Source: Paludibacter sp. (lineage in GTDB: Bacteria > Bacteroidota > Bacteroidia > Bacteroidales > Paludibacteraceae). Taken from it: 61,295 nucleotides of DNA. Positions 1 through 61,295 of the stretch are shown here, in pieces (position 1 is the first letter of the stretch; the number at the start of each line of letters is the position of its first letter). The translations under genes and the position numbers were made by a program. A model generated the notes under the pieces. That model was given only the letters and a program-made list of their open reading frames with translations, made no database searches and had not been told where the DNA came from. Location of the stretch: contig JARKQF010000300.1 in the NCBI GenBank assembly GCA_029973975.1, forward strand, positions 1 to 61,295, given 5' to 3'.

Positions 1-1395
1 TTTTTGTTCCTGTGTTTTAACTGGTTCTTGTTGTACTTCCGGTTTGTTCAATTCCCCCGATTTGCGGAGTTTGAAAAATTTCTCAGCTACTTGTGGCAAG
101 AGTGCGTATGTCAGGACATCTTCATCCTGAATCATATATTCAGCAATTTTTGCACGAGTGCTTTCAAGTTCCGGTTCTATTAAATCAGCAGGTCTGCAGG
201 TAATTTGTTCTTCATCACCCAATATCTTCTTTCTGATTTCTTCAGAGATTGGAGCAGGTGTTCTTCCGTATTCTCCTTTTACGATTCCTTTTGATTCTTT
301 GGGTATCATTTTGTAGCGTTCACCTGTCAGCACATTGAATACAGCCTGTGTTCCTACAATCTGGCTCGATGGTGTTACCAACGGAGGATAACCGAAGTCT
401 TCACGTACCCGTGGTACTTCTTTCAGCACTTCTTCATATTTATCAACAGCATTGGCTTGTTTCAACTGCGATACCAGATTCGACAACATACCTCCGGGAA
501 CCTGATAAATCAACGCGTTGACATCAACACCCATCACTTTGGTATCGAGCAGGCCGGTTTCAATCCATTTTTCTTTCATCGGTCTGAAATATTCGGCTAT
601 CTCACTCAGTTTGACAAGGTCCAGACCTGTGTCCCATGCTGTGTTCTGCAAAGAAGCAACCAAAGGCTCGGTGGCTGGCTGAGAAGTCCCCAATGCCATG
701 GGTGAAATGGCTGTGTCGACTACATCCACACCGGCTTCAATGGCTTTTAATAAAGTCATAGAGGCGACGCCACTTGTATAATGCGTGTGTAGCTGAACCG
801 GAATTTTTACCGATGATTTGATGGCCCGGATTAATTCGTATGCATCATAAGGTTTCAGCAGTCCGGCCATATCTTTGATGCAGATGGAATGGGCGCCCAT
901 ATTCTCCAGTGTTTTAGCATCTTTTGCGAAAAGTTCCAGGCTGTGTACCGGACTTGTCGTATATGAAATACAGGCCTGGGCATGCCCTCCTTCCCTGATA
1001 CAGGCCTTGATAGCTGTTTCTATGTTCCGTGGATCGTTCAGGGCGTCAAAGATGCGGATAATATCCATGCCGTTGGCAATTGCCTTTTGAACAAAATACT
1101 CAACCACATCATCGGCATAATGTTTATAACCCAGCAGATTTTGGCCTCTGAGTAACATTTGCAGAGGAGTCTTTTTTGCCAAAGCCTTTATTTTCCGTAG
1201 CCTGTCCCAGGGATCTTCATTCAGAAAGCGAATACAGGCATCGAATGTTGCACCTCCCCATGCTTCCAGCGAATGATAACCAATATCATCCAGCTTTTCA
1301 ATGATTGGTAACATTTCTTCTGTTCTCATGCGGGTTGCTATCAGCGATTGATGTGCATCGCGCAACACGGTTTCGGTAATTCTTACTTTAGCCAT
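1..1395 (-). CDS. Carboxyltransferase (oxaloacetate decarboxylase alpha / pyruvate carboxylase subunit B type), 3' end cut by window
   Basis: The minus-strand frame is open from ATG at 1395 to the window edge (465 codons, no stop). The N-terminus reads MAKVRITETVLRDAHQS, the hallmark of biotin-dependent pyruvate/oxaloacetate carboxyltransferases. Metal and carbamoyl-lysine motifs are visible: RDAHQS, CIKDMAG and HTHYTSG. The enzyme moves CO2 between oxaloacetate/pyruvate and biotin. The last visible residues are Pro/Gln/Glu/Lys rich, like the linker that in longer homologues leads to a biotinyl domain; whether one follows lies outside the window. A free biotin carrier is encoded 42 bp upstream, so the two probably work as a complex. 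Whether it acts as a pyruvate carboxylase, a decarboxylase or a transcarboxylase part cannot be told from sequence alone. Confidence 0.9.
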   Translation of the reverse strand, partial: MAKVRITETVLRDAHQSLIATRMRTEEMLPIIEKLDDIGYHSLEAWGGATFDACIRFLNEDPWDRLRKIKALAKKTPLQMLLRGQNLLGYKHYADDVVEYFVQKAIANGMDIIRIFDALNDPRNIETAIKACIREGGHAQACISYTTSPVHSLELFAKDAKTLENMGAHSICIKDMAGLLKPYDAYELIRAIKSSVKIPVQLHTHYTSGVASMTLLKAIEAGVDVVDTAISPMALGTSQPATEPLVASLQNTAWDTGLDLVKLSEIAEYFRPMKEKWIETGLLDTKVMGVDVNALIYQVPGGMLSNLVSQLKQANAVDKYEEVLKEVPRVREDFGYPPLVTPSSQIVGTQAVFNVLTGERYKMIPKESKGIVKGEYGRTPAPISEEIRKKILGDEEQITCRPADLIEPELESTRAKIAEYMIQDEDVLTYALLPQVAEKFFKLRKSGELNKPEVQQEPVKTQEQK

Positions 1396-1437
1396 TTTTG
1401 TAAAATATCAGTGTGTTGAAATAATAATTCAGAAAAT

Positions 1438-1818
1438 TTATGCGATAACGAGCAATAGCTGGCCGGCTGCCATGACAGCTCCTTCTGATGTGTTTACCTG
1501 CATCACAGTACCTTCGAATGGGGAGGTAAGTTCGTTTTCCATTTTCATGGATTCAAAAACCAACAGTTTTTGTTCTTTTTTCACTTGTTCGCCCGGCGAT
1601 ACCAATACTTTCATTACATTGCCCGGCATTGGAGCAATTACCTTTTTACCGTTTTGGGGAGTATTGTTTTCCTTAACCTTTGTTTCTGAAAGGGTTGTCT
1701 TCAATTTAGGAGTTTCGGTTGTTCTCCTGGTTTCGACAGGTACTGTTGCACCCTGTTTTACTTCGACTACTTCCACCTCATACTGGTTCTGATTCACCTT
1801 AATTAAATACTTTTTCAT
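1438..1818 (-). CDS. Biotin carboxyl carrier protein
   Basis: This 126-residue protein has an N-terminal beta segment, a Thr/Lys/Pro-rich linker (about 22-57) and a C-terminal biotinyl/lipoyl domain (about 58-126). The domain carries the ESMKMENE signature; Lys92 of MKM is the expected biotinylation site. It shuttles carboxyl groups between a biotin carboxylase or membrane decarboxylase and the carboxyltransferase encoded 42 bp downstream, with which it forms a likely operon. The architecture matches small carriers of methylmalonyl-CoA/oxaloacetate decarboxylases and propionyl-CoA carboxylases. The partner biotin carboxylase or beta subunit is not in the window, so the substrate remains open. 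Confidence 0.92.
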   Translation of the reverse strand: MKKYLIKVNQNQYEVEVVEVKQGATVPVETRRTTETPKLKTTLSETKVKENNTPQNGKKVIAPMPGNVMKVLVSPGEQVKKEQKLLVFESMKMENELTSPFEGTVMQVNTSEGAVMAAGQLLLVIA

Positions 1819-1925
1819 ATTTGTTGTTTATAAATGTAAATTGCACACGTAAATATTCTGACTGTTATTTTCAAACTAATTTGCCGTTGTTTATAAAAAT
1901 GTTTTAATTATTCATTTTGATACTA

Positions 1926-1956
1926 CAAAAGTACTTTATTTGTTTTATATAACAAT
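1926..1956 (-). promoter_or_regulatory. Candidate promoter for biotin carrier-carboxyltransferase operon
   Basis: On the minus strand a TACTTTTG -7 box (1933-1926) lies 20 bp from a TTG -33 element (1956-1954), matching the Bacteroidetes primary sigma consensus. It predicts a 5' UTR of about 100 nt. The rest of the 1819-2176 gap shows only AT-rich sequence and the ppdK terminator. Confidence 0.5.
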
Positions 1957-2104
1957 GCTTTGTTTTTGGTCTATGTCCCTTATATCATGGTATTTAGAGT
2001 GTATTTTGAGTCAAGTGGCTGAATATGAATACGGAAAAATTTCTTTAATTAAGGTTAAAAATGAAATTTCTTTAAAAAAAGTTGAAAACAGATAATAAAA
2101 ACAG

Positions 2105-2139
2105 CGAAGCCAACTATCCTTTGGGGATAATTGGCTTCG
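2105..2139 (-). terminator. Rho-independent terminator of ppdK
   Basis: Arms 2105-2113 and 2131-2139 are perfect 9-bp complements, extended inward with one mismatch by 2115-2119/2125-2129. On the minus strand the stem is followed by a T-rich run (TTTTTATTATC), placed about 40 bp after the ppdK stop. Confidence 0.85.
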
Positions 2140-2176
2140 GATTTATGATACAGGATTACTCCCGGTTAGCTTTTAA

Positions 2177-4903
2177 TCAAGCATGTTTAATGGCAGCCTG
2201 TGCAGCCGAAAGTCGCGCGATCGGAACACGGAAAGGAGAACAACTTACGTAGTTCAGTCCAACCATATGGCAGAATTCTACAGATGAAGGTTCACCACCA
2301 TGCTCACCGCAAATACCTACTTTCAGATCAGGACGAACGGAGCGGCCTTTTTCTGTTGCCATTTTTACGAGTTGACCTACACCGTTGCGATCGAGTACCT
2401 GGAACGGATCTACTTTCAATATCTTCATATCTAAATAGATTGGAAGGAAAGTTGCGATGTCGTCGCGTGAGTAGCCGAAGGTCATCTGAGTCAGGTCATT
2501 GGTTCCGAATGAGAAAAATTCGGCCCTTGCAGCAATCTTTTCAGCAGTCAGAGCAGCACGTGGAATTTCAATCATGGTTCCAATCTTGAATTCAACTTTA
2601 TCGCCTTTTTCTTCAAATAATTTAGCTGCTGTTTCACGGATGACTTTTTCCTGCATGATAAATTCATGGCTGATACCAACCAGAGGAACCATGATTTCAG
2701 GAATTGCGGCAATACCTTTTGCTTTCAGGTTCAGCGCTGCACCCAGAATAGCGCGGGTTTGCATTTCGGTAATTTCAGGGAAAGTGTTACCCAGACGACA
2801 ACCGCGGTGACCAAGCATCGGGTTCATCTCGTGTAATGAATCAACACGTTCTTTGATTGTCTGTGCTGAAACACCCATAGCCTGAGCCATTTCCTGCTGA
2901 CCTTTTTCATCGTGAGGAACAAACTCATGCAAAGGAGGATCGAGCAAACGAACGGTAACGGGACAACCTTCCATAGCTTCGAAAATACCTTCAAAGTCGG
3001 CCTGTTGATATGGAAGAATTTTTGCTAAAGCTTTGCGGCGACCTTCTGCATTTTCAGCCAGAATCATTTCGCGCATGGCCTTAATTTTGTCTCCTTCGAA
3101 GAACATGTGTTCGGTGCGGCATAATCCGATACCGGTTGCGCCGAACTTGCGGGCTACCTGTGCATCGTGCGGAGTATCGGCATTCGTACGAACCGACATT
3201 CTTGTATATTTATCAGAAAGTTCCATGATAGCAGCGAAATCAGCATCGAGTTCTGCTTCCTGTGTAGCAACTTTGCCCAAGTAAATATCGCCGGTAGAAC
3301 CATTCAGTGAAATATAATCACCTTCTTTCAGAACCAATCCGTCAACAGTCATCGATTTGGCAGCGTAGTCGATTTTAAGTGTTCCGGCACCCGAAACGCA
3401 ACATTTACCCATACCACGGGCCACAACGGCAGCGTGTGAAGTCATACCTCCACGGGCAGTCAGAATTCCTTCGGCAGCAGCCATACCGGCCAAGTCTTCG
3501 GGAGAAGTTTCGACACGAACCATAATTACTTTTTCACCGGCAGCAGCCCATGCAGAAGCATCATCAGCATTGAAAACAATTTTTCCGGTAGCAGCTCCCG
3601 GAGAAGCAGCCAGCCCTTTGGCAATCACTTTGGCATTTTTCAATGCAGCCTTATCGAATACAGGGTGCAGTAATTCGTCTAATTTCAACGGGTCAACACG
3701 CAGAATGGCTGTTTTTTCGTCAATCATGCCCTGACGGAACATGTCCATTGCAATTTTAACCATGGCGGCGCCGGTACGTTTTCCATTGCGTGTTTGCAGG
3801 AACCACAATTTACCTTCCTGTACGGTAAATTCCATGTCCTGCATATCTTTGTAATGGTTTTCCAGTTTGGTCTGGATTGCATCGAGTTCCAGATAGATTT
3901 CAGGCATAGCTTCTTCCATAGAAGGATAGTGTGCCAACCTTTCGGCCTCAGAAACACCGGCCAGCTCGGCCCAGCGCTGTGATCCGATTTTGGTGATTTG
4001 TTGCGGTGTACGTATTCCGGCAACAACGTCTTCACCCTGTGCATTGATGAGGTATTCACCCACAAACTGGTCTTCTCCTGTGGCGGCATCACGACTGAAG
4101 CATACGCCTGTAGCAGAAGTTTGTCCCATGTTACCGAATACCATCGCCTGTACGTTAACGGCAGTTCCCCATTCGGCAGGAATACCTTCCATCTTGCGAT
4201 AGAGGATGGCGCGGTCATTCATCCATGAGTCGAATACCGAACAAACGGCGCCCCATAATTGTTCGTAGGCAGAGTTAGGGAAATCTTTCCCGGTTTGTTT
4301 CTTTACTGCATTCTTGAAACGGGCAACCAGTTCTTTCAAATCGTCAACAGAAAGTTCAGTGTCTAAATGTACACCCTTTTCTTCTTTAAGTTCTTCAATG
4401 ATTAATTCAAAAGGATCATGCTCGTTTTTATTTTCAGGTTTCATACCCAGTACTACGTCACCGTACATTTGAACGAAGCGGCGGTAGGAGTCCCAAACAA
4501 ATCTCGGATTACCGGTTTTGCGTGTCAGTCCCTCAACAACAGCGTCGTTTAATCCCAGGTTGAGGATGGTGTCCATCATGCCGGGCATTGAAGCGCGGGC
4601 TCCCGAGCGAACGGATACAAGCAAAGGATTTTCAATATCACCGAATTTTGAATTCATTAAAACTTCAACGCCGGAAATGGCGCTTTCTACTTCAGGTTTC
4701 AATAATTCAATCACCTTTTCTCTTCCCAGCGTGTAGTACTCGTTACATACATCGGTGGTAATGGTGAATCCCGGAGGTACAGGTACACCGATCAGGTTCA
4801 TTTCAGCCAGGTTGGCTCCTTTACCTCCAAGCAGATTTTTCATGGTTGCACTACCTTCGGCTTTTCCGTTCCCGAAGGTGTACACTCTTTTTGTGTTGCT
4901 CAT
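2177..4903 (-). CDS. ppdK: Pyruvate, phosphate dikinase
   Basis: This 908-residue enzyme interconverts pyruvate, ATP and Pi with PEP, AMP and PPi. The N-terminal ATP-grasp part shows GGKGANLAEM. The swivelling phosphohistidine domain has GGMTSHAAVVARG with catalytic His490. The C-terminal PEP/pyruvate barrel has GICGEHGG with Cys865 as proton donor. Length fits the family (about 870-910). The frame stays open to an earlier ATG at 4978, but MSNTKRVYTFGNGKAEG at 4903 is the conserved start, and a promoter lies at 4948-4978, so the longer form would not be transcribed. Monocistronic, with its own promoter and terminator. In a propionate/succinate fermenter it would link the PEP and pyruvate pools to the adjacent biotin-dependent carboxyltransferase. 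Confidence 0.97.
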   Translation of the reverse strand: MSNTKRVYTFGNGKAEGSATMKNLLGGKGANLAEMNLIGVPVPPGFTITTDVCNEYYTLGREKVIELLKPEVESAISGVEVLMNSKFGDIENPLLVSVRSGARASMPGMMDTILNLGLNDAVVEGLTRKTGNPRFVWDSYRRFVQMYGDVVLGMKPENKNEHDPFELIIEELKEEKGVHLDTELSVDDLKELVARFKNAVKKQTGKDFPNSAYEQLWGAVCSVFDSWMNDRAILYRKMEGIPAEWGTAVNVQAMVFGNMGQTSATGVCFSRDAATGEDQFVGEYLINAQGEDVVAGIRTPQQITKIGSQRWAELAGVSEAERLAHYPSMEEAMPEIYLELDAIQTKLENHYKDMQDMEFTVQEGKLWFLQTRNGKRTGAAMVKIAMDMFRQGMIDEKTAILRVDPLKLDELLHPVFDKAALKNAKVIAKGLAASPGAATGKIVFNADDASAWAAAGEKVIMVRVETSPEDLAGMAAAEGILTARGGMTSHAAVVARGMGKCCVSGAGTLKIDYAAKSMTVDGLVLKEGDYISLNGSTGDIYLGKVATQEAELDADFAAIMELSDKYTRMSVRTNADTPHDAQVARKFGATGIGLCRTEHMFFEGDKIKAMREMILAENAEGRRKALAKILPYQQADFEGIFEAMEGCPVTVRLLDPPLHEFVPHDEKGQQEMAQAMGVSAQTIKERVDSLHEMNPMLGHRGCRLGNTFPEITEMQTRAILGAALNLKAKGIAAIPEIMVPLVGISHEFIMQEKVIRETAAKLFEEKGDKVEFKIGTMIEIPRAALTAEKIAARAEFFSFGTNDLTQMTFGYSRDDIATFLPIYLDMKILKVDPFQVLDRNGVGQLVKMATEKGRSVRPDLKVGICGEHGGEPSSVEFCHMVGLNYVSCSPFRVPIARLSAAQAAIKHA

Positions 4904-4944
4904 AATTGTTATTGATTTTTTTAGTTTGATTTCAAAATTATGTG

Positions 4945-4978
4945 GCGCAAAAATAATGTTTTTTTTGCGCAAAAACAA
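4945..4978 (-). promoter_or_regulatory. ppdK promoter with embedded inverted repeat
   Basis: On the minus strand a -7 box TATTTTTG (4955-4948) lies 20 bp from a TTG -33 element (4978-4976). GCGCAAAAA at the left and TTTTTGCGC at the right form a 9-bp inverted repeat that covers the -7 box and spacer, so a repressor-type operator is possible. Confidence 0.5.
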
Positions 4979-5031
4979 GCATGCTGTGTAGTTTTGAAAT
5001 GAATGTGCCGAATGAATGCTGAATCTGCTAA

Positions 5032-6390
5032 TTAAAATGCTCTAGTGATAAGTATTTCAGTAATTTGCTGTCTCAGTTTTTGTAACGTTTTAAGTTCATT
5101 TGGCTGCTTTTTTGAAACGCTATAAAGTTTCAGATCTGAATAAGCTGATTTTACAATTCTATAAAAACGAAAAGCGATCTTTCCCGTTAAGTAATGTAAG
5201 GGTATTAATATAAAAACAAACCACCAGGGTAAAGCGAATGCTAATATGAATATAACACTCTGCAAAATATAAAACAGGGGAAAAAGTATGATGCCTGAAC
5301 CATAAAATACAGAACTGTAAAATCCTTTAAATTCAATTTTTAGGATGTTTGGCACTTGTGAAGACAGAATAAAGGGTAAGCCATTCAGTATGAATCCGGG
5401 TAAGGCAGGTACTAAAGAGAATAAAATGATGATAGAATTAATAATAACTTTAAACTTTGAAGGTATTGATCTTTCAAGGATATTATGGCTTATTTTTACC
5501 TTTTGCAGTTCTGATTTATACTTTTTGCATGCCGAATCTAATTGTTCTGTTACTTCAGGTTCCTCTTTTTCTAAACGCATTAGCAATTTTCCAAGTTTTT
5601 TTCTTGCCAGAAAACGGTTCGGGGTATTATCCTTAAGCGCTAATGCCTTTATCATAGCGGTGTTAGTAGTTTCAACGGCTGTTGCAAAACAGTCGTAGTG
5701 TTTTTCAGATCCAAGATGAAGTGCCAGATCTTCGAGGTCTGTTTGTAATTTCTGTTTGATGGCGTTAGTGGCAACTGCTTGGCTTTCAATATAACTGTCG
5801 AGATAATCTGTAACTTTGATAGGTTTCCCTATCTGAATGATCAGGTGCTGACCAAATCGAATGAAATCTCCCAGGTCAATGCCAACAGGTATTATGTTTA
5901 CAGATTTACCTTCCGGTAGTCTTTGCTGGGCGCTGAAGGCAATTCGGAAAATACCCTTGACCAATGGTCTGATTTTTCGTTCTGTTCCCTGATCACCTTC
6001 CGGCATGATACAGATGGCAGCATTATGTAACAGAACTTCATCGGCTGCTTCAAATGTATTTTTGTTTTTAGTCAGATTTTCATATCCGTCACGAATCCTG
6101 TATGCAGGTATGATTTTAGCAAAACGAATGAACTTTACAACTGGTTCAGGTAATTTAAATACGTCAGAGCGGCTTAAAAAAACCTTTGGTTGTTTACATG
6201 GTGGCAATGAGAGTATTGCTAAAGCATCCATCAATGCATTCAGGTGGTTGGGTGCAAAAATAACAGGTTCATCTTCCGGTATATTTTCCAGTCCCAGTAT
6301 GATTATTTCATCATAATATTGTTTGAATGACCAAACCACGTAAGATTTTGCAATGAGATAGGGTAGGGTATTCTCAAATATTTTAGACAT
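5032..6390 (-). CDS. Lysophospholipid/1-acylglycerol-3-phosphate acyltransferase-like membrane protein
   Basis: This 452-residue protein is of the PlsC superfamily. The acyltransferase motif NHLNALMD (His49, Asp54) follows an N-terminal amphipathic stretch, and a second motif, MPEGDQGTERKI, matches the glycerol-phosphate binding block. After the catalytic domain (about 40-230) come a Glu/Lys-rich segment and at least two long hydrophobic stretches (about 320-415), so it should be a membrane-bound phospholipid-synthesis or remodelling enzyme. The start at MSKIFENT is preferred: the alternative ATG 34 codons upstream would run into the preceding transporter gene, which ends 26 bp before this start. 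Probably co-transcribed with that transporter. Acyl donor and acceptor are unknown. Confidence 0.85.
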   Translation of the reverse strand: MSKIFENTLPYLIAKSYVVWSFKQYYDEIIILGLENIPEDEPVIFAPNHLNALMDALAILSLPPCKQPKVFLSRSDVFKLPEPVVKFIRFAKIIPAYRIRDGYENLTKNKNTFEAADEVLLHNAAICIMPEGDQGTERKIRPLVKGIFRIAFSAQQRLPEGKSVNIIPVGIDLGDFIRFGQHLIIQIGKPIKVTDYLDSYIESQAVATNAIKQKLQTDLEDLALHLGSEKHYDCFATAVETTNTAMIKALALKDNTPNRFLARKKLGKLLMRLEKEEPEVTEQLDSACKKYKSELQKVKISHNILERSIPSKFKVIINSIIILFSLVPALPGFILNGLPFILSSQVPNILKIEFKGFYSSVFYGSGIILFPLFYILQSVIFILAFALPWWFVFILIPLHYLTGKIAFRFYRIVKSAYSDLKLYSVSKKQPNELKTLQKLRQQITEILITRAF

Positions 6391-6416
6391 ATTTAATTTC
6401 TGCGTAATTGATTGAA

Positions 6417-7370
6417 TTATGATTCTTTGACAGGTTTGCGGCTCCAGTAGGCTGAAATGCCCAGCCCGGAAATGATGTGCCAGATACCCCACCAGGCTGT
6501 GATAAACAACATGCCGCCTAATTGGAGTTCAGGTGGAAATATCTTGGGATTGAAAAGCAGAACCAATCCCAGCCCCGAATTTTGAATGCCGGTTTCAATT
6601 GTTAATGTTCGTTTATCTGCATCAGGCAATTTAAAAATCTTGGCTATGCTGTAACCGGTTCCTAATGCCAGTGCATTATGTACAAGCACAATAAAAAATA
6701 CGAAAAGAATGTACTTTAAGAAGAGATTTAGATTGTTTGAAAATGCCAACACAACCATAGCTAAAAAGAACACGATAGATAAATATTGAATGGGCTTTTT
6801 TATCTTTTGCGTTGCTTTTGGTAGAAAATGGGCAAACAGTATTCCCAAAACCAGTGGAATGCCCAATAAAATAAATACGGTTTCGAACATCTGCCATTTG
6901 TCAATTTCCAGAGGTTGAAGCACGTGTGTAGCATGTCTGTTTATATAGCGTACATACAAACCTCCCCATAAGGCAAAATTTCCGGGAGTGGTTATAACCG
7001 ACAACATGGTGGTGGAAGCAGTAAGTCCGACCGACAATTCAGTGTTTGCTTTCGATAACGACGACATGAAATTGGAAATATTACCTCCAGGACAAGCAGC
7101 CACTAAAATCATTCCCATTGCAACTGTTGGTGTGATAAGATCGCTGAAAGTGACAACGAGGATAAAAGTTATGAGCGGTAATGCTACTATTTGGGAAATT
7201 AAACCTACTATCGTTGATTTAGGTTTTTTAATCATTTCCCTGAATTGTTGAGGTTTAATGCCAAGTGCAACACCAAACATGACAAAACTCAAGATGATAT
7301 TGATAACGTGCATTCCTCCCGCGTTGAAGTTGATTCTCACGGGGTCTAATTCTAATAATGACTCGTACAT
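6417..7370 (-). CDS. Bile acid:sodium symporter (BASS) family transporter
   Basis: This 317-residue integral membrane protein has eight to ten hydrophobic segments and the BASS-type motifs AACPGGNISNFMSSLSKA and ETGIQNSGLGLVLL, two crossing-region signatures that bind sodium and substrate in ASBT homologues. In bacteria such carriers move organic anions such as bile acids, pantoate or 2-keto acids; the substrate here is not predictable. It is the first gene of a two-gene minus-strand unit with the acyltransferase and has a promoter between it and the divergent yigZ-like gene. Confidence 0.9.
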   Translation of the reverse strand: MYESLLELDPVRINFNAGGMHVINIILSFVMFGVALGIKPQQFREMIKKPKSTIVGLISQIVALPLITFILVVTFSDLITPTVAMGMILVAACPGGNISNFMSSLSKANTELSVGLTASTTMLSVITTPGNFALWGGLYVRYINRHATHVLQPLEIDKWQMFETVFILLGIPLVLGILFAHFLPKATQKIKKPIQYLSIVFFLAMVVLAFSNNLNLFLKYILFVFFIVLVHNALALGTGYSIAKIFKLPDADKRTLTIETGIQNSGLGLVLLFNPKIFPPELQLGGMLFITAWWGIWHIISGLGISAYWSRKPVKES

Positions 7371-7420
7371 AGTGGCTGTTTTATATGAAGCAACATGAAT
7401 TTGCTCCTGACTTTGACTGA

Positions 7421-7458
7421 CAAAGATATATTTTTTTATTATTAATTTTGTAATTTTG
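7421..7458. promoter_or_regulatory. Divergent promoter region
   Basis: A minus-strand -7 box TATCTTTG (7428-7421) faces the BASS transporter. Two abutting plus-strand boxes, TAATTTTG at 7443-7450 and 7451-7458, face the YigZ-family gene at 7480. Confidence 0.5.
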
Positions 7459-7479
7459 ATGAGAATTAAAATTTGAGGT

Positions 7480-8076
7480 ATGATTGAAACATATTTGACT
7501 ATTCAGAGGCAATCAAATGGTATTTATAAGGAAAAAGGGAGTAAATTTTTATCTTTTGCTTTACCTGTGAGACATATTGATGAGATTAAACAACACCTTG
7601 CTGCATTTAAAAAGGAATATTATGACGCCAGACACGTTTGTTATGCCTACATGTTAGGCGCCGAACGGGAAGAATACAGGGCGAATGACGATGGAGAACC
7701 TTCCGGCACGGCAGGTAAACCTATCCTTGGTCAGATTAATTCTCGCGGACTGACTAATGTGTTGGTTATTGTTGTACGCTATTTCGGTGGAATATTGCTG
7801 GGTACCGGAGGGCTTATAACCGCCTACAAAGAAGCGGCTTCGGATGCATTGGAGCAGGCTGAGATTATTGAATTAACAGTTGACTGTACGATGGATATTT
7901 TTTTTGAATATCCTGTTATGGATTTGGTTATGAATGCAATAAAACAGTATCAGGCACAAATTAAGATACAGGATTTTCATGAAAGTTGCTTTATCCGCTT
8001 TATCGTTCCGGTAGCAAATAAAACAGTCTTATTTGATAAACTTGAAAAAGTTGTCAGTCGAGTTGTTATTTCCTGA
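7480..8076 (+). CDS. YigZ/IMPACT (UPF0029) family protein
   Basis: This 198-residue protein matches the YigZ family. The N-terminal Impact domain carries the diagnostic DDGEPSGTAGKPIL and VVRYFGGILLGTGGL motifs. The C-terminal half (about 130-198) is a DUF1949-like ferredoxin fold. Eukaryotic IMPACT regulates translation through GCN1/GCN2; the bacterial role is unsettled, with ribosome-related regulation proposed. It stands alone: own promoter upstream, and the pyrB promoter begins 30 bp after its stop. Confidence 0.93.
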   Translation: MIETYLTIQRQSNGIYKEKGSKFLSFALPVRHIDEIKQHLAAFKKEYYDARHVCYAYMLGAEREEYRANDDGEPSGTAGKPILGQINSRGLTNVLVIVVRYFGGILLGTGGLITAYKEAASDALEQAEIIELTVDCTMDIFFEYPVMDLVMNAIKQYQAQIKIQDFHESCFIRFIVPVANKTVLFDKLEKVVSRVVIS

Positions 8077-8107
8077 AAAATATGTTTTATTTCTGATAGA
8101 TTTTTAA

Positions 8108-8115
8108 TACCTTTG
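8108..8115 (+). promoter_or_regulatory. pyrBI promoter -7 box
   Basis: TACCTTTG matches TAnnTTTG exactly; no clear -33 TTG is seen. The predicted start site near 8121 lies only a few bases before the leader ORF, so that ORF would be nearly leaderless. Confidence 0.55.
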
Positions 8116-8124
8116 CACGCAAGT

Positions 8125-8214
8125 ATGAAACAGTTTAATTCAACATATCATCAGGATTTATATGTTTTAAATCAAGATAGTTGCAAGTGTGGAGTTATCG
8201 GTAAACCAATGTAA
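8125..8214 (+). CDS. Putative pyrBI leader peptide (29 aa)
   Basis: A 29-codon ORF (ATG 8125, TAA 8212-8214) lies between the pyrBI promoter and pyrB. It begins MKQFNSTYHQD and ends CGVIGKPM. Its stop codon sits inside the 5' arm of the terminator stem 8203-8238, so a ribosome finishing it would mask that arm. A U-rich stretch (about 8156-8173) lies in mid-ORF. This is the layout of the E. coli pyrL attenuator, where UTP-limited polymerase pausing lets the ribosome keep up and prevents termination. Translation and function are inferred; I know of no homologous peptide. Confidence 0.5.
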   Translation: MKQFNSTYHQDLYVLNQDSCKCGVIGKPM

Positions 8215-8242
8215 ATCAACTGCGATTTGTGTTGGTTTTTTT
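8203..8242 (+). terminator. Attenuator terminator upstream of pyrB
   Basis: Arms 8203-8217 and 8224-8238 form a continuous 15-bp stem (three G-U pairs) with a 6-nt loop, followed by an uninterrupted T-run (8236-8242). It lies about 90 nt after the promoter and 37 bp before pyrB, the position of a transcription attenuator rather than the end of the preceding gene. Confidence 0.8.
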
Positions 8243-8278
8243 GTTTCATAATTTTGTGTCATTTCAATTCAACTACCT

Positions 8279-9193
8279 ATGAATAACAGCTTGGTTTCGA
8301 TTACCGATTACAGTAAGAAGGAAATTCTTTCCATTCTCGACTCTGCAAAAGATTTTGAAGCTAATCCAAACAGAAAATCATTGGATGGAAAAGTGGTTGC
8401 AACCTTGTTTTTTGAGCCATCAACCCGTACGCGACTGAGTTTTGAAACCGCAGTTATCCGGTTAGGAGGTAAAGTTATTGGTTTTTCAGATGCTGCTACA
8501 TCAAGTGCCTCCAAAGGAGAGACTTTGAATGATACGATTCACATGGTGAGTTGTTATGCTGATGCTATTGTAATGCGGCACCCGCTGGAGGGGGCTGCCA
8601 GGTATGCCTCGGAAGTATCTCCTGTACCCATTATCAATGCCGGGGATGGAGCCAACCAGCATCCGTCTCAGACTTTGCTGGATTTATATTCGATATTGAA
8701 GACACAAGGTACGCTTGAAAATATGAATATCTGCATGGTAGGAGATCTGAAATATGGCAGAACAGTGCATTCGTTGATTCAGGCTATGTCGCATTTTAAT
8801 CCGACTTTTAAATTTATTGCACCGGAAGAGTTGAAAATTCCTGAAGAATACCGGATTTTCTGCAGAAAAAATAATATTTCTTTCTCAGAGTCCTGTGAGT
8901 TGAATGATAATTTCAATGATGCGGATATTTTGTATATGACCAGAGTTCAGAAAGAGAGATTCCAGGATTTGATGGAATATGAACGGGTAAAGAATGTGTA
9001 TACACTGCAAAATGAAATGCTCGAACATACCAAGCCTAATCTGAGGATACTGCATCCGCTTCCCCGTGTTAACGAAATCAGCATGGATGTGGATAAAAAT
9101 GAGAAGGCCTATTATTTTCGACAGGCACAAAACGGGCTGTATGTGAGACAAGCAATTTTGTCTAAGGTGTTGAATATAGCTAATAACGAATAG
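8279..9193 (+). CDS. pyrB: Aspartate carbamoyltransferase catalytic chain
   Basis: This 304-residue cytosolic enzyme condenses carbamoyl phosphate with aspartate, the committed step of pyrimidine synthesis. The carbamoyl-phosphate loop STRTRLSFE is near residue 45, [11 protein letters not shown] lies in mid-protein, and HPLPRVNEI is in the aspartate domain. Length matches E. coli PyrB (about 310). It is followed 60 bp later by pyrI, so the allosteric dodecamer should form. Expression is probably set by the leader-peptide attenuator upstream. The last codons and the TAG stop lie inside a 7-bp tandem array (9182-9202), which encodes the terminal Asn-Asn-Glu. Confidence 0.97.
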
Positions 9194-9202
9194 CGAATAG
9201 TG
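9182..9202 (+). repeat. Heptamer array across the pyrB stop
   Basis: Three 7-bp units, AATAACG, AATAGCG and AATAGTG, run from the last pyrB codons through the TAG stop (9191) and give a second TAG at 9198, seven bases later. Confidence 0.7.
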
Positions 9203-9253
9203 GAATGATTATCAATAGCCTTCGGTTTCAACCGGAAGAATAAATATTGAAAT

Positions 9254-9715
9254 ATGGAAAAAGAATTAAAGGTAGCGGCACTCAGAAACGGAACGGTAAT
9301 AGATCATATTCCGGCAGATAAATTGTTTCAGGTGGTTTCAATCCTGCGGTTGAAGCATTATGACCATCCACTGACCATTGGTAATAATTTCGACAGTAAA
9401 AAAATGGGTGTGAAGGGAATTATCAAAATTTCTGACCGTTTTTTAGCTGAAGATGAAACCAGTAAAATAGCGTTGATTGCCCCAAATGCAAAAATCAATA
9501 TTATCAAAGAATATCAGGTTATTGAAAAACGTGATTTGGTGTTGGGTGACGAAATCAATGATGTGATGCATTGCGTAAATCCGGTTTGCATTACCAATCA
9601 TCAGCCCGTGCCCACCCGCTTTTATGTGATTCAGGAAGGTGATAAAGTGCGCCTCAAATGCAGGTATTGCGAAAGAGAGATTGCTCAGGATGAAATTAAA
9701 CTGAAAAAGAAATAG
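9254..9715 (+). CDS. pyrI: Aspartate carbamoyltransferase regulatory chain
   Basis: This 153-residue protein matches E. coli PyrI closely in layout. An N-terminal nucleotide-binding ferredoxin-like domain (about 1-95, with LRLKHYDHPLTIGNN) senses CTP/ATP. A C-terminal zinc domain has Cys107, Cys112, Cys136 and Cys139 in the canonical C-x4-C-x23-C-x2-C pattern and contacts PyrB. Second gene of the pyrBI unit; its stop touches the next gene, so the flavin reductase is probably co-translated. Confidence 0.96.
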   Translation: MEKELKVAALRNGTVIDHIPADKLFQVVSILRLKHYDHPLTIGNNFDSKKMGVKGIIKISDRFLAEDETSKIALIAPNAKINIIKEYQVIEKRDLVLGDEINDVMHCVNPVCITNHQPVPTRFYVIQEGDKVRLKCRYCEREIAQDEIKLKKK

Positions 9716-9720
9716 TGCAG

Positions 9721-10296
9721 ATGAACGAAAAATCTCATGTCTCATGGAAACCGGGAACTCTGATTTATCCTCTTCCGGCCGCCCTGGTTTCCTGTGGTAA
9801 AACTCCGGATGAATATAATGTTTTAACCATCAGCTGGTTGGGAACACTCTGTTCCAGTCCTCCGATGTGTTATGTTTCGGTCCGCCGTGAACGCAAATCG
9901 TATGAAATCATCAAAGCTAACGGAGAATTTGTGATCAATCTGACAAATGAGGCATTGGCTTTTGCCGCCGACTGGTGTGGTGTCAGAAGTGGGAGAGATT
10001 ATAATAAATTCAAAGAAATGAACCTTACACCGGTCATGGCTGAGAAGGTGAATGCGCCGATTATAAAGGAAGCTCCTTTGTGCATTGAGTGCCGGATAAA
10101 AGAAATCATTACGCTGGGGACGCACGATATGTTTATCTCAGAGGTGATCAATATTCAGGCAGACAAACAATACATTGATCCGGAAACCCAAAGCTTTGAT
10201 ATGGCGAAAGCAAAATTAATCGCTTATTCTCACGGACATTATTATAAATTGGGAGAGGAGATCGGAAAATTCGGATGGACGGTGAAGAAGAAATAG
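9721..10296 (+). CDS. Flavin reductase family (FMN-binding split barrel) protein
   Basis: This 191-residue protein of the flavoredoxin/flavin reductase-like family carries the FMN-binding signature around SWLGTLCSSPPMCYVSVR and FVINLTNE. ATG 9721 is preferred; an alternative GTG at 9715 overlaps the pyrI stop by one base. These proteins bind FMN and reduce flavins or serve as electron carriers; the partner here is unknown. The position directly behind pyrI suggests co-transcription, but a link to pyrimidine metabolism is not established. The TAG stop begins a long heptamer array. Confidence 0.88.
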   Translation: MNEKSHVSWKPGTLIYPLPAALVSCGKTPDEYNVLTISWLGTLCSSPPMCYVSVRRERKSYEIIKANGEFVINLTNEALAFAADWCGVRSGRDYNKFKEMNLTPVMAEKVNAPIIKEAPLCIECRIKEIITLGTHDMFISEVINIQADKQYIDPETQSFDMAKAKLIAYSHGHYYKLGEEIGKFGWTVKKK

Positions 10297-10413
10297 TGAA
10301 TAGTGGTTAGTGGATAGTGGTTAATTATTGGTTTAAAGTTTAAGAATTTAATAGTTTAAGAGAACGGAAAGACTTTAGACTTTAGACAGTAAGTAGTACG
10401 TAGAGATAAAAAT
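10294..10413 (+). repeat. Degenerate 7-bp tandem arrays between flavin reductase and glyA
   Basis: From the stop codon on, the sequence falls into heptamers: TAGTGAA, TAGTGGT, TAGTGGA, TAGTGGT (TAG at 10294, 10301, 10308, 10315), then GTTTAAA, GTTTAAG, and later GACTTTA, GACTTTA, GACAGTA. The first 18 bases recur exactly, inverted, at 30026-30043. It fills almost the whole intergenic gap. Confidence 0.75.
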
Positions 10414-10426
10414 TATAAATACAAAA

Positions 10427-11707
10427 ATGAAAAGAGACAATTTAATTTTTGACATCATCGATCGCGAAAAGCAGCGTCAGATGAAAGGTATTGAACTAAT
10501 TGCGTCGGAGAACTTTGTAAGCGACCAGGTGATGGAGGCGATGGGTTCTGTGTTAACCAACAAATATGCTGAAGGATATCCCGGAAAAAGATATTATGGT
10601 GGATGCGAAGTGGTGGATGAATCAGAGCAGATTGCTATCGATCGTATCAAAGAGGTTTTTGGTGCCGAATGGGCAAACGTGCAACCTCACTCTGGCGCTC
10701 AGGCTAACGCGGCTGTTTTCCTGGCATGCTTAAATCCCGGTGATAAGTTCCTGGGACTAAACCTGGCACATGGCGGACATTTATCGCATGGATCTTTGGT
10801 AAACAGTTCAGGTATCTTGTATCGTCCCAGCGAATACAATGTGAAACAAGAAACCGGACGTGTGGATTATGATCAAATGGAAGAAGTGGCCTTGCGTGAA
10901 CAACCTAAACTTATTGTTGGTGGTGGTTCGGCTTATTCCCGTGAATGGGATTATAAACGCATGCGTGAAATCGCTGATAAAGTAGGTGCTATTCTCATGA
11001 TCGACATGGCACATCCTGCTGGTTTGATTGCTGCGGGGTTACTTGATAATCCGGTAAAATATGCGCATATTGTGACTTCTACCACACATAAGACTTTACG
11101 CGGACCACGTGGTGGTATCATCCTGATGGGTAAGGATTTCCCTAATCCATGGGGAAAGACAACTCCGAAAGGTGAAGTGAAAATGATGTCGGCTTTGCTC
11201 GACTCGGCTGTGTTCCCGGGTATTCAGGGTGGACCGCTTGAACATGTTATTGCTGCAAAAGCAGTTGCTTTCGGTGAATGTTTGCAACCGGAATACAAGG
11301 AATATCAGATTCAGGTACAGAAAAATGCAAAAGTACTTGCTGAAGCTCTGATTTCACGTGGTTTTACAATTATTTCCGGAGGAACGGATAACCATTCGAT
11401 GTTGGTTGATTTGCGTTCGAAATATCCGGAATTGACCGGAAAAGTAGCTGAAAAAGCGCTGGTTGAGGCAGATATTACCTGCAACAAAAACATGGTTCCT
11501 TTTGATAGTCGCTCAGCTTTCCAGACTTCTGGTATCCGTTTGGGTACGCCGGCTATTACGACTCGTGGCGCCAAAGAAGATTTGATGATTGAAATTGCTG
11601 AGTTAATAGAGACTGTATTGTCGAATGTGGATAACGAAGAGGTTATTGCTTCTGTTCGTAAAAGAGTGAATGCCACCATGGCAAAGTATCCGTTATTCGC
11701 TTATTGA
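10427..11707 (+). CDS. glyA: Serine hydroxymethyltransferase
   Basis: This 426-residue PLP enzyme converts serine and tetrahydrofolate to glycine and 5,10-methylene-THF, feeding one-carbon units to purine and thymidylate synthesis. Family signatures are visible: [15 protein letters not shown] near residue 48, [10 protein letters not shown], and the PLP-lysine block [14 protein letters not shown]. Length matches the family (about 417-430). It is preceded by heptamer repeats rather than a recognisable promoter and followed by a hairpin 11721-11762 before phoH. Confidence 0.97.
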
Positions 11708-11720
11708 TTTTTTACCGCAT

Positions 11721-11762
11721 CATTCAACAGTCGAGCGAATAAGATCACCCGATTGTTGAATG
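11721..11762 (+). other. Intercistronic hairpin glyA-phoH
   Basis: Arms 11721-11733 and 11750-11762 pair over 13 bp with a single G-U and a 16-nt loop. No T-run follows on either strand, so an mRNA-processing or stability structure is as likely as a terminator. Confidence 0.5.
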
Positions 11763-11781
11763 TTGTATAAAGATGGATTGA

Positions 11782-12759
11782 ATGCTCGAACAAATTTTTG
11801 AACTTTCGGAACATACTGATACCCTCGTCTTTTTCGGGGTGAACAATGTAAATCTGCATTTGCTGAAAAACCTGTTTCCTCATGTGAGGATGGTGGGAAG
11901 AGGACGTACGGTTAAAATTGAAGGAGAGGAGGAAAAGGTAAATGTCTTACTGAATTACCTTCAGAAAATTGAAAAATACTGTATCGACAACAATTCACTT
12001 AATGAAGAGGTTATTATACAGATTGTAAAAGGCAGTGAGCCGGCGGAAATCAGGTTCGATCATTTGATATTGCATGGTGTAAATGGTAAATCCATCATGG
12101 CGCGGACTGCAAATCAGCAAAAACTGGTAAAGGATTTCAGTACTCATGATTTGCTTTTTGCGATTGGTCCGGCTGGTTCGGGGAAGACTTATACCGCTAT
12201 TGCGTTGGCAGTAAAATCACTAAAGAGCAAAGTAATCAGAAAGATAATTTTAAGCCGGCCGGCTGTAGAAGCAGGAGAGAAACTGGGTTTTCTTCCGGGG
12301 GATATGAAAGAAAAAATTGATCCCTATCTGCAACCGTTATATGATGCCTTGCAGGATATGATTACTCCTTTGAAATTGAAGGAATACCTCGAAAATGGCA
12401 CTATTCAGATTGCTCCGCTGGCTTTTATGCGCGGTCGCACACTGAGCGATGCAGTGGTTATTCTGGATGAAGCGCAGAATACCACTACCCAGCAGATAAA
12501 GATGTTCCTTACCCGTATGGGTTTGAATACCAAGATGATTGTGACGGGTGATGTTACCCAGATTGATTTACCACTTTCTCAAAAGTCAGGTTTGATTGAT
12601 GCACTACAGGTGTTGAATAATGTAAAAGGTATATCCCGTGTCGATTTTGATAAAAGTGATATCGTCCGGCATAAATTGGTACAGCGTATTGTGGAGGCGT
12701 ATGAATTTCAGTCAACAGTTAACAGACAACAGTCTCCGGACAAGAAACATGGACTGTAG
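11782..12759 (+). CDS. PhoH family ATPase
   Basis: This 325-residue cytosolic protein has an N-terminal KH-like/PhoH extension (about 1-110) and the P-loop ATPase with Walker A GPAGSGKT and Walker B VVILDEAQNTT. PhoH-like (YbeZ-type) proteins are implicated in RNA metabolism and ribosome maturation. The usual partner ybeY does not follow. The last 16 or so residues (QSTVNRQQSPDKKHGL) are encoded by a 7-bp tandem array and are probably an accretion rather than part of the fold. Confidence 0.93.
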   Translation: MLEQIFELSEHTDTLVFFGVNNVNLHLLKNLFPHVRMVGRGRTVKIEGEEEKVNVLLNYLQKIEKYCIDNNSLNEEVIIQIVKGSEPAEIRFDHLILHGVNGKSIMARTANQQKLVKDFSTHDLLFAIGPAGSGKTYTAIALAVKSLKSKVIRKIILSRPAVEAGEKLGFLPGDMKEKIDPYLQPLYDALQDMITPLKLKEYLENGTIQIAPLAFMRGRTLSDAVVILDEAQNTTTQQIKMFLTRMGLNTKMIVTGDVTQIDLPLSQKSGLIDALQVLNNVKGISRVDFDKSDIVRHKLVQRIVEAYEFQSTVNRQQSPDKKHGL

Positions 12760-12781
12760 ACAGTAGACTGATGACAAATAA
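12709..12781 (+). repeat. Heptamer arrays across the phoH 3' end
   Basis: CAGTCAA, CAGTTAA, CAGACAA and CAGTCTC (12709-12736) lie inside the phoH frame. CTGTAGA, CAGTAGA, CTGATGA and CAAATAA (12754-12781) span the TAG stop, with TAGs seven bases apart at 12757 and 12764. Confidence 0.75.
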
Positions 12782-12784
12782 AAT

Positions 12785-13558
12785 ATGAAAATAGTATTCA
12801 TCGGGGCAGGCAATCTTGCGACACATCTTTCTCTGGCTTTACAGCAAATGGGAGAGCAAATTGTGCAGGTGTACAGTCGGACAAAGACTTCGGCTTCGGA
12901 ATTGGCAGCCTTGTTGTCTGTTCCTTATACCACGAGTACGGATAAAATTATTGCTGATGCCGATGTGTATTTCTATACCGTTAGTGATGATGCTTTAGAA
13001 AGCTTGGTTCAATTACCTTTTGCGACGAATGCTATCCACGTGCATACAGCAGGGAGTGTCTCAATGGATATTTTTCAGGGAAAAAAGAAAAATTTTGGTG
13101 TTTTTTATCCTTTGCAGACTTTTTCGAAAGCCAAACAAGTTAATTTTAATAAAATACCGCTTTTTATCGAGGCGTCCTCTCCGGAAGTAGAAACGGAGTT
13201 ATTCAGGCTTGCCCATGTGGTCAGTGAACAGGTTTACCGGACTAATTCGGAACAAAGACTGAAATTGCATGTGTCGGCCGTTTTTGCTTGTAACTTTGTT
13301 AATCACATGTATCAAATTGCTTCTGAAATGGTTAAGTCTGCCGATTTACCTTTTGAGGTGTTGAAGCCGCTGATTCTCGAAACTGCTGAAAAGGTGATGC
13401 ACTTATCTCCTGAACAGGCGCAAACCGGTCCGGCTAAAAGAAATGATCAGGGGGTGATAAATAAACATTTGGAAGTATTGGTTGAACTTCCCGCTTTAAA
13501 GCAGCTTTATCAGGATTTATCCGATATGATTCTGAATCAGTATCTCCATCAGTCTTGA
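12785..13558 (+). CDS. Rossmann-fold and DUF2520 domain protein
   Basis: This 257-residue protein begins with a dinucleotide-binding motif, IGAGNLATHLSLAL, and has the layout of the Rossmann-like/DUF2520 family: NAD(P)-binding half (about 1-125), then a helical half with HVSAVFACNFVNHMYQIA. It resembles pyrroline-5-carboxylate reductase/ketopantoate reductase-like enzymes, but its reaction is not known. It starts 25 bp after phoH and its 3' end overlaps the convergent mutY by 42 bp. Confidence 0.85.
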   Translation: MKIVFIGAGNLATHLSLALQQMGEQIVQVYSRTKTSASELAALLSVPYTTSTDKIIADADVYFYTVSDDALESLVQLPFATNAIHVHTAGSVSMDIFQGKKKNFGVFYPLQTFSKAKQVNFNKIPLFIEASSPEVETELFRLAHVVSEQVYRTNSEQRLKLHVSAVFACNFVNHMYQIASEMVKSADLPFEVLKPLILETAEKVMHLSPEQAQTGPAKRNDQGVINKHLEVLVELPALKQLYQDLSDMILNQYLHQS

Positions 13559-14583
13559 AACTGCATAATCTCCGATATGTTCGATTGCTGTCTTTTCAAA
13601 AAATCTTAAGAATTCACTTTCTTCTTTTATTTCGATTATAAAACATTGCGCATATATCTGCTGATGGGTCAGTACGTGCTTCAGTGGAGCTGACAATAAG
13701 CTGATATTGATTCCGGAACTAATACCTGCTGTGATCTTATTGAAATAGCTGTGTTGAAATATTTCGCTTTCTTCCAATAGTCTGTCTGCTTCAATCAAAG
13801 GAAATTCATAGAGATTTTTCCAGACATCGTTACCAGTTCTTTTTTGCAGATAAGTTTTATCCGTGTATTTGATAAATAGATAATTGAAATAACGGGCCCT
13901 GGTTTTTATCTTTTGCGTTTTTACAGGTAATACAGCTATACTTCCGTTTGCTAATGCAACACATTGAGTGAAGAGGGGACATGATTCGCAGGCTGGTGAG
14001 ACCGGAGTGCATTGCAAAGCACCGAATTCCATAATCGCCTGGTTGTGTTGTCCGGGATGTTGCTCATCCAACAGCTCATTTGCCAGGAGTTTGAATTCCT
14101 TTTTTCCCTGAAGGGAATCAATCGGCGTATCAATACCAAATAGCCTCGCCAACACGCGGAACACATTGCCATCGACCACGGCAAAAGGTAAATTGTATGC
14201 AAAAGAACAAATGGCAGCTGCGGTGTATTCTCCAACCCCCGAAAGACTGAGTACATCAGCATATTGATCAGGAAATTTACCGCCAAACCGGCTGACAACC
14301 TGTTGAGCGGCTTTGTGCAGGTTTCTGGCACGGGAATAGTAACCTAATCCTTGCCAGTATTTTAACACTTCGTCTTCAGATGCTGCGGCCAGACTTTGTA
14401 CATCCGGAAAACGCTCGATAAACCGATAGTAATAATCAAGTCCCTGATTTACACGTGTCTGTTGCAGTATGATTTCTGAAATCCATATTTTATAGGGATC
14501 ATCCGTATCCCGCCAGGGCAGGTCACGTTTGTACTGTTCATACCATTGTATGAGCGTTGCGGATATGGAGTTCAGTTCGTTCA

Positions 14584-14584
<1 letters not shown>
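13517..14584 (-). CDS. mutY: A/G-specific adenine glycosylase
   Basis: This 355-residue base-excision enzyme removes adenine opposite 8-oxoguanine. The helix-hairpin-helix/catalytic block reads LSGVGEYTAAAICSFAY with VVDGNVFRVLARL. The [4Fe-4S] loop is C-x6-C-x2-C-x5-C (CTPVSPACESCPLFTQC). The C-terminal third is the NUDIX-like 8-oxoG recognition domain. ATG at 14584 shares its A with the TGA of the upstream carAB gene (TGATG), so translational coupling to pyrimidine synthesis is likely; a TTG one codon earlier is less credible. Confidence 0.95.
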
Positions 14585-18954
<4,370 letters not shown>

Positions 18955-18991
18955 AAATTGTTAAGCGGTTTTTATAAGTCCAAAATTCCTG

Positions 18992-19021
18992 CAAAATTAC
19001 AAAAAAGATTGGGTGTGACAA
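18992..19021 (-). promoter_or_regulatory. carAB promoter
   Basis: On the minus strand TAATTTTG (18999-18992) lies 19 bp from a TTG element (19021-19019). The 5' UTR would be about 30 nt, with no attenuator hairpin, unlike pyrBI. Confidence 0.5.
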
Positions 19022-19132
19022 TAAAATGAATACAAAATGATAGTTAAATTTTGAATAAAAAATAGCTTGTATTAAATCTTTATGCGATAAGCTTACATTT
19101 TGTGTCATTTAATTGTATTTTGATGACGTTTC

Positions 19133-20710
19133 TCAAAATTCCGAACTGAAATGAAATTTAATATTCTTAAAATCATTCTGTGCCATTTGCAGCACATAAT
19201 TTGAATCAGCCAAAAAAACATCGCGACCTTCTTTATCGACAGCCATGAATTGCGCCTTGCGTTTTTTGAAGTTTTCGAGTTCGGTGAGGTTATCGCTTTC
19301 TATCCAACAGGCTTTGTATAGGTTAATCTGTTCCCAGCGGCATTGTGCGCCGTATTCGTGAAGTAATCTGTATTGAATTACCTCGAACTGAAGTTGTCCT
19401 ACCGTACCGATAATTTTACGGTTGTTAAACTGATTGACGAATAACTGAGCGACTCCTTCATCCATCAACTGATTAATTCCTTTTTCCAGTTGTTTGGTTT
19501 TCATTGGGTCGGCATTCTCGATGTACTTGAACATCTCGGGAGAGAAACTGGGTAGTCCCTTGAAATGCAGGTTTTCACCTGATGTCAGGGTATCGCCGAT
19601 TTTAAATGTGCCGGTATCGGGCAAACCCACAATATCGCCGGCATAAGCCTCGTCGACAGTTTCTTTCTTTTGGGCCATGAAGGCTGTAGGAGCAGAAAAA
19701 CGCATCAGTTTACCATGACGGACATGGCGGTAGTTTACATTTCTTTCAAATTTTCCGGAACATATTTTTACAAATGCAATACAACTCCGGTGGTTCGGGT
19801 CCATGTTAGCGTGTATCTTGAATATAAATCCGGAAAAGTTTTCTTCATAAGGATTGACTTCCCGCTCTAAGGTATGAACGGGACGGGGAGAGGGAGCAAT
19901 TTCTACAAAACAGTCAAGCAGTTCTTTTACCCCGAAGGTGTTTAATGCCGAACCAAAGAATACAGGAGCTAAATCGCCGGCGAGGTATTTCTCAATATCA
20001 AAGGTTGAATAAACACCTTCAATTAATTCCAGATCTTCTCTCAGTTTTTCTGCATCCTTGTCTCCAACAAGCTTATTCAGTTCCGTACTGTTAATATCAG
20101 CCAGCTGAACCGATTCGCTGATAGTTTGTTTGTTGGGTGTGAAGAGTTCGAGATTGTCCTTATATATATTGTAAACCCCTTTGAAAGCATACCCCTGATT
20201 GATTGGCCAACTTAACGGACGTACGTGGATTCCCAGTTCTTTTTCCAGTTCGTCTAATAAATCAAACGGATCTTTTCCTTCGCGGTCCATTTTGTTTACG
20301 AAAATCATCACCGGCGTTTTGCGCATGCGACAGACTTCCATCAGTTTACGTGTCTGTGCTTCAACTCCTTTAGCCGTATCAACAACAATGATTACCGAAT
20401 CGACAGCAGTCAGCGTACGGTATGTGTCCTCAGCAAAATCCTGGTGCCCCGGTGTATCCAGGATATTGATTTTATAGTCTCTATACTCAAAACCCATGAC
20501 CGAAGTTGCAACCGAAATACCACGTTGCTTCTCAATTTCCATCCAGTCGGATGTCGCTGTTTTCTTGATTTTGTTTGATTTAACAGCACCGGCTACGTGA
20601 ATAGCGCCCCCGAAAAGCAATAACTTTTCTGTCAGCGTGGTTTTTCCCGCATCGGGGTGAGATATGATAGCGAAAGTTCTGCGACGTTTAATTTCTGATT
20701 GTAGGCTCAT
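19133..20710 (-). CDS. prfC: Peptide chain release factor 3
   Basis: This 525-residue translational GTPase recycles RF1/RF2 after termination. G-motifs are visible: [12 protein letters not shown], the switch segment [19 protein letters not shown] and NKMDREG. The RF3-specific segments [18 protein letters not shown]-like and [20 protein letters not shown] distinguish it from EF-G. The [15 protein letters not shown] start is chosen because homologues begin a few residues before [11 protein letters not shown]; an ATG seven codons upstream is possible. A minus-strand -7 box TAAATTTG sits at 20770-20763. Confidence 0.96.
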
Positions 20711-20818
20711 TGTTGATGAGGATATATGCAAGTTTTTTCCGTAAATTTGTTCAAAAAGAGCGCAAATTTACAAAAAAACAGGCAAATGATAAAATTACCC
20801 TAAAATCATAAAAAATAT

Positions 20819-20826
20819 TATCTTTG
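20819..20826 (+). promoter_or_regulatory. -7 box for AraC-type gene
   Basis: TATCTTTG matches TAnnTTTG and lies 34 bp before the start at 20860. Confidence 0.45.
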
Positions 20827-20859
20827 TTTCCGAGAACCTAAAAACTATACCCTAATCTA

Positions 20860-21939
20860 ATGAGTAATTTCATAAGGCACTTAGCGCACTTCACGCATGG
20901 CATGGCATTCATGTTTTTTATTATAATGGCTATACGGATTTTCCCTTTTGGAAAGAAGAATCGTATCATGCACATTCTATTTTGGGTCATGATATTCTGG
21001 GCATTCATCGAGTTGAAAGATCTCGGATATTTATTGGATGGCGTTTGGTCAAATCCTTATGTATCTTCAATTCATTTGAGTTTTGATTTGTGGTGTGTTC
21101 CGGCAATTATCGTTTTGCTTTTTGAAGTTATTTCACCCCAATGGACAACATTGCGCAAAGTGGTTCTTGTCTTTCTTCCATCGGTGTTGTTAACCATTCT
21201 TTTTGTGCTAACGGCTCATGAAGTGTTTTATACGATTTTAGTTGTGTATTCAAATGTGGTTGGGCTGCTTGCTCTGGGGATTGTGTTAATTGCTTCGTCT
21301 CGCTATGATAAATTCATCAAGATAAACTTTTCCTACAGTGATAATATGACCCTCGAATGGATACGTTTTTTGATTGTGGCTCTGTATTTCGCACTGGTGG
21401 TGTGGACTTTAATTAATAGTTGGTCGACTTGGTTGGGTGATGTGTTTTTTTATATTTTTCAAATAGCTATATGGTCGGGTTTTTATTATTATGCCCGGAA
21501 ACATCACGTCATAAGTACTCCTAACTTAACAGAATTGCTTTCTTTCAAAAATGATAGAGAAAAACCGACAGATGAAGACTGTAATTCAACAGAAGAAAAC
21601 GAAAAGTTTGTTGTTGATTTACAGAGAATCATGGAAGAAGAAAAAATATATCTTAATCCTCAATTAAATATTAGTACGCTTGCTTCGGCTATTGGAACTA
21701 ATCGCACATATCTTTCAAGCTACCTGAATCATCAACTGAATACCAATTTTTACGATTATATTAATCAATTTCGCGTAAAAGAGGCTTGTGAGTTATTGAC
21801 AAGTCAGCATAACAGGACCTTAGAAGATATTTCAGACTTATGCGGATTTAACTCTATTTCTACTTTTCGAAGATCTTTTATAAAAAACATGAATAAAACG
21901 CCGGTCGAGTACAAAAATAAATATCGCAATCTGGTTTAA
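20860..21939 (+). CDS. Membrane-embedded AraC-family regulator
   Basis: This 359-residue protein has about six to seven hydrophobic segments in residues 10-215, a charged linker (about 220-245, EKPTDEDCNSTEENE) and a C-terminal AraC double helix-turn-helix (about 250-357: LNISTLASAIGTNRTYLSSYLN and LEDISDLCGFNSISTFRRSF). The regulator is thus anchored in the inner membrane and could couple a membrane or periplasmic cue directly to DNA binding. The downstream secreted-protein gene has two exact 15-bp direct repeats, 21 bp apart, next to its promoter; these are a credible target. A second gene of the same layout lies at 26108-27256. Confidence 0.9.
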   Translation: MSNFIRHLAHFTHGMAFMFFIIMAIRIFPFGKKNRIMHILFWVMIFWAFIELKDLGYLLDGVWSNPYVSSIHLSFDLWCVPAIIVLLFEVISPQWTTLRKVVLVFLPSVLLTILFVLTAHEVFYTILVVYSNVVGLLALGIVLIASSRYDKFIKINFSYSDNMTLEWIRFLIVALYFALVVWTLINSWSTWLGDVFFYIFQIAIWSGFYYYARKHHVISTPNLTELLSFKNDREKPTDEDCNSTEENEKFVVDLQRIMEEEKIYLNPQLNISTLASAIGTNRTYLSSYLNHQLNTNFYDYINQFRVKEACELLTSQHNRTLEDISDLCGFNSISTFRRSFIKNMNKTPVEYKNKYRNLV

Positions 21940-21968
21940 GTGTTTTTTTCATTACCTGCTTTGTGTGC

Positions 21969-22004
21969 TTTTTGTTGTATTGAACTGTTTTTTTGTTGTA
22001 TTGA
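21969..22004 (+). promoter_or_regulatory. Direct-repeat operator upstream of BspA-like gene
   Basis: TTTTTGTTGTATTGA occurs exactly twice (21969-21983 and 21990-22004), period 21 bp, two helical turns. The second copy ends 24 bp before the -7 box, abutting the expected -33 position, as in class II AraC-type activation. Confidence 0.6.
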
Positions 22005-22020
22005 TAGATTTGTTGAGCTG

Positions 22021-22047
22021 TTTTAACGTAATTTTGGGACGTTAAAA
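22021..22047 (+). promoter_or_regulatory. Promoter inside a perfect inverted repeat
   Basis: TTTTAACGT (22021-22029) and ACGTTAAAA (22039-22047) are perfect 9-bp complements. They enclose the -7 box TAATTTTG (22029-22036). This could be an operator, or a 5'-end hairpin if transcription starts further upstream. Confidence 0.5.
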
Positions 22048-22085
22048 TTTGAATAATAGTTCATACAAATAAACACTTCACACAA

Positions 22086-24005
22086 ATGAAAGCTATTCGA
22101 TCACTCCTGTTTGTTGTGTGCATGGCAATCGCTACAAATGCTCATGCCCTTATCAACACTTTTCCTTATGTTAATGAAATTACAACCGCCGGGGATGTAG
22201 CTGACTGGACTTTATCGGGTTGTTATTTTTCCACTTCATATAATGGTTGTCTGGCATTTTATAAAAATACTGATTATTGTATTTTACCGGAATTAGATGG
22301 AGATTACATGTCGATTAAAGCTACAGTCGACAATGGTTCTGACTTTAAGGTTTATGTTACAACGGAAGACGGAAATACAGATAATCTTATAGGAAATTTG
22401 AGTTCGTTCGCGCTGAATATTCCCTACGGAACTAAATTTATAAAAATAAGAACAACGCGAAACAGTTATTATGTCTACCTCAAGGATATAACTATTACAA
22501 ACAGCAAGTTGAACCCCGATACGCAATGGATGGTGGGCGATGATATAGTGGCAACTTGGGAATGGAATACGCTTGTGTTGTCAGGTTCGGGTGCAATGTA
22601 TAACAAAAATTCTGCCGACCAATATCCTTATCATGGCAAAAATTTTGAAAAGCTGATAGTTGAAGAAGGAATTACTTCTATTGGGAATTACGCATTTTCG
22701 GATCGTGCTGGTTTAAAGACCATTCAATTGCCTCGGTCGCTTGTATCCATAGGTGATAATGCTTTTTACAATAACACGAATTTAAAAGATATTTCCTTGC
22801 CCGAGAGCCTAAAATCGATAAGAAATTATGCTTTCTATGGATGTTCGGGGCCTACTTCTTTGTATATTCCCGATGCGACCGAAACCATAGGCGATTACGC
22901 GTTTTACAAGATGGACAACCTCGATTATGTGCTGATTGGTACAGGTCTGAAAAGTCTTGGGAACTATGCATTTTATGATTGCGATAAATTAAAAACATTA
23001 CGATATACGGCAACCGATTGCCAAACTTTCGGTTCCGAATACTATCCGGTATTCAAACAATGTGGTTGGTTGCAAACCATTATTTTCGGAGAGAATGTCG
23101 AAACAATTCCGCCTTATATGTTCTGTGGATTGGAGTCACAGTTTAACTTGTATCATCAGCAGGGACAAAAAGTGTCAGGTTATGAAGACAGAGGAGATAT
23201 AGCCATTCCGCCTACCATCAAAAAAATTGGTAAAGGAGCTTTTATAGGCGTAAGTATGGATATTCTCAGCATTCCATCGTCAGTAGAAACTATTGGTGCG
23301 GAGGCTTTTAGAGGTTGTGGTGGATTGGATAAAATTTACTGTGATAATGTAACACCACCTACACTTGAAGGAAATTTAGTATTTCATGATATAAATAAAG
23401 GTGTTTGTTTGTTGATAGTACCTTCAGAAGCTTATGAAAATTATTCAAGAACTAATCAATGGCGCGATTTTGTGTTTATCGTAGAGCCATCCTATTTCAC
23501 AGCATCAATTAAACGGATGTCTATCAATTCGCAAGAACTGGATGGATTTAAAAGTGATAAATACGTATATTCCTATACCGTACCTTATGAAGTTGATCGT
23601 GTAAGTGTATATGCCGAAGCAGAGTCAATTGGATCGACTATCACCGGTACAGGAGCTTTCGATTTAAATATAGGTTTAAATGTATTTGTAATTAGCATAA
23701 CAGCGCCCGATGGTGTAACATCAAATAGTTATTCGATAGCGATTACCCGTCAAGATACCGGATCTGGAATTGATGATCTGCAAGCGGGCAGTAGATTGAA
23801 TTTCAATAGCCTGGTAACCGATGGTTATTTAAAACTGTTTGATTTTGATGAAAACAGACCTGTTGAAATCTTCGACTGTTCGGGAAACAAGTTAATGTCT
23901 GTAACAGGGAATGATAAATTGCTTAATGTTTCCTCTTGCCCGAACGGTTTGTACATCATTAGAAATGGTAAGGAAGTGGGTAAGTTTATTATTCAAAAGA
24001 AGTGA
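22086..24005 (+). CDS. Secreted BspA-type leucine-rich-repeat protein with T9SS-like tail
   Basis: This 639-residue protein has a Sec signal peptide (cleavage after about residue 21, AHA), a beta-sandwich-like region, then BspA/LRR_5 repeats (about 185-430; recurrent units of the form I-G-x-x-A-F...L-x-x-I-x-L-P). Next comes a cadherin-like beta domain (about 475-560) and a C-terminal segment (about 570-639) ending NGLYIIRNGKEVGKFIIQKK, the form of a type IX secretion sorting domain. Such proteins are surface adhesins or matrix binders. It is controlled by the repeat/promoter region upstream and probably co-expressed with the membrane lipoprotein 28 bp downstream. Ligand unknown. Confidence 0.85.
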   Translation: MKAIRSLLFVVCMAIATNAHALINTFPYVNEITTAGDVADWTLSGCYFSTSYNGCLAFYKNTDYCILPELDGDYMSIKATVDNGSDFKVYVTTEDGNTDNLIGNLSSFALNIPYGTKFIKIRTTRNSYYVYLKDITITNSKLNPDTQWMVGDDIVATWEWNTLVLSGSGAMYNKNSADQYPYHGKNFEKLIVEEGITSIGNYAFSDRAGLKTIQLPRSLVSIGDNAFYNNTNLKDISLPESLKSIRNYAFYGCSGPTSLYIPDATETIGDYAFYKMDNLDYVLIGTGLKSLGNYAFYDCDKLKTLRYTATDCQTFGSEYYPVFKQCGWLQTIIFGENVETIPPYMFCGLESQFNLYHQQGQKVSGYEDRGDIAIPPTIKKIGKGAFIGVSMDILSIPSSVETIGAEAFRGCGGLDKIYCDNVTPPTLEGNLVFHDINKGVCLLIVPSEAYENYSRTNQWRDFVFIVEPSYFTASIKRMSINSQELDGFKSDKYVYSYTVPYEVDRVSVYAEAESIGSTITGTGAFDLNIGLNVFVISITAPDGVTSNSYSIAITRQDTGSGIDDLQAGSRLNFNSLVTDGYLKLFDFDENRPVEIFDCSGNKLMSVTGNDKLLNVSSCPNGLYIIRNGKEVGKFIIQKK

Positions 24006-24033
24006 TTAAAGAACAGAACACAATCAAAATATT

Positions 24034-25203
24034 ATGAAACACATACGATTATCTTTTAAGCTGATCGCCTGTATAACATTGTTTTTATCTCTTGCCTCAT
24101 GCAAAAGAGGGATCAATATCGACGAAATCAATTCTATGTCGGAAGGTGTTCAAAAGGATTCAGCTTCTCTTTACTATTACACAGGTTTGAAAAAAGGAGA
24201 TATGCTGATAGCTACGGATACTTTTTACATCAATACGAAAGCGAAATCAGAATATAAGGATAAAAAAGAAGTGCGCCCGGGTTCAGATTTCCAGTGGTCT
24301 GTTGATGAGTATAGAGGCGCTCGCATATTTACGGGAGATACCCTGATGGTGGTGGGTGGTTATAAACATCAGATTTTTAAGCATGTGAAAAAAGCAACAG
24401 CATCCAAATATCAGGGTTTCGTACAAGTGGAACGCATTCAGAATGGAGAGGTAACTGCAAAAGGCTGGACAGTCGGTCAGCATAATTTATGTAAATTAGT
24501 GCAGCCGGATACGCCTGTTTGGTGGTCATATTTTTTCAATGTTTCGTCTGCGGACTTTTTAGTAACACTGATCTTTTTATCTTTATTTGTTGTACTTATT
24601 GCACTTTTTTGGCGATTGATATACTGGCTGGTTATCCGATTCTTAGTCAAGTCGGAAGTCTTCTGGAAACAATCTTCTATAGTTTCTCAATATGTGTTTT
24701 TAATTTCATCAGCTACACTCGCTTTATTGGTGTTTTTTATTCAAACAGATGACCCGTTAATCATTTCGTTAAGATTTAATCCCGATTTCTTTGCCCATTG
24801 GTCGGAGTATCCGCTATTCCTCAAAATCGTACCTTTTGTGTTAGTTATTTGGGTGCTTTCGGCAATTGCAATGGCTTGGGAGATGGCAGCTAAATTCAGA
24901 ACCTGGTGGCTGCTCATTTACTATCCCGGCAAGTTAGCATTAGGTTGTTTGATTGTTGGATTAGTGATAGTTGCAGGATGGGTTATATATCTGATACTAC
25001 CGGGTGTAATAGCTTTCGTAGTCATTATGATAATGGGCAAAGCCAATGATATGAGTGGAGGAGCTTTGTCCGGTAGTGGTTCTGGATCCAGTTCAGCTCC
25101 TCCGATGACTTTCAGAGATGATGAAGGAAAGCAACACATGTCGGGAGTAGATCGTGACAGTGCAAACAAACGCATAGCAGAGCGGAAAGAAGGAGGAATA
25201 TAG
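24034..25203 (+). CDS. Lipoprotein with multiple membrane segments, function unknown
   Basis: This 389-residue protein has a signal peptide with lipobox LFLSLASC (Cys23), a polar domain (about 25-165) and then four to five hydrophobic segments (about 168-335). A Gly/Ser-rich linker (about 345-360) and a charged tail (DDEGKQHMSGVDRDSANKRIAERKEGG) follow. Having both a lipid anchor and several membrane spans is unusual and suggests an inner-membrane protein whose N-terminal domain is periplasmic. I do not recognise the family. It follows the BspA-like gene by 28 bp and probably shares its transcript. Confidence 0.75.
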   Translation: MKHIRLSFKLIACITLFLSLASCKRGINIDEINSMSEGVQKDSASLYYYTGLKKGDMLIATDTFYINTKAKSEYKDKKEVRPGSDFQWSVDEYRGARIFTGDTLMVVGGYKHQIFKHVKKATASKYQGFVQVERIQNGEVTAKGWTVGQHNLCKLVQPDTPVWWSYFFNVSSADFLVTLIFLSLFVVLIALFWRLIYWLVIRFLVKSEVFWKQSSIVSQYVFLISSATLALLVFFIQTDDPLIISLRFNPDFFAHWSEYPLFLKIVPFVLVIWVLSAIAMAWEMAAKFRTWWLLIYYPGKLALGCLIVGLVIVAGWVIYLILPGVIAFVVIMIMGKANDMSGGALSGSGSGSSSAPPMTFRDDEGKQHMSGVDRDSANKRIAERKEGGI

Positions 25204-25227
25204 AGAAAGTATGTAATGCTTTCTCTA
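25201..25227. terminator. Hairpin between convergent genes
   Basis: Arms 25201-25209 (TAGAGAAAG, containing the preceding stop codon) and 25219-25227 are perfect 9-bp complements. T-runs are weak, so it is a modest terminator candidate for the 24034 gene. Confidence 0.45.
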
Positions 25228-25261
25228 TCAGTGAATTGATGTTGAAGAGTCGTAAATTAAG

Positions 25262-26104
25262 TTAAACGTGCTTTTCTGCATGATAAGAAGACCTCACAAA
25301 AGGTCCGCTTTCAACGAATCTGAAACCCTTCTTCAGAGCAATTTCCTTGTATTCTTTGAATTTATCGGGATGAATATAGGCTGAAACCGGTGCGTGTTTG
25401 CGTGATGGCTGCATATACTGGCCGATAGTTAGAATTGAGCAATTGTGTGTCAGCGCATCATCCATCAATTCCAGAATTTCTTCTTCTGTTTCGCCCAGTC
25501 CGAGCATGATACCTGTTTTAGCTCTGAATCCCCTGGATGCAATGTGTTCAATCACTTTCAGACTTGTATCGTATTTAGCTTTGGTACGAATCTGAGGGGT
25601 AAGCCTTCTGACTGTTTCCAGATTGTGCGAAATCACATTCGGTTTCTCTGCAATAATAAGGTCAATCAAATCTGTGTTACCACTGAAATCAGGGATCAAG
25701 ACCTCAAGTGTAGTACCGGGGTTAGTAGTTTTGATGGCACGAATAGTTTCTGCCCAAAAAGCAGCACCACCATCCGGCAGATCATCACGGTCGACCGATG
25801 TAATTACAGTATGTCTTAAATTTAACTGTTTTATTGTATCTGCTACCTTTTGTGGTTCTGCAGGGTCGGGCGGGAGCGGCCGGCCAGTAATCGTATTACA
25901 GAATTTGCAGGCACGGGTACAAATATCTCCCAGAATCATCAAGGTAGCAGTGCCCCTGCTCCAGCATTCACTTTGATTCGGACAGCGACCGCTGGTGCAA
26001 ATTGTGTTTAATCCCTTTTCCTTGATCAGTCCGTGTACATTGGCATATTTTGCTTCACTGTATAATTTATTGCGTAACCATTCCGGTTTGCGTACATGTT
26101 CCAT
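25262..26104 (-). CDS. lipA: Lipoyl synthase
   Basis: This 280-residue radical-SAM enzyme inserts two sulfurs into octanoyl chains to make lipoate. The auxiliary cluster motif is CTSGRCPNQSEC and the radical-SAM motif is CTRACKFC. VTSVDRDDLPDGG and the C-terminal RSSYHAE complete the family pattern. Its ATG lies 3 bp after the stop of the upstream AraC-type gene, so the two are probably co-transcribed. No lipB or lipoylated dehydrogenase gene is adjacent. Confidence 0.96.
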   Translation of the reverse strand: MEHVRKPEWLRNKLYSEAKYANVHGLIKEKGLNTICTSGRCPNQSECWSRGTATLMILGDICTRACKFCNTITGRPLPPDPAEPQKVADTIKQLNLRHTVITSVDRDDLPDGGAAFWAETIRAIKTTNPGTTLEVLIPDFSGNTDLIDLIIAEKPNVISHNLETVRRLTPQIRTKAKYDTSLKVIEHIASRGFRAKTGIMLGLGETEEEILELMDDALTHNCSILTIGQYMQPSRKHAPVSAYIHPDKFKEYKEIALKKGFRFVESGPFVRSSYHAEKHV

Positions 26105-26107
26105 AAT

Positions 26108-27256
26108 TTATTTTTTTAATAAAGAATTTTTCAGTTCGGTAACCGACATGCCGGTCATGTTTTTGATTACCCGCTTTAGTGAGTCTGCCGAACTGAATCC
26201 ACATTTTTCCGCCAGAATCTGATTCGTGGCAGAAGGATCTTTGAGTATGACTCTTTTAACCTCTTCAACCCTGAAATTGTTCACAAAGGTACAAAAATTC
26301 TGTTGGTAGTGTTGATTTATGATGTGGGAAATATAAGTTCGGTTAGTCCCTGTAATGTTAGCTAAATCAACGATAGTAAGGCTTTCATTCAGATATATTT
26401 TCTGTTTCTCGAATAGATCTTTGATTTTATTAATGAGTATGTTGCCGGATATTTCCAATTGTACCTGTTCCTCATGAGTCGGACTTTCCGGCTCTTCCTG
26501 TAAAATGGGTGTAAGTTGATATACAGATTTTTGTTTGTATCCCATGTAGCCGACTATAAACAATAAACCGCTGAAAATTATGGATGCAAATCCGGTTAGA
26601 GTCGGATCTTTTTTAAAGAAATCTCTACCCAGAGAAGCTATGGTTATGGAGCATATACCAGTTAATATCATCGAGAGATTCAGAATTTTGACATTTATGT
26701 TTTTTCCATCTTCAATGTCAGAATAAAATTGTTCGGCTTTGGATGCATATTGTTTCAACAGCCTGGAGCTTTCTATCATTAAAAACAGCACCTGCACGAT
26801 GAATAAAAATCGCATTGAAAAAAGAATGAATCTTACAAACTTGAGAGCAGGTGATGCTTGTGTAATACTTTTTTCGAAAATCCAGATTTTAAAATCGGCA
26901 AAACCTCCGATCAATATGCCGCTGGTATATAGAAGAACTAATACAACGGGAACAAGAAGAAATTTCCAGTGAATACTCCATGAGAATTTTTCATCGATTG
27001 TCAGCAATCTTAAATATATATAATACATCGGATATACAATCAATGATGAAAACTGGTATAAAGGGTCGATATAAGGGTAGATTTTTTTCAGTGGATAATA
27101 AAACACAAAGTGGGAAAAGTATACAATACCGGCAAAAATCATGAATTTACCGAGAAAAGTTCTGGCCGGACTAACATTTCTGCCGGGTATGTTGAGAAGA
27201 ATTGCCCAGAACAAAGTAACATATACCGGATTTAATAATAGTATAGTTTTTATCAT
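26108..27256 (-). CDS. Membrane-embedded AraC-family regulator (second copy of the architecture)
   Basis: This 382-residue protein has about six to seven hydrophobic segments (residues 5-240), a linker (about 245-275) and a C-terminal AraC HTH domain (about 285-380; LTIVDLANITGTNRTYISHIIN and ATNQILAEKCGFSSADSLKRVI). It shares the KIYLN...TNRTY core with the regulator at 20860 and is probably an older paralogue. The -7 box TACGTTTG (27280-27273) predicts a very short 5' UTR. The nearest -33-like CAATTG falls in the first copy of a 16-bp direct repeat, so autoregulation is plausible. lipA follows 3 bp after its stop. Confidence 0.88.
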   Translation of the reverse strand: MIKTILLLNPVYVTLFWAILLNIPGRNVSPARTFLGKFMIFAGIVYFSHFVFYYPLKKIYPYIDPLYQFSSLIVYPMYYIYLRLLTIDEKFSWSIHWKFLLVPVVLVLLYTSGILIGGFADFKIWIFEKSITQASPALKFVRFILFSMRFLFIVQVLFLMIESSRLLKQYASKAEQFYSDIEDGKNINVKILNLSMILTGICSITIASLGRDFFKKDPTLTGFASIIFSGLLFIVGYMGYKQKSVYQLTPILQEEPESPTHEEQVQLEISGNILINKIKDLFEKQKIYLNESLTIVDLANITGTNRTYISHIINQHYQQNFCTFVNNFRVEEVKRVILKDPSATNQILAEKCGFSSADSLKRVIKNMTGMSVTELKNSLLKK

Positions 27257-27272
27257 AAGCTAAAATTTGGTG

Positions 27273-27280
27273 CAAACGTA
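27273..27280 (-). promoter_or_regulatory. -7 box of the AraC-lipA unit
   Basis: TACGTTTG on the minus strand, 17 bp before the ATG at 27256. The best -33-like TTG lies within the direct repeat at 27296-27311. Confidence 0.45.
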
Positions 27281-27295
27281 ATAAAAAAAAGATAC

Positions 27296-27332
27296 TTTTT
27301 ACCAATTGTCCTCTTTTTTTTATCAATTGTCC
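27296..27332 (+). promoter_or_regulatory. Direct-repeat operator between AraC gene and orphan RNA
   Basis: TTTTTACCAATTGTCC (27296-27311) and TTTTTATCAATTGTCC (27317-27332) differ at one position and have a 21-bp period. The first overlaps the -33 region of the AraC gene; the second ends 22 bp before the -7 box of the divergent RNA. The geometry nearly equals that at 21969-22036. Confidence 0.6.
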
Positions 27333-27354
27333 CGCTTGAAATGGATTTACATTT

Positions 27355-27362
27355 TACTTTTG
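27355..27362 (+). promoter_or_regulatory. -7 box of orphan RNA unit
   Basis: TACTTTTG matches the TAnnTTTG consensus; a TTG at 27336-27338 is a possible, somewhat close, -33 element. Confidence 0.5.
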
Positions 27363-27368
27363 CATCAG

Positions 27369-27490
27369 ATTGTTGCATCTGACATATTTGGAATAATTTC
27401 GAAATCGTGTACAACACTTGATTATATACAACCGAGAATTTTTCTGATAGTTTATTGCCCGGGAATTAATTTAATTTCCGGGTTTTTTTA
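27369..27490 (+). ncRNA. Candidate small RNA (about 120 nt)
   Basis: A -7 box (27355-27362) is followed by sequence with no ATG and no usable ORF, then a strong intrinsic terminator. The 5' end can form a hairpin (TCAGAT, 6-nt loop, ATCTGA). A separate -7 box (27505-27512) serves ispE, so this is not simply the ispE leader. The terminator cannot belong to a protein gene, because the only upstream gene is divergent. No known RNA family (6S, SRP, tmRNA, RNase P) is recognised. Start site estimated from the promoter. Confidence 0.55.
27458..27489 (+). terminator. Intrinsic terminator of the orphan RNA
   Basis: An 11-bp stem (27458-27468 with 27472-27482, one G-U) closed by CCCGGG/CCCGGG-type pairs is followed by seven T residues (27483-27489). 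No T-run exists on the other strand. Confidence 0.8.
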
Positions 27491-27504
27491 TCGGTTATTA
27501 TTAT

Positions 27505-27512
27505 TATTTTTG
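27505..27512 (+). promoter_or_regulatory. ispE -7 box
   Basis: TATTTTTG, 57 bp before the ispE ATG and downstream of the orphan terminator. Confidence 0.4.
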
Positions 27513-27568
27513 CAGTCACTAATACAATCTTCACAGCATACAATATAAAACAATTTCAGAAAATCAAC

Positions 27569-28396
27569 ATGCATCTGTTGCCTAATGCCAAAATAAACAT
27601 TGGATTGAATGTCGTTGAAAAGAGGCCTGACGGTTATCATAACATCGAAACTGTATTTTATCCAATTGGACTAAAAGATGAATTATATGTTGCAAAGAGC
27701 GAAATCGTTTATTCACGCAAAATTGATTATAACCTGGAGGTTTTCGGAACTGAGGTCACTGATGATCCGGAGAAGAACCTGATTATCAAAGCGCTTCGGT
27801 TAATTCAGAAAGACTTCGATATTGAGCCGGTAGATATTCAGTTGCGTAAAAATATTCCTTTTGGAGCCGGGCTTGGAGGTGGTTCTTCTGATGCGGCATT
27901 TATGCTGAAAGCGTTGAACGAGTTATTTGATTTGCATCTCTCTGATAGTGAATTGGAAAAATATGCTGTAAAACTGGGAGCTGATTGTCCGGTTTTTATT
28001 CGAAACAGCCCCATATTTGCCAGTGGAATAGGGGATGTGTTTTCTCCCGTTGATATCTCATTAGCGGGTTATCATTTTGTGTTGGTTAAACCGGATGTAC
28101 ATGTTCCCACACCGGAGGCCTATGCGTCTGTTACTCCCCGTCATCCCGAAAATAAGATATCTGAAATAATTAAAGAACCGGTTTCCGAATGGAAAAAGTA
28201 CCTGAAAAATGATTTTGAGCCGGCTGTATTTAATAAATATCCGGTTATTAAAGATATTAAAGATACTTTGTATAATATGGGGGCTGTTTATGCATCCATG
28301 TCAGGATCAGGTTCATCGGTCTATGGTTTGTTTGAGGATATACCCGACGGTTTAAAAACGTTTGAAAAGTATTTCATTTTTGTTGATAGCTTTTGA
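27569..28396 (+). CDS. ispE: 4-diphosphocytidyl-2-C-methyl-D-erythritol kinase
   Basis: This 275-residue GHMP kinase of the MEP isoprenoid pathway phosphorylates CDP-ME. It has the N-terminal PNAKINIGLNVVEKRPDGYHNIETVF signature region, the ATP loop PFGAGLGGGSSDAA and the C-terminal SGSGSSVYGLF block. Length is normal. Own promoter upstream; dnaB follows 62 bp later with its own -7 box. The isoprenoid product feeds, among others, menaquinone (see menA). Confidence 0.95.
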   Translation: MHLLPNAKINIGLNVVEKRPDGYHNIETVFYPIGLKDELYVAKSEIVYSRKIDYNLEVFGTEVTDDPEKNLIIKALRLIQKDFDIEPVDIQLRKNIPFGAGLGGGSSDAAFMLKALNELFDLHLSDSELEKYAVKLGADCPVFIRNSPIFASGIGDVFSPVDISLAGYHFVLVKPDVHVPTPEAYASVTPRHPENKISEIIKEPVSEWKKYLKNDFEPAVFNKYPVIKDIKDTLYNMGAVYASMSGSGSSVYGLFEDIPDGLKTFEKYFIFVDSF

Positions 28397-28428
28397 TATT
28401 TCTGTATTGACCTTGCAGGTAAAAAGTG

Positions 28429-28436
28429 TAAATTTG
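28429..28436 (+). promoter_or_regulatory. dnaB -7 box
   Basis: TAAATTTG, 22 bp before the dnaB ATG; TTGACC upstream may serve as -33. Confidence 0.45.
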
Positions 28437-28458
28437 CCTTCCATTTAATAATTCAATC

Positions 28459-30009
28459 ATGGCGGAAAAAAGACCGTACAATAATAAACGACAGAATCAG
28501 TCACCGATAATTGCAGCTAACGAATTTGGGAAACTTCCGCCACAGGCGCCTGAACTGGAAGAGGCAGTGCTGGGCGCTATCATGCTCGAAACGGATGCTT
28601 ATTCGATGGTGTCGGAAATTCTCAAACCGGAATGTTTTTATAAAATTGCCCATCAACGGATTTTTGAAGCTATTCAATCGCTGGCTGTTCATCAGCAACC
28701 GGTCGATATGCATACTGTGACGGAGCAGCTCCGCAAAGACGGGACCATTGATGAAGTTGGTGGACCTTATTATATTACCCTGCTTACTGCTAAAGTCAAT
28801 TCAGCGGCGCATCTTGAGTACCATGCCAGGATCATCGTTCAAAAATATCTGGCCAGGGAATTAATCCGCGTTTCTTCAGAGATTCAGACCAAGGCATTCG
28901 ATGACAAAACGGACGTGGACGATCTCATGCAGGAAGCAGAGGGAATGTTATTTGAGATTTCACAGCGTAATCTGAAAAAAGATGTCGTTCAAATCAACCC
29001 GGTGATTGAAGAAGCGAGAAACCGGATGATTCAGGCGGCTAAAAAACAGGGAGCAAGTGGTGTTCCAAGTGGTTTTCACAGTCTGGATAAAATTACATCC
29101 GGATGGCAACGGTCGGATTTAATTATTATTGCCGCCCGTCCCGCGATGGGAAAAACGGCATTTATTCTTTCTATGGCTAAAAACATGGCGGTCGATTACA
29201 ACTCTCCTGTTGCAGTGTTCTCTCTTGAAATGTCGAATGTGCAGTTGGTGAACCGTTTGATCATGAATGTTTGTCAACTTGAAGGCGAAAAAATTAAGAA
29301 TGGTCAGTTGGACGCCTACGAATGGGAAAAGTTTGACAAAGACATCACCCAGTTGATGGACGCGCCTGTTTTTATCGATGATACGCCCAGTTTATCCATA
29401 TTTGAACTGAGAAGTAAAGCGCGCAGGTTGGTTCGCGAGCACAAAATACAATGTATTATCATCGACTACCTTCAGTTGATGAATGCTTCCGGAATGAGTT
29501 TCGGTAGCAGAGAGCAGGAAGTTAGTATTATCTCCCGGTCGTTAAAAGGGCTGGCTAAGGAGCTGGATATTCCCATCATTGCACTTTCCCAGTTGAACCG
29601 TGGAGTGGAAGGTCGTACCGGGATTGAAGGGAAACGCCCGCAGTTGTCTGACCTGCGTGAGTCAGGAGCCATTGAACAGGATGCTGATATGGTATGCTTT
29701 ATTCACCGTCCGGAGTATTATAAACTAACAGAAGATGCGCAAGGAAATTCTTTGTTGGGTATTGCCGAGATTATTGTAGCAAAACACCGTAACGGTGCCA
29801 CTGGCGATATTCAGTTGAAGTTCAAGAATGTATATGCCAAATTCATGAACAAAGACGATGATGATGATGAAAACAGTCCGGTACACGGAGGGTATCAGAC
29901 CATTTCATCCAAAATGAACGACAGCAGTTTTAACGGACATGCAAATAAAGAATTCAGTTCCGGTTCTCCTTTTGGCGGGTATACGAAAAGTGATGAAACG
30001 CCGTTTTAG
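28459..30009 (+). CDS. dnaB: Replicative DNA helicase
   Basis: This 516-residue hexameric helicase has the N-terminal DnaB collar domain (about 25-130), the RecA-like C-terminal domain with Walker A ARPAMGKTAF and Walker B IIIDYLQLM, then a Gly/Ser/Asn-rich tail (about 465-516). No intein or insertion is seen. The TAG stop opens an inverted heptamer-type repeat shared with the convergent transporter gene. Confidence 0.97.
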   Translation: MAEKRPYNNKRQNQSPIIAANEFGKLPPQAPELEEAVLGAIMLETDAYSMVSEILKPECFYKIAHQRIFEAIQSLAVHQQPVDMHTVTEQLRKDGTIDEVGGPYYITLLTAKVNSAAHLEYHARIIVQKYLARELIRVSSEIQTKAFDDKTDVDDLMQEAEGMLFEISQRNLKKDVVQINPVIEEARNRMIQAAKKQGASGVPSGFHSLDKITSGWQRSDLIIIAARPAMGKTAFILSMAKNMAVDYNSPVAVFSLEMSNVQLVNRLIMNVCQLEGEKIKNGQLDAYEWEKFDKDITQLMDAPVFIDDTPSLSIFELRSKARRLVREHKIQCIIIDYLQLMNASGMSFGSREQEVSIISRSLKGLAKELDIPIIALSQLNRGVEGRTGIEGKRPQLSDLRESGAIEQDADMVCFIHRPEYYKLTEDAQGNSLLGIAEIIVAKHRNGATGDIQLKFKNVYAKFMNKDDDDDENSPVHGGYQTISSKMNDSSFNGHANKEFSSGSPFGGYTKSDETPF

Positions 30010-30043
30010 TGAATAATGATTATTTACTAACCACTATTCACTA
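30007..30043. repeat. Inverted heptamer repeat spanning two convergent stop codons
   Basis: TAGTGAATA (30007-30015) starts at the dnaB stop and its complement TATTCACTA (30035-30043) covers the stop of the convergent transporter. On the minus strand TAGTGAATAGTGGTTAGT (30043-30026) equals 10294-10311 exactly, with TAGs every 7 bases. Confidence 0.75.
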
Positions 30044-31278
30044 ACAGTCTGTTTCTCGTGTTTATGTTTGAATAAGATCGCAAACAGAATGGCGATCACA
30101 GCAGCATAAGCGGCAAAGGTAAACCAGATGCCTTCCCAGTTTTTCATGCCGTCAACCATAAAGTATTTGTCGATAATTACTCCGCTGGCAAAACTGCCAA
30201 TCATGGCGCCGAAACCATTTGTCATCATCATAAACAGCCCCTGAGCGCTGGATCGGATTGATGTGTCGGTAGTTGTTTCGATAAACAAAGAACCGGAAAT
30301 ATTGAAGAAATCGAAGGCCATTCCGTAAACCACCATCGAAAGAATGAGCATCCAGAGACGATCATCGGGATTTCCGAATCCGAATAAAGCAAATCGAAGT
30401 ACCCAGGCAACCATACTCATCAGCATCACGTTTTTAATACCAAACTTTTTTAGGAAGAATGGAATTGCCAGAATGAATAATGTTTCAGAAATCTGAGAGA
30501 TAGACATAATGATGGTGGAATATCTCACTACAAAAGATTCAGCATACTGAGGAATATTTTTAAAATCATCCAGGAAAGTATCACCGTACATGTTGGTCAA
30601 TTGCAGGGCAGCACCCAAAAACATGGAGAAAATAAAGAAAAGGGCCATTTTATAATTGGCAAAAAGTTTAAAAGCCTTCAAGCCCAACGAGTCAACCAGG
30701 TTGATTTCTTTCTTACCTTTTAATGGAGGAGGACAAGCAGGCAGTGTAAAAGAATACACTCCCAACACCAATGAAAATATAGCTGAAAGGTAAAACTGAA
30801 CTTCTGTCGCTTTATTCCCGGTAAGATTTGTAATCCACATGGCCGCAATAAAGCCAATGGTTCCCCACACCCTGATAGGCGGAAAGACTTTTACCACATC
30901 ATATCCATGAGATTTTAAAGCATTGTAGGCAACTGAATTTGAAAGGGCAATGGTTGGCATATAAAAGGTCATGGCAACCAGCATAACCCAAAAGAAAGTG
31001 CCAGGATCATTCACTCTGCTTAATGAAAAAATGGCAATACCACTCAAAATATGGAGAATACCATATAGTTTTTCTGCATTTACCCATTTGTCGGCAACGA
31101 TGCCAAAAAGTGCCGGCATGAAGACGGATGCAATTCCAAGAGTTGAAAATACGGCGCCGAAATCTGCGCCTCCCCATTTGCGGTTTTCAAACCAATATAC
31201 ACCAATAGTAATCAACCAGGCTCCCCATATCATAAATTGAAGGAAGCTCATAATCGTAAGTCTGAGTTTTAATCCCAT
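30034..31278 (-). CDS. Nucleoside permease-like MFS transporter (NupG family)
   Basis: This 414-residue protein has about 12 hydrophobic segments. The N-terminus MGLKLRLTIMSFLQFMIWGAW and the GIVADKWVNAEKLYGILHILSG loop are typical of nucleoside:H+ symporters. In an organism making pyrimidines (pyrBI, carAB) it would give salvage uptake. Exact substrate is inferred from family only. It stands alone on the minus strand between dnaB and rho. Confidence 0.87.
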   Translation of the reverse strand: MGLKLRLTIMSFLQFMIWGAWLITIGVYWFENRKWGGADFGAVFSTLGIASVFMPALFGIVADKWVNAEKLYGILHILSGIAIFSLSRVNDPGTFFWVMLVAMTFYMPTIALSNSVAYNALKSHGYDVVKVFPPIRVWGTIGFIAAMWITNLTGNKATEVQFYLSAIFSLVLGVYSFTLPACPPPLKGKKEINLVDSLGLKAFKLFANYKMALFFIFSMFLGAALQLTNMYGDTFLDDFKNIPQYAESFVVRYSTIIMSISQISETLFILAIPFFLKKFGIKNVMLMSMVAWVLRFALFGFGNPDDRLWMLILSMVVYGMAFDFFNISGSLFIETTTDTSIRSSAQGLFMMMTNGFGAMIGSFASGVIIDKYFMVDGMKNWEGIWFTFAAYAAVIAILFAILFKHKHEKQTVSE

Positions 31279-31348
31279 TTTTTTAATTTATATAAGCATT
31301 TTATGCACGCAAATTTAGACAAAACTTTGTTATTTCAAAATATTAATT

Positions 31349-31356
31349 TACCTTTG
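31349..31356 (+). promoter_or_regulatory. rho -7 box, about 135-nt leader
   Basis: TACCTTTG lies 140 bp before the rho ATG. The leader contains CGTTTA at 31441-31446, which can pair either with TAAAC 31462-31466 or TAAACG 31475-31480, and an AAGC/GCTT hairpin near 31380. Confidence 0.45.
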
Positions 31357-31495
31357 CAGCATATTTCTGTTCTTATAAGAAGCAAACCTGCTTTACATCA
31401 ACCGATATAAAATACATTATTAAATTATTATTATTACAAACGTTTAGATCCACTTTACGATTAAACTGTCCGGATAAACGTACTTGCAAAACTTT

Positions 31496-33382
31496 ATGAG
31501 TAATTACAACCTCACCCAGCTTGAGTCAAAAGATATGACTGAGCTAAAAAAGATTGCGGCTGAACTGGAATTAAAAGTTTCCAATTCTGTTTCACAACAA
31601 CAACTTGTTTACGATATTCTTGATCGCCAGGCTGTTGTTAATTCTCAACTGAAAGCCGCCAAAGAAAAGAGTAATCCCCAGAAGGGAAAAAGATCAAGGG
31701 TTTCACTAAAGAAAAATACTGATCAGAAAGTCATGACGGCAACAGGTAAGAAAACAGTTCAGGCTGATGAACCGGAGAAAAAGGCGCCTGTTGAAGAGAA
31801 GAAAAAAGAATCAATCACCCTAAAACCCAAAACAGTAAAGAAACCGGAACCAGAAGAAAAACCAGTTCAGCCTGAAGTTCCCGTTGTTGCTGAACCGGAA
31901 AACAAGGCAAAACAACAAAAAAAGCGTACAGCTAAAAAAACAGCTAAGGTTACAGTAGAAGAGAATAAGGGAGGGGCAGAACCGGTTATGGCTCAACAAA
32001 CTCCTGTTCAGGAGACTCCTGTAAAAGAAGAAACTTCGAATACTGAAAATGAAACCGGCACCGGCACGCATGAAATCGTATTAGAAAAAAAACATGACAA
32101 AAATCCGGAAACAACTCCCCAGCAACCTGCTGAAAATACTGAGCAACCTGCACAGGAAAATAACAACCACCAAAACGGACATTATAAAAACGGACATCAG
32201 CAAAATAACAATCGTCCGAAATTCAACCCACAGAAACCTGAGAAACAATATGATTTCGATGGTATTCTGGAAGGAACCGGTACATTGGATATGGTTGCCG
32301 ACGGATATGGATTTTTACGTTCTGCCGACTATAACTACCTGAGTTCTCCGGATGATATTTATGTGTCTCAATCACAAATTAAGTTATTCGGACTGAAACC
32401 GGGTGATACGGTAACCGGCTCGATTCGTCCGCCCAAAGAAGGTGAAAAGTATTTTCCGCTGATTCGTGTAAATAAAATTAATGGCCGCAGTCCGGAATAT
32501 GTGCGCGACCGTGTACCTTTTGAGCACTTGACTCCTTTGTTTCCGGATGAGAAATTTACTTTATGCTCGGGCAAAAGAGATCCGTTATCAGTTCGTATGG
32601 TCGATTTGTTTTCTCCTATCGGAAAAGGTCAGCGTGGTTTGATTGTGGCTCAGCCTAAAACCGGTAAAACTGTTTTGCTGAAAGAAATTGCTAATGCCAT
32701 CGCATCCAATCACCCCGAAGTATATATGATGGTGTTACTGATCGATGAACGTCCGGAAGAGGTAACCGACATGGCCCGCAGTGTAAATGCCGAAGTGATT
32801 TCATCCACTTTTGATGAGCCGGCAGAAAGACATGTTCGCGTAGCTGCCATGGTACATGAAAAAGCCAAAAGATTAGTGGAATGTGGCCATGATGTGGTGA
32901 TTCTGCTTGACTCAATTACCCGTTTAGCGCGTGCTTATAATACATCAGCACCGGCATCAGGTAAAATTCTGTCGGGTGGGGTAGATGCCAATGCCCTTCA
33001 TAAACCCAAACGTTTCTTCGGTGCTGCCCGTAATATCGAAAATGGCGGTAGTCTGACTATTATTGCTACTGCGCTGACAGAGACAGGATCCAAAATGGAT
33101 GATGTAATCTTCGAAGAATTCAAAGGTACCGGTAACATGGAATTGCAACTTGATCGTCGTCTGGCGAACAAACGTGTATTCCCTGCTGTTGATATAATGG
33201 CATCCAGTACCCGCAGGGATGATTTGTTGCTCGATAATGACACCCTGAACCGTATGTGGATTCTGCGTAAATATCTGTCGGATATGAACGCAGTGGAAGC
33301 TATGGAATTCATGAAAGACCGCATGGAAAGAACAGAAAATAATGAAGAATTCCTTTTGTCGATGATGAGTGAAAGGAAATAA
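31496..33382 (+). CDS. rho: Transcription termination factor Rho with long disordered insertion
   Basis: This 628-residue RNA helicase is about 200 residues longer than E. coli Rho. A short Rho_N helical region (about 1-45) is followed by a Lys/Glu/Pro/Gln/Asn-rich low-complexity segment (about 55-245). Then come the RNA-binding cold-shock-like domain ([15 protein letters not shown]) and the ATPase with Walker A AQPKTGKT and [16 protein letters not shown] 31496 is chosen over an in-frame TTG four codons earlier. Such insertions are known in Bacteroidetes Rho, where in B. thetaiotaomicron the disordered region supports phase separation. fabG follows 44 bp later. Confidence 0.97.
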
Positions 33383-33426
33383 ATATAAGAGTAAATACTT
33401 CTATTATTAATTAAAAACAAGATTTT

Positions 33427-34173
33427 ATGAAATTACTGGAAGGAAAGGTAGCTATCGTAACCGGAGCTGCACGTGGAATTGGTAAATCGATCGCGTTGAA
33501 ACTTGCAAGTGAAGGTGCTGCTATTGCATTTACAGATTTGAATATCGATGAAAATGCCCTGAACACACAAAAAGAAATTGAAGCGCTGGGTGTGAAAGTG
33601 AAAGCTTATGCTTCGAATGCAGCTAATTTTGACGAAACACACACCGTGGTGGAAGAAATACACAAAGAATTCGGACGAATTGATATTCTGGTTAACAATG
33701 CCGGTATCACCAAAGACGGATTGATGATGCGCATGAGTGAAGCGCAGTGGGATGCTGTTATCAATGTAAACCTGAAATCAGCATTCAACTTTATCCATGC
33801 CTGTACGCCTATCATGATGAAGCAACGTTCCGGTTCTATCATCAACATGAGTTCTGTAGTTGGAGTTTCCGGAAATGCCGGACAGGCAAACTATTCTGCT
33901 TCTAAAGCAGGTATGATCGGTTTGGCAAAATCGGTAGCCAAGGAATTGGGCTCAAGAGGTGTTCGCGCCAATGCTATTGCTCCGGGTTTTATCGAAACGG
34001 AAATGACACATGCGCTGACCGAAGAGCAACGTGCCAAATGGGCTGAAATGATTCCACTTCGCCGTGGAGGCAAGCCGGATGAGGTTGCTAATGTTACTTT
34101 GTTTCTTGCATCAGATCTGTCTTCTTATGTAAGCGGACAGGTAATTCATGTTTGCGGGGGGATGAACACGTAA
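33427..34173 (+). CDS. fabG: 3-oxoacyl-[acyl-carrier-protein] reductase
   Basis: This 248-residue short-chain dehydrogenase of fatty acid synthesis uses NADPH to reduce 3-oxoacyl-ACP. The cofactor loop is [16 protein letters not shown] is present, and the Ser/Tyr/Lys catalytic set lies in [23 protein letters not shown]. Length and motifs are typical. It may be co-transcribed with rho. Its TAA stop leads into GTAAAAC heptamers. Confidence 0.93.
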
Positions 34174-34220
34174 TTAGCGTAAAACGTAAAACGGATATTG
34201 TTGAACGGAAAACAAATGTT
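34171..34220 (+). repeat. Heptamer-like array after fabG
   Basis: GTAAAAC, GTAAAAC, GGATATT, GTTGAAC and GGAAAAC follow the stop in 7-bp register (TAA at 34180 and 34187), running up to the palindrome at 34221. Confidence 0.55.
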
Positions 34221-34248
34221 GTAGAGACAGGGCATGCCCTGTCTCTAC
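34221..34248. repeat. Perfect 28-bp palindrome
   Basis: GTAGAGACAGGGCA is followed directly by its exact reverse complement. GTAGAGAC-type palindromes occur dispersed between genes in many Bacteroidetes and Cyanobacteria (from memory). It lies between fabG and the convergent clpB-like gene and could also act as a bidirectional terminator stem, although T-runs are absent. Confidence 0.75.
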
Positions 34249-34266
34249 GTTGTTTTAATGCATTTT

Positions 34267-34335
34267 ATATGTCGTTTGCAATCATATGTCGTTTGCAATC
34301 ATATGTTGTTTGCATTTCATATGTCGTTTGCAATT
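34267..34335. repeat. Four tandem copies of a 17-bp unit
   Basis: ATATGTCGTTTGCAATC occurs at 34267-34283 and 34284-34300 exactly, then as 18-bp and 17-bp variants (34301-34318, 34319-34335). The array ends at the last base of the clpB-like stop codon. Confidence 0.8.
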
Positions 34336-36485
34336 TAATTCCTGAACCGTAATTTGTCTCCATCCGGTTCGACGTAAATGGTGTCGTTTTGCCGGATTGT
34401 TCCTGAGAGAATGGCTTTCGATAAATCATTCAGCAACAGTTTCTGGATGGCTCTTTTAACCGGTCGGGCACCAAATTGAGGATCAAAGCCGGCACGGGCA
34501 ATAAAGTGTATTGCTTCTTCATTAATTTCGAGGTGAATCTGACTGTCGGAAAGCAGTTTTTGAATACCCGAAAGTTGTAGCCTGACAATGTCCGTAATTT
34601 GTTGTTCATTTAAAGGTGCAAACATAATGAGTTCGTCAACCCGGTTCAGAAATTCCGGCCGGATACTTTGCTTCAGCAATTCAAAAACTTGATTTTTCGT
34701 TTTCTCTATCACTTCGTCATGATTTGTTTCGTTCATTTTTTCAAAGTTCTCCCTAATCAATGCCGAACCTATATTGGAAGTCATGATGATGATGGTATTT
34801 TTAAAGTTGACTGTCCGTCCTTTGTTGTCGGTTAGCCGTCCATCATCCAATACCTGCAATAATACGTTGAAAACATCAGGGTGCGCTTTTTCAATTTCAT
34901 CAAACAATACTACTGAATAAGGCTTTCTTCTGATGGCTTCAGTTAACTGGCCACCTTCATCATAACCCACGTATCCCGGCGGTGAACCGATCAGTCTCGT
35001 TACCGAGAATTTTTCCTGATATTCGCTCATATCGATACGTGTCATCATATTTTCGTCATCGAACAGGTATTCGGCTAATGCTTTGGCTAACTCAGTCTTA
35101 CCAACACCAGTTGTCCCCAGGAAGATAAAAGAGCCAATCGGTCGTTTCGGGTCCTGCAGACCGGCGCGACTTCTTCTCACTGCATCAGCCACAGCCACGA
35201 TGGCTTCCTCCTGGCCTATTACACGCAGGTGCAGCTCATCTTCGAGGTGCAGTAGTTTGTCCCGCTCACTTTGCATCATTTTATTTACAGGTATGCCTGT
35301 CCAACGACTCACCACATCGGCTATATCTTCCGAATCGACTTCTTCTTTAATCAATGCATTTGTTCCTTGTAAATTCGCTAATTTGGCCTGATAATCTGCT
35401 ATGTTGTTTTCGAGATTTTTGATTTTTCCGTAACGAATTTCAGCTACTTTTCCATAATCACCTTCACGCTCAGCTTTGTCAGCTTCAAACTTCATTTGTT
35501 CGATTTCAATTTTTGCCTGTTGGATTTTATCGATCAGTTTTTTTTCGGCCGACCATTTTTCATGCATGACCTGACTTTCAGCTTTCAGTTTACTGATTTC
35601 TTCCTTGAGTTGAGCCAGTTTTTTTGTGTCATTTTCCCTTTTGATGGCTTCGCGTTCAATTTCTAACTGTTTGATATTCCTTTCGATAACATCCAGCTCT
35701 TCTGGAACGGAATCTACTTCCAACCTGAGTTTGGCTGCAGCCTCATCCATCAGGTCGATAGCTTTGTCGGGCAAAAAACGATCGGTAATATAGCGGTTCG
35801 AAAGTTCGACAGCTGCGATGATAGCGTCATCCTTGATTCTCACTTTGTGGTGATTTTCATAACGCTCCTTCAGTCCACGCAAGATTGAAATGGTGCTTTG
35901 TACATCGGGCTCATCTACCATCACAATTTGGAACCGACGTTCCAGCGCCTTGTCTTTTTCGAAATACTTCTGATACTCGTTCAGTGTGGTTGCACCGATA
36001 GCACGCAATTCACCTCTTGCCAATGCTGGTTTTAGAATGTTGGCAGCATCCATGGCTCCGTCGCTTTTTCCTGCCCCCACGAGTGTATGTATCTCATCAA
36101 TAAAAAGAATGATTTCTCCATCGGCCTGAATCACTTCATTAACTACCGATTTCAATCTTTCCTCAAATTCACCTTTGTACATCGCTCCAGCAATCAACGC
36201 GCCCATATCGAGTGAAAACAGCTGTTTACTCTTTAGATTTTCCGGTACATCGCCCCGGATAATCCGATGGGCAAGTCCTTCTGCAATTGCGGTTTTTCCG
36301 GTACCCGGTTCACCGATTAAAATCGGATTATTTTTGGTGCGGCGGCTCAGTATCTGGAGTACGCGACGAATCTCATCGTCGCGACCAATTACGGGGTCAA
36401 GTTTACCAGCTTTCGCCCGTTCGTTTAAATTAATGGCATATTTGGTTAATGCCTTTTCGTTCTGATTGTTGTTTGTTGCATTCAT
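34335..36485 (-). CDS. clpB: ClpB-type disaggregase lacking the N-terminal domain
   Basis: This 716-residue AAA+ chaperone resolves protein aggregates with DnaK. Two nucleotide-binding domains are complete: NBD1 with GEPGTGKTA and the Walker [14 protein letters not shown]2 with [15 protein letters not shown] and [11 protein letters not shown]. The coiled-coil M domain (about 255-370) identifies ClpB rather than ClpA/ClpC. The usual 145-residue Clp_N substrate domain is absent. The protein starts with an Asn-rich stretch just before the NBD1 linker, and the 190 bp upstream contain no remnant. E. coli makes a similar short form by internal initiation; here the gene itself is short. A full-length copy elsewhere cannot be excluded. 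Confidence 0.94.
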
Positions 36486-36642
36486 AGTTTGTTGTTTAAT
36501 TTTGTCTGTTTTCTATCAAAATATCAGCCATTACGCTTTTCCTGCCGATTTGACGTATTTAAATTCAATTTTCATAAAAAAACAGGACAAAATTTCATGG
36601 ATGTTATTGGCTTAAAATCATAGGAATTTAATAAATATTTAG

Positions 36643-36650
36643 TAAATTTG
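36643..36650 (+). promoter_or_regulatory. mutA -7 box
   Basis: TAAATTTG, 33 bp before the mutA ATG, in the divergent gap with clpB. Confidence 0.5.
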
Positions 36651-36682
36651 CAGCCGTTTGAAAATAACATCAATTTAAAATT

Positions 36683-38569
36683 ATGTCAGAAAAAAAATTA
36701 AACTTATTAGCTGATTTTCCTCCTGTTTCAACCCGGGAATGGATGGATAAAGTTACAGCTGATTTAAAAGGCGCTGATTTCGAAAAAAAGCTCGTATGGA
36801 AGACCAACGAAGGATTTAAGGTAATGCCGTTTTATCGTGCTGAAGACATTCAAAACTATAAAACAACAGATGCTGTACCCGGTAAGTTTCCTTATGTACG
36901 GGGCACTAAAGCTGACAATGACTGGTTCGTTCGTCAGGACATCGAAGTGAAAGACGCTAAATCAGCCAATAAAAAAGCATTGGATTTATTGAACAGAGGT
37001 GTTAACTCGCTCGGGTTTACTATCAACAAAGAAGATCTTTCTGCTGATTTTATTGCAACATTGCTCGACGGAATCGCGGCTAACTGCGTAGAGTTGAATT
37101 TCAAAACCTGTTCGAAAAGGACAGTTGACCTTGTAAATCTGCTAGTTGATTATTTTACGGCGAAAGGGTATAATGCTCCTGAATTACAGGGCTCGGTTAA
37201 TTTCGATCCTATTAACAGCATGTTGCTACGAGGTAAAAAATTTACTGCTGATGAAATGGCTGTGATGGTGGAAGCTGCTGCTTTGACTGCTGCGAAATTA
37301 CCATTTTATCGGGTTATCAATGTAAACGCGCTCAGCTTGAGTAATGCTGGTGCCTATGCGGCACAAGAACTGGGATACGCATTGGCTTGGGGTAACCAGT
37401 ATCTGTCGATGATGGTTGAAAAAGGTGTTGATACACAATTAGCCGCTAAAAAAATTAAATTCAACTTCGGTGTGGGTAGTAACTATTTCATGGAAATAGC
37501 TAAGTTCCGTGCGGCTAAATGGTTGTGGGCGCTGATTGTGGAAGCTTACAAACCAGCTTGCAGAAGGACTGAATGCACTGAAACAGTAGAAGGAATTTGT
37601 TACTGTGCCATGAAAATGCGTTTGCATGCGGAAACAAGTTCTTTCAACAAAACAATTTTCGACCCTAATGTCAATATGTTACGTACACAGACCGAAGCGA
37701 TGAGCGCTTCGTTGGGAGGTGTACACTCGCTGACTGTATCGCCTTTTGATGCTGTGTATAAAAAACCGGATGAATTTTCTGAAAGAATTGCCCGTAATCA
37801 GCAATTGTTGTTAAAGGAAGAATCAAATTTTGATAAGGTAACAGATCCGGCTGCCGGTTCGTATTATATTGAAAAACTGACCAATGAAATAGCAGCACAA
37901 GCCTGGAAACTTTTCTTGGAAATGGAAGATGCAGGCGGATTCCTGACAGCTGTCGAAGGCGGAGTAGTACAGCAAGCGATCAAAGCTACGGCTGCTGCCC
38001 GATTGAAAAATGTTTCATCACGCAGAGAGGTGTTGCTAGGAACTAATCAATTCCCTAATTTCACTGAAGTATCAGGAGGTAAAACAACAACCGACAAAGC
38101 AAAACATAAACATGCAGAGGGTATTGAAACGCTGGAAACAGTAAGAGCTGCCGAAGAGTTTGAAAATTTACGTTTTGCCACAGAGACCGCTGCAAAACGA
38201 CCGAAAACTTTTATGCTGACAATCGGTAATCTGGCTATGCGGTTGGCGCGCGCTCAGTTCTCCAGTAACTTCTTCGCTTGTGCAGGTTATGAGGTGATCG
38301 ACAATCTTGGTTTTGCTACAGTGGAAGCAGGTGTTGAAGCTGCCCGTAAAATGCAGGCTGATATCATCGTGTTGTGCTCGAGCGATGATGAATATGCTGA
38401 GCTGGCTCCAAAAGCATTTGAACTGACAAAAAATAACGAAATTCTGGTTGTTGCAGGCGCCCCTGCTTGTTCCGATGAACTAAAATCCCTTGGAATTGTT
38501 CATTTTGTGAATGTAAAAACCAATGTGTTGGAATCTTTGAAAGGTTTCAATGCTCTATTAGGAATTTAA
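36683..38569 (+). CDS. mutA: Methylmalonyl-CoA mutase small subunit
   Basis: This 628-residue beta-type subunit starts with FPPVSTREWMDKVTADLKGADFEKKLVWKT, typical of the family. The TIM-barrel part runs to about 480, with LGGVHSLTVSPFDAVY. The C-terminal Rossmann-like domain (about 500-628) lacks the DxHxxG cobalamin-ligand motif, as expected for the non-catalytic subunit. With MutB it interconverts succinyl-CoA and methylmalonyl-CoA in propionate formation. Unusually, two unrelated genes lie between mutA and mutB. Confidence 0.96.
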   Translation: MSEKKLNLLADFPPVSTREWMDKVTADLKGADFEKKLVWKTNEGFKVMPFYRAEDIQNYKTTDAVPGKFPYVRGTKADNDWFVRQDIEVKDAKSANKKALDLLNRGVNSLGFTINKEDLSADFIATLLDGIAANCVELNFKTCSKRTVDLVNLLVDYFTAKGYNAPELQGSVNFDPINSMLLRGKKFTADEMAVMVEAAALTAAKLPFYRVINVNALSLSNAGAYAAQELGYALAWGNQYLSMMVEKGVDTQLAAKKIKFNFGVGSNYFMEIAKFRAAKWLWALIVEAYKPACRRTECTETVEGICYCAMKMRLHAETSSFNKTIFDPNVNMLRTQTEAMSASLGGVHSLTVSPFDAVYKKPDEFSERIARNQQLLLKEESNFDKVTDPAAGSYYIEKLTNEIAAQAWKLFLEMEDAGGFLTAVEGGVVQQAIKATAAARLKNVSSRREVLLGTNQFPNFTEVSGGKTTTDKAKHKHAEGIETLETVRAAEEFENLRFATETAAKRPKTFMLTIGNLAMRLARAQFSSNFFACAGYEVIDNLGFATVEAGVEAARKMQADIIVLCSSDDEYAELAPKAFELTKNNEILVVAGAPACSDELKSLGIVHFVNVKTNVLESLKGFNALLGI

Positions 38570-38580
38570 TTATTTTACAC

Positions 38581-39483
38581 ATGAAACAACCAATTAAAAA
38601 CTGGGTCATAGCAACCCGTCCCTGGTCTTTCCCGGCATCTACCATGCCTGTGATACTGACCATGTCGTATCTTTTCTTTAAACAGGAACATGTATTTCAT
38701 GAGATTAACTGGTGGTTTGGCATTATCGCTCTCATCGGGGTTGTATTTGTGCATGCTGCCGGGAACTTGATCAGCGATTATTTCGATTATAAAAATAATA
38801 TTGATCGTAAAGAGTCGTTTGGTTCAAGCCGTATGTTGGTCGAAGGAGTCTTCAAGCCGAAAACAATATTGTCTTTCGGATTTGTTTTACTGACCATTGG
38901 CATCCTGATCGGACTGATATTGACTTTATTCACAGGAACGGATTTATTATGGATTGGTTTGATTGGCGTATTGGGTACTTATTTTTACTATGTTTTCAAG
39001 TCAATTGCACTCGGTGATTTGCTGATTTTTATCATTTATGGTCCCCTGATTGGTATGGGTACTGCATTTGTGATGACCGGTGAATTATACTGGGAAGTGA
39101 TTTTACTGAATGTGCCCGTTGCCATGCTGGTTGTTAATATCTTGCACGCCAACAATACACGCGACATCAAACACGATGCAATGGCCAATATCAAAACGCA
39201 GGCGATGGTGCTGGGAATCAAGGGTTCAAAGATTCAATACGTCATTTTGGCGCTTGGGTCTTATGTCGTTTTGATTCTGATGAACGCCATAGGGATGGTA
39301 CATCCGCTGACCTTACTAACTTTGCTGACTGTCCCCGTCGCTCTGAAAAACATCAGAGTGATGATGCGGGCGGATATTGAAAAACCGGAGGTTATCAAAG
39401 ATCTTGATGCCATGTCGGCTCAGTTGGTGATGATGTTTTCCTTGCTGTTTTCAGTGTTGAATTTTATTGCCAAAGTATTATGA
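38581..39483 (+). CDS. menA: UbiA-family prenyltransferase, probable 1,4-dihydroxy-2-naphthoate polyprenyltransferase
   Basis: This 300-residue polytopic membrane protein has about eight to nine hydrophobic segments and two Asp-rich motifs, NLISDYFDYKNNID and NNTRDIKHD, which bind prenyl diphosphate via Mg2+. The N-terminus (WVIATRPWSFPASTMPV) and a GSSRMLVEG loop are MenA-like. It attaches the isoprenoid tail of menaquinone, the electron carrier for fumarate reduction. It starts 11 bp after mutA and overlaps the next gene by 4 bp (ATGA), placing it firmly inside the mutAB transcript. Confidence 0.88.
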   Translation: MKQPIKNWVIATRPWSFPASTMPVILTMSYLFFKQEHVFHEINWWFGIIALIGVVFVHAAGNLISDYFDYKNNIDRKESFGSSRMLVEGVFKPKTILSFGFVLLTIGILIGLILTLFTGTDLLWIGLIGVLGTYFYYVFKSIALGDLLIFIIYGPLIGMGTAFVMTGELYWEVILLNVPVAMLVVNILHANNTRDIKHDAMANIKTQAMVLGIKGSKIQYVILALGSYVVLILMNAIGMVHPLTLLTLLTVPVALKNIRVMMRADIEKPEVIKDLDAMSAQLVMMFSLLFSVLNFIAKVL

Positions 39484-40100
39484 ATAGCAGAATATTATTA
39501 GCGATATTGCTTGCAGCCGGACTTTGGTTCTTTATGTTTTCGCCTTGGACAGCCGGCATTACGAATTTCTGGCTCACTATGAGCGTCTCCGGTGCTTTGC
39601 TGATTTGGATCAGCATGATTTCAACCAAAGATTTTTGGAAACAATTCAGTGTTACATCTAAAGATGTGGCGCTGGGACTGATTTCTGCTGTGGCTCTGTA
39701 TGGTGTTTTCTATCTCGGAAATTACCTGTCAACAGCCTGGTTTGATTTTGCCAAACCGCAGATTGGAAACATCTACAGCATGAAAGATGGTAGTAATCCG
39801 TATATAATTGGTTTGTTACTTCTTGTGGTAATAGGTCCGGCTGAAGAAATCTTCTGGCGTGGATTTATTCAACGTGCTGTTGGTGTAAAGTATGGCGACT
39901 GGACTGCTTTCATCGTTACTACACTGATCTACGCGCTGGTTCACATTTGGTCATTCAATTTCATGCTGATTATGGCTGCTCTGGTGTGTGGTGCATTCTG
40001 GGGACTGATGTTCATGTACAGTAAAAAGAATCTTGTGCCACTCATCATTTCTCATGCAGTGTGGGATGTGGCTGTATTTATACTTTTCCCGATCGGATAA
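39480..40100 (+). CDS. CPBP-family intramembrane metalloprotease-like protein
   Basis: This 206-residue membrane protein has about six segments. CPBP (Abi/Rce1-like) motifs are present: GPAEEIFWRGFIQR (EExxxR), ALVHIWSF and SHAVWD. Such proteins are putative glutamic-type or metallo intramembrane proteases or maturation factors. It overlaps menA by ATGA (coupled translation) and precedes mutB by 24 bp. Substrate unknown; the tight packing suggests co-expression with MenA. Confidence 0.87.
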   Translation: MNSRILLAILLAAGLWFFMFSPWTAGITNFWLTMSVSGALLIWISMISTKDFWKQFSVTSKDVALGLISAVALYGVFYLGNYLSTAWFDFAKPQIGNIYSMKDGSNPYIIGLLLLVVIGPAEEIFWRGFIQRAVGVKYGDWTAFIVTTLIYALVHIWSFNFMLIMAALVCGAFWGLMFMYSKKNLVPLIISHAVWDVAVFILFPIG

Positions 40101-40124
40101 AAATATTGTTTAAATTAAAAAAAT

Positions 40125-42251
40125 ATGAAGCCCAACTTCAAAAACATTCAAATTAATGAATTTGCAGCACAAAAAGCTGCCACGATGCCTGAATCAAACT
40201 GGCTGACACCTGAATTGATTCCGGTAAAACCTTTTTATTTAAAAGATGACCTGGAAGGCATGGAGCATCTGAACTATGCTGCAGGTTTGCCGCCATATTT
40301 AAGAGGTCCCTATTCGGTGATGTATGCCATGCAACCGTGGACTATCCGTCAGTATGCCGGTTTCTCAACAGCTGAAGAATCCAATGCATTTTATCGTCGT
40401 AACCTTGCTGCTGGCCAGAAAGGTTTGTCGGTTGCATTCGACCTGGCCACACACCGGGGTTACGATGCCGACCACGAAAGGGTAGTAGGTGACGTAGGTA
40501 AGGCAGGTGTATCGATATGTTCTGTGGAAGATATGAAAGTGTTGTTCGATGGTATTCCATTGAATAAAATGTCGGTTTCCATGACTATGAACGGAGCGGT
40601 GCTTCCTATACTGGCTTTCTATATCAATGCCGGACTGGAACAGGGCGCTAAGCTCGAAGAAATGGCCGGAACCATTCAGAACGATATCCTCAAGGAATTT
40701 ATGGTGCGTAACACCTATATTTATCCGCCGAAATTCTCAATGAAGATTATTGCTGATATCTTCGAATATACGTCGAAGAACATGCCTAAATTCAACTCAA
40801 TTTCGATTTCGGGCTACCACATGCAGGAAGCCGGTGCTACTGCCGATATCGAGTTGGCTTATACGCTTGCCGACGGACTTGAGTATCTGCGTGCAGGTGT
40901 TAATGCAGGTATGGATATCGATGCCTTTGCTCCGCGTTTATCGTTCTTCTGGGCGATAGGGATGAATCACTTCATGGAAATTGCCAAAATGCGCGCTGCC
41001 CGTATGTTGTGGGCCAAGATTGTAAAACAATTCAATCCGAAGAACCCGAAATCACTGGCTTTGCGTACCCACTCGCAGACTTCAGGTTGGTCGCTGACCG
41101 AGCAGGATCCTTTCAATAATGTGGGACGTACCTGCATCGAAGCTATGGGTGCTGCATTGGGGCATACTCAGTCGTTACATACAAATGCACTGGATGAAGC
41201 TATCGCGTTACCGACCGACTTCTCAGCCCGTATTGCCCGTAATACCCAGATTTACATTCAACAGGAAACTGAAATTTGCCGCGAGGTGGATCCATGGGCA
41301 GGTTCCTATTATGTAGAGTCGCTTACCAATGAAATTGCTGAAAAAGCATGGGCGTTGATCGAAGAAGTGGAAAAACTGGGCGGTATGGCTGCTGCTATCG
41401 AAACCGGTATTCCTAAAATGCGTATTGAAGAAGCGGCTGCCCGTACACAGGCCCGTATCGACTCAGGTAAACAGGTAATTGTGGGTGTGAACCACTATCG
41501 TTTGGAAAAAGAAGATCCGATTGATATCCTCGAAGTAGATAATACAGCTGTTCGCCTTCAGCAAATTGAGCGTCTCAAACAATTGAGAGCCAACAGAAAC
41601 GAAGCTGAAGTACAGCAAGCGCTTGCCGCCATCACCGAATGTGCTAAAACAGGTAAGGGTAACTTGCTCGAACTGGCTGTTGAAGCAGCAAGGGTTCGTG
41701 CTTCCTTAGGTGAAATCTCAGATGCCTGCGAGGCTGTTGCAGGACGTTATAAAGCAACCATCAGAACAATATCAGGCGTGTATTCATCAGAAACCAAAAA
41801 CGATACAGGCTTTCAGAAAGCTTGTGAGTTGACCGAACAGTTCGCAAAAAAAGAAGGTCGCCGTCCCCGTATCATGATTGCCAAAATGGGACAGGATGGC
41901 CACGACCGTGGTGCTAAAGTAGTTGCAACCGGTTATGCCGATTGCGGATTCGATGTGGATATGGGACCGTTGTTCCAGACTCCGGCCGAAGCTGCCAAGC
42001 AAGCCGTTGAAAATGATGTGCATATCATGGGTGTTTCCTCACTTGCTGCAGGTCATAAAACACTGGTGCCTCAGGTAATTGAAGAACTGAAAAAACTGGG
42101 TCGTGAGGATATTATAGTGATTGCAGGAGGAGTTATTCCGGCGCAAGACTATGATTTCCTCTACAAAGCTGGTGTTGCAGCTATTTTTGGTCCGGGTACT
42201 TCTGTTGCTAAAGCTGCTTGCACCATTATGGAAATATTACTGGAAGAATAA
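40125..42251 (+). CDS. mutB: Methylmalonyl-CoA mutase large subunit
   Basis: This 708-residue catalytic subunit has the substrate-binding barrel ([28 protein letters not shown], a diagnostic segment near residue 65) and the C-terminal B12 domain with [15 protein letters not shown]; the His of DxHxxG is the lower axial cobalt ligand. It converts succinyl-CoA to (R)-methylmalonyl-CoA and back. It is last in the mutA-menA-CPBP-mutB unit and ends before a clear terminator. Neither the MeaB-type GTPase gene nor an epimerase gene follows. Confidence 0.97.
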
Positions 42252-42277
42252 GTTATTATTTTGACTTATAAAAATAT

Positions 42278-42318
42278 GTAAAGGACTGATCTGTTTGTTA
42301 CAGGTCAGCCCTTTTTAC
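42278..42318 (+). terminator. Terminator of the mutAB unit
   Basis: A 17-bp imperfect stem (42278-42294 with 42300-42318) and TTTTT in the 3' arm, 27 bp after the mutB stop. Confidence 0.75.
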
Positions 42319-42427
42319 TTTGGGTATATTTGATGAATAAATAAACAAAATATTTTTCTAGTTGTTGTAAAACTGAAGCGATAAACTAATTGGTACGAAA
42401 TATACTTTCTGAAGAATCGAACTGCCG

Positions 42428-45229
42428 ATGGAATCATCCACAGCCAATAATATTGAACTAATATTCGGGAACAAACAAAAAAGATACAGGTCCCTGATAG
42501 ATAATTTGAAAGATATTGTTTTTCATGTCGACAACGAAGGGAAAATTATATTTTTGAATAAGGCCTGGGAAAGAATATTAGGCTATACAGTAGAAGAATC
42601 TTTAGGTGAACATTTTGATAGGTTTATTTATGCAGATGATAGTTTAATCGCACAGAATATTTTTGAGAATTTATTAAAACACGAAGGAGAATATGTTCCT
42701 CATCAGTTCAGAGCGATGACTAAAGCCGGGGTAGTCAGATGGGTGGAGGTTTTTGCATGGATCAGTCAGGATAATAAAAATAAACGCATTGGTATATTTG
42801 GTTCAGTAACTGATATCACGGAACAAAAGCACATCAAGGAACTTGAAGCGGAATTGTTGCAAGTATCGATTAAATTAACGGCAACTCCCGGTATTGAAAT
42901 TCCATCCGCATTTAACTTTGCATTAAGCCGCATCGGTAAATTTTTTGGAGCTGATAGATCTTATATTTTCGAGTTCAGTTCCGATTATAAAACCATGAGT
43001 AATACCTACGAGTGGTGTAACGAAGGAGTAGAGCCTCAAATCCATATTTTGCAGCAAATTCCATGTGATACGATTCCCATGTGGATGGAAACTTTGCAAA
43101 GCAATCGTGAAATTGTGATTTCCTCTGTTGTCGAACTGGATGACCGCTGGAAAATAGAGCGTCTTACAATGAAAGGATTAGGTATACGAGCAGTTTTGAT
43201 TATACCTATATTTGCAGAAAAGGTACTGATTGCCTTTTTAGGCCTGGATTATGTCCAGAGTTCAAAAAAGTTTTCTGCCTCGGAAATAAATATTCTGAAA
43301 GTTTGGGGCAATATGTTTACCGGGATCATCCTGAATCAACGAAAAGAAATACTATTGAATCAGACACAGCGGAATTTTGAGAGCTTTTTCAGGGCTAACA
43401 ACGATTTTCTTTTTGTATTCAATGCCGAGGGGAAAATTGTGGAGATAAATGAGATTGTTAAGAAAAGACTTAACTACAGTTCGGAGGATTTGATTGGTCA
43501 GCCCATCGAATCTGTATATCCGAAAGAAAGACAGCAGGAAGCTAAAAAAGTTGTGTATAAAATGTATGTCGGTCTGATCGACAAACATACAATGCCTCTG
43601 GTATCAAAATCGGGAGAAATGATTCCGGTTGAGACCGTTGTAAAACATGGCTTCTGGAATGATACGCCGGCTTATTTTGCAATTAGCCGTGATATTTCGG
43701 GGATACTTTTATCGGAAGAAAAATTTTCAAAAGCCTTTCAATCCAATACGGTGTTAATGGGTATCATCAATATGGAAACCGACCGTTTTATTGATGTAAA
43801 CGATACCATGATAAAAAAAACCGGATATGAACGTGAAGAGGTGGTGGGTAAAACTGTTCCTGAGTTAAATTTATTCCGTAATCTGCAGAAGTTTGATGTT
43901 GATTTTGAATATGTTAAAAACAGCCTTCCGTTTAAGGAAATTGAAGCGGATTTGGTCAAAAAAGACGGTTCAGTCATGGTCGGATTATTCTCTGCCGATT
44001 CAATTTATGTAGGTAAAGATCAGTGCTTGCTGATTACCATGATTGATATTACGAGGCGAAAAGAAGCGGAGAATGAACTGGTAAGGGCCAGGAAAGAGGC
44101 AGAAGAAGCCAATAGATCAAAGAGTGAGTTTCTTTCCAGAATGAGTCATGAATTGCGTACTCCCATGAATTCTATTCTCGGTTTTGCTCAACTACTGGAA
44201 ATGAATAATGATTTACCGGATTCTCAGCGTAAAGGTGTAAAGCACATCATGAATAATGGCAGGCATCTGCTAAAACTCATCAATGAGGTACTCGATATGG
44301 CCAGAATTGAGTCCGGTAAAATTTCTATGTCGATCGAAAATATCCAGATACAGGAAACCATCAAAGAAGCGGTTGACATCATAAAACCTTTGATGAAAGA
44401 AAAGAATATCAGCCTGAAGTTGCTGGAAGATCTTTCTGAAACTGTTTTCGTCAAAGCCGATAAACAACGGTTGATTCAGGTGTTGGTAAATCTGTTGAGC
44501 AATGCCGTCAAATACAACAAACCAAACGGTTCTATCATATTAAATTTTTTTATTAATCCTGCCAATAAAGATTTCATAAGAATTACCATCAAAGATACCG
44601 GTGTCGGAATAGAAGATGCAAATATTTCGCGATTATTCATTCCTTTTGAAAGAATAGAAACGGAAGATTTTTCTCCGGAAGGTACCGGACTGGGATTGCC
44701 GATTGCCCTGGAGTTAATGCATATTATGAATGGAAATATAGGGGTAAAAAGCCAGTATGGCGTTGGGAGTACATTTTGGGTTGATATTCCGTTGGCTGAA
44801 CATCAGAGCCGGGACATGGTGAACCAGGATACTGCTGTTTCTGTTCTGTCGGATCCGGTAGAGCGGGTTGCGACCATTTTATATATCGAAGACAATCTTT
44901 CCAATACGGATCTGATTAAACAAGTGATGAGCAATCTTCGTCCTAATATCAAGCTGGTTTGTGATATGCATGGAAAGAAAACGATTTCTTTAGCTAAACA
45001 ACACAAGCCGGACCTGGTCCTGCTCGATTTAAATCTTCCTGACATTCATGGCAGCGAAGTATTGGGAGAATTGAAGAATGACGCTGAAACAGCTCATATT
45101 CCTGTCGTAGTATTAACTGCAGATGCTACTCAAAGTCAAATGAAAAAATTGATGCAAACAGGTGCCAGAGCGTACCTGACCAAGCCGGTGGATCTTGTTA
45201 ACCTGTTGATTGAAATTGATAAATTTTGA
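42428..45229 (+). CDS. Hybrid sensor histidine kinase (PAS-GAF-PAS-PAS-HisKA-HATPase-REC)
   Basis: This 933-residue, apparently cytosolic protein has no membrane segment. In order: PAS (about 18-130), GAF (about 145-300), two PAS domains (about 320-435, 440-550), HisKA with MSHELRTPMNS (His574), HATPase (about 670-790) and a C-terminal receiver (about 815-933) with Asp867. The receiver should accept phosphate from His574; no Hpt domain is included, so an outside phosphotransfer partner or output is needed. It is followed by a paralogous kinase and a lone receiver protein. Signal unknown; PAS/GAF domains suggest small molecules or redox. Confidence 0.93.
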   Translation: MESSTANNIELIFGNKQKRYRSLIDNLKDIVFHVDNEGKIIFLNKAWERILGYTVEESLGEHFDRFIYADDSLIAQNIFENLLKHEGEYVPHQFRAMTKAGVVRWVEVFAWISQDNKNKRIGIFGSVTDITEQKHIKELEAELLQVSIKLTATPGIEIPSAFNFALSRIGKFFGADRSYIFEFSSDYKTMSNTYEWCNEGVEPQIHILQQIPCDTIPMWMETLQSNREIVISSVVELDDRWKIERLTMKGLGIRAVLIIPIFAEKVLIAFLGLDYVQSSKKFSASEINILKVWGNMFTGIILNQRKEILLNQTQRNFESFFRANNDFLFVFNAEGKIVEINEIVKKRLNYSSEDLIGQPIESVYPKERQQEAKKVVYKMYVGLIDKHTMPLVSKSGEMIPVETVVKHGFWNDTPAYFAISRDISGILLSEEKFSKAFQSNTVLMGIINMETDRFIDVNDTMIKKTGYEREEVVGKTVPELNLFRNLQKFDVDFEYVKNSLPFKEIEADLVKKDGSVMVGLFSADSIYVGKDQCLLITMIDITRRKEAENELVRARKEAEEANRSKSEFLSRMSHELRTPMNSILGFAQLLEMNNDLPDSQRKGVKHIMNNGRHLLKLINEVLDMARIESGKISMSIENIQIQETIKEAVDIIKPLMKEKNISLKLLEDLSETVFVKADKQRLIQVLVNLLSNAVKYNKPNGSIILNFFINPANKDFIRITIKDTGVGIEDANISRLFIPFERIETEDFSPEGTGLGLPIALELMHIMNGNIGVKSQYGVGSTFWVDIPLAEHQSRDMVNQDTAVSVLSDPVERVATILYIEDNLSNTDLIKQVMSNLRPNIKLVCDMHGKKTISLAKQHKPDLVLLDLNLPDIHGSEVLGELKNDAETAHIPVVVLTADATQSQMKKLMQTGARAYLTKPVDLVNLLIEIDKF

Positions 45230-45349
45230 GTTAAAACCACCTGTGTCAATCGACAATCAGTTTACTTACATATCTTTAAAACCCCTGTGTTTTATTGACA
45301 GAGTTTTACAATAAACCATATTATATCTTGTATTTGTCAGACTTTTAAG

Positions 45350-45357
45350 TAACTTTG
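45350..45357 (+). promoter_or_regulatory. -7 box for second hybrid kinase
   Basis: TAACTTTG, 50 bp before the ATG at 45407. The 45230-45406 gap also holds a long-range TGTCAAT/ATTGACA complement of uncertain meaning. Confidence 0.45.
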
Positions 45358-45406
45358 CAGTGCAACTTTTTTAATTGTACTAAAAGGTCTTGTCGATACC
45401 TCATAT

Positions 45407-48184
45407 ATGGATGAAAAATCACTGAATGCCATCTTAAACAGTCCTATCCTGGGTTATGCCTATCATCGTATTGTGTTGGATGATAAGGGGATGCCCGTCG
45501 ATTATGTTTTTCTCGAAGTAAATAAAGCGTTTGAAAATCTGACAGGATTAAAAAGAGAAAATATTCTGAATAAATCCATTAAGGAAACATTACCCGGAAT
45601 TGCAGAAGGAGATTTTGACTGGATTGATTTTTATGGTGAGGTGGCACTGAAAGGGTTGGAAAAGAACTTTGATCAGTATTCGCTGCCATTGGATAAATGG
45701 TACAGAGTGCAGGTTTATTCTCCCGAGAAAAATCATTTTGCAACCATCTTTATCGATATATCCGACTCAAAAAAGACAGAAGAAGACCTTAGAAAAAGTG
45801 AGGAAAAGTATCGGAAACTGATTGAAAACAGTCATGAAATAATCTACCAGCTTTCTAAAGAAGGTCATTTCCTGTTTGTATCTCCTGCGTGGACTTATAT
45901 GCTGGGGCATTTACCCGAACAAGTTGTTGGGCACTCGTTTACAGAGTTTGTGTATGAAGAAGACTGGGAAAACTGTTTCGCTTTTCTGAATAATTTGCTG
46001 GTAACCGGAGAACGTATATCAGGTGTCGAATATCGTGTAAGACATATAGATGGTTCCTGGCACTGGCATAGCTCAAGCGCTTCGCCGATTTTTGATCATG
46101 AGAAAAAAATAATTGGTTTTGATGGTGTCGCAAGAGATATAACAGAGAAAAGAAAATCGGATGATTTGCTGCGCAAATTGTCTCTTGCAGTAGAACAAAG
46201 TCCTGTTTCTGTTGTAATTACTGATTTGAATGCCAGCGTAGAGTATGTAAATAAAAAATTTACAGATCTCACAGGTTATAGTTCAGATGAGTTAATCGGC
46301 CGGAATCCACGTGTCTTAAAATCGGGAGAGCACCCGAGAGCTTTTTATGTTGATTTGTGGGATACGCTTAAATCAGGTAAAGCCTGGAAAGGAGAATTTC
46401 ATAACCGCAAAAAAGATGGTGATTTATTCTGGGAACTTGCTTCCATTTCGCCTATTACCAACGACAAAGGGGAGATTACCCATTACCTGGGAATTAAAGA
46501 AGATATAACGGAACGTAAATTATCGGAAAAGCAACTACATAAATTCTCTAAAGTAGTTGAACAGAGTCCCAATATGATTTTAATCACCGATTTGAATTAC
46601 GTTATTGAATATGTAAATCCTTCTTTTTCGAGAGTGTCTGGGTATTCTCAGGAAGATATTGTCGGCAGGCAGTATAAATTTCTGAAGTTGGCCATGGCAG
46701 ATGAGCCGGAATATGAAGAATTATGGACAGCATTAAGAGAAGGCCATGTATGGCATGGCGAAAATATTGACAAACGGAAAAACGGAGAATTATACTGGCA
46801 GGATGTATCTATTAATCCCATTTTAGATGAAAATGGCCAAACCATACATTTTGTATCTATCATGCAGGATATCAGTGGCAGAAAGAAAGTGGAGGAAGAA
46901 CTTCAGGAATTAAATCTGAGTCTGGAACAGAAGGTGATGGAAAGAACATCAGAGTTGTCTATTACCAATGAGTTTTTGATGAAAGAGGTAATTGCCCGTA
47001 AAAAACACGAAACGGAGTTGAAATTAGCCAGGAATGAGGCAGAAAAAGCAAACAAGGCTAAAAGTGAATTTATTTCAAGGATGAGTCATGAGCTTCGTAC
47101 CCCGATGAATTCAATACTGGGTTTCGCACAGTTATTCTCAATGGGTGAATTGTCACCTGTGCAGCGACGTGGAGTTGATCATATTCTGACCAGTGGTAAT
47201 CATCTTCTGAAACTAATTAATGAGGTGCTTGATATTTCCAAAATTGAAGCTGGAAAAATGTCGTTGAGTGTTGAACAAATAAAGGTGAAGGAAGCGATTT
47301 CAGAAGCCATAGATTTGGTGCACCCGCTTACAATCAATCCGCAAATTACAATTTGTTATATTCCGCACGAAACGGATGATTTATCTATAAAAGCTGACAA
47401 ACAGAGGGTGATTCAGGTATTGGTAAATATCCTGACCAATGCAATTAAATACAATAAGAAAGGTGGAACTGTAACAGTCGAAGCTTTTGTTGAACCGGGA
47501 GATGTTGCTGAAAATGATAGGGTTAAAATTGCCATAAAGGATACTGGCGTGGGTATTGCCGAAAAAGATATCAATAAATTATTTATCCCGTTTGAACGAC
47601 TTGCCAATACAGAAATGCAGATTGAAGGAACTGGCCTGGGTTTGTCAATAGCAAAAGAACTGACAGCCTTAATGGATGGCGAAATTTCTGTTCAAAGTAA
47701 GTCAGGTGAAGGTAGTACATTCTTCATTACGCTGCCTCATGTTAGTCATGATAAGCTGAATTTATCAGGGTTAAACGGGAGCGATGTTGTTAGCAGTAAT
47801 AATAAAAAAGCGAAGGGTACGGTTTTATACATTGAAGATAACCATTCCAATATTGAACTGGTCGAGCAGGTGTTGACAACGCACAGGCCCGATATCAAAC
47901 TGATTTGTAGTAAATACGGAAAACAGACTATTGACCTGGCGATTGAACATGCTCCTGATTTGATTCTGCTCGATCTTGACTTGCCAGATACACACGGCAG
48001 TGAAGTAATCCGGGAATTGAAGCAGCATAGACAGACCAAACACATTCCGGTTGTCATCATCAGCGCAGATGCTATGCCGTACCGGATAAAAAGCCTGATG
48101 AAGTCAGGGGCAGAACGCTACCTGACGAAACCGTTGGATGTGCTGGAACTCTTGCAGGAAATCGATAAATACCAGAAAAAATAA
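45407..48184 (+). CDS. Hybrid sensor histidine kinase (four PAS-HisKA-HATPase-REC)
   Basis: This 925-residue protein has four PAS domains (about 5-115, 128-250, 256-375, 380-500) and a coiled coil (about 500-550). HisKA carries MSHELRTPMNSILGFAQL (His561), followed by HATPase (about 655-775) and a receiver (about 800-925) with Asp856. The kinase core and receiver are close copies of the preceding protein (same HELRTPMNSILGFAQL and DLxLPDxHGSEV segments), so the pair arose by duplication with divergent sensor halves. No membrane segments. A single-domain receiver is encoded 43 bp downstream. Confidence 0.93.
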   Translation: MDEKSLNAILNSPILGYAYHRIVLDDKGMPVDYVFLEVNKAFENLTGLKRENILNKSIKETLPGIAEGDFDWIDFYGEVALKGLEKNFDQYSLPLDKWYRVQVYSPEKNHFATIFIDISDSKKTEEDLRKSEEKYRKLIENSHEIIYQLSKEGHFLFVSPAWTYMLGHLPEQVVGHSFTEFVYEEDWENCFAFLNNLLVTGERISGVEYRVRHIDGSWHWHSSSASPIFDHEKKIIGFDGVARDITEKRKSDDLLRKLSLAVEQSPVSVVITDLNASVEYVNKKFTDLTGYSSDELIGRNPRVLKSGEHPRAFYVDLWDTLKSGKAWKGEFHNRKKDGDLFWELASISPITNDKGEITHYLGIKEDITERKLSEKQLHKFSKVVEQSPNMILITDLNYVIEYVNPSFSRVSGYSQEDIVGRQYKFLKLAMADEPEYEELWTALREGHVWHGENIDKRKNGELYWQDVSINPILDENGQTIHFVSIMQDISGRKKVEEELQELNLSLEQKVMERTSELSITNEFLMKEVIARKKHETELKLARNEAEKANKAKSEFISRMSHELRTPMNSILGFAQLFSMGELSPVQRRGVDHILTSGNHLLKLINEVLDISKIEAGKMSLSVEQIKVKEAISEAIDLVHPLTINPQITICYIPHETDDLSIKADKQRVIQVLVNILTNAIKYNKKGGTVTVEAFVEPGDVAENDRVKIAIKDTGVGIAEKDINKLFIPFERLANTEMQIEGTGLGLSIAKELTALMDGEISVQSKSGEGSTFFITLPHVSHDKLNLSGLNGSDVVSSNNKKAKGTVLYIEDNHSNIELVEQVLTTHRPDIKLICSKYGKQTIDLAIEHAPDLILLDLDLPDTHGSEVIRELKQHRQTKHIPVVIISADAMPYRIKSLMKSGAERYLTKPLDVLELLQEIDKYQKK

Positions 48185-48227
48185 GAATGAATGTTGTGTA
48201 ATTTGTTTAAATAAAATTTGTTGTGTT

Positions 48228-48722
48228 ATGATTGAACATAATTTAAAAAACGCAAAGATATTGATCGTAGATGATCTCGAGTCCAATATCGATGTATTGA
48301 AAGGATTACTCGAAATTGAAGGCTATACTCAAGTAGAGAGTACGATGGATCCGCGCAAAGTAAGTGAGCTTGTTAAAACATACGACCCTGATTTGATTTT
48401 ACTTGACCTGATGATGCCTCACATGACCGGTTACGAGGTGATGGATAAATTGAGAGAAGAAAGAATGAAATCGTTGAGTCCCAACAGATATTTGCCCATT
48501 CTGGTATTGACTGCCGATATCACCACTGAAGCTAAACATAAGGCTTTGAAATGTGGTGCGAAAGATTTTCTTTCAAAACCTTTTGATTTAATTGAAGTGA
48601 GTTATCGAATTAAAAATCTGCTCGAAACGCAATACTTATATCAACAACTGAAAAGCCGTAATCAGGTGCTGGAAGAGAAAGTGGTTGAGTTTTTGAAAAT
48701 TATGGATGATTGGTATAAATAA
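48228..48722 (+). CDS. Single-domain response regulator with C-terminal helix
   Basis: The start MIEHNLKNAKILIVDD at 48228 is chosen; an earlier in-frame ATG (48138) lies inside the preceding kinase gene. This gives 164 residues: a receiver (about 8-130) with acidic pair DD, phospho-acceptor Asp60 (LILLDLMMPHMTGYE) and SKPF lysine, then a coiled-coil-like tail (about 130-164). No output domain, so it probably works as a phosphate shuttle or by protein contact for the two hybrid kinases upstream. Confidence 0.9.
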   Translation: MIEHNLKNAKILIVDDLESNIDVLKGLLEIEGYTQVESTMDPRKVSELVKTYDPDLILLDLMMPHMTGYEVMDKLREERMKSLSPNRYLPILVLTADITTEAKHKALKCGAKDFLSKPFDLIEVSYRIKNLLETQYLYQQLKSRNQVLEEKVVEFLKIMDDWYK

Positions 48723-48745
48723 ATACTCAAATTGCTGTTTTTTTT

Positions 48746-49171
48746 ATGGAAATTAATCAATTAATTACAGTTAACAATGAAGTGTTTTCTGCATTTGAAA
48801 AACTGCTTTCACAGCTATCAGACAACATAAAACTGACTAAAGAAAATTTATCTGAAGTTATTAACTCAAAAGACACATATATATTTGTTGCAGAGGAAGA
48901 TGGAGAAATAATCGGAATACTTACTTTAATCACATACCTTATTCCAAGCGGAAGAAAATCCTGGATTGAAGATGTTGTTGTTAATAATAATATCAGGGGA
49001 AAAGGGATAGGACGAAAGTTGGTTCAACACGCCATTGATCATGCAAGTGCAATGGGTATAACAAAAATAGATCTGACATCAAGTTTCGAAAGGGTTGCAG
49101 CAAATGAGTTATATCAAAAAATGGGTTTTAAGAAAAGGGATACGAATGTGTATAGATTAGAAATTAACTAG
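48746..49171 (+). CDS. GNAT-family N-acetyltransferase
   Basis: This 141-residue protein has the acetyl-CoA binding segment NIRGKGIGRKLVQHAIDHA (R-G-x-G-I-G) and the C-terminal YQKMGF motif of GNAT enzymes. Acceptor substrate unknown. It lies 23 bp after the receiver gene and 22 bp before an oxidoreductase gene and may be transcribed with them. Its AT-richer codons and lysine-rich sequence differ a little from its neighbours. Confidence 0.88.
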   Translation: MEINQLITVNNEVFSAFEKLLSQLSDNIKLTKENLSEVINSKDTYIFVAEEDGEIIGILTLITYLIPSGRKSWIEDVVVNNNIRGKGIGRKLVQHAIDHASAMGITKIDLTSSFERVAANELYQKMGFKKRDTNVYRLEIN

Positions 49172-49193
49172 CTTGAAAAATATCATCTAAAAT

Positions 49194-50237
49194 ATGATGA
49201 AAAGCATGACGGAAACTAAATCACCTAATATCCGTTTCGGCATTGTCGGAACAAACTTCATAACCGACTGGATAATCGCAGCATCTAAACAGGAAACACG
49301 TTTTGAATTGGTCGCGATATATTCCCGTACACAGGAAACAGCTGATGCTTATGCTGTCAGGCATAACATTCCATATACCTTTACTTCGCTCGAAGAGATG
49401 GCAAAAAGCCCGCTGATTGATGCGGTGTACATCGCATCTCCCAACTTTTTGCATGCAGAGCAAAGCATCCTGTGTATGCAGTATGGCAAACATGTGTTGT
49501 GCGAGAAACCACTTGCCTCGAATGCGAAAGAGGCAAGCCGGATGATTGAAGCTGCGAAGCAGTATAATGTCACGTTGATGGAAGCCATGAAACCCACGCT
49601 GACTCCCAACTTCGGTGTTGTGAGGGATAATCTGCACAGGGTAGGGAAATTGCGGCATTATTTCTCGTCTTATTGCCAGTATTCATCCCGCTACGAGAAA
49701 TACAAGGCCGGCATTCCCGTGAATGCTTTTGACCTTGCTCTTTCCAACGGTTCTGTAATGGATATTGGTGTATATACCATTTACCCGATGGTAGTTCTTT
49801 TCGGAAAACCTGCAAAAATAAAGGCGCAGGGTGTGAAACTGGAAACAGGTGCGGATGTGTTCGGTACGGTTGGCTTTGAGTATGAAAACGGTATGAATGC
49901 AACGGTTCTTTATTCCAAAGTGTCAGATTCCGTACTTCCGACTGAAATCCAGGGTGAATCGGGCAATATATTGCTGGATCGCATTAACCTCATTAAAAAA
50001 GTTAGCTTTATTGGTGGAGGACAGGCTTCAATGGGAAAAGGGATGCTGTCTAAACCGGAGGATATTTCCGTAGAGGTTGATAAAGATGAATATTATTATG
50101 AACTGAAGCATTTTATTGATTTGGTTTTAGCGGGAAAACCTGAGTCGGATATCAACAGTCATCAAAACTCTCTTATTACCCTTGAAATTATGGATGAAAT
50201 ACGCCGGCAACTGGGAGTTGTTTTTCCTGCGGATTAA
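49194..50237 (+). CDS. Gfo/Idh/MocA-family oxidoreductase
   Basis: This 347-residue NAD(P)-dependent protein has an N-terminal Rossmann fold (IRFGIVGTNFITDWII; the last Gly of GxGxxG is replaced) and the family motif CEKPLASNAKEA with the catalytic-site lysine. A C-terminal alpha/beta substrate domain (about 125-340) follows. The layout resembles YcjS/dimeric dihydrodiol dehydrogenase-type sugar oxidoreductases; substrate unknown. Two adjacent ATGs (49194, 49197) are equivalent start options. Confidence 0.9.
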   Translation: MMKSMTETKSPNIRFGIVGTNFITDWIIAASKQETRFELVAIYSRTQETADAYAVRHNIPYTFTSLEEMAKSPLIDAVYIASPNFLHAEQSILCMQYGKHVLCEKPLASNAKEASRMIEAAKQYNVTLMEAMKPTLTPNFGVVRDNLHRVGKLRHYFSSYCQYSSRYEKYKAGIPVNAFDLALSNGSVMDIGVYTIYPMVVLFGKPAKIKAQGVKLETGADVFGTVGFEYENGMNATVLYSKVSDSVLPTEIQGESGNILLDRINLIKKVSFIGGGQASMGKGMLSKPEDISVEVDKDEYYYELKHFIDLVLAGKPESDINSHQNSLITLEIMDEIRRQLGVVFPAD

Positions 50238-50361
50238 AACCACAACTTTCCACACTTTTCCACATTTGCGTTTTTTGTTAATGTGTTCATAACAAGAGTT
50301 TTATTGTTTTGGAACAGCACTTGCTTTTGAGTAATCAAACAAATCAATAAAATTTACGATT

Positions 50362-51240
50362 ATGAGAACAGTTCAATTTTTAGCTATTATTGCAGCGCTT
50401 GTATTCACAGCAACTTCCTGCGTAGAAAATACCGGTAAATATAAGACATTGGCTGCCGAACGTGATTCTTTGCAATTACAGGCACAGACCATTGAAGCTA
50501 ATTACAATGAAACCATTGGCATCCTGAATGATGTGGAAGAAGGATTTGCTCAGATTCGCGAAGCGGAAGGCAAAATGATGCTGGATGTAAAACGCATCGA
50601 AGGTAACAACATCTCTAAAAAGGAACAAATTGCTTTCCAAATGAGCCAGATCAAAGAAATGCTGGCACAAAACAAAGCCCGTATCGAACAATTGCAACGT
50701 CAGTCGAGCCAGCGTGGTAAAGAAAACTCGAGTCTTAATAAAACCATTCAGCGGATGCAAACCGAACTGGAAGAAAAAACAGCTTACATTGCTTCTCTTC
50801 AGGCTGAACTGGAAAAGAAAAATATCAGAATCGACGAATTGACAGCCTCGGTAGGACAACTTAATACCGAATTGGATCAGTTAAGTGAAACTTCAGAAAA
50901 ACAAAAACAGTTGATTGAAAGTCAAGATGTTGATATGAATTCAGTATGGTATGTTATCGGAACGTCTACAGAGTTGAAAGCCTCACAGATTTTGACTTCA
51001 AACGGAATTTTCAGACCTAAAACAGTGCTGGACCAGAACTTTGATAAATCGGCATTCACAAAAGCAGATAAACGTAATGTGAAGGTAATTACTACCAACA
51101 GCAAAAGAGTGAAAGTGTTGACTTCGCATCCTAAGGAAAGTTATAACCTGGTTACTGCCGAAGATAAAACCATTATGATTGAGATTTTGAATCCGGCTCA
51201 GTTCTGGAGTGTTTCAAAATACTTGGTGGTTCAAAAATAA
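50362..51240 (+). CDS. Coiled-coil lipoprotein
   Basis: This 292-residue protein has a lipoprotein signal peptide (lipobox ending TATSC, Cys20). A long heptad-rich coiled coil (about 28-195, rich in Glu/Gln/Lys/Leu) is followed by a compact C-terminal domain (about 200-292; VWYVIGTSTELKASQIL). It is probably anchored in the outer membrane and projects into the periplasm. Similar hypothetical lipoproteins are common in Bacteroidales; no function known. It ends at a strong terminator. Confidence 0.85.
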   Translation: MRTVQFLAIIAALVFTATSCVENTGKYKTLAAERDSLQLQAQTIEANYNETIGILNDVEEGFAQIREAEGKMMLDVKRIEGNNISKKEQIAFQMSQIKEMLAQNKARIEQLQRQSSQRGKENSSLNKTIQRMQTELEEKTAYIASLQAELEKKNIRIDELTASVGQLNTELDQLSETSEKQKQLIESQDVDMNSVWYVIGTSTELKASQILTSNGIFRPKTVLDQNFDKSAFTKADKRNVKVITTNSKRVKVLTSHPKESYNLVTAEDKTIMIEILNPAQFWSVSKYLVVQK

Positions 51241-51340
51241 ATTGAGATAAATAGAATTTATAATACTTCTGACACAATGACAAATGACTCAAGAAGAGCC
51301 TGAACCTTAACCTGAAAAATTTCTTTAATACTTTATATTC

Positions 51341-51385
51341 AACTTCATCTGCGACTAAAGTGTTAGTTGCAGGTGAAGTTTTTTT
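51341..51385 (+). terminator. Strong terminator after coiled-coil lipoprotein
   Basis: An 18-bp stem (51341-51358 with 51363-51380, two G-U pairs), tetraloop AGTG, then a run of seven T residues, 100 bp after the stop. The intervening 100 bp show nothing recognisable. Confidence 0.85.
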
Positions 51386-51442
51386 ATCTGGTTTTTTAAT
51401 GAAGTTTTTTTGTTTGTTGTCGGTGAAATTTTATAAAATCAT

Positions 51443-51450
51443 TACCTTTG
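51443..51450 (+). promoter_or_regulatory. -7 box almost touching the NtrC-type start codon
   Basis: TACCTTTG ends 6 bp before ATG 51457, so the transcript would be leaderless or nearly so. The best -33 TTG (51417-51419) is at a long spacing of 23 bp. Confidence 0.4.
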
Positions 51451-51456
51451 CTTTCG

Positions 51457-52773
51457 ATGAAGAAAAAGATATTGATAGTAGAGGACGACACCGCTTTCGG
51501 ACTGATGTTGCAGAAGTGGTTTCAGCGTAATGATTACGATGCTGTTTTGTGCACCAAAGTCAGAGATGCACAGAATACTTTAGCTAATCAACAAATACAT
51601 CTTGTACTGACTGATTTACGGCTACCTGATGGAGATGGCATCTTGTTGCTGCAATGGATGAGGGAACAGAAGATGCATATGCCGGTAATCGTGATGACCA
51701 GTTACGCAGAGGTGCAAAGTGCTGTGGCAGCGATAAAACTCGGTGCGGAGGATTTTCTCGAAAAGCCCATTGTGCCCTCCATCCTGAAGGAAAAGATTGA
51801 CCAGGCGCTGAAGATAAAACCAACCCGGGAAAAAACTTCGAAAGATATGGTTGTAAAAAATGACATGGTGATGGGGCAGAGCGCTGTTGCACGGCAAATG
51901 TACGATCATATTCTGAAAGTTTCTCCAACTCGGATGTCTGTGTTGATTCTGGGCGAAAGCGGAACCGGGAAAGAATACATTGCCCGGATGATTCATGATA
52001 ACAGCCCGCGCCGTGATAAACCTTTTATCGCCGTGGATTGTGGCAGTCTTTCCCGAGAACTGGCACCCAGCGAATTATTCGGCCACCTGAAAGGCTCCTT
52101 TACTTCAGCTGTTGAAGACAAAACCGGTGTTTTTGTGCAGGCTACTCAGGGAACTGTTTTTCTTGATGAAGTAGGAAACCTGTCGTATGAAGTACAGATG
52201 CAGTTATTGCGTGCTCTTCAGGAGCAAAAGGTGCGACCCGTAGGTGCAGCCCGCGATATCAACATTGATGTAAGAATACTGGCAGCAACCAATGAAAACT
52301 TAGAAACAGCCATTGCAGAAGGTCGTTTCAGGGAAGATTTATATCACAGACTGAACGAGTTTGCTGTATTTGTACCGCCTTTGCGTGACAGGAAAGGGGA
52401 TATAACCGTTTTTGCCGCCGAATTTCTGAAACAGGCAAATAAAGAGTTAGATAAAAATATCTCCGGATTTACACCGGAAGCATTGGCAACGCTTGAGCAG
52501 CATCATTGGAGTGGAAATCTGCGGGAATTGAGGAACATGGTGCGCCGTGTGGTTTTATTTGCTTCCGGAGATATGATTACCGCCGATGAATTGCCGGTTT
52601 TTAATCAGCTGGCTCCCGGCGATGATTTAGCCCTTCAACCTGCCAACGAGAAACAGCAAATCGAACATGCCCTGCGGATTGCCAGAGGAAATAAAACGGT
52701 AGCGGCACAATTGCTTAAAATAGACCGCAAAACGCTCTACAACAAGATGCATCAATACGGAATCAAACTCTGA
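51457..52773 (+). CDS. Sigma-54-dependent response regulator (NtrC family)
   Basis: This 438-residue protein has a receiver (1-120, Asp53), an AAA+ sigma-54 activator domain (about 140-375) with GESGTGKE, Walker B GTVFLDEVGN and the sensor segment FREDLYHRL, and a Fis-type HTH at the C-terminus (about 395-435, NKTVAAQLLKIDRKTLYNKM). The sigma-54 contact loop reads GSFTSA instead of the consensus GAFTGA. It ends convergently on a hybrid kinase that carries an Hpt domain, overlapping by 11 bp; the two are the probable cognate pair. ATG 51457 is preferred to an upstream in-frame TTG, which lies in the promoter. Confidence 0.94.
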   Translation: MKKKILIVEDDTAFGLMLQKWFQRNDYDAVLCTKVRDAQNTLANQQIHLVLTDLRLPDGDGILLLQWMREQKMHMPVIVMTSYAEVQSAVAAIKLGAEDFLEKPIVPSILKEKIDQALKIKPTREKTSKDMVVKNDMVMGQSAVARQMYDHILKVSPTRMSVLILGESGTGKEYIARMIHDNSPRRDKPFIAVDCGSLSRELAPSELFGHLKGSFTSAVEDKTGVFVQATQGTVFLDEVGNLSYEVQMQLLRALQEQKVRPVGAARDINIDVRILAATNENLETAIAEGRFREDLYHRLNEFAVFVPPLRDRKGDITVFAAEFLKQANKELDKNISGFTPEALATLEQHHWSGNLRELRNMVRRVVLFASGDMITADELPVFNQLAPGDDLALQPANEKQQIEHALRIARGNKTVAAQLLKIDRKTLYNKMHQYGIKL

Positions 52774-54958
52774 TTGTAATTATTTGCTTCACATCCTCCT
52801 GCCAGCCGTCGTAAGGTTTACCCCGGCCGGCATCCATGCGTCGTAAGGCCTCAGTATCATATCCCAGTTGGGCAAACATGGGAAGCATTTTGTGGCAAAT
52901 GGATTGCGCGTGATTGAAATCTCCCTTTTCTACTGCTTGTTGCAGCAACACTTGATTTTCAGCAGTTGAACTGCGGAACAAAATCATGATTTCTTCGTCA
53001 TCTGCTGCCAAAAAACTATCTTCATTTTTAATGTTATCGGATTCACCGAAAACAGAACGTAAATCATCCAGGGTAAATGGTTTTGCGATAAAACCGGCAA
53101 AACCCATTTCGAGTGCTTTTGTTGCACAGAAATCACTTCTTCCAGTCATCAATATCACCGGAATATTACCCGCACTATTTAAAATGTCTAACCCGGAAAT
53201 ATCACCCATTTCCATGTCAGTCAGGATGATATCATAGTCTTGTTCCACTATCTGGTGACCGAGCTGTTTCAACATCCTGCGTACCAATTCATCTGTAATC
53301 TTGTCATCTTCGTGCAGTTTTATTTTTCTACTTCTGTTGCTGATAATATTTTCTGTATTTTCAGCAGTTTCAACGGGAATAATAACTTCAATTTGTGTTC
53401 CTTTACCGGTTTCTGATTCAATGTGTATCGTTCCGCCCAACATATCAGCCAGCCCCTTTACCACATACATCCCGAAGCCGCTTCCATGCGCCAGTGAATT
53501 ATTACTTTCCACCCTGGTGAATGGTTTGAAAATATCTTCCAGTTTGTCGGCCGGAATACCTGCACCTGTATCCTTTACACAGATAATCAAGTTACTGTCA
53601 TCATAACCGAGTTTTACGTTCACGTCTCCTTCCGGCGTGTATTTAATCGCGTTGGATATCAGATTGATGATGATTTGCCTGATTTTCATGGCATCGGTGC
53701 GGATGCGTTTTTTGTCAGTCTCATGTTGCAATTGCAAACCTTTTGCAGCTGCCAGAGGTTTGAAAATATCAACGGTTTCTCTTTCCAACTGATTGATGTC
53801 GATGTCGGATAAAGTAAGCTGTAAAGTACCCTGTTCCAGGCTTGAGTACTCCAATAGGTTTTCGAGCATGGCCAGAATGTGTTTTGCTGCATATTGCATG
53901 TTGCGAATGTCTTCACTTTCACCGGTTTTCATTTCAAGGTAAGCAAGGATCGAACTGAGCGGGCTTTTAATATCGTGCGAAACAGATAACAACAACTGAT
54001 GTCGGCTGTCCATCACCTGCCTGAGTTTCTCACGCGCCTGCTTCCCTTTGTTTACGTCATTGATGATGAGCAGAATGAAAAGCAGAATCAGTCCCAGCAC
54101 AATTCCTCCACCGATAATTGAAATGCTGTAATTTCTGTTGATGGTTTCTTCACTTTGATTGATGGCTTCAAGTACAGAAACCAAAGTTTCTTCATGTAAA
54201 CGCATCAGGAGCGCGGAAATTTCCGCAGAAATTTTCCGGTCGGCACTGATTAAAGTGCTTACCTGTTCTTCAATATCACGTATATGTTCTTCGTATTTCC
54301 TACCAGCCTTTCGGGCGATGGTGTCCACATCCGTCAGTATCGAAAGAGATTCTGTATTTGCCAGTTTAAGCGTGTCAACTCGTTGGTTGGTAACGATAAT
54401 CGTACTGTCGATATCCGGACTGAAAACATCTTTCAGTCTCCGGAAGAAATTTTTCTTTTCCGTTTTTTTTATGATGGTATCTTGCCGGATGGTTACCACA
54501 TTGATGTCTTCTTTTACCGGTGGCTTGTATTCCTGCAGGCGTTTGCTGATGTCAGTCAGCGGATTCATTTCCGTAAAACGGCGGTTTAGGATATAAATGT
54601 TTGCAGCCTGTTTATTCATCAGGTCGACAATGAGTTGTAATTCAGCTTGCTGCATATTGTTTTTTGCCGTCAGCAGGTTGATGAGGGAATCGACCTGAAG
54701 TATCCTGATGTCGAGCTGTTCGATGTAACGGGTATTGTTACTGACAATATAGCGGCTTCCCAGTAACTGTGTCTCACCAACCGCCTGAATCAGTTCGTTA
54801 GTGAGTATAAAAATTTCCTGCTGCATTTCAATATTTTCCCGCTGAAGTCTGATCTGATTGCGTTGACGATAAATGTAGACGCTTAATACAACAACAATCA
54901 GTCCTGTCAACAGGTATAAAACAGCAGCTTTAAAACCTATTTTACGTTCGATGTTCAT
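52763..54958 (-). CDS. Membrane hybrid histidine kinase with receiver and Hpt domains
   Basis: This 731-residue protein has TM1 (about 13-30), a large periplasmic helical sensor region (about 31-278) with long coiled-coil stretches, and TM2 (about 279-300). HisKA follows with VSHDIKSPLSS (His328), HATPase (about 425-530), a receiver (about 545-640, Asp581 in ILTDMEMGD) and a C-terminal Hpt domain (about 655-731) with candidate His689 in CHKMLPMF. This gives a full His-Asp-His relay, and the convergent NtrC regulator supplies the final Asp. The HKMLPM motif departs from the usual HxLKGS of Hpt domains. It is followed on its upstream side by the S41 protease gene with a 9-bp gap, likely the same transcript. 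Confidence 0.92.
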   Translation of the reverse strand: MNIERKIGFKAAVLYLLTGLIVVVLSVYIYRQRNQIRLQRENIEMQQEIFILTNELIQAVGETQLLGSRYIVSNNTRYIEQLDIRILQVDSLINLLTAKNNMQQAELQLIVDLMNKQAANIYILNRRFTEMNPLTDISKRLQEYKPPVKEDINVVTIRQDTIIKKTEKKNFFRRLKDVFSPDIDSTIIVTNQRVDTLKLANTESLSILTDVDTIARKAGRKYEEHIRDIEEQVSTLISADRKISAEISALLMRLHEETLVSVLEAINQSEETINRNYSISIIGGGIVLGLILLFILLIINDVNKGKQAREKLRQVMDSRHQLLLSVSHDIKSPLSSILAYLEMKTGESEDIRNMQYAAKHILAMLENLLEYSSLEQGTLQLTLSDIDINQLERETVDIFKPLAAAKGLQLQHETDKKRIRTDAMKIRQIIINLISNAIKYTPEGDVNVKLGYDDSNLIICVKDTGAGIPADKLEDIFKPFTRVESNNSLAHGSGFGMYVVKGLADMLGGTIHIESETGKGTQIEVIIPVETAENTENIISNRSRKIKLHEDDKITDELVRRMLKQLGHQIVEQDYDIILTDMEMGDISGLDILNSAGNIPVILMTGRSDFCATKALEMGFAGFIAKPFTLDDLRSVFGESDNIKNEDSFLAADDEEIMILFRSSTAENQVLLQQAVEKGDFNHAQSICHKMLPMFAQLGYDTEALRRMDAGRGKPYDGWQEDVKQIITIRV

Positions 54959-54967
54959 GACACAAAG

Positions 54968-56398
54968 TTAGGGATTATTTTTATTGTCGAAAATCAATCC
55001 CCTGTTTATGAACCTTAAACCGTTACCGTAAATTGGATGTTCTTTTGCCGAAATACGTCTTGGTTGTCGTGCATATTGCTGAATTCCTGTAATTTGTTCT
55101 ATTGCTTTGGCCAGTAAAGCATCGCGTGTGTCACCCAGAGGATATGCAAAATCATCCCGGATTCGAAAATCGGGAGCAAATCCATTAGTAAAATCACTCT
55201 GATGGTCTTTGTTGAAGTATTTCAATATGATAGGCATAATTGCCCATTGGTTTTTCTTGTTTTCCTCATCATTGATCAGTATTGATCCAACGTTTTTACC
55301 CACCGTGGTATCTCCAATCAACACACAATTAATGAATGGTTTCAGACCATTGATAACCATTTCGCTGGCAGATGCTGTGTTACGGCCTGTGAGAAAATAG
55401 ATCTGTTGCAGTTTTTCTCCGGCATTTTGCAATGGATATGTATTTGCTGCCGGAGATTTGACATCGATGGCCGTTGCAAAATAATCAACAAATGGATTAT
55501 AATTGTATTTCTTCTTAAAAGCTGCACTGTTAAAGTAATCAGTGTAGTTTTTATTGAATTCTGTATAGTTGAAAACCTTGTCTGATGTAAGTCCGGGTAC
55601 AAGCATACTTGCCAGATTTACAGCACTCGACTGCAATCCTCCACTGTTATAACGCAAATCAACAACAAGATCGGTAATGTTTTCCTGATTGAACTTAGCA
55701 ATCATGTTATTTAATTTTAAATCGTAGCATTTTGTTTCATCTCCCGGATCGTCGGTGAAAAAATTGTACACGAAATATCCGATTTTCTTTTGCTGAATGG
55801 TGTAAATTGTATCGAGATAGACCGGATCTTCTTTATAATGAGAGGCCTTCGTAATTGTGATCGGATTTTGACTTACAATTAAACCGTCATTATATTCAAC
55901 AAAAGTAACAGTAACTTTTGATGACTCATCGTTAAAACAAGCAATCAGGTCACTGTAATTGTTGAGGTTAAGTTCTGTTCCATTAATTTTAGTAAAAAAA
56001 TCACCTCGTTTGATATTCATCGTTGTTGCAGGAGTGCCCGGTTTCATATATAGCACCACACCGGTTACTTTGTTGTTGGCAGCGCTTTCCCTGAATAACT
56101 GAAACTCGAATCCTACATCAGTGTATGTGATGCCATTCAGTCTGTCCGCTATCTCCTGATAATTTTCAAAGATGGATGAAAAACGATCTTCACGGTTAAT
56201 CAGTGTGTTAAAATAAGCTGACGGATTGTCGTATGATGCTTTGTAAGTTGGTAACTCGTCACTCCAGTAATATACTGCCGACATGTAATCATAGACCCAA
56301 CGGTTAACATAGCGGTTCAGATCTTTCTCTGTTTTAATGTCATCAACGCAAGCGGTTAATGTGAGAGTCAGGCACAGGAAAAAAATTAAATGTTTCAT
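54968..56398 (-). CDS. S41-family (C-terminal processing) peptidase lipoprotein
   Basis: This 476-residue protein has a lipobox signal peptide ending TLTAC (Cys17), an N-terminal helical domain, a PDZ-like domain (about 95-190) and the S41 protease domain (about 215-420). The protease domain has VDLRYNSGG, the nucleophile region NTASASEM and a downstream Lys in DTTVGKNVGS. Surface or periplasmic lipoproteins of this kind occur widely in Bacteroidales. It precedes the relay kinase by 9 bp on the same strand, so protease and kinase are probably co-expressed and might act in one envelope-stress response. Confidence 0.9.
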   Translation of the reverse strand: MKHLIFFLCLTLTLTACVDDIKTEKDLNRYVNRWVYDYMSAVYYWSDELPTYKASYDNPSAYFNTLINREDRFSSIFENYQEIADRLNGITYTDVGFEFQLFRESAANNKVTGVVLYMKPGTPATTMNIKRGDFFTKINGTELNLNNYSDLIACFNDESSKVTVTFVEYNDGLIVSQNPITITKASHYKEDPVYLDTIYTIQQKKIGYFVYNFFTDDPGDETKCYDLKLNNMIAKFNQENITDLVVDLRYNSGGLQSSAVNLASMLVPGLTSDKVFNYTEFNKNYTDYFNSAAFKKKYNYNPFVDYFATAIDVKSPAANTYPLQNAGEKLQQIYFLTGRNTASASEMVINGLKPFINCVLIGDTTVGKNVGSILINDEENKKNQWAIMPIILKYFNKDHQSDFTNGFAPDFRIRDDFAYPLGDTRDALLAKAIEQITGIQQYARQPRRISAKEHPIYGNGLRFINRGLIFDNKNNP

Positions 56399-56425
56399 GT
56401 GTTTATAATTTATTTTTTATGGTCA

Positions 56426-56491
56426 CATGGAACTCACAAAACAAAATTTAAACATTCCCCTGTGGGTCAAAATTGTTTAAATTTTGCCATG
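56426..56491. promoter_or_regulatory. Interrupted inverted repeat upstream of the S41 gene
   Basis: CAAAATTTAAAC (56442-56453) and GTTTAAATTTTG (56475-56486) are perfect 12-bp complements, with an outer CATGG/CCATG pair. It lies 45-90 bp upstream of the S41 gene and could be an operator. The rest of the 56399-56659 gap is AT-rich without recognisable features apart from the pgeF promoter. Confidence 0.45.
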
Positions 56492-56652
56492 TTCGTTTCA
56501 TAAGGTTAAATTTCTAATGTGTTATTAAATTAACATAAAAATCAGCTACAATATTAATCATTTGAATTGAAGTTACAATATATACAATGATTATTTTTTA
56601 TTTTGAGGTAGTGAAGGAGATCTTGAAAACTTATTGAAACAAATAATAAACG

Positions 56653-56660
56653 TATCTTTG
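56653..56660 (+). promoter_or_regulatory. pgeF -7 box
   Basis: TATCTTTG. It overlaps an in-frame GTG at 56660, which therefore cannot be the translation start if this promoter is real. Confidence 0.5.
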
Positions 56661-56695
56661 TGCTGAAAAAACCGATAAAACAATATTCAGAATAC

Positions 56696-57478
56696 ATGCT
56701 GATCAGATACGATTTACCACATAAAAAACCAGGTATTCAACTTTTTACAACCACTCGCCAGGGCGGTGTCAGTGAAGATAACTATGCAAGTTTTAACGTG
56801 AGTCCCTTTTGTGACGATTGTCCGGAACATGTCAAATATAATTTGCAGCGACTCTCAGGAAAAATAAGTATCTCTCCGGAAAAAATACTGATTCCGTATC
56901 AGACTCATGGAACTGAAATACGAAAGATTGACGCTGGCTTCATGCAGTCGGACAGTAAAGAACAAGCGGAACTGCTTCATGGTATCGATGCTCTTGTTAC
57001 TAATATCCCGGAAGTTTGCATTGGCGTGACAACTGCCGATTGTGTGCCCGTATTCCTTTATGATACAATCAGGCAGGTTGTTGCAGTTGCCCATGCCGGC
57101 TGGCGGGGTACTTGTGCGAAAATTGTAAGCAAAACCATTCACTTGATGCTATGCGAGTACAACTGTAAACCAGAAGACATTCAGGCAGTAATCGGGCCTT
57201 CCATTTCTGTGCAGGCATATCAGGTAGGAGAGGAGCTATATACCGCTTTTCAGGAGGCCGGTTTTCCTGTCGACCAAATTTTTGTCCGAAAAGATACAGG
57301 TCTGTACCTCGATTTATGGAAAGCAAATGAGTTACTGCTTCTCAGCGAAGGCATTGTAAGCAACCGCATCGCAATTGCCGGCCGCTGTACCTATACCGAA
57401 TATGAGCTTTTATTCTCAGCCAGAAGGCTGGGGATCAAATCCGGTAGGATGTTCAATGGAATTTACATACATTCATAA
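56696..57478 (+). CDS. pgeF: Peptidoglycan editing factor PgeF (YfiH/DUF152, multicopper-polyphenol-oxidase fold)
   Basis: This protein has 260 residues from ATG 56696 (an in-frame GTG 12 codons upstream lies in the promoter). Conserved metal-site residues of the family are present: His in IPYQTHGTEI, Cys in TTADCVPVF and His in VAVAHAGWRG. E. coli PgeF removes L-Ser wrongly incorporated in peptidoglycan stem peptides; other homologues are reported as purine nucleoside phosphorylases or laccases, so function is by family only. Monocistronic or linked to the small secreted protein 97 bp downstream. Confidence 0.9.
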   Translation: MLIRYDLPHKKPGIQLFTTTRQGGVSEDNYASFNVSPFCDDCPEHVKYNLQRLSGKISISPEKILIPYQTHGTEIRKIDAGFMQSDSKEQAELLHGIDALVTNIPEVCIGVTTADCVPVFLYDTIRQVVAVAHAGWRGTCAKIVSKTIHLMLCEYNCKPEDIQAVIGPSISVQAYQVGEELYTAFQEAGFPVDQIFVRKDTGLYLDLWKANELLLLSEGIVSNRIAIAGRCTYTEYELLFSARRLGIKSGRMFNGIYIHS

Positions 57479-57574
57479 TATTTATTCACCATCGTTTAAA
57501 CCATTTCGACCTTATTCAGTCTATAGGGACAGCATGCTAAACAACAAGATTATTCATTTTAAAAAAGTAAAAGT

Positions 57575-58039
57575 ATGAAAAGATATGTAACATTCGCGAT
57601 GGCAGCGATTTTAATTCTTGGCATGACCTTGCCGTTACAGGCACAGGTTCGCCAGGCCGGACAAAAAACCGCAGCAGGAAAAGAAATGAGGCAACCGGAA
57701 AGAAAAATGATTACTCCGGAAAAAAGAGCTGAAATAATGGCTGAACAATTACAATTGACTGATGTTGAAAAAGCTAAAGTGCAGGCTTTGTTTGAAAAAC
57801 AGCAGGAAAAAGCAAAGCAGCGTCAGGAAGAAATGAAAAATAACCGCGAAGAGCAACGTGCAAAAATGGATGCTGAGCGCAAAGCTTTTGATGCCGAACT
57901 AATTAAAATCATCGGTAATGAAAAGTTTCAGCAACATCAGGCACAGCGTATTGAACGGTTGGAAAAAGCAAACAGAAAAATGAAGATGAGGGCTGAAAAT
58001 CGTGATAACCGTCCTTACAACAAACAGCAACAGCCATGA
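57575..58039 (+). CDS. Small periplasmic helical protein (DUF4890/Spy-like)
   Basis: This 154-residue protein has a signal peptide (cleavage after about residue 23, LQAQ). The rest is Glu/Gln/Lys/Arg-rich helix with LTDVEKAKVQALFEKQQEK, similar to DUF4890 and the Spy/CpxP group of periplasmic chaperone-like proteins. It ends Asn/Gln-rich. It is separated from the convergent methyltransferase by a bidirectional terminator. The chaperone role is inferred from general resemblance only. Confidence 0.8.
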   Translation: MKRYVTFAMAAILILGMTLPLQAQVRQAGQKTAAGKEMRQPERKMITPEKRAEIMAEQLQLTDVEKAKVQALFEKQQEKAKQRQEEMKNNREEQRAKMDAERKAFDAELIKIIGNEKFQQHQAQRIERLEKANRKMKMRAENRDNRPYNKQQQP

Positions 58040-58069
58040 TCACATGATGGGATGGCAGCATTAAAACAG

Positions 58070-58105
58070 AAAAGCGTCCGAACTATTCAATACGGACGCT
58101 TTTTT
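58070..58105. terminator. Bidirectional terminator
   Basis: AAAAGCGTCCG (58070-58080) and CGGACGCTTTT (58093-58103) form a perfect 11-bp stem with A-run and T-run, serving both convergent genes. Confidence 0.9.
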
Positions 58106-58107
58106 AA

Positions 58108-58881
58108 TTATAATTTTCTACCGATAAAGAAAACATATCCGTAAAAAGCACTGTATTTTTTATAAAGCATTGCTTCGTGGCGTAAATTGACAACTAAATC
58201 TTCCGCCATCGTATTTCCGGCATGTTTGAGCAGAAATTCATCCTGAATGGGAATTTGTGGCCTGAAAAAATTTTCTGTCCAACAATAATCTGGCAGAATG
58301 AAAGTGGCTACTGTTCGATATCCCGCATGCTGCAATTGCACCAGTTTCTTTGGTATCGTATTGATTTCCGGATAAGCCTCTACCCAAAAAGTTTCAATCT
58401 CTTCCGGACGGCTATCGGTAAACCAGCAAGCCTCCGTCACTGCGAGATATCCTCCTTTTTTGAGATACTTACGCCATTCGTTGACACCCTGTTCAAAACC
58501 GATGTTATAAATCGCACCTTCCGACCAGATCAGGTCCAGTTCTTCTTCCCCAAAAGGCAGTGCATCCATGGAGCCAGTGATACCCTGTACCCTGTCTTGC
58601 AGGTTCAGCTTCGCCGCGTTGCGGTTAAAAAGGTCGATAAAAAGTGGAAACAGATCTATCGCAGTAACCTTTCCTGGTGCGTGCTGTGCCAGTACCATGG
58701 TCTGACCGCCTGTGCCACATCCCAAATCAGCTATACGAGAGTCGTCCGATAAATTATCAATGAAACTCAGGGCTTTGATGGTAGCCTCCGGACTGCCTGG
58801 TCCCTGGCGTTCAACATTCGAAAAATATTCGCAGATTAAATTGAAATCGAAATCGTGAATGGTTTTATTTTCGTTACTCAT
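58108..58881 (-). CDS. Class I SAM-dependent methyltransferase
   Basis: This protein has 257 residues from [14 protein letters not shown] (58881); an ATG 11 codons upstream adds a non-conserved Asn/Ile-rich stretch. Motif I is [12 protein letters not shown], followed by [14 protein letters not shown] and the motif IV-like [14 protein letters not shown]. The acceptor substrate is unknown. It is transcribed away from the AraC gene at 59152; the predicted 5' UTR of about 195 nt contains competing hairpins. Confidence 0.88.
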
Positions 58882-58966
58882 GATGTTAAAATTTTTATTG
58901 ATGCTGATTCTCATACACAGAGATTTGCATCAGTTGATTAGTTTTGGTATTAAGACATGAAAAGAA

Positions 58967-59031
58967 CTCCGACAGGAGAATCTGTCTGAGTAGTACGAGG
59001 GGATAACCGGTGAAGCGTCGTCACAGGTTAT
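58967..59031 (-). other. Structured 5' leader of the methyltransferase mRNA
   Basis: One hairpin pairs 59003-59013 with 59021-59031 (10 bp, one mismatch). Downstream, GACAG (58971-58975) can pair with CTGTC 58982-58986, or CTCC 58967-58970 with GGAG 58975-58978; the two exclude each other. On the minus strand the second stem is followed by TTCTTTT. No known riboswitch consensus is recognised. Confidence 0.4.
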
Positions 59032-59083
59032 TTACAGTACCAAATCCAAATTAATTTTAAACATCCAATGATTTTAGATGATG

Positions 59084-59123
59084 CAAAGGTAAAAAAATAA
59101 ATGGAAAATATTTTATATTTTTG
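59084..59123. promoter_or_regulatory. Divergent -7 boxes
   Basis: TACCTTTG on the minus strand (59091-59084) faces the methyltransferase; TATTTTTG on the plus strand (59116-59123) faces the AraC gene at 59152. Confidence 0.5.
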
Positions 59124-59151
59124 CTTTGTAAAATATAATGACTAAACCGCA

Positions 59152-59970
59152 ATGTTTAAAGTGGCTCATTATAATCCCAATGACGACCAGAAGTGGCTTA
59201 TAACTCGTTTTGAAACGTTTCGTTTCGATGAGTCTACCTTCATTTTGGATAAATTTATTCCAAGGCCCGTAATATCCCTTATTTTTCATTTTGATGAACG
59301 TCCTTTAATAATAGAGAATAATCCTATTGTTTTAGAGCCATTTTTTGTTGCCCCCGTTATACCTAAAGCCATATTCTTAAAATTTCATGGAAATATGGAT
59401 GTTTTCATCGTTGCCTGTAATCCGACTGTTTTTTCCCGTATCTTTAATATTGACCTATCCCCGGTCACTAAAAGAAGTATTAACCTGCCTGCGGATGTTT
59501 TTTATCCGTTATGGGAAGAAATTAGACAAATAAAATACGATGAGGACAGAATTGTACATTTTAATAACTTTATAACATCCCGGTGCAGGTCTGAGAATTA
59601 TCAACCTGATGTTATCGATATTTTATATCAGAAGATTATAGAAAAAAGTATTAAAACACCTCTTCATATAATAATGGAAGAATGTGGTGTCAGCTGCAGA
59701 ACTTTACAGCGTAAGTTTATCAAGCGAACAGGAGTTACGCCTAAAGTTTTAATGCGTATTGTCCGATTGAATTACTTATGGACAAAAATTAATAATCATT
59801 ACGCCGTCAATTATCAGGATTTGGTTTTCGAGGGAAATTTTTTTGATCAGGCTCATTTTATCAATGATTTTAAAAGTATTGTCGGAGAAACACCCAATCA
59901 CTTCTTTAACAGGAATTTAAATATTGTAGAACTTTTCTCAGGAAAGGATGACAATAATACGGGAGCCTGA
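59152..59970 (+). CDS. AraC-family transcriptional regulator (soluble)
   Basis: This 272-residue protein has an N-terminal half (about 1-150) resembling the ligand-like domain found in many Bacteroidetes AraC regulators (YEPDD-type start MFKVAHYNPND). The C-terminal HTH (about 165-262; MEECGVSCRTLQRKFIKRTGVTPKVLMRIVRL and FFDQAHFINDFKSIVGETPNHF) completes it. No membrane segments, unlike the other two AraC proteins here. It is divergent from the methyltransferase gene, a possible target. Confidence 0.88.
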   Translation: MFKVAHYNPNDDQKWLITRFETFRFDESTFILDKFIPRPVISLIFHFDERPLIIENNPIVLEPFFVAPVIPKAIFLKFHGNMDVFIVACNPTVFSRIFNIDLSPVTKRSINLPADVFYPLWEEIRQIKYDEDRIVHFNNFITSRCRSENYQPDVIDILYQKIIEKSIKTPLHIIMEECGVSCRTLQRKFIKRTGVTPKVLMRIVRLNYLWTKINNHYAVNYQDLVFEGNFFDQAHFINDFKSIVGETPNHFFNRNLNIVELFSGKDDNNTGA

Positions 59971-60063
59971 GAATAACTGGGAATAATTAATGCTGTCGTA
60001 TTTTTCCAATTTAGATTTTTTATCTCTTATTATTTTTGTTTTCAAATTAAATCTATAAGTATT

Positions 60064-61295
60064 ATGAAGAAGATATTATTTACTATTTGTGTGCTGATAA
60101 TAATCGGTTCACAAATGATGGCGCAATCATGGCTCGAGAAAATGGGAAACCGCGTGAAAGAAAAAGCAGTTGAAAAGGTAGAACAACGCATCGAAAACAA
60201 AGTAGATGAGGCCATGGATAAAGGATTAGATAAAACCGAGGATGCCATTAAAAAAGGACAAAAAAAGAAACAAACAGAATCCACAGATCAAACCGAAAAA
60301 GAAGAGGATACCGAGCAGGCTACTCCTCCGGAAACTCCATCAGCGAAACAAAAAACAGATATATCATATACCAAATATGACTTTATTCCCGGAAATGAGT
60401 TAATTTTTGAAGATGATTTGAAAAATGAACAAAAAGGGGAATTCCCCAGTAAATGGGAGTTGGTGGAAGGTAATGCTGAAATTGCGCAAATTAACGGAGA
60501 AAACGCACTAGCCATTGTTGACTATACTTATATCACACCTTTGTTTAAGGATAAATCATTCGGGTTACCAGATGAATTTACGTTGGAATTTGATGTGTTT
60601 ATTGATGGTAACGATGGAGAAAATGCGATTGAATTTTTAAATAGCAGTGATGAAACCATTGCGCAGTCGCTTTTCTGGAAAGAAAGTGATCGCTTTATTT
60701 TTAAATGGAATATAACAGAGAACGAGAAAACCAGCGAAGATATTTATGATAATAGTCAGGGATGGCACCATTACGCTTTGTCGTTCAATAAACGGGCAAT
60801 GAAAGTGTACATGGATTCCAAAAGAGTGGCGAATATTCCCAACATGAATGGAAAACCGGTAAAAGTAAAGTTTTTTGCACGTGGAAATGTATTCCATATT
60901 AAAAATATTCGTATTGCTAAAGGGGCTGTACCTCTTTACGATAAATTGATGACTGATGGTAAAATTATTACTTATGGTATTACTTTCGATGTGGGCAAGG
61001 CTAACATTAAACCACAATCAATGGGGACAATCAATGACATTTATAGCATACTGCAAAAAAATCCTGATCTGAAATTTTCTGTAGAAGGGCATACCGATAA
61101 TACCGGAAATGCTGCTGCCAATTTAACACTTTCCGAAGCACGTGCCAAAGCTGTATGCAATAAATTACAGGAAATGGGTATTGATGCAAGTCGGCTTGCG
61201 GCTAAAGGACATGGAATGAGTAACCCGATTGATAATAATAACACTGCGGAAGGAAGAGCTAAAAACCGAAGAGTAGAGTTTGTAAGGATTAAGTA
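60064..61295 (+). CDS. OmpA-family outer membrane protein, 3' end at window edge
   Basis: The frame is open from ATG 60064 to the last base (410 full codons plus TA, probably the first two bases of the stop). A signal peptide (cleavage near SQMMA, residue 20) precedes an acidic/basic helical region (about 22-100). A middle domain (about 105-285) looks like a concanavalin/LamG-type beta sandwich (LEFDVFIDGNDGENAIEF, GWHHYALSFN). The C-terminal OmpA peptidoglycan-binding domain (about 300-410) has FSVEGHTDNTG and KNRRVEF. It likely tethers the outer membrane to peptidoglycan. Confidence 0.88.
   Translation, partial: MKKILFTICVLIIIGSQMMAQSWLEKMGNRVKEKAVEKVEQRIENKVDEAMDKGLDKTEDAIKKGQKKKQTESTDQTEKEEDTEQATPPETPSAKQKTDISYTKYDFIPGNELIFEDDLKNEQKGEFPSKWELVEGNAEIAQINGENALAIVDYTYITPLFKDKSFGLPDEFTLEFDVFIDGNDGENAIEFLNSSDETIAQSLFWKESDRFIFKWNITENEKTSEDIYDNSQGWHHYALSFNKRAMKVYMDSKRVANIPNMNGKPVKVKFFARGNVFHIKNIRIAKGAVPLYDKLMTDGKIITYGITFDVGKANIKPQSMGTINDIYSILQKNPDLKFSVEGHTDNTGNAAANLTLSEARAKAVCNKLQEMGIDASRLAAKGHGMSNPIDNNNTAEGRAKNRRVEFVRIK

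Follow-up and report, generated by a model that had tools for sequence, protein, structure and literature searches.

Organization of the araC–ispE intergenic region

A 312-bp intergenic region of a Paludibacter sp. genome, lying between the gene of an AraC-family regulator and the divergently transcribed gene ispE, contains a promoter-like box, a stretch of about 120 nt and a strong intrinsic terminator that appears to belong to no protein gene. The question raised by this locus is whether these elements constitute a small RNA gene, and whether the adjacent regulator controls it. The analyzed window (the whole stretch of 61,295 nt) corresponds to contig C316 in a draft genome of 3.56 Mb, whose nearest publicly named relatives (n = 4) are one Bacteroidetes bacterium and three Paludibacter MAGs. 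The gene order is lipA (−), araC (−), the intergenic region, ispE (+), and a dnaB-like gene (from 28459, +), where the names lipA, ispE, and dnaB are those that we presume or adopt from the initial annotation. The features of the locus are as follows.

25262..26104, − strand: lipA (presumed lipoyl synthase), downstream of araC; Pfam Radical_SAM, 9.3e-22
26108..27256, − strand: araC, AraC-family regulator; Pfam HTH_18, 1.7e-11
27273..27280, − strand: -7 box of the araC promoter (TACGTTTG); TAnnTTTG kept in five of five genomes
27296..27311, + strand: distal operator repeat, 16 bp; motif TTTACCAATTGTCC at 27298
27317..27332, + strand: proximal operator repeat, 16 bp; motif TTTATCAATTGTCC at 27319; 36 bp before the -7 box of the RNA
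27355..27362, + strand: -7 box of the small RNA (TACTTTTG); TAnnTTTG
27365..27382, + strand: 5′ hairpin; same stem in three of five genomes only
27367..27489, + strand: predicted small RNA, about 120 nt; start placed from the -7 box
27410..27454, + strand: core, 45 nt, near-invariant and largely unpaired
27457..27489, + strand: intrinsic terminator; 12-bp stem at 27457–27483, then a T run
27505..27512, + strand: separate -7 box of ispE behind the RNA terminator; TAnnTTTG, present in five of five genomes
27569..28396, + strand: ispE (presumed; GHMP kinase); Pfam GHMP_kinases_N, 3e-18

The initial annotation had described two 16-bp direct repeats with a 21-bp period, together with a -7 box followed by about 120 nt without an ATG and a strong terminator. 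All of these elements are present and recur in the five genomes aligned in this study, the two repeats of the window being identical at 15 of 16 positions; no ATG occurs on the + strand between 27363 and 27490. With its own promoter, an intrinsic terminator, and no conserved reading frame, the stretch has the attributes of a stand-alone small RNA, as far as these can be read from sequence. The box TAnnTTTG is the -7 consensus of Bacteroides, as given in the accessible part of PMC7366714. By itself it is not unusual (81 occurrences in the window vs. 67.6 expected), and therefore the weight rests on the combination of elements and on its conservation.

The same annotation had one repeat covering the araC -33 region and the other abutting that of the RNA. 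The former placement is confirmed, since in five of five genomes the araC -33 region is covered by the distal repeat, at a distance constant within 1 bp. The latter needs rewording: the RNA promoter has no conserved -33 element, and the proximal repeat lies in or beside its place. By eye, no TTTG is found 18–22 bp before the -7 box of the RNA, and the relatives do not share the CTTG at 27335. A promoter of this kind, with no conserved -33 element, is as expected of one that depends on an activator. The reported adjacency to lipA is real in the form of an araC–lipA pair, with a gap of 3 bp and with lipA downstream of araC in all four named relatives.

The AraC-family regulator

The regulator is predicted to consist of seven membrane helices and a C-terminal DNA-binding domain. 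In the AlphaFold model, which was built from a 21-sequence alignment (pLDDT 83.5, pTM 0.63), long helices at residues 2–21, 30–53, 60–86, 93–117, 136–175, 188–209, and 218–240 precede the helix-turn-helix (HTH) domain, and a low-confidence linker (246–266) separates the seven helices from this AraC-type domain. The protein also displays hydropathy peaks. The assignment of the C-terminal part to the AraC-type HTH follows from HTH_18 (44.7 bits, cut-off 33.6); HTH_AraC scores 20 bits, under its cut-off of 26.6. A Foldseek search matched AraC-family HTH domains at E-values of 0.01 or worse and various seven-helix proteins at 0.038 or worse; since no match reached 0.001 or better, the membrane domain has no family assignment. 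Homologues of the regulator (E ≤ 1e-20) are found in 35 of 48 genomes of the genus, often in several copies.

Conservation and distribution of the predicted RNA

The five aligned genomes comprise that of the window, G027, G069, G010, and G029, the last four having AraC proteins 90, 89, 77, and 74% identical to that of the window, respectively. Both repeats, the three -7 boxes, the core, and the terminator are kept in all five orthologous intergenic regions, and ispE is next to the RNA region in each. Thus, the terminator and the repeats are conserved beside the AraC orthologue, as the initial annotation had expected, and divergent regulator and predicted RNA genes sharing an intergenic operator are conserved together in five of five genomes.

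The conservation is distributed unevenly. Invariant columns of the five-genome alignment make up 43/46 in the core, 10/11 in the -7 box, 28/37 in the operator, and 22/33 in the terminator, and 11/40 and 12/57 in the 5′ arm of the RNA and the ispE 5′ UTR, respectively. The flanking genes provide a scale for these values. Identical 4-fold sites number 40/91 in araC and 32/86 in ispE between the window and G029, 48/98 and 36/88 between the window and G010, and 42/87 and 37/82 between G010 and G029, that is, 37–49% identity between the deepest lineages; G027 and G069 are much nearer to the window (66–74%). A core that is nearly invariant while 4-fold sites are only 37–49% identical is under strong constraint. 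In the operator, G029 has GCCC in both repeats where the window has GTCC.

A covariance model built from the five RNAs was run on 48 genomes of the genus and 295 genomes of the order, in both cases with the stricter filters of Infernal, which lose weak matches. The RNA was found in five of the 48 genus genomes (E ≤ 4.6e-20). These five are the genomes whose AraC protein is at least 74% identical to that of the window (the next best being 49%), and they also hold the closest ispE genes (76–100% identity vs. 64% or less elsewhere); the match between RNA and AraC in the five holds by construction, and the RNA was not found in the other 43 genus genomes. In the order, the sole strong match is the genome of the window itself. 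Three weaker candidates were rejected as homologues: G064 (E 0.011) is a terminator, and G302 (E 4.7e-4) and G052 (E 0.008) look like unrelated terminators, that of G302 overlapping the end of a carboxylase-like gene. A search of Rfam gave no match at gathering scores; a hit to NsiR1 (24.1 bits, E 0.0093, gathering score 39) was rejected because it covers only 27443–27491, i.e., the tail and the terminator. The exact 28-base core pattern had no match in viral contigs.

Predicted folding

In centroid folds, more than half of the core is open in each of the five RNAs. No covariation evidence is available for an internal fold of the core, because the core is invariant. The 5′ hairpin is less constant: G010 has another predicted hairpin in that region, and G029 has none of that kind. 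The terminator stem of G029 differs in sequence and yet is kept and still folds. All five RNAs are more stable than their shuffles (z from -2.3 to -4.0), an excess that the terminator alone may explain. In the alignment, G010 is two bases short and G029 is one base longer within the core, and these indels exclude a shared reading frame.

Operators upstream of AraC homologues

The upstream regions of 60 AraC homologues were compared, including those of the window and the four clade orthologues; L059 and about 16 weaker or partial matches were left out. Among the 56 regions that remain when the clade orthologues other than the window are excluded, 13-base direct repeats (at least 11 matches) have a period of 21 in 17 regions, one of which (L060) is an unrelated repeat, and a period of 20 in 5 regions. 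Every other period between 13 and 40 was observed in 0–2 regions; when each region was shuffled once for each period, the totals did not exceed 1. The unit that recurs in these repeats reads TTTAYnWWTTG. Allowing at most one mismatch, this motif is located 36–37 bp before a divergent TAnnTTTG in 28/60 regions (23/55 without the clade), and the tandem motif at 20–21 bp is present in 31/60 regions (26/55 without the clade) and absent in 29, counts that are partly circular since the motif was derived from the counted regions and some of these are close relatives. In 50 rounds of shuffling, performed on 61 entries with the G062 region (L058 = L136) counted twice, the motif-to-box arrangement occurred 0.22 times on average (maximum 2) and the tandem 0.38 times (maximum 3). 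Other motif-to-box distances between 20 and 60 bp, besides 56–58 bp, which corresponds to the distal repeat, were represented by only five pairs. As 32 of the 60 regions have no motif at 36–37 bp, the rule holds often but not in every case. Many paralogues have repeats that are much further from araC than at this locus.

Whole-genome scans are less circular than these region counts. The full pattern of two motifs, a fixed gap, and a -7 box has 30 matches in 21 of the 48 genus genomes, and the reversed control has none. An AraC homologue is found in the flanks (up to 1.5 kb) of 24 of the 30 sites, the exceptions being L140, L152, L154, L159, L162, and L167. The scan of 295 order genomes yielded, besides the two matches of the window's own genome, four matches in three genomes (none in the control), all four beside distant AraC homologues (22–30% identity, long hits), with two sites in G292 sharing one gene. 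The same operator layout at paralogous loci supports the suggestion that the predicted RNA is AraC-controlled.

Two near-identical operator-promoters in another genus of the family (L212 and L215, G292:C3) lie 1.06 kb apart behind one AraC gene on the same strand, and each precedes a different lipoprotein-like gene. Divergence from araC is therefore not required.

Within the clade, each of the five genomes has exactly one tandem operator (3 mismatches allowed at most) and the control has none, a figure to be read as a lower bound since four of the five genomes are 75–92% complete. A looser pattern gave one further site in the genome of the window, at C113:6838 and close to the end of that contig. 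Half-sites standing singly (at most one mismatch) number 14–23 per clade genome vs. 2–6 in the reversed control; given this excess, further single-site targets are possible, and calling the regulator dedicated may be too strong. In the whole window, single TTTAYNWWTTG motifs occur 15 times vs. 4.6 expected, and 0 of 100 shuffles had as many. At 22086–24005 (+), 1.3 kb past lipA, the window encodes an LRR_5 repeat protein (3.1e-54); at L150, a paralogous operator stands in front of a target of this type. No exact TTTAYNWWTTG lies between 20793 and 27298.

Genes behind the operators

Ten of the 16 listed proteins encoded behind operators, all cut at the locus ends, were scanned against Pfam; the ten include that of L167, which has no AraC gene in its flanks. 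Seven match families of surface or secreted proteins, and three have no match. The families are LRR_5, Por_Secre_tail, FG-GAP/TIG, RHS repeat, and Glug; matches to PPC and Peptidase_M26_N are below their cut-offs. Judged by eye from their N-termini, several targets are lipoprotein-like. We infer that in the five-genome clade the same promoter position would drive an RNA instead of a protein gene.

Several operators have less usual surroundings. At L140 (G018:C215:28877-28941, +), the operator and -7 box are followed by approximately 100 bp without a long frame, ended by a strong + strand terminator (L140 1657-1691). On one side lies a TonB-receptor-like gene and on the other a convergent gene; neither flank contains an AraC gene. 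This is possibly a second, unrelated AraC-controlled small RNA; the terminator could instead serve the receptor gene. The operators of L042 (G024) and L052 (G007) have no clear intact target behind them: behind that of L042 is a short frame resembling a secreted-protein tail, behind that of L052 are about 250 nt with a terminator-like hairpin, and the hairpins of both loci contain CCTAyATAAG...CTTATGTAGG. At L141 (1773-2033; G063:C177), a 42-bp unit is repeated 6.2 times in tandem behind the promoter, and no ATG frame of at least 40 aa was found in the first 450 bp behind the box.

Search for mRNA targets

The region 27400–27460 was compared by blastn with the five genomes, giving 36 matches, five of which are the RNA gene itself. 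Gene context was inspected for 25 of the other 31, and gapped matches were re-placed ungapped. One complementary-strand match is located just before a start codon, in the uppS–bamA gap of G029 (21/24). This pairing was equaled by 5 of 300 shuffles in G029 and by 258–293 of 300 in the other genomes, the test covering the four of five genomes where uppS was found; as the pairing is not kept in the other three, the bamA leader was rejected as a conserved target. The start regions of ispE and lipA yielded no pairing with the RNA, and a pairing with the ispE UTR is, judged by eye, not kept in G029. The araC starts pair slightly better than shuffles in five of five genomes (10–74 of 300 as good, z from -0.65 to -2.2), a difference that is not significant. 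Thus, no conserved mRNA target was found in the five genomes.

Proposed mechanism and alternative explanations

We consider it probable, at roughly 0.7, that the locus is the gene of a stand-alone small RNA, about 120 nt long, that acts in trans and has the adjacent seven-helix membrane AraC protein as its dedicated activator. The RNA would be transcribed from 27367–27369 to about 27489. The AraC protein would act in the class II manner, bound to both direct repeats, with the proximal one replacing the missing -33 element so that RNA polymerase is recruited to the -7 box at 27355. Since the distal repeat lies over the -33 region of the divergent araC–lipA promoter, the same binding probably lowers araC–lipA transcription, which makes autoregulation of araC plausible. 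Finally, the RNA would act on mRNAs through its conserved open core (27410–27454), which is likely the functional, target-pairing segment: its openness and invariance suggest mRNA pairing, as described for GibS in the accessible part of PMC7366714.

Other readings of the same elements have to be weighed against this one. The transcript might be the 5′ leader of ispE, with AraC-driven transcription reading through into the gene when a signal sensed by the core opens the terminator, as in an attenuator or riboswitch. Such a leader would fit the position of ispE, which begins on the same strand about 80 bp past the terminator and follows in five of five genomes; however, ispE has its separate -7 box behind the terminator in all five, its 5′ UTR is little conserved (12/57 columns), neither the minimum-energy nor the centroid folds pair the core with a terminator arm, and Rfam offers no match at gathering scores. 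We therefore regard the leader as unlikely. Still less credit is given to the idea that promoter, operator, and terminator are remnants of a lost protein target of AraC and that the RNA is functionless. Many paralogues do drive protein genes, and a few operators have no clear intact target (L042, L052), but a functionless RNA is hard to reconcile with a core that is nearly invariant where 4-fold sites are only 37–49% identical.

That invariance is seen at the level of sequence and comes with no covariation, and so it would also suit a DNA element, e.g., a second protein-binding site downstream of the promoter, in place of an RNA function; TACAAC occurs twice, 18 bp apart. The core is, however, bounded by a promoter on one side and a + strand terminator on the other, both of them conserved, and the total length is 127–129 in five of five genomes; we hold this explanation to be as improbable as that of a remnant. 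A very short peptide translated from a TTG or GTG start is the least credible of the alternatives, and a very improbable one: TTG-started frames are present in the core, but there is no ATG, and the indels of G010 and G029 shift the frame. A trans-acting RNA under the control of the adjacent AraC protein remains our preferred reading.

A broader proposal is put forward tentatively, as one that we judge somewhat more likely to fail than to hold. The seven-helix membrane AraC proteins would form a large one-component signaling family of Bacteroidota, many members of which are hard-wired to a neighboring promoter by a stereotyped direct-repeat operator located 36–37 bp ahead of the -7 box. A regulatory RNA would have replaced the usual protein target in one Paludibacter clade, coupling a membrane receptor directly to post-transcriptional control, as well as to lipoate synthesis through araC–lipA.

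Comparison with known systems

To our knowledge, few small RNAs of Bacteroidota have a known regulator. The present locus offers a testable case in this phylum in which a small RNA has a membrane-embedded putative activator of its own encoded next to it, and the simplicity of the operator rule means that, for many orphan membrane AraC proteins, the likely target can be read from sequence.

In class II activation by AraC at araI1–araI2, two direct half-sites 21 bp apart are bound, the proximal one at the promoter -35. The operator described here would belong to the same class, its direct half-sites being spaced by about 21 bp and the proximal half-site occupying the -35/-33 place; it differs in serving a Bacteroidota -7 box, and where AraC has a sugar-binding domain, its regulator has a seven-helix membrane domain. 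ToxR, TcpP, and CadC are membrane-bound one-component regulators with a single span and a winged-helix domain. They resemble our regulator in their membrane-anchored DNA binding, whereas the latter is multi-span and AraC-type.

Among regulators of bacterial small RNAs, Cur is a global and soluble one. The MasB RNA, which stands under Cur in Bacteroides thetaiotaomicron, is likewise an intergenic, narrowly conserved Bacteroidota small RNA of about 100 nt activated by a transcription factor (PMC10994844), activation being at our locus a prediction. The accessible part of that source does not place cur beside masB, whereas at our locus the predicted RNA and the regulator gene are neighbors, and each clade genome has a single tandem operator. 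In the GibS RNA of Bacteroides, the seed is described in the 5′ portion; by comparison of descriptions, the RNA reported here has a variable 5′ part and a central core.

The closest parallels in layout are GcvA–gcvB and OxyR–oxyS, where, as here, regulator and small RNA genes are divergently oriented around a single intergenic region. GcvA is both an activator of gcvB and a repressor of its own gene, acting from two sites, the predicted ones being centered at -65 and -43 from the gcvB start (PMC5002191, accessible part), a layout that resembles the positions of the repeats at our locus, the likeness being one of site positions alone. GcvA and OxyR, in contrast, are LysR-family proteins studied in Gammaproteobacteria, with inverted repeats, and the regulator here is a membrane-embedded AraC protein with direct repeats. 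A literature search of titles and abstract openings, with most subscription journals outside its reach, returned no report on Bacteroidota membrane AraC proteins or their divergent small RNAs. The divergent pairing of a regulator with a small RNA is of an already known kind; what is new, within the reach of our searches, is the predicted RNA, together with the membrane-embedded putative AraC activator and the stereotyped operator found in its family.
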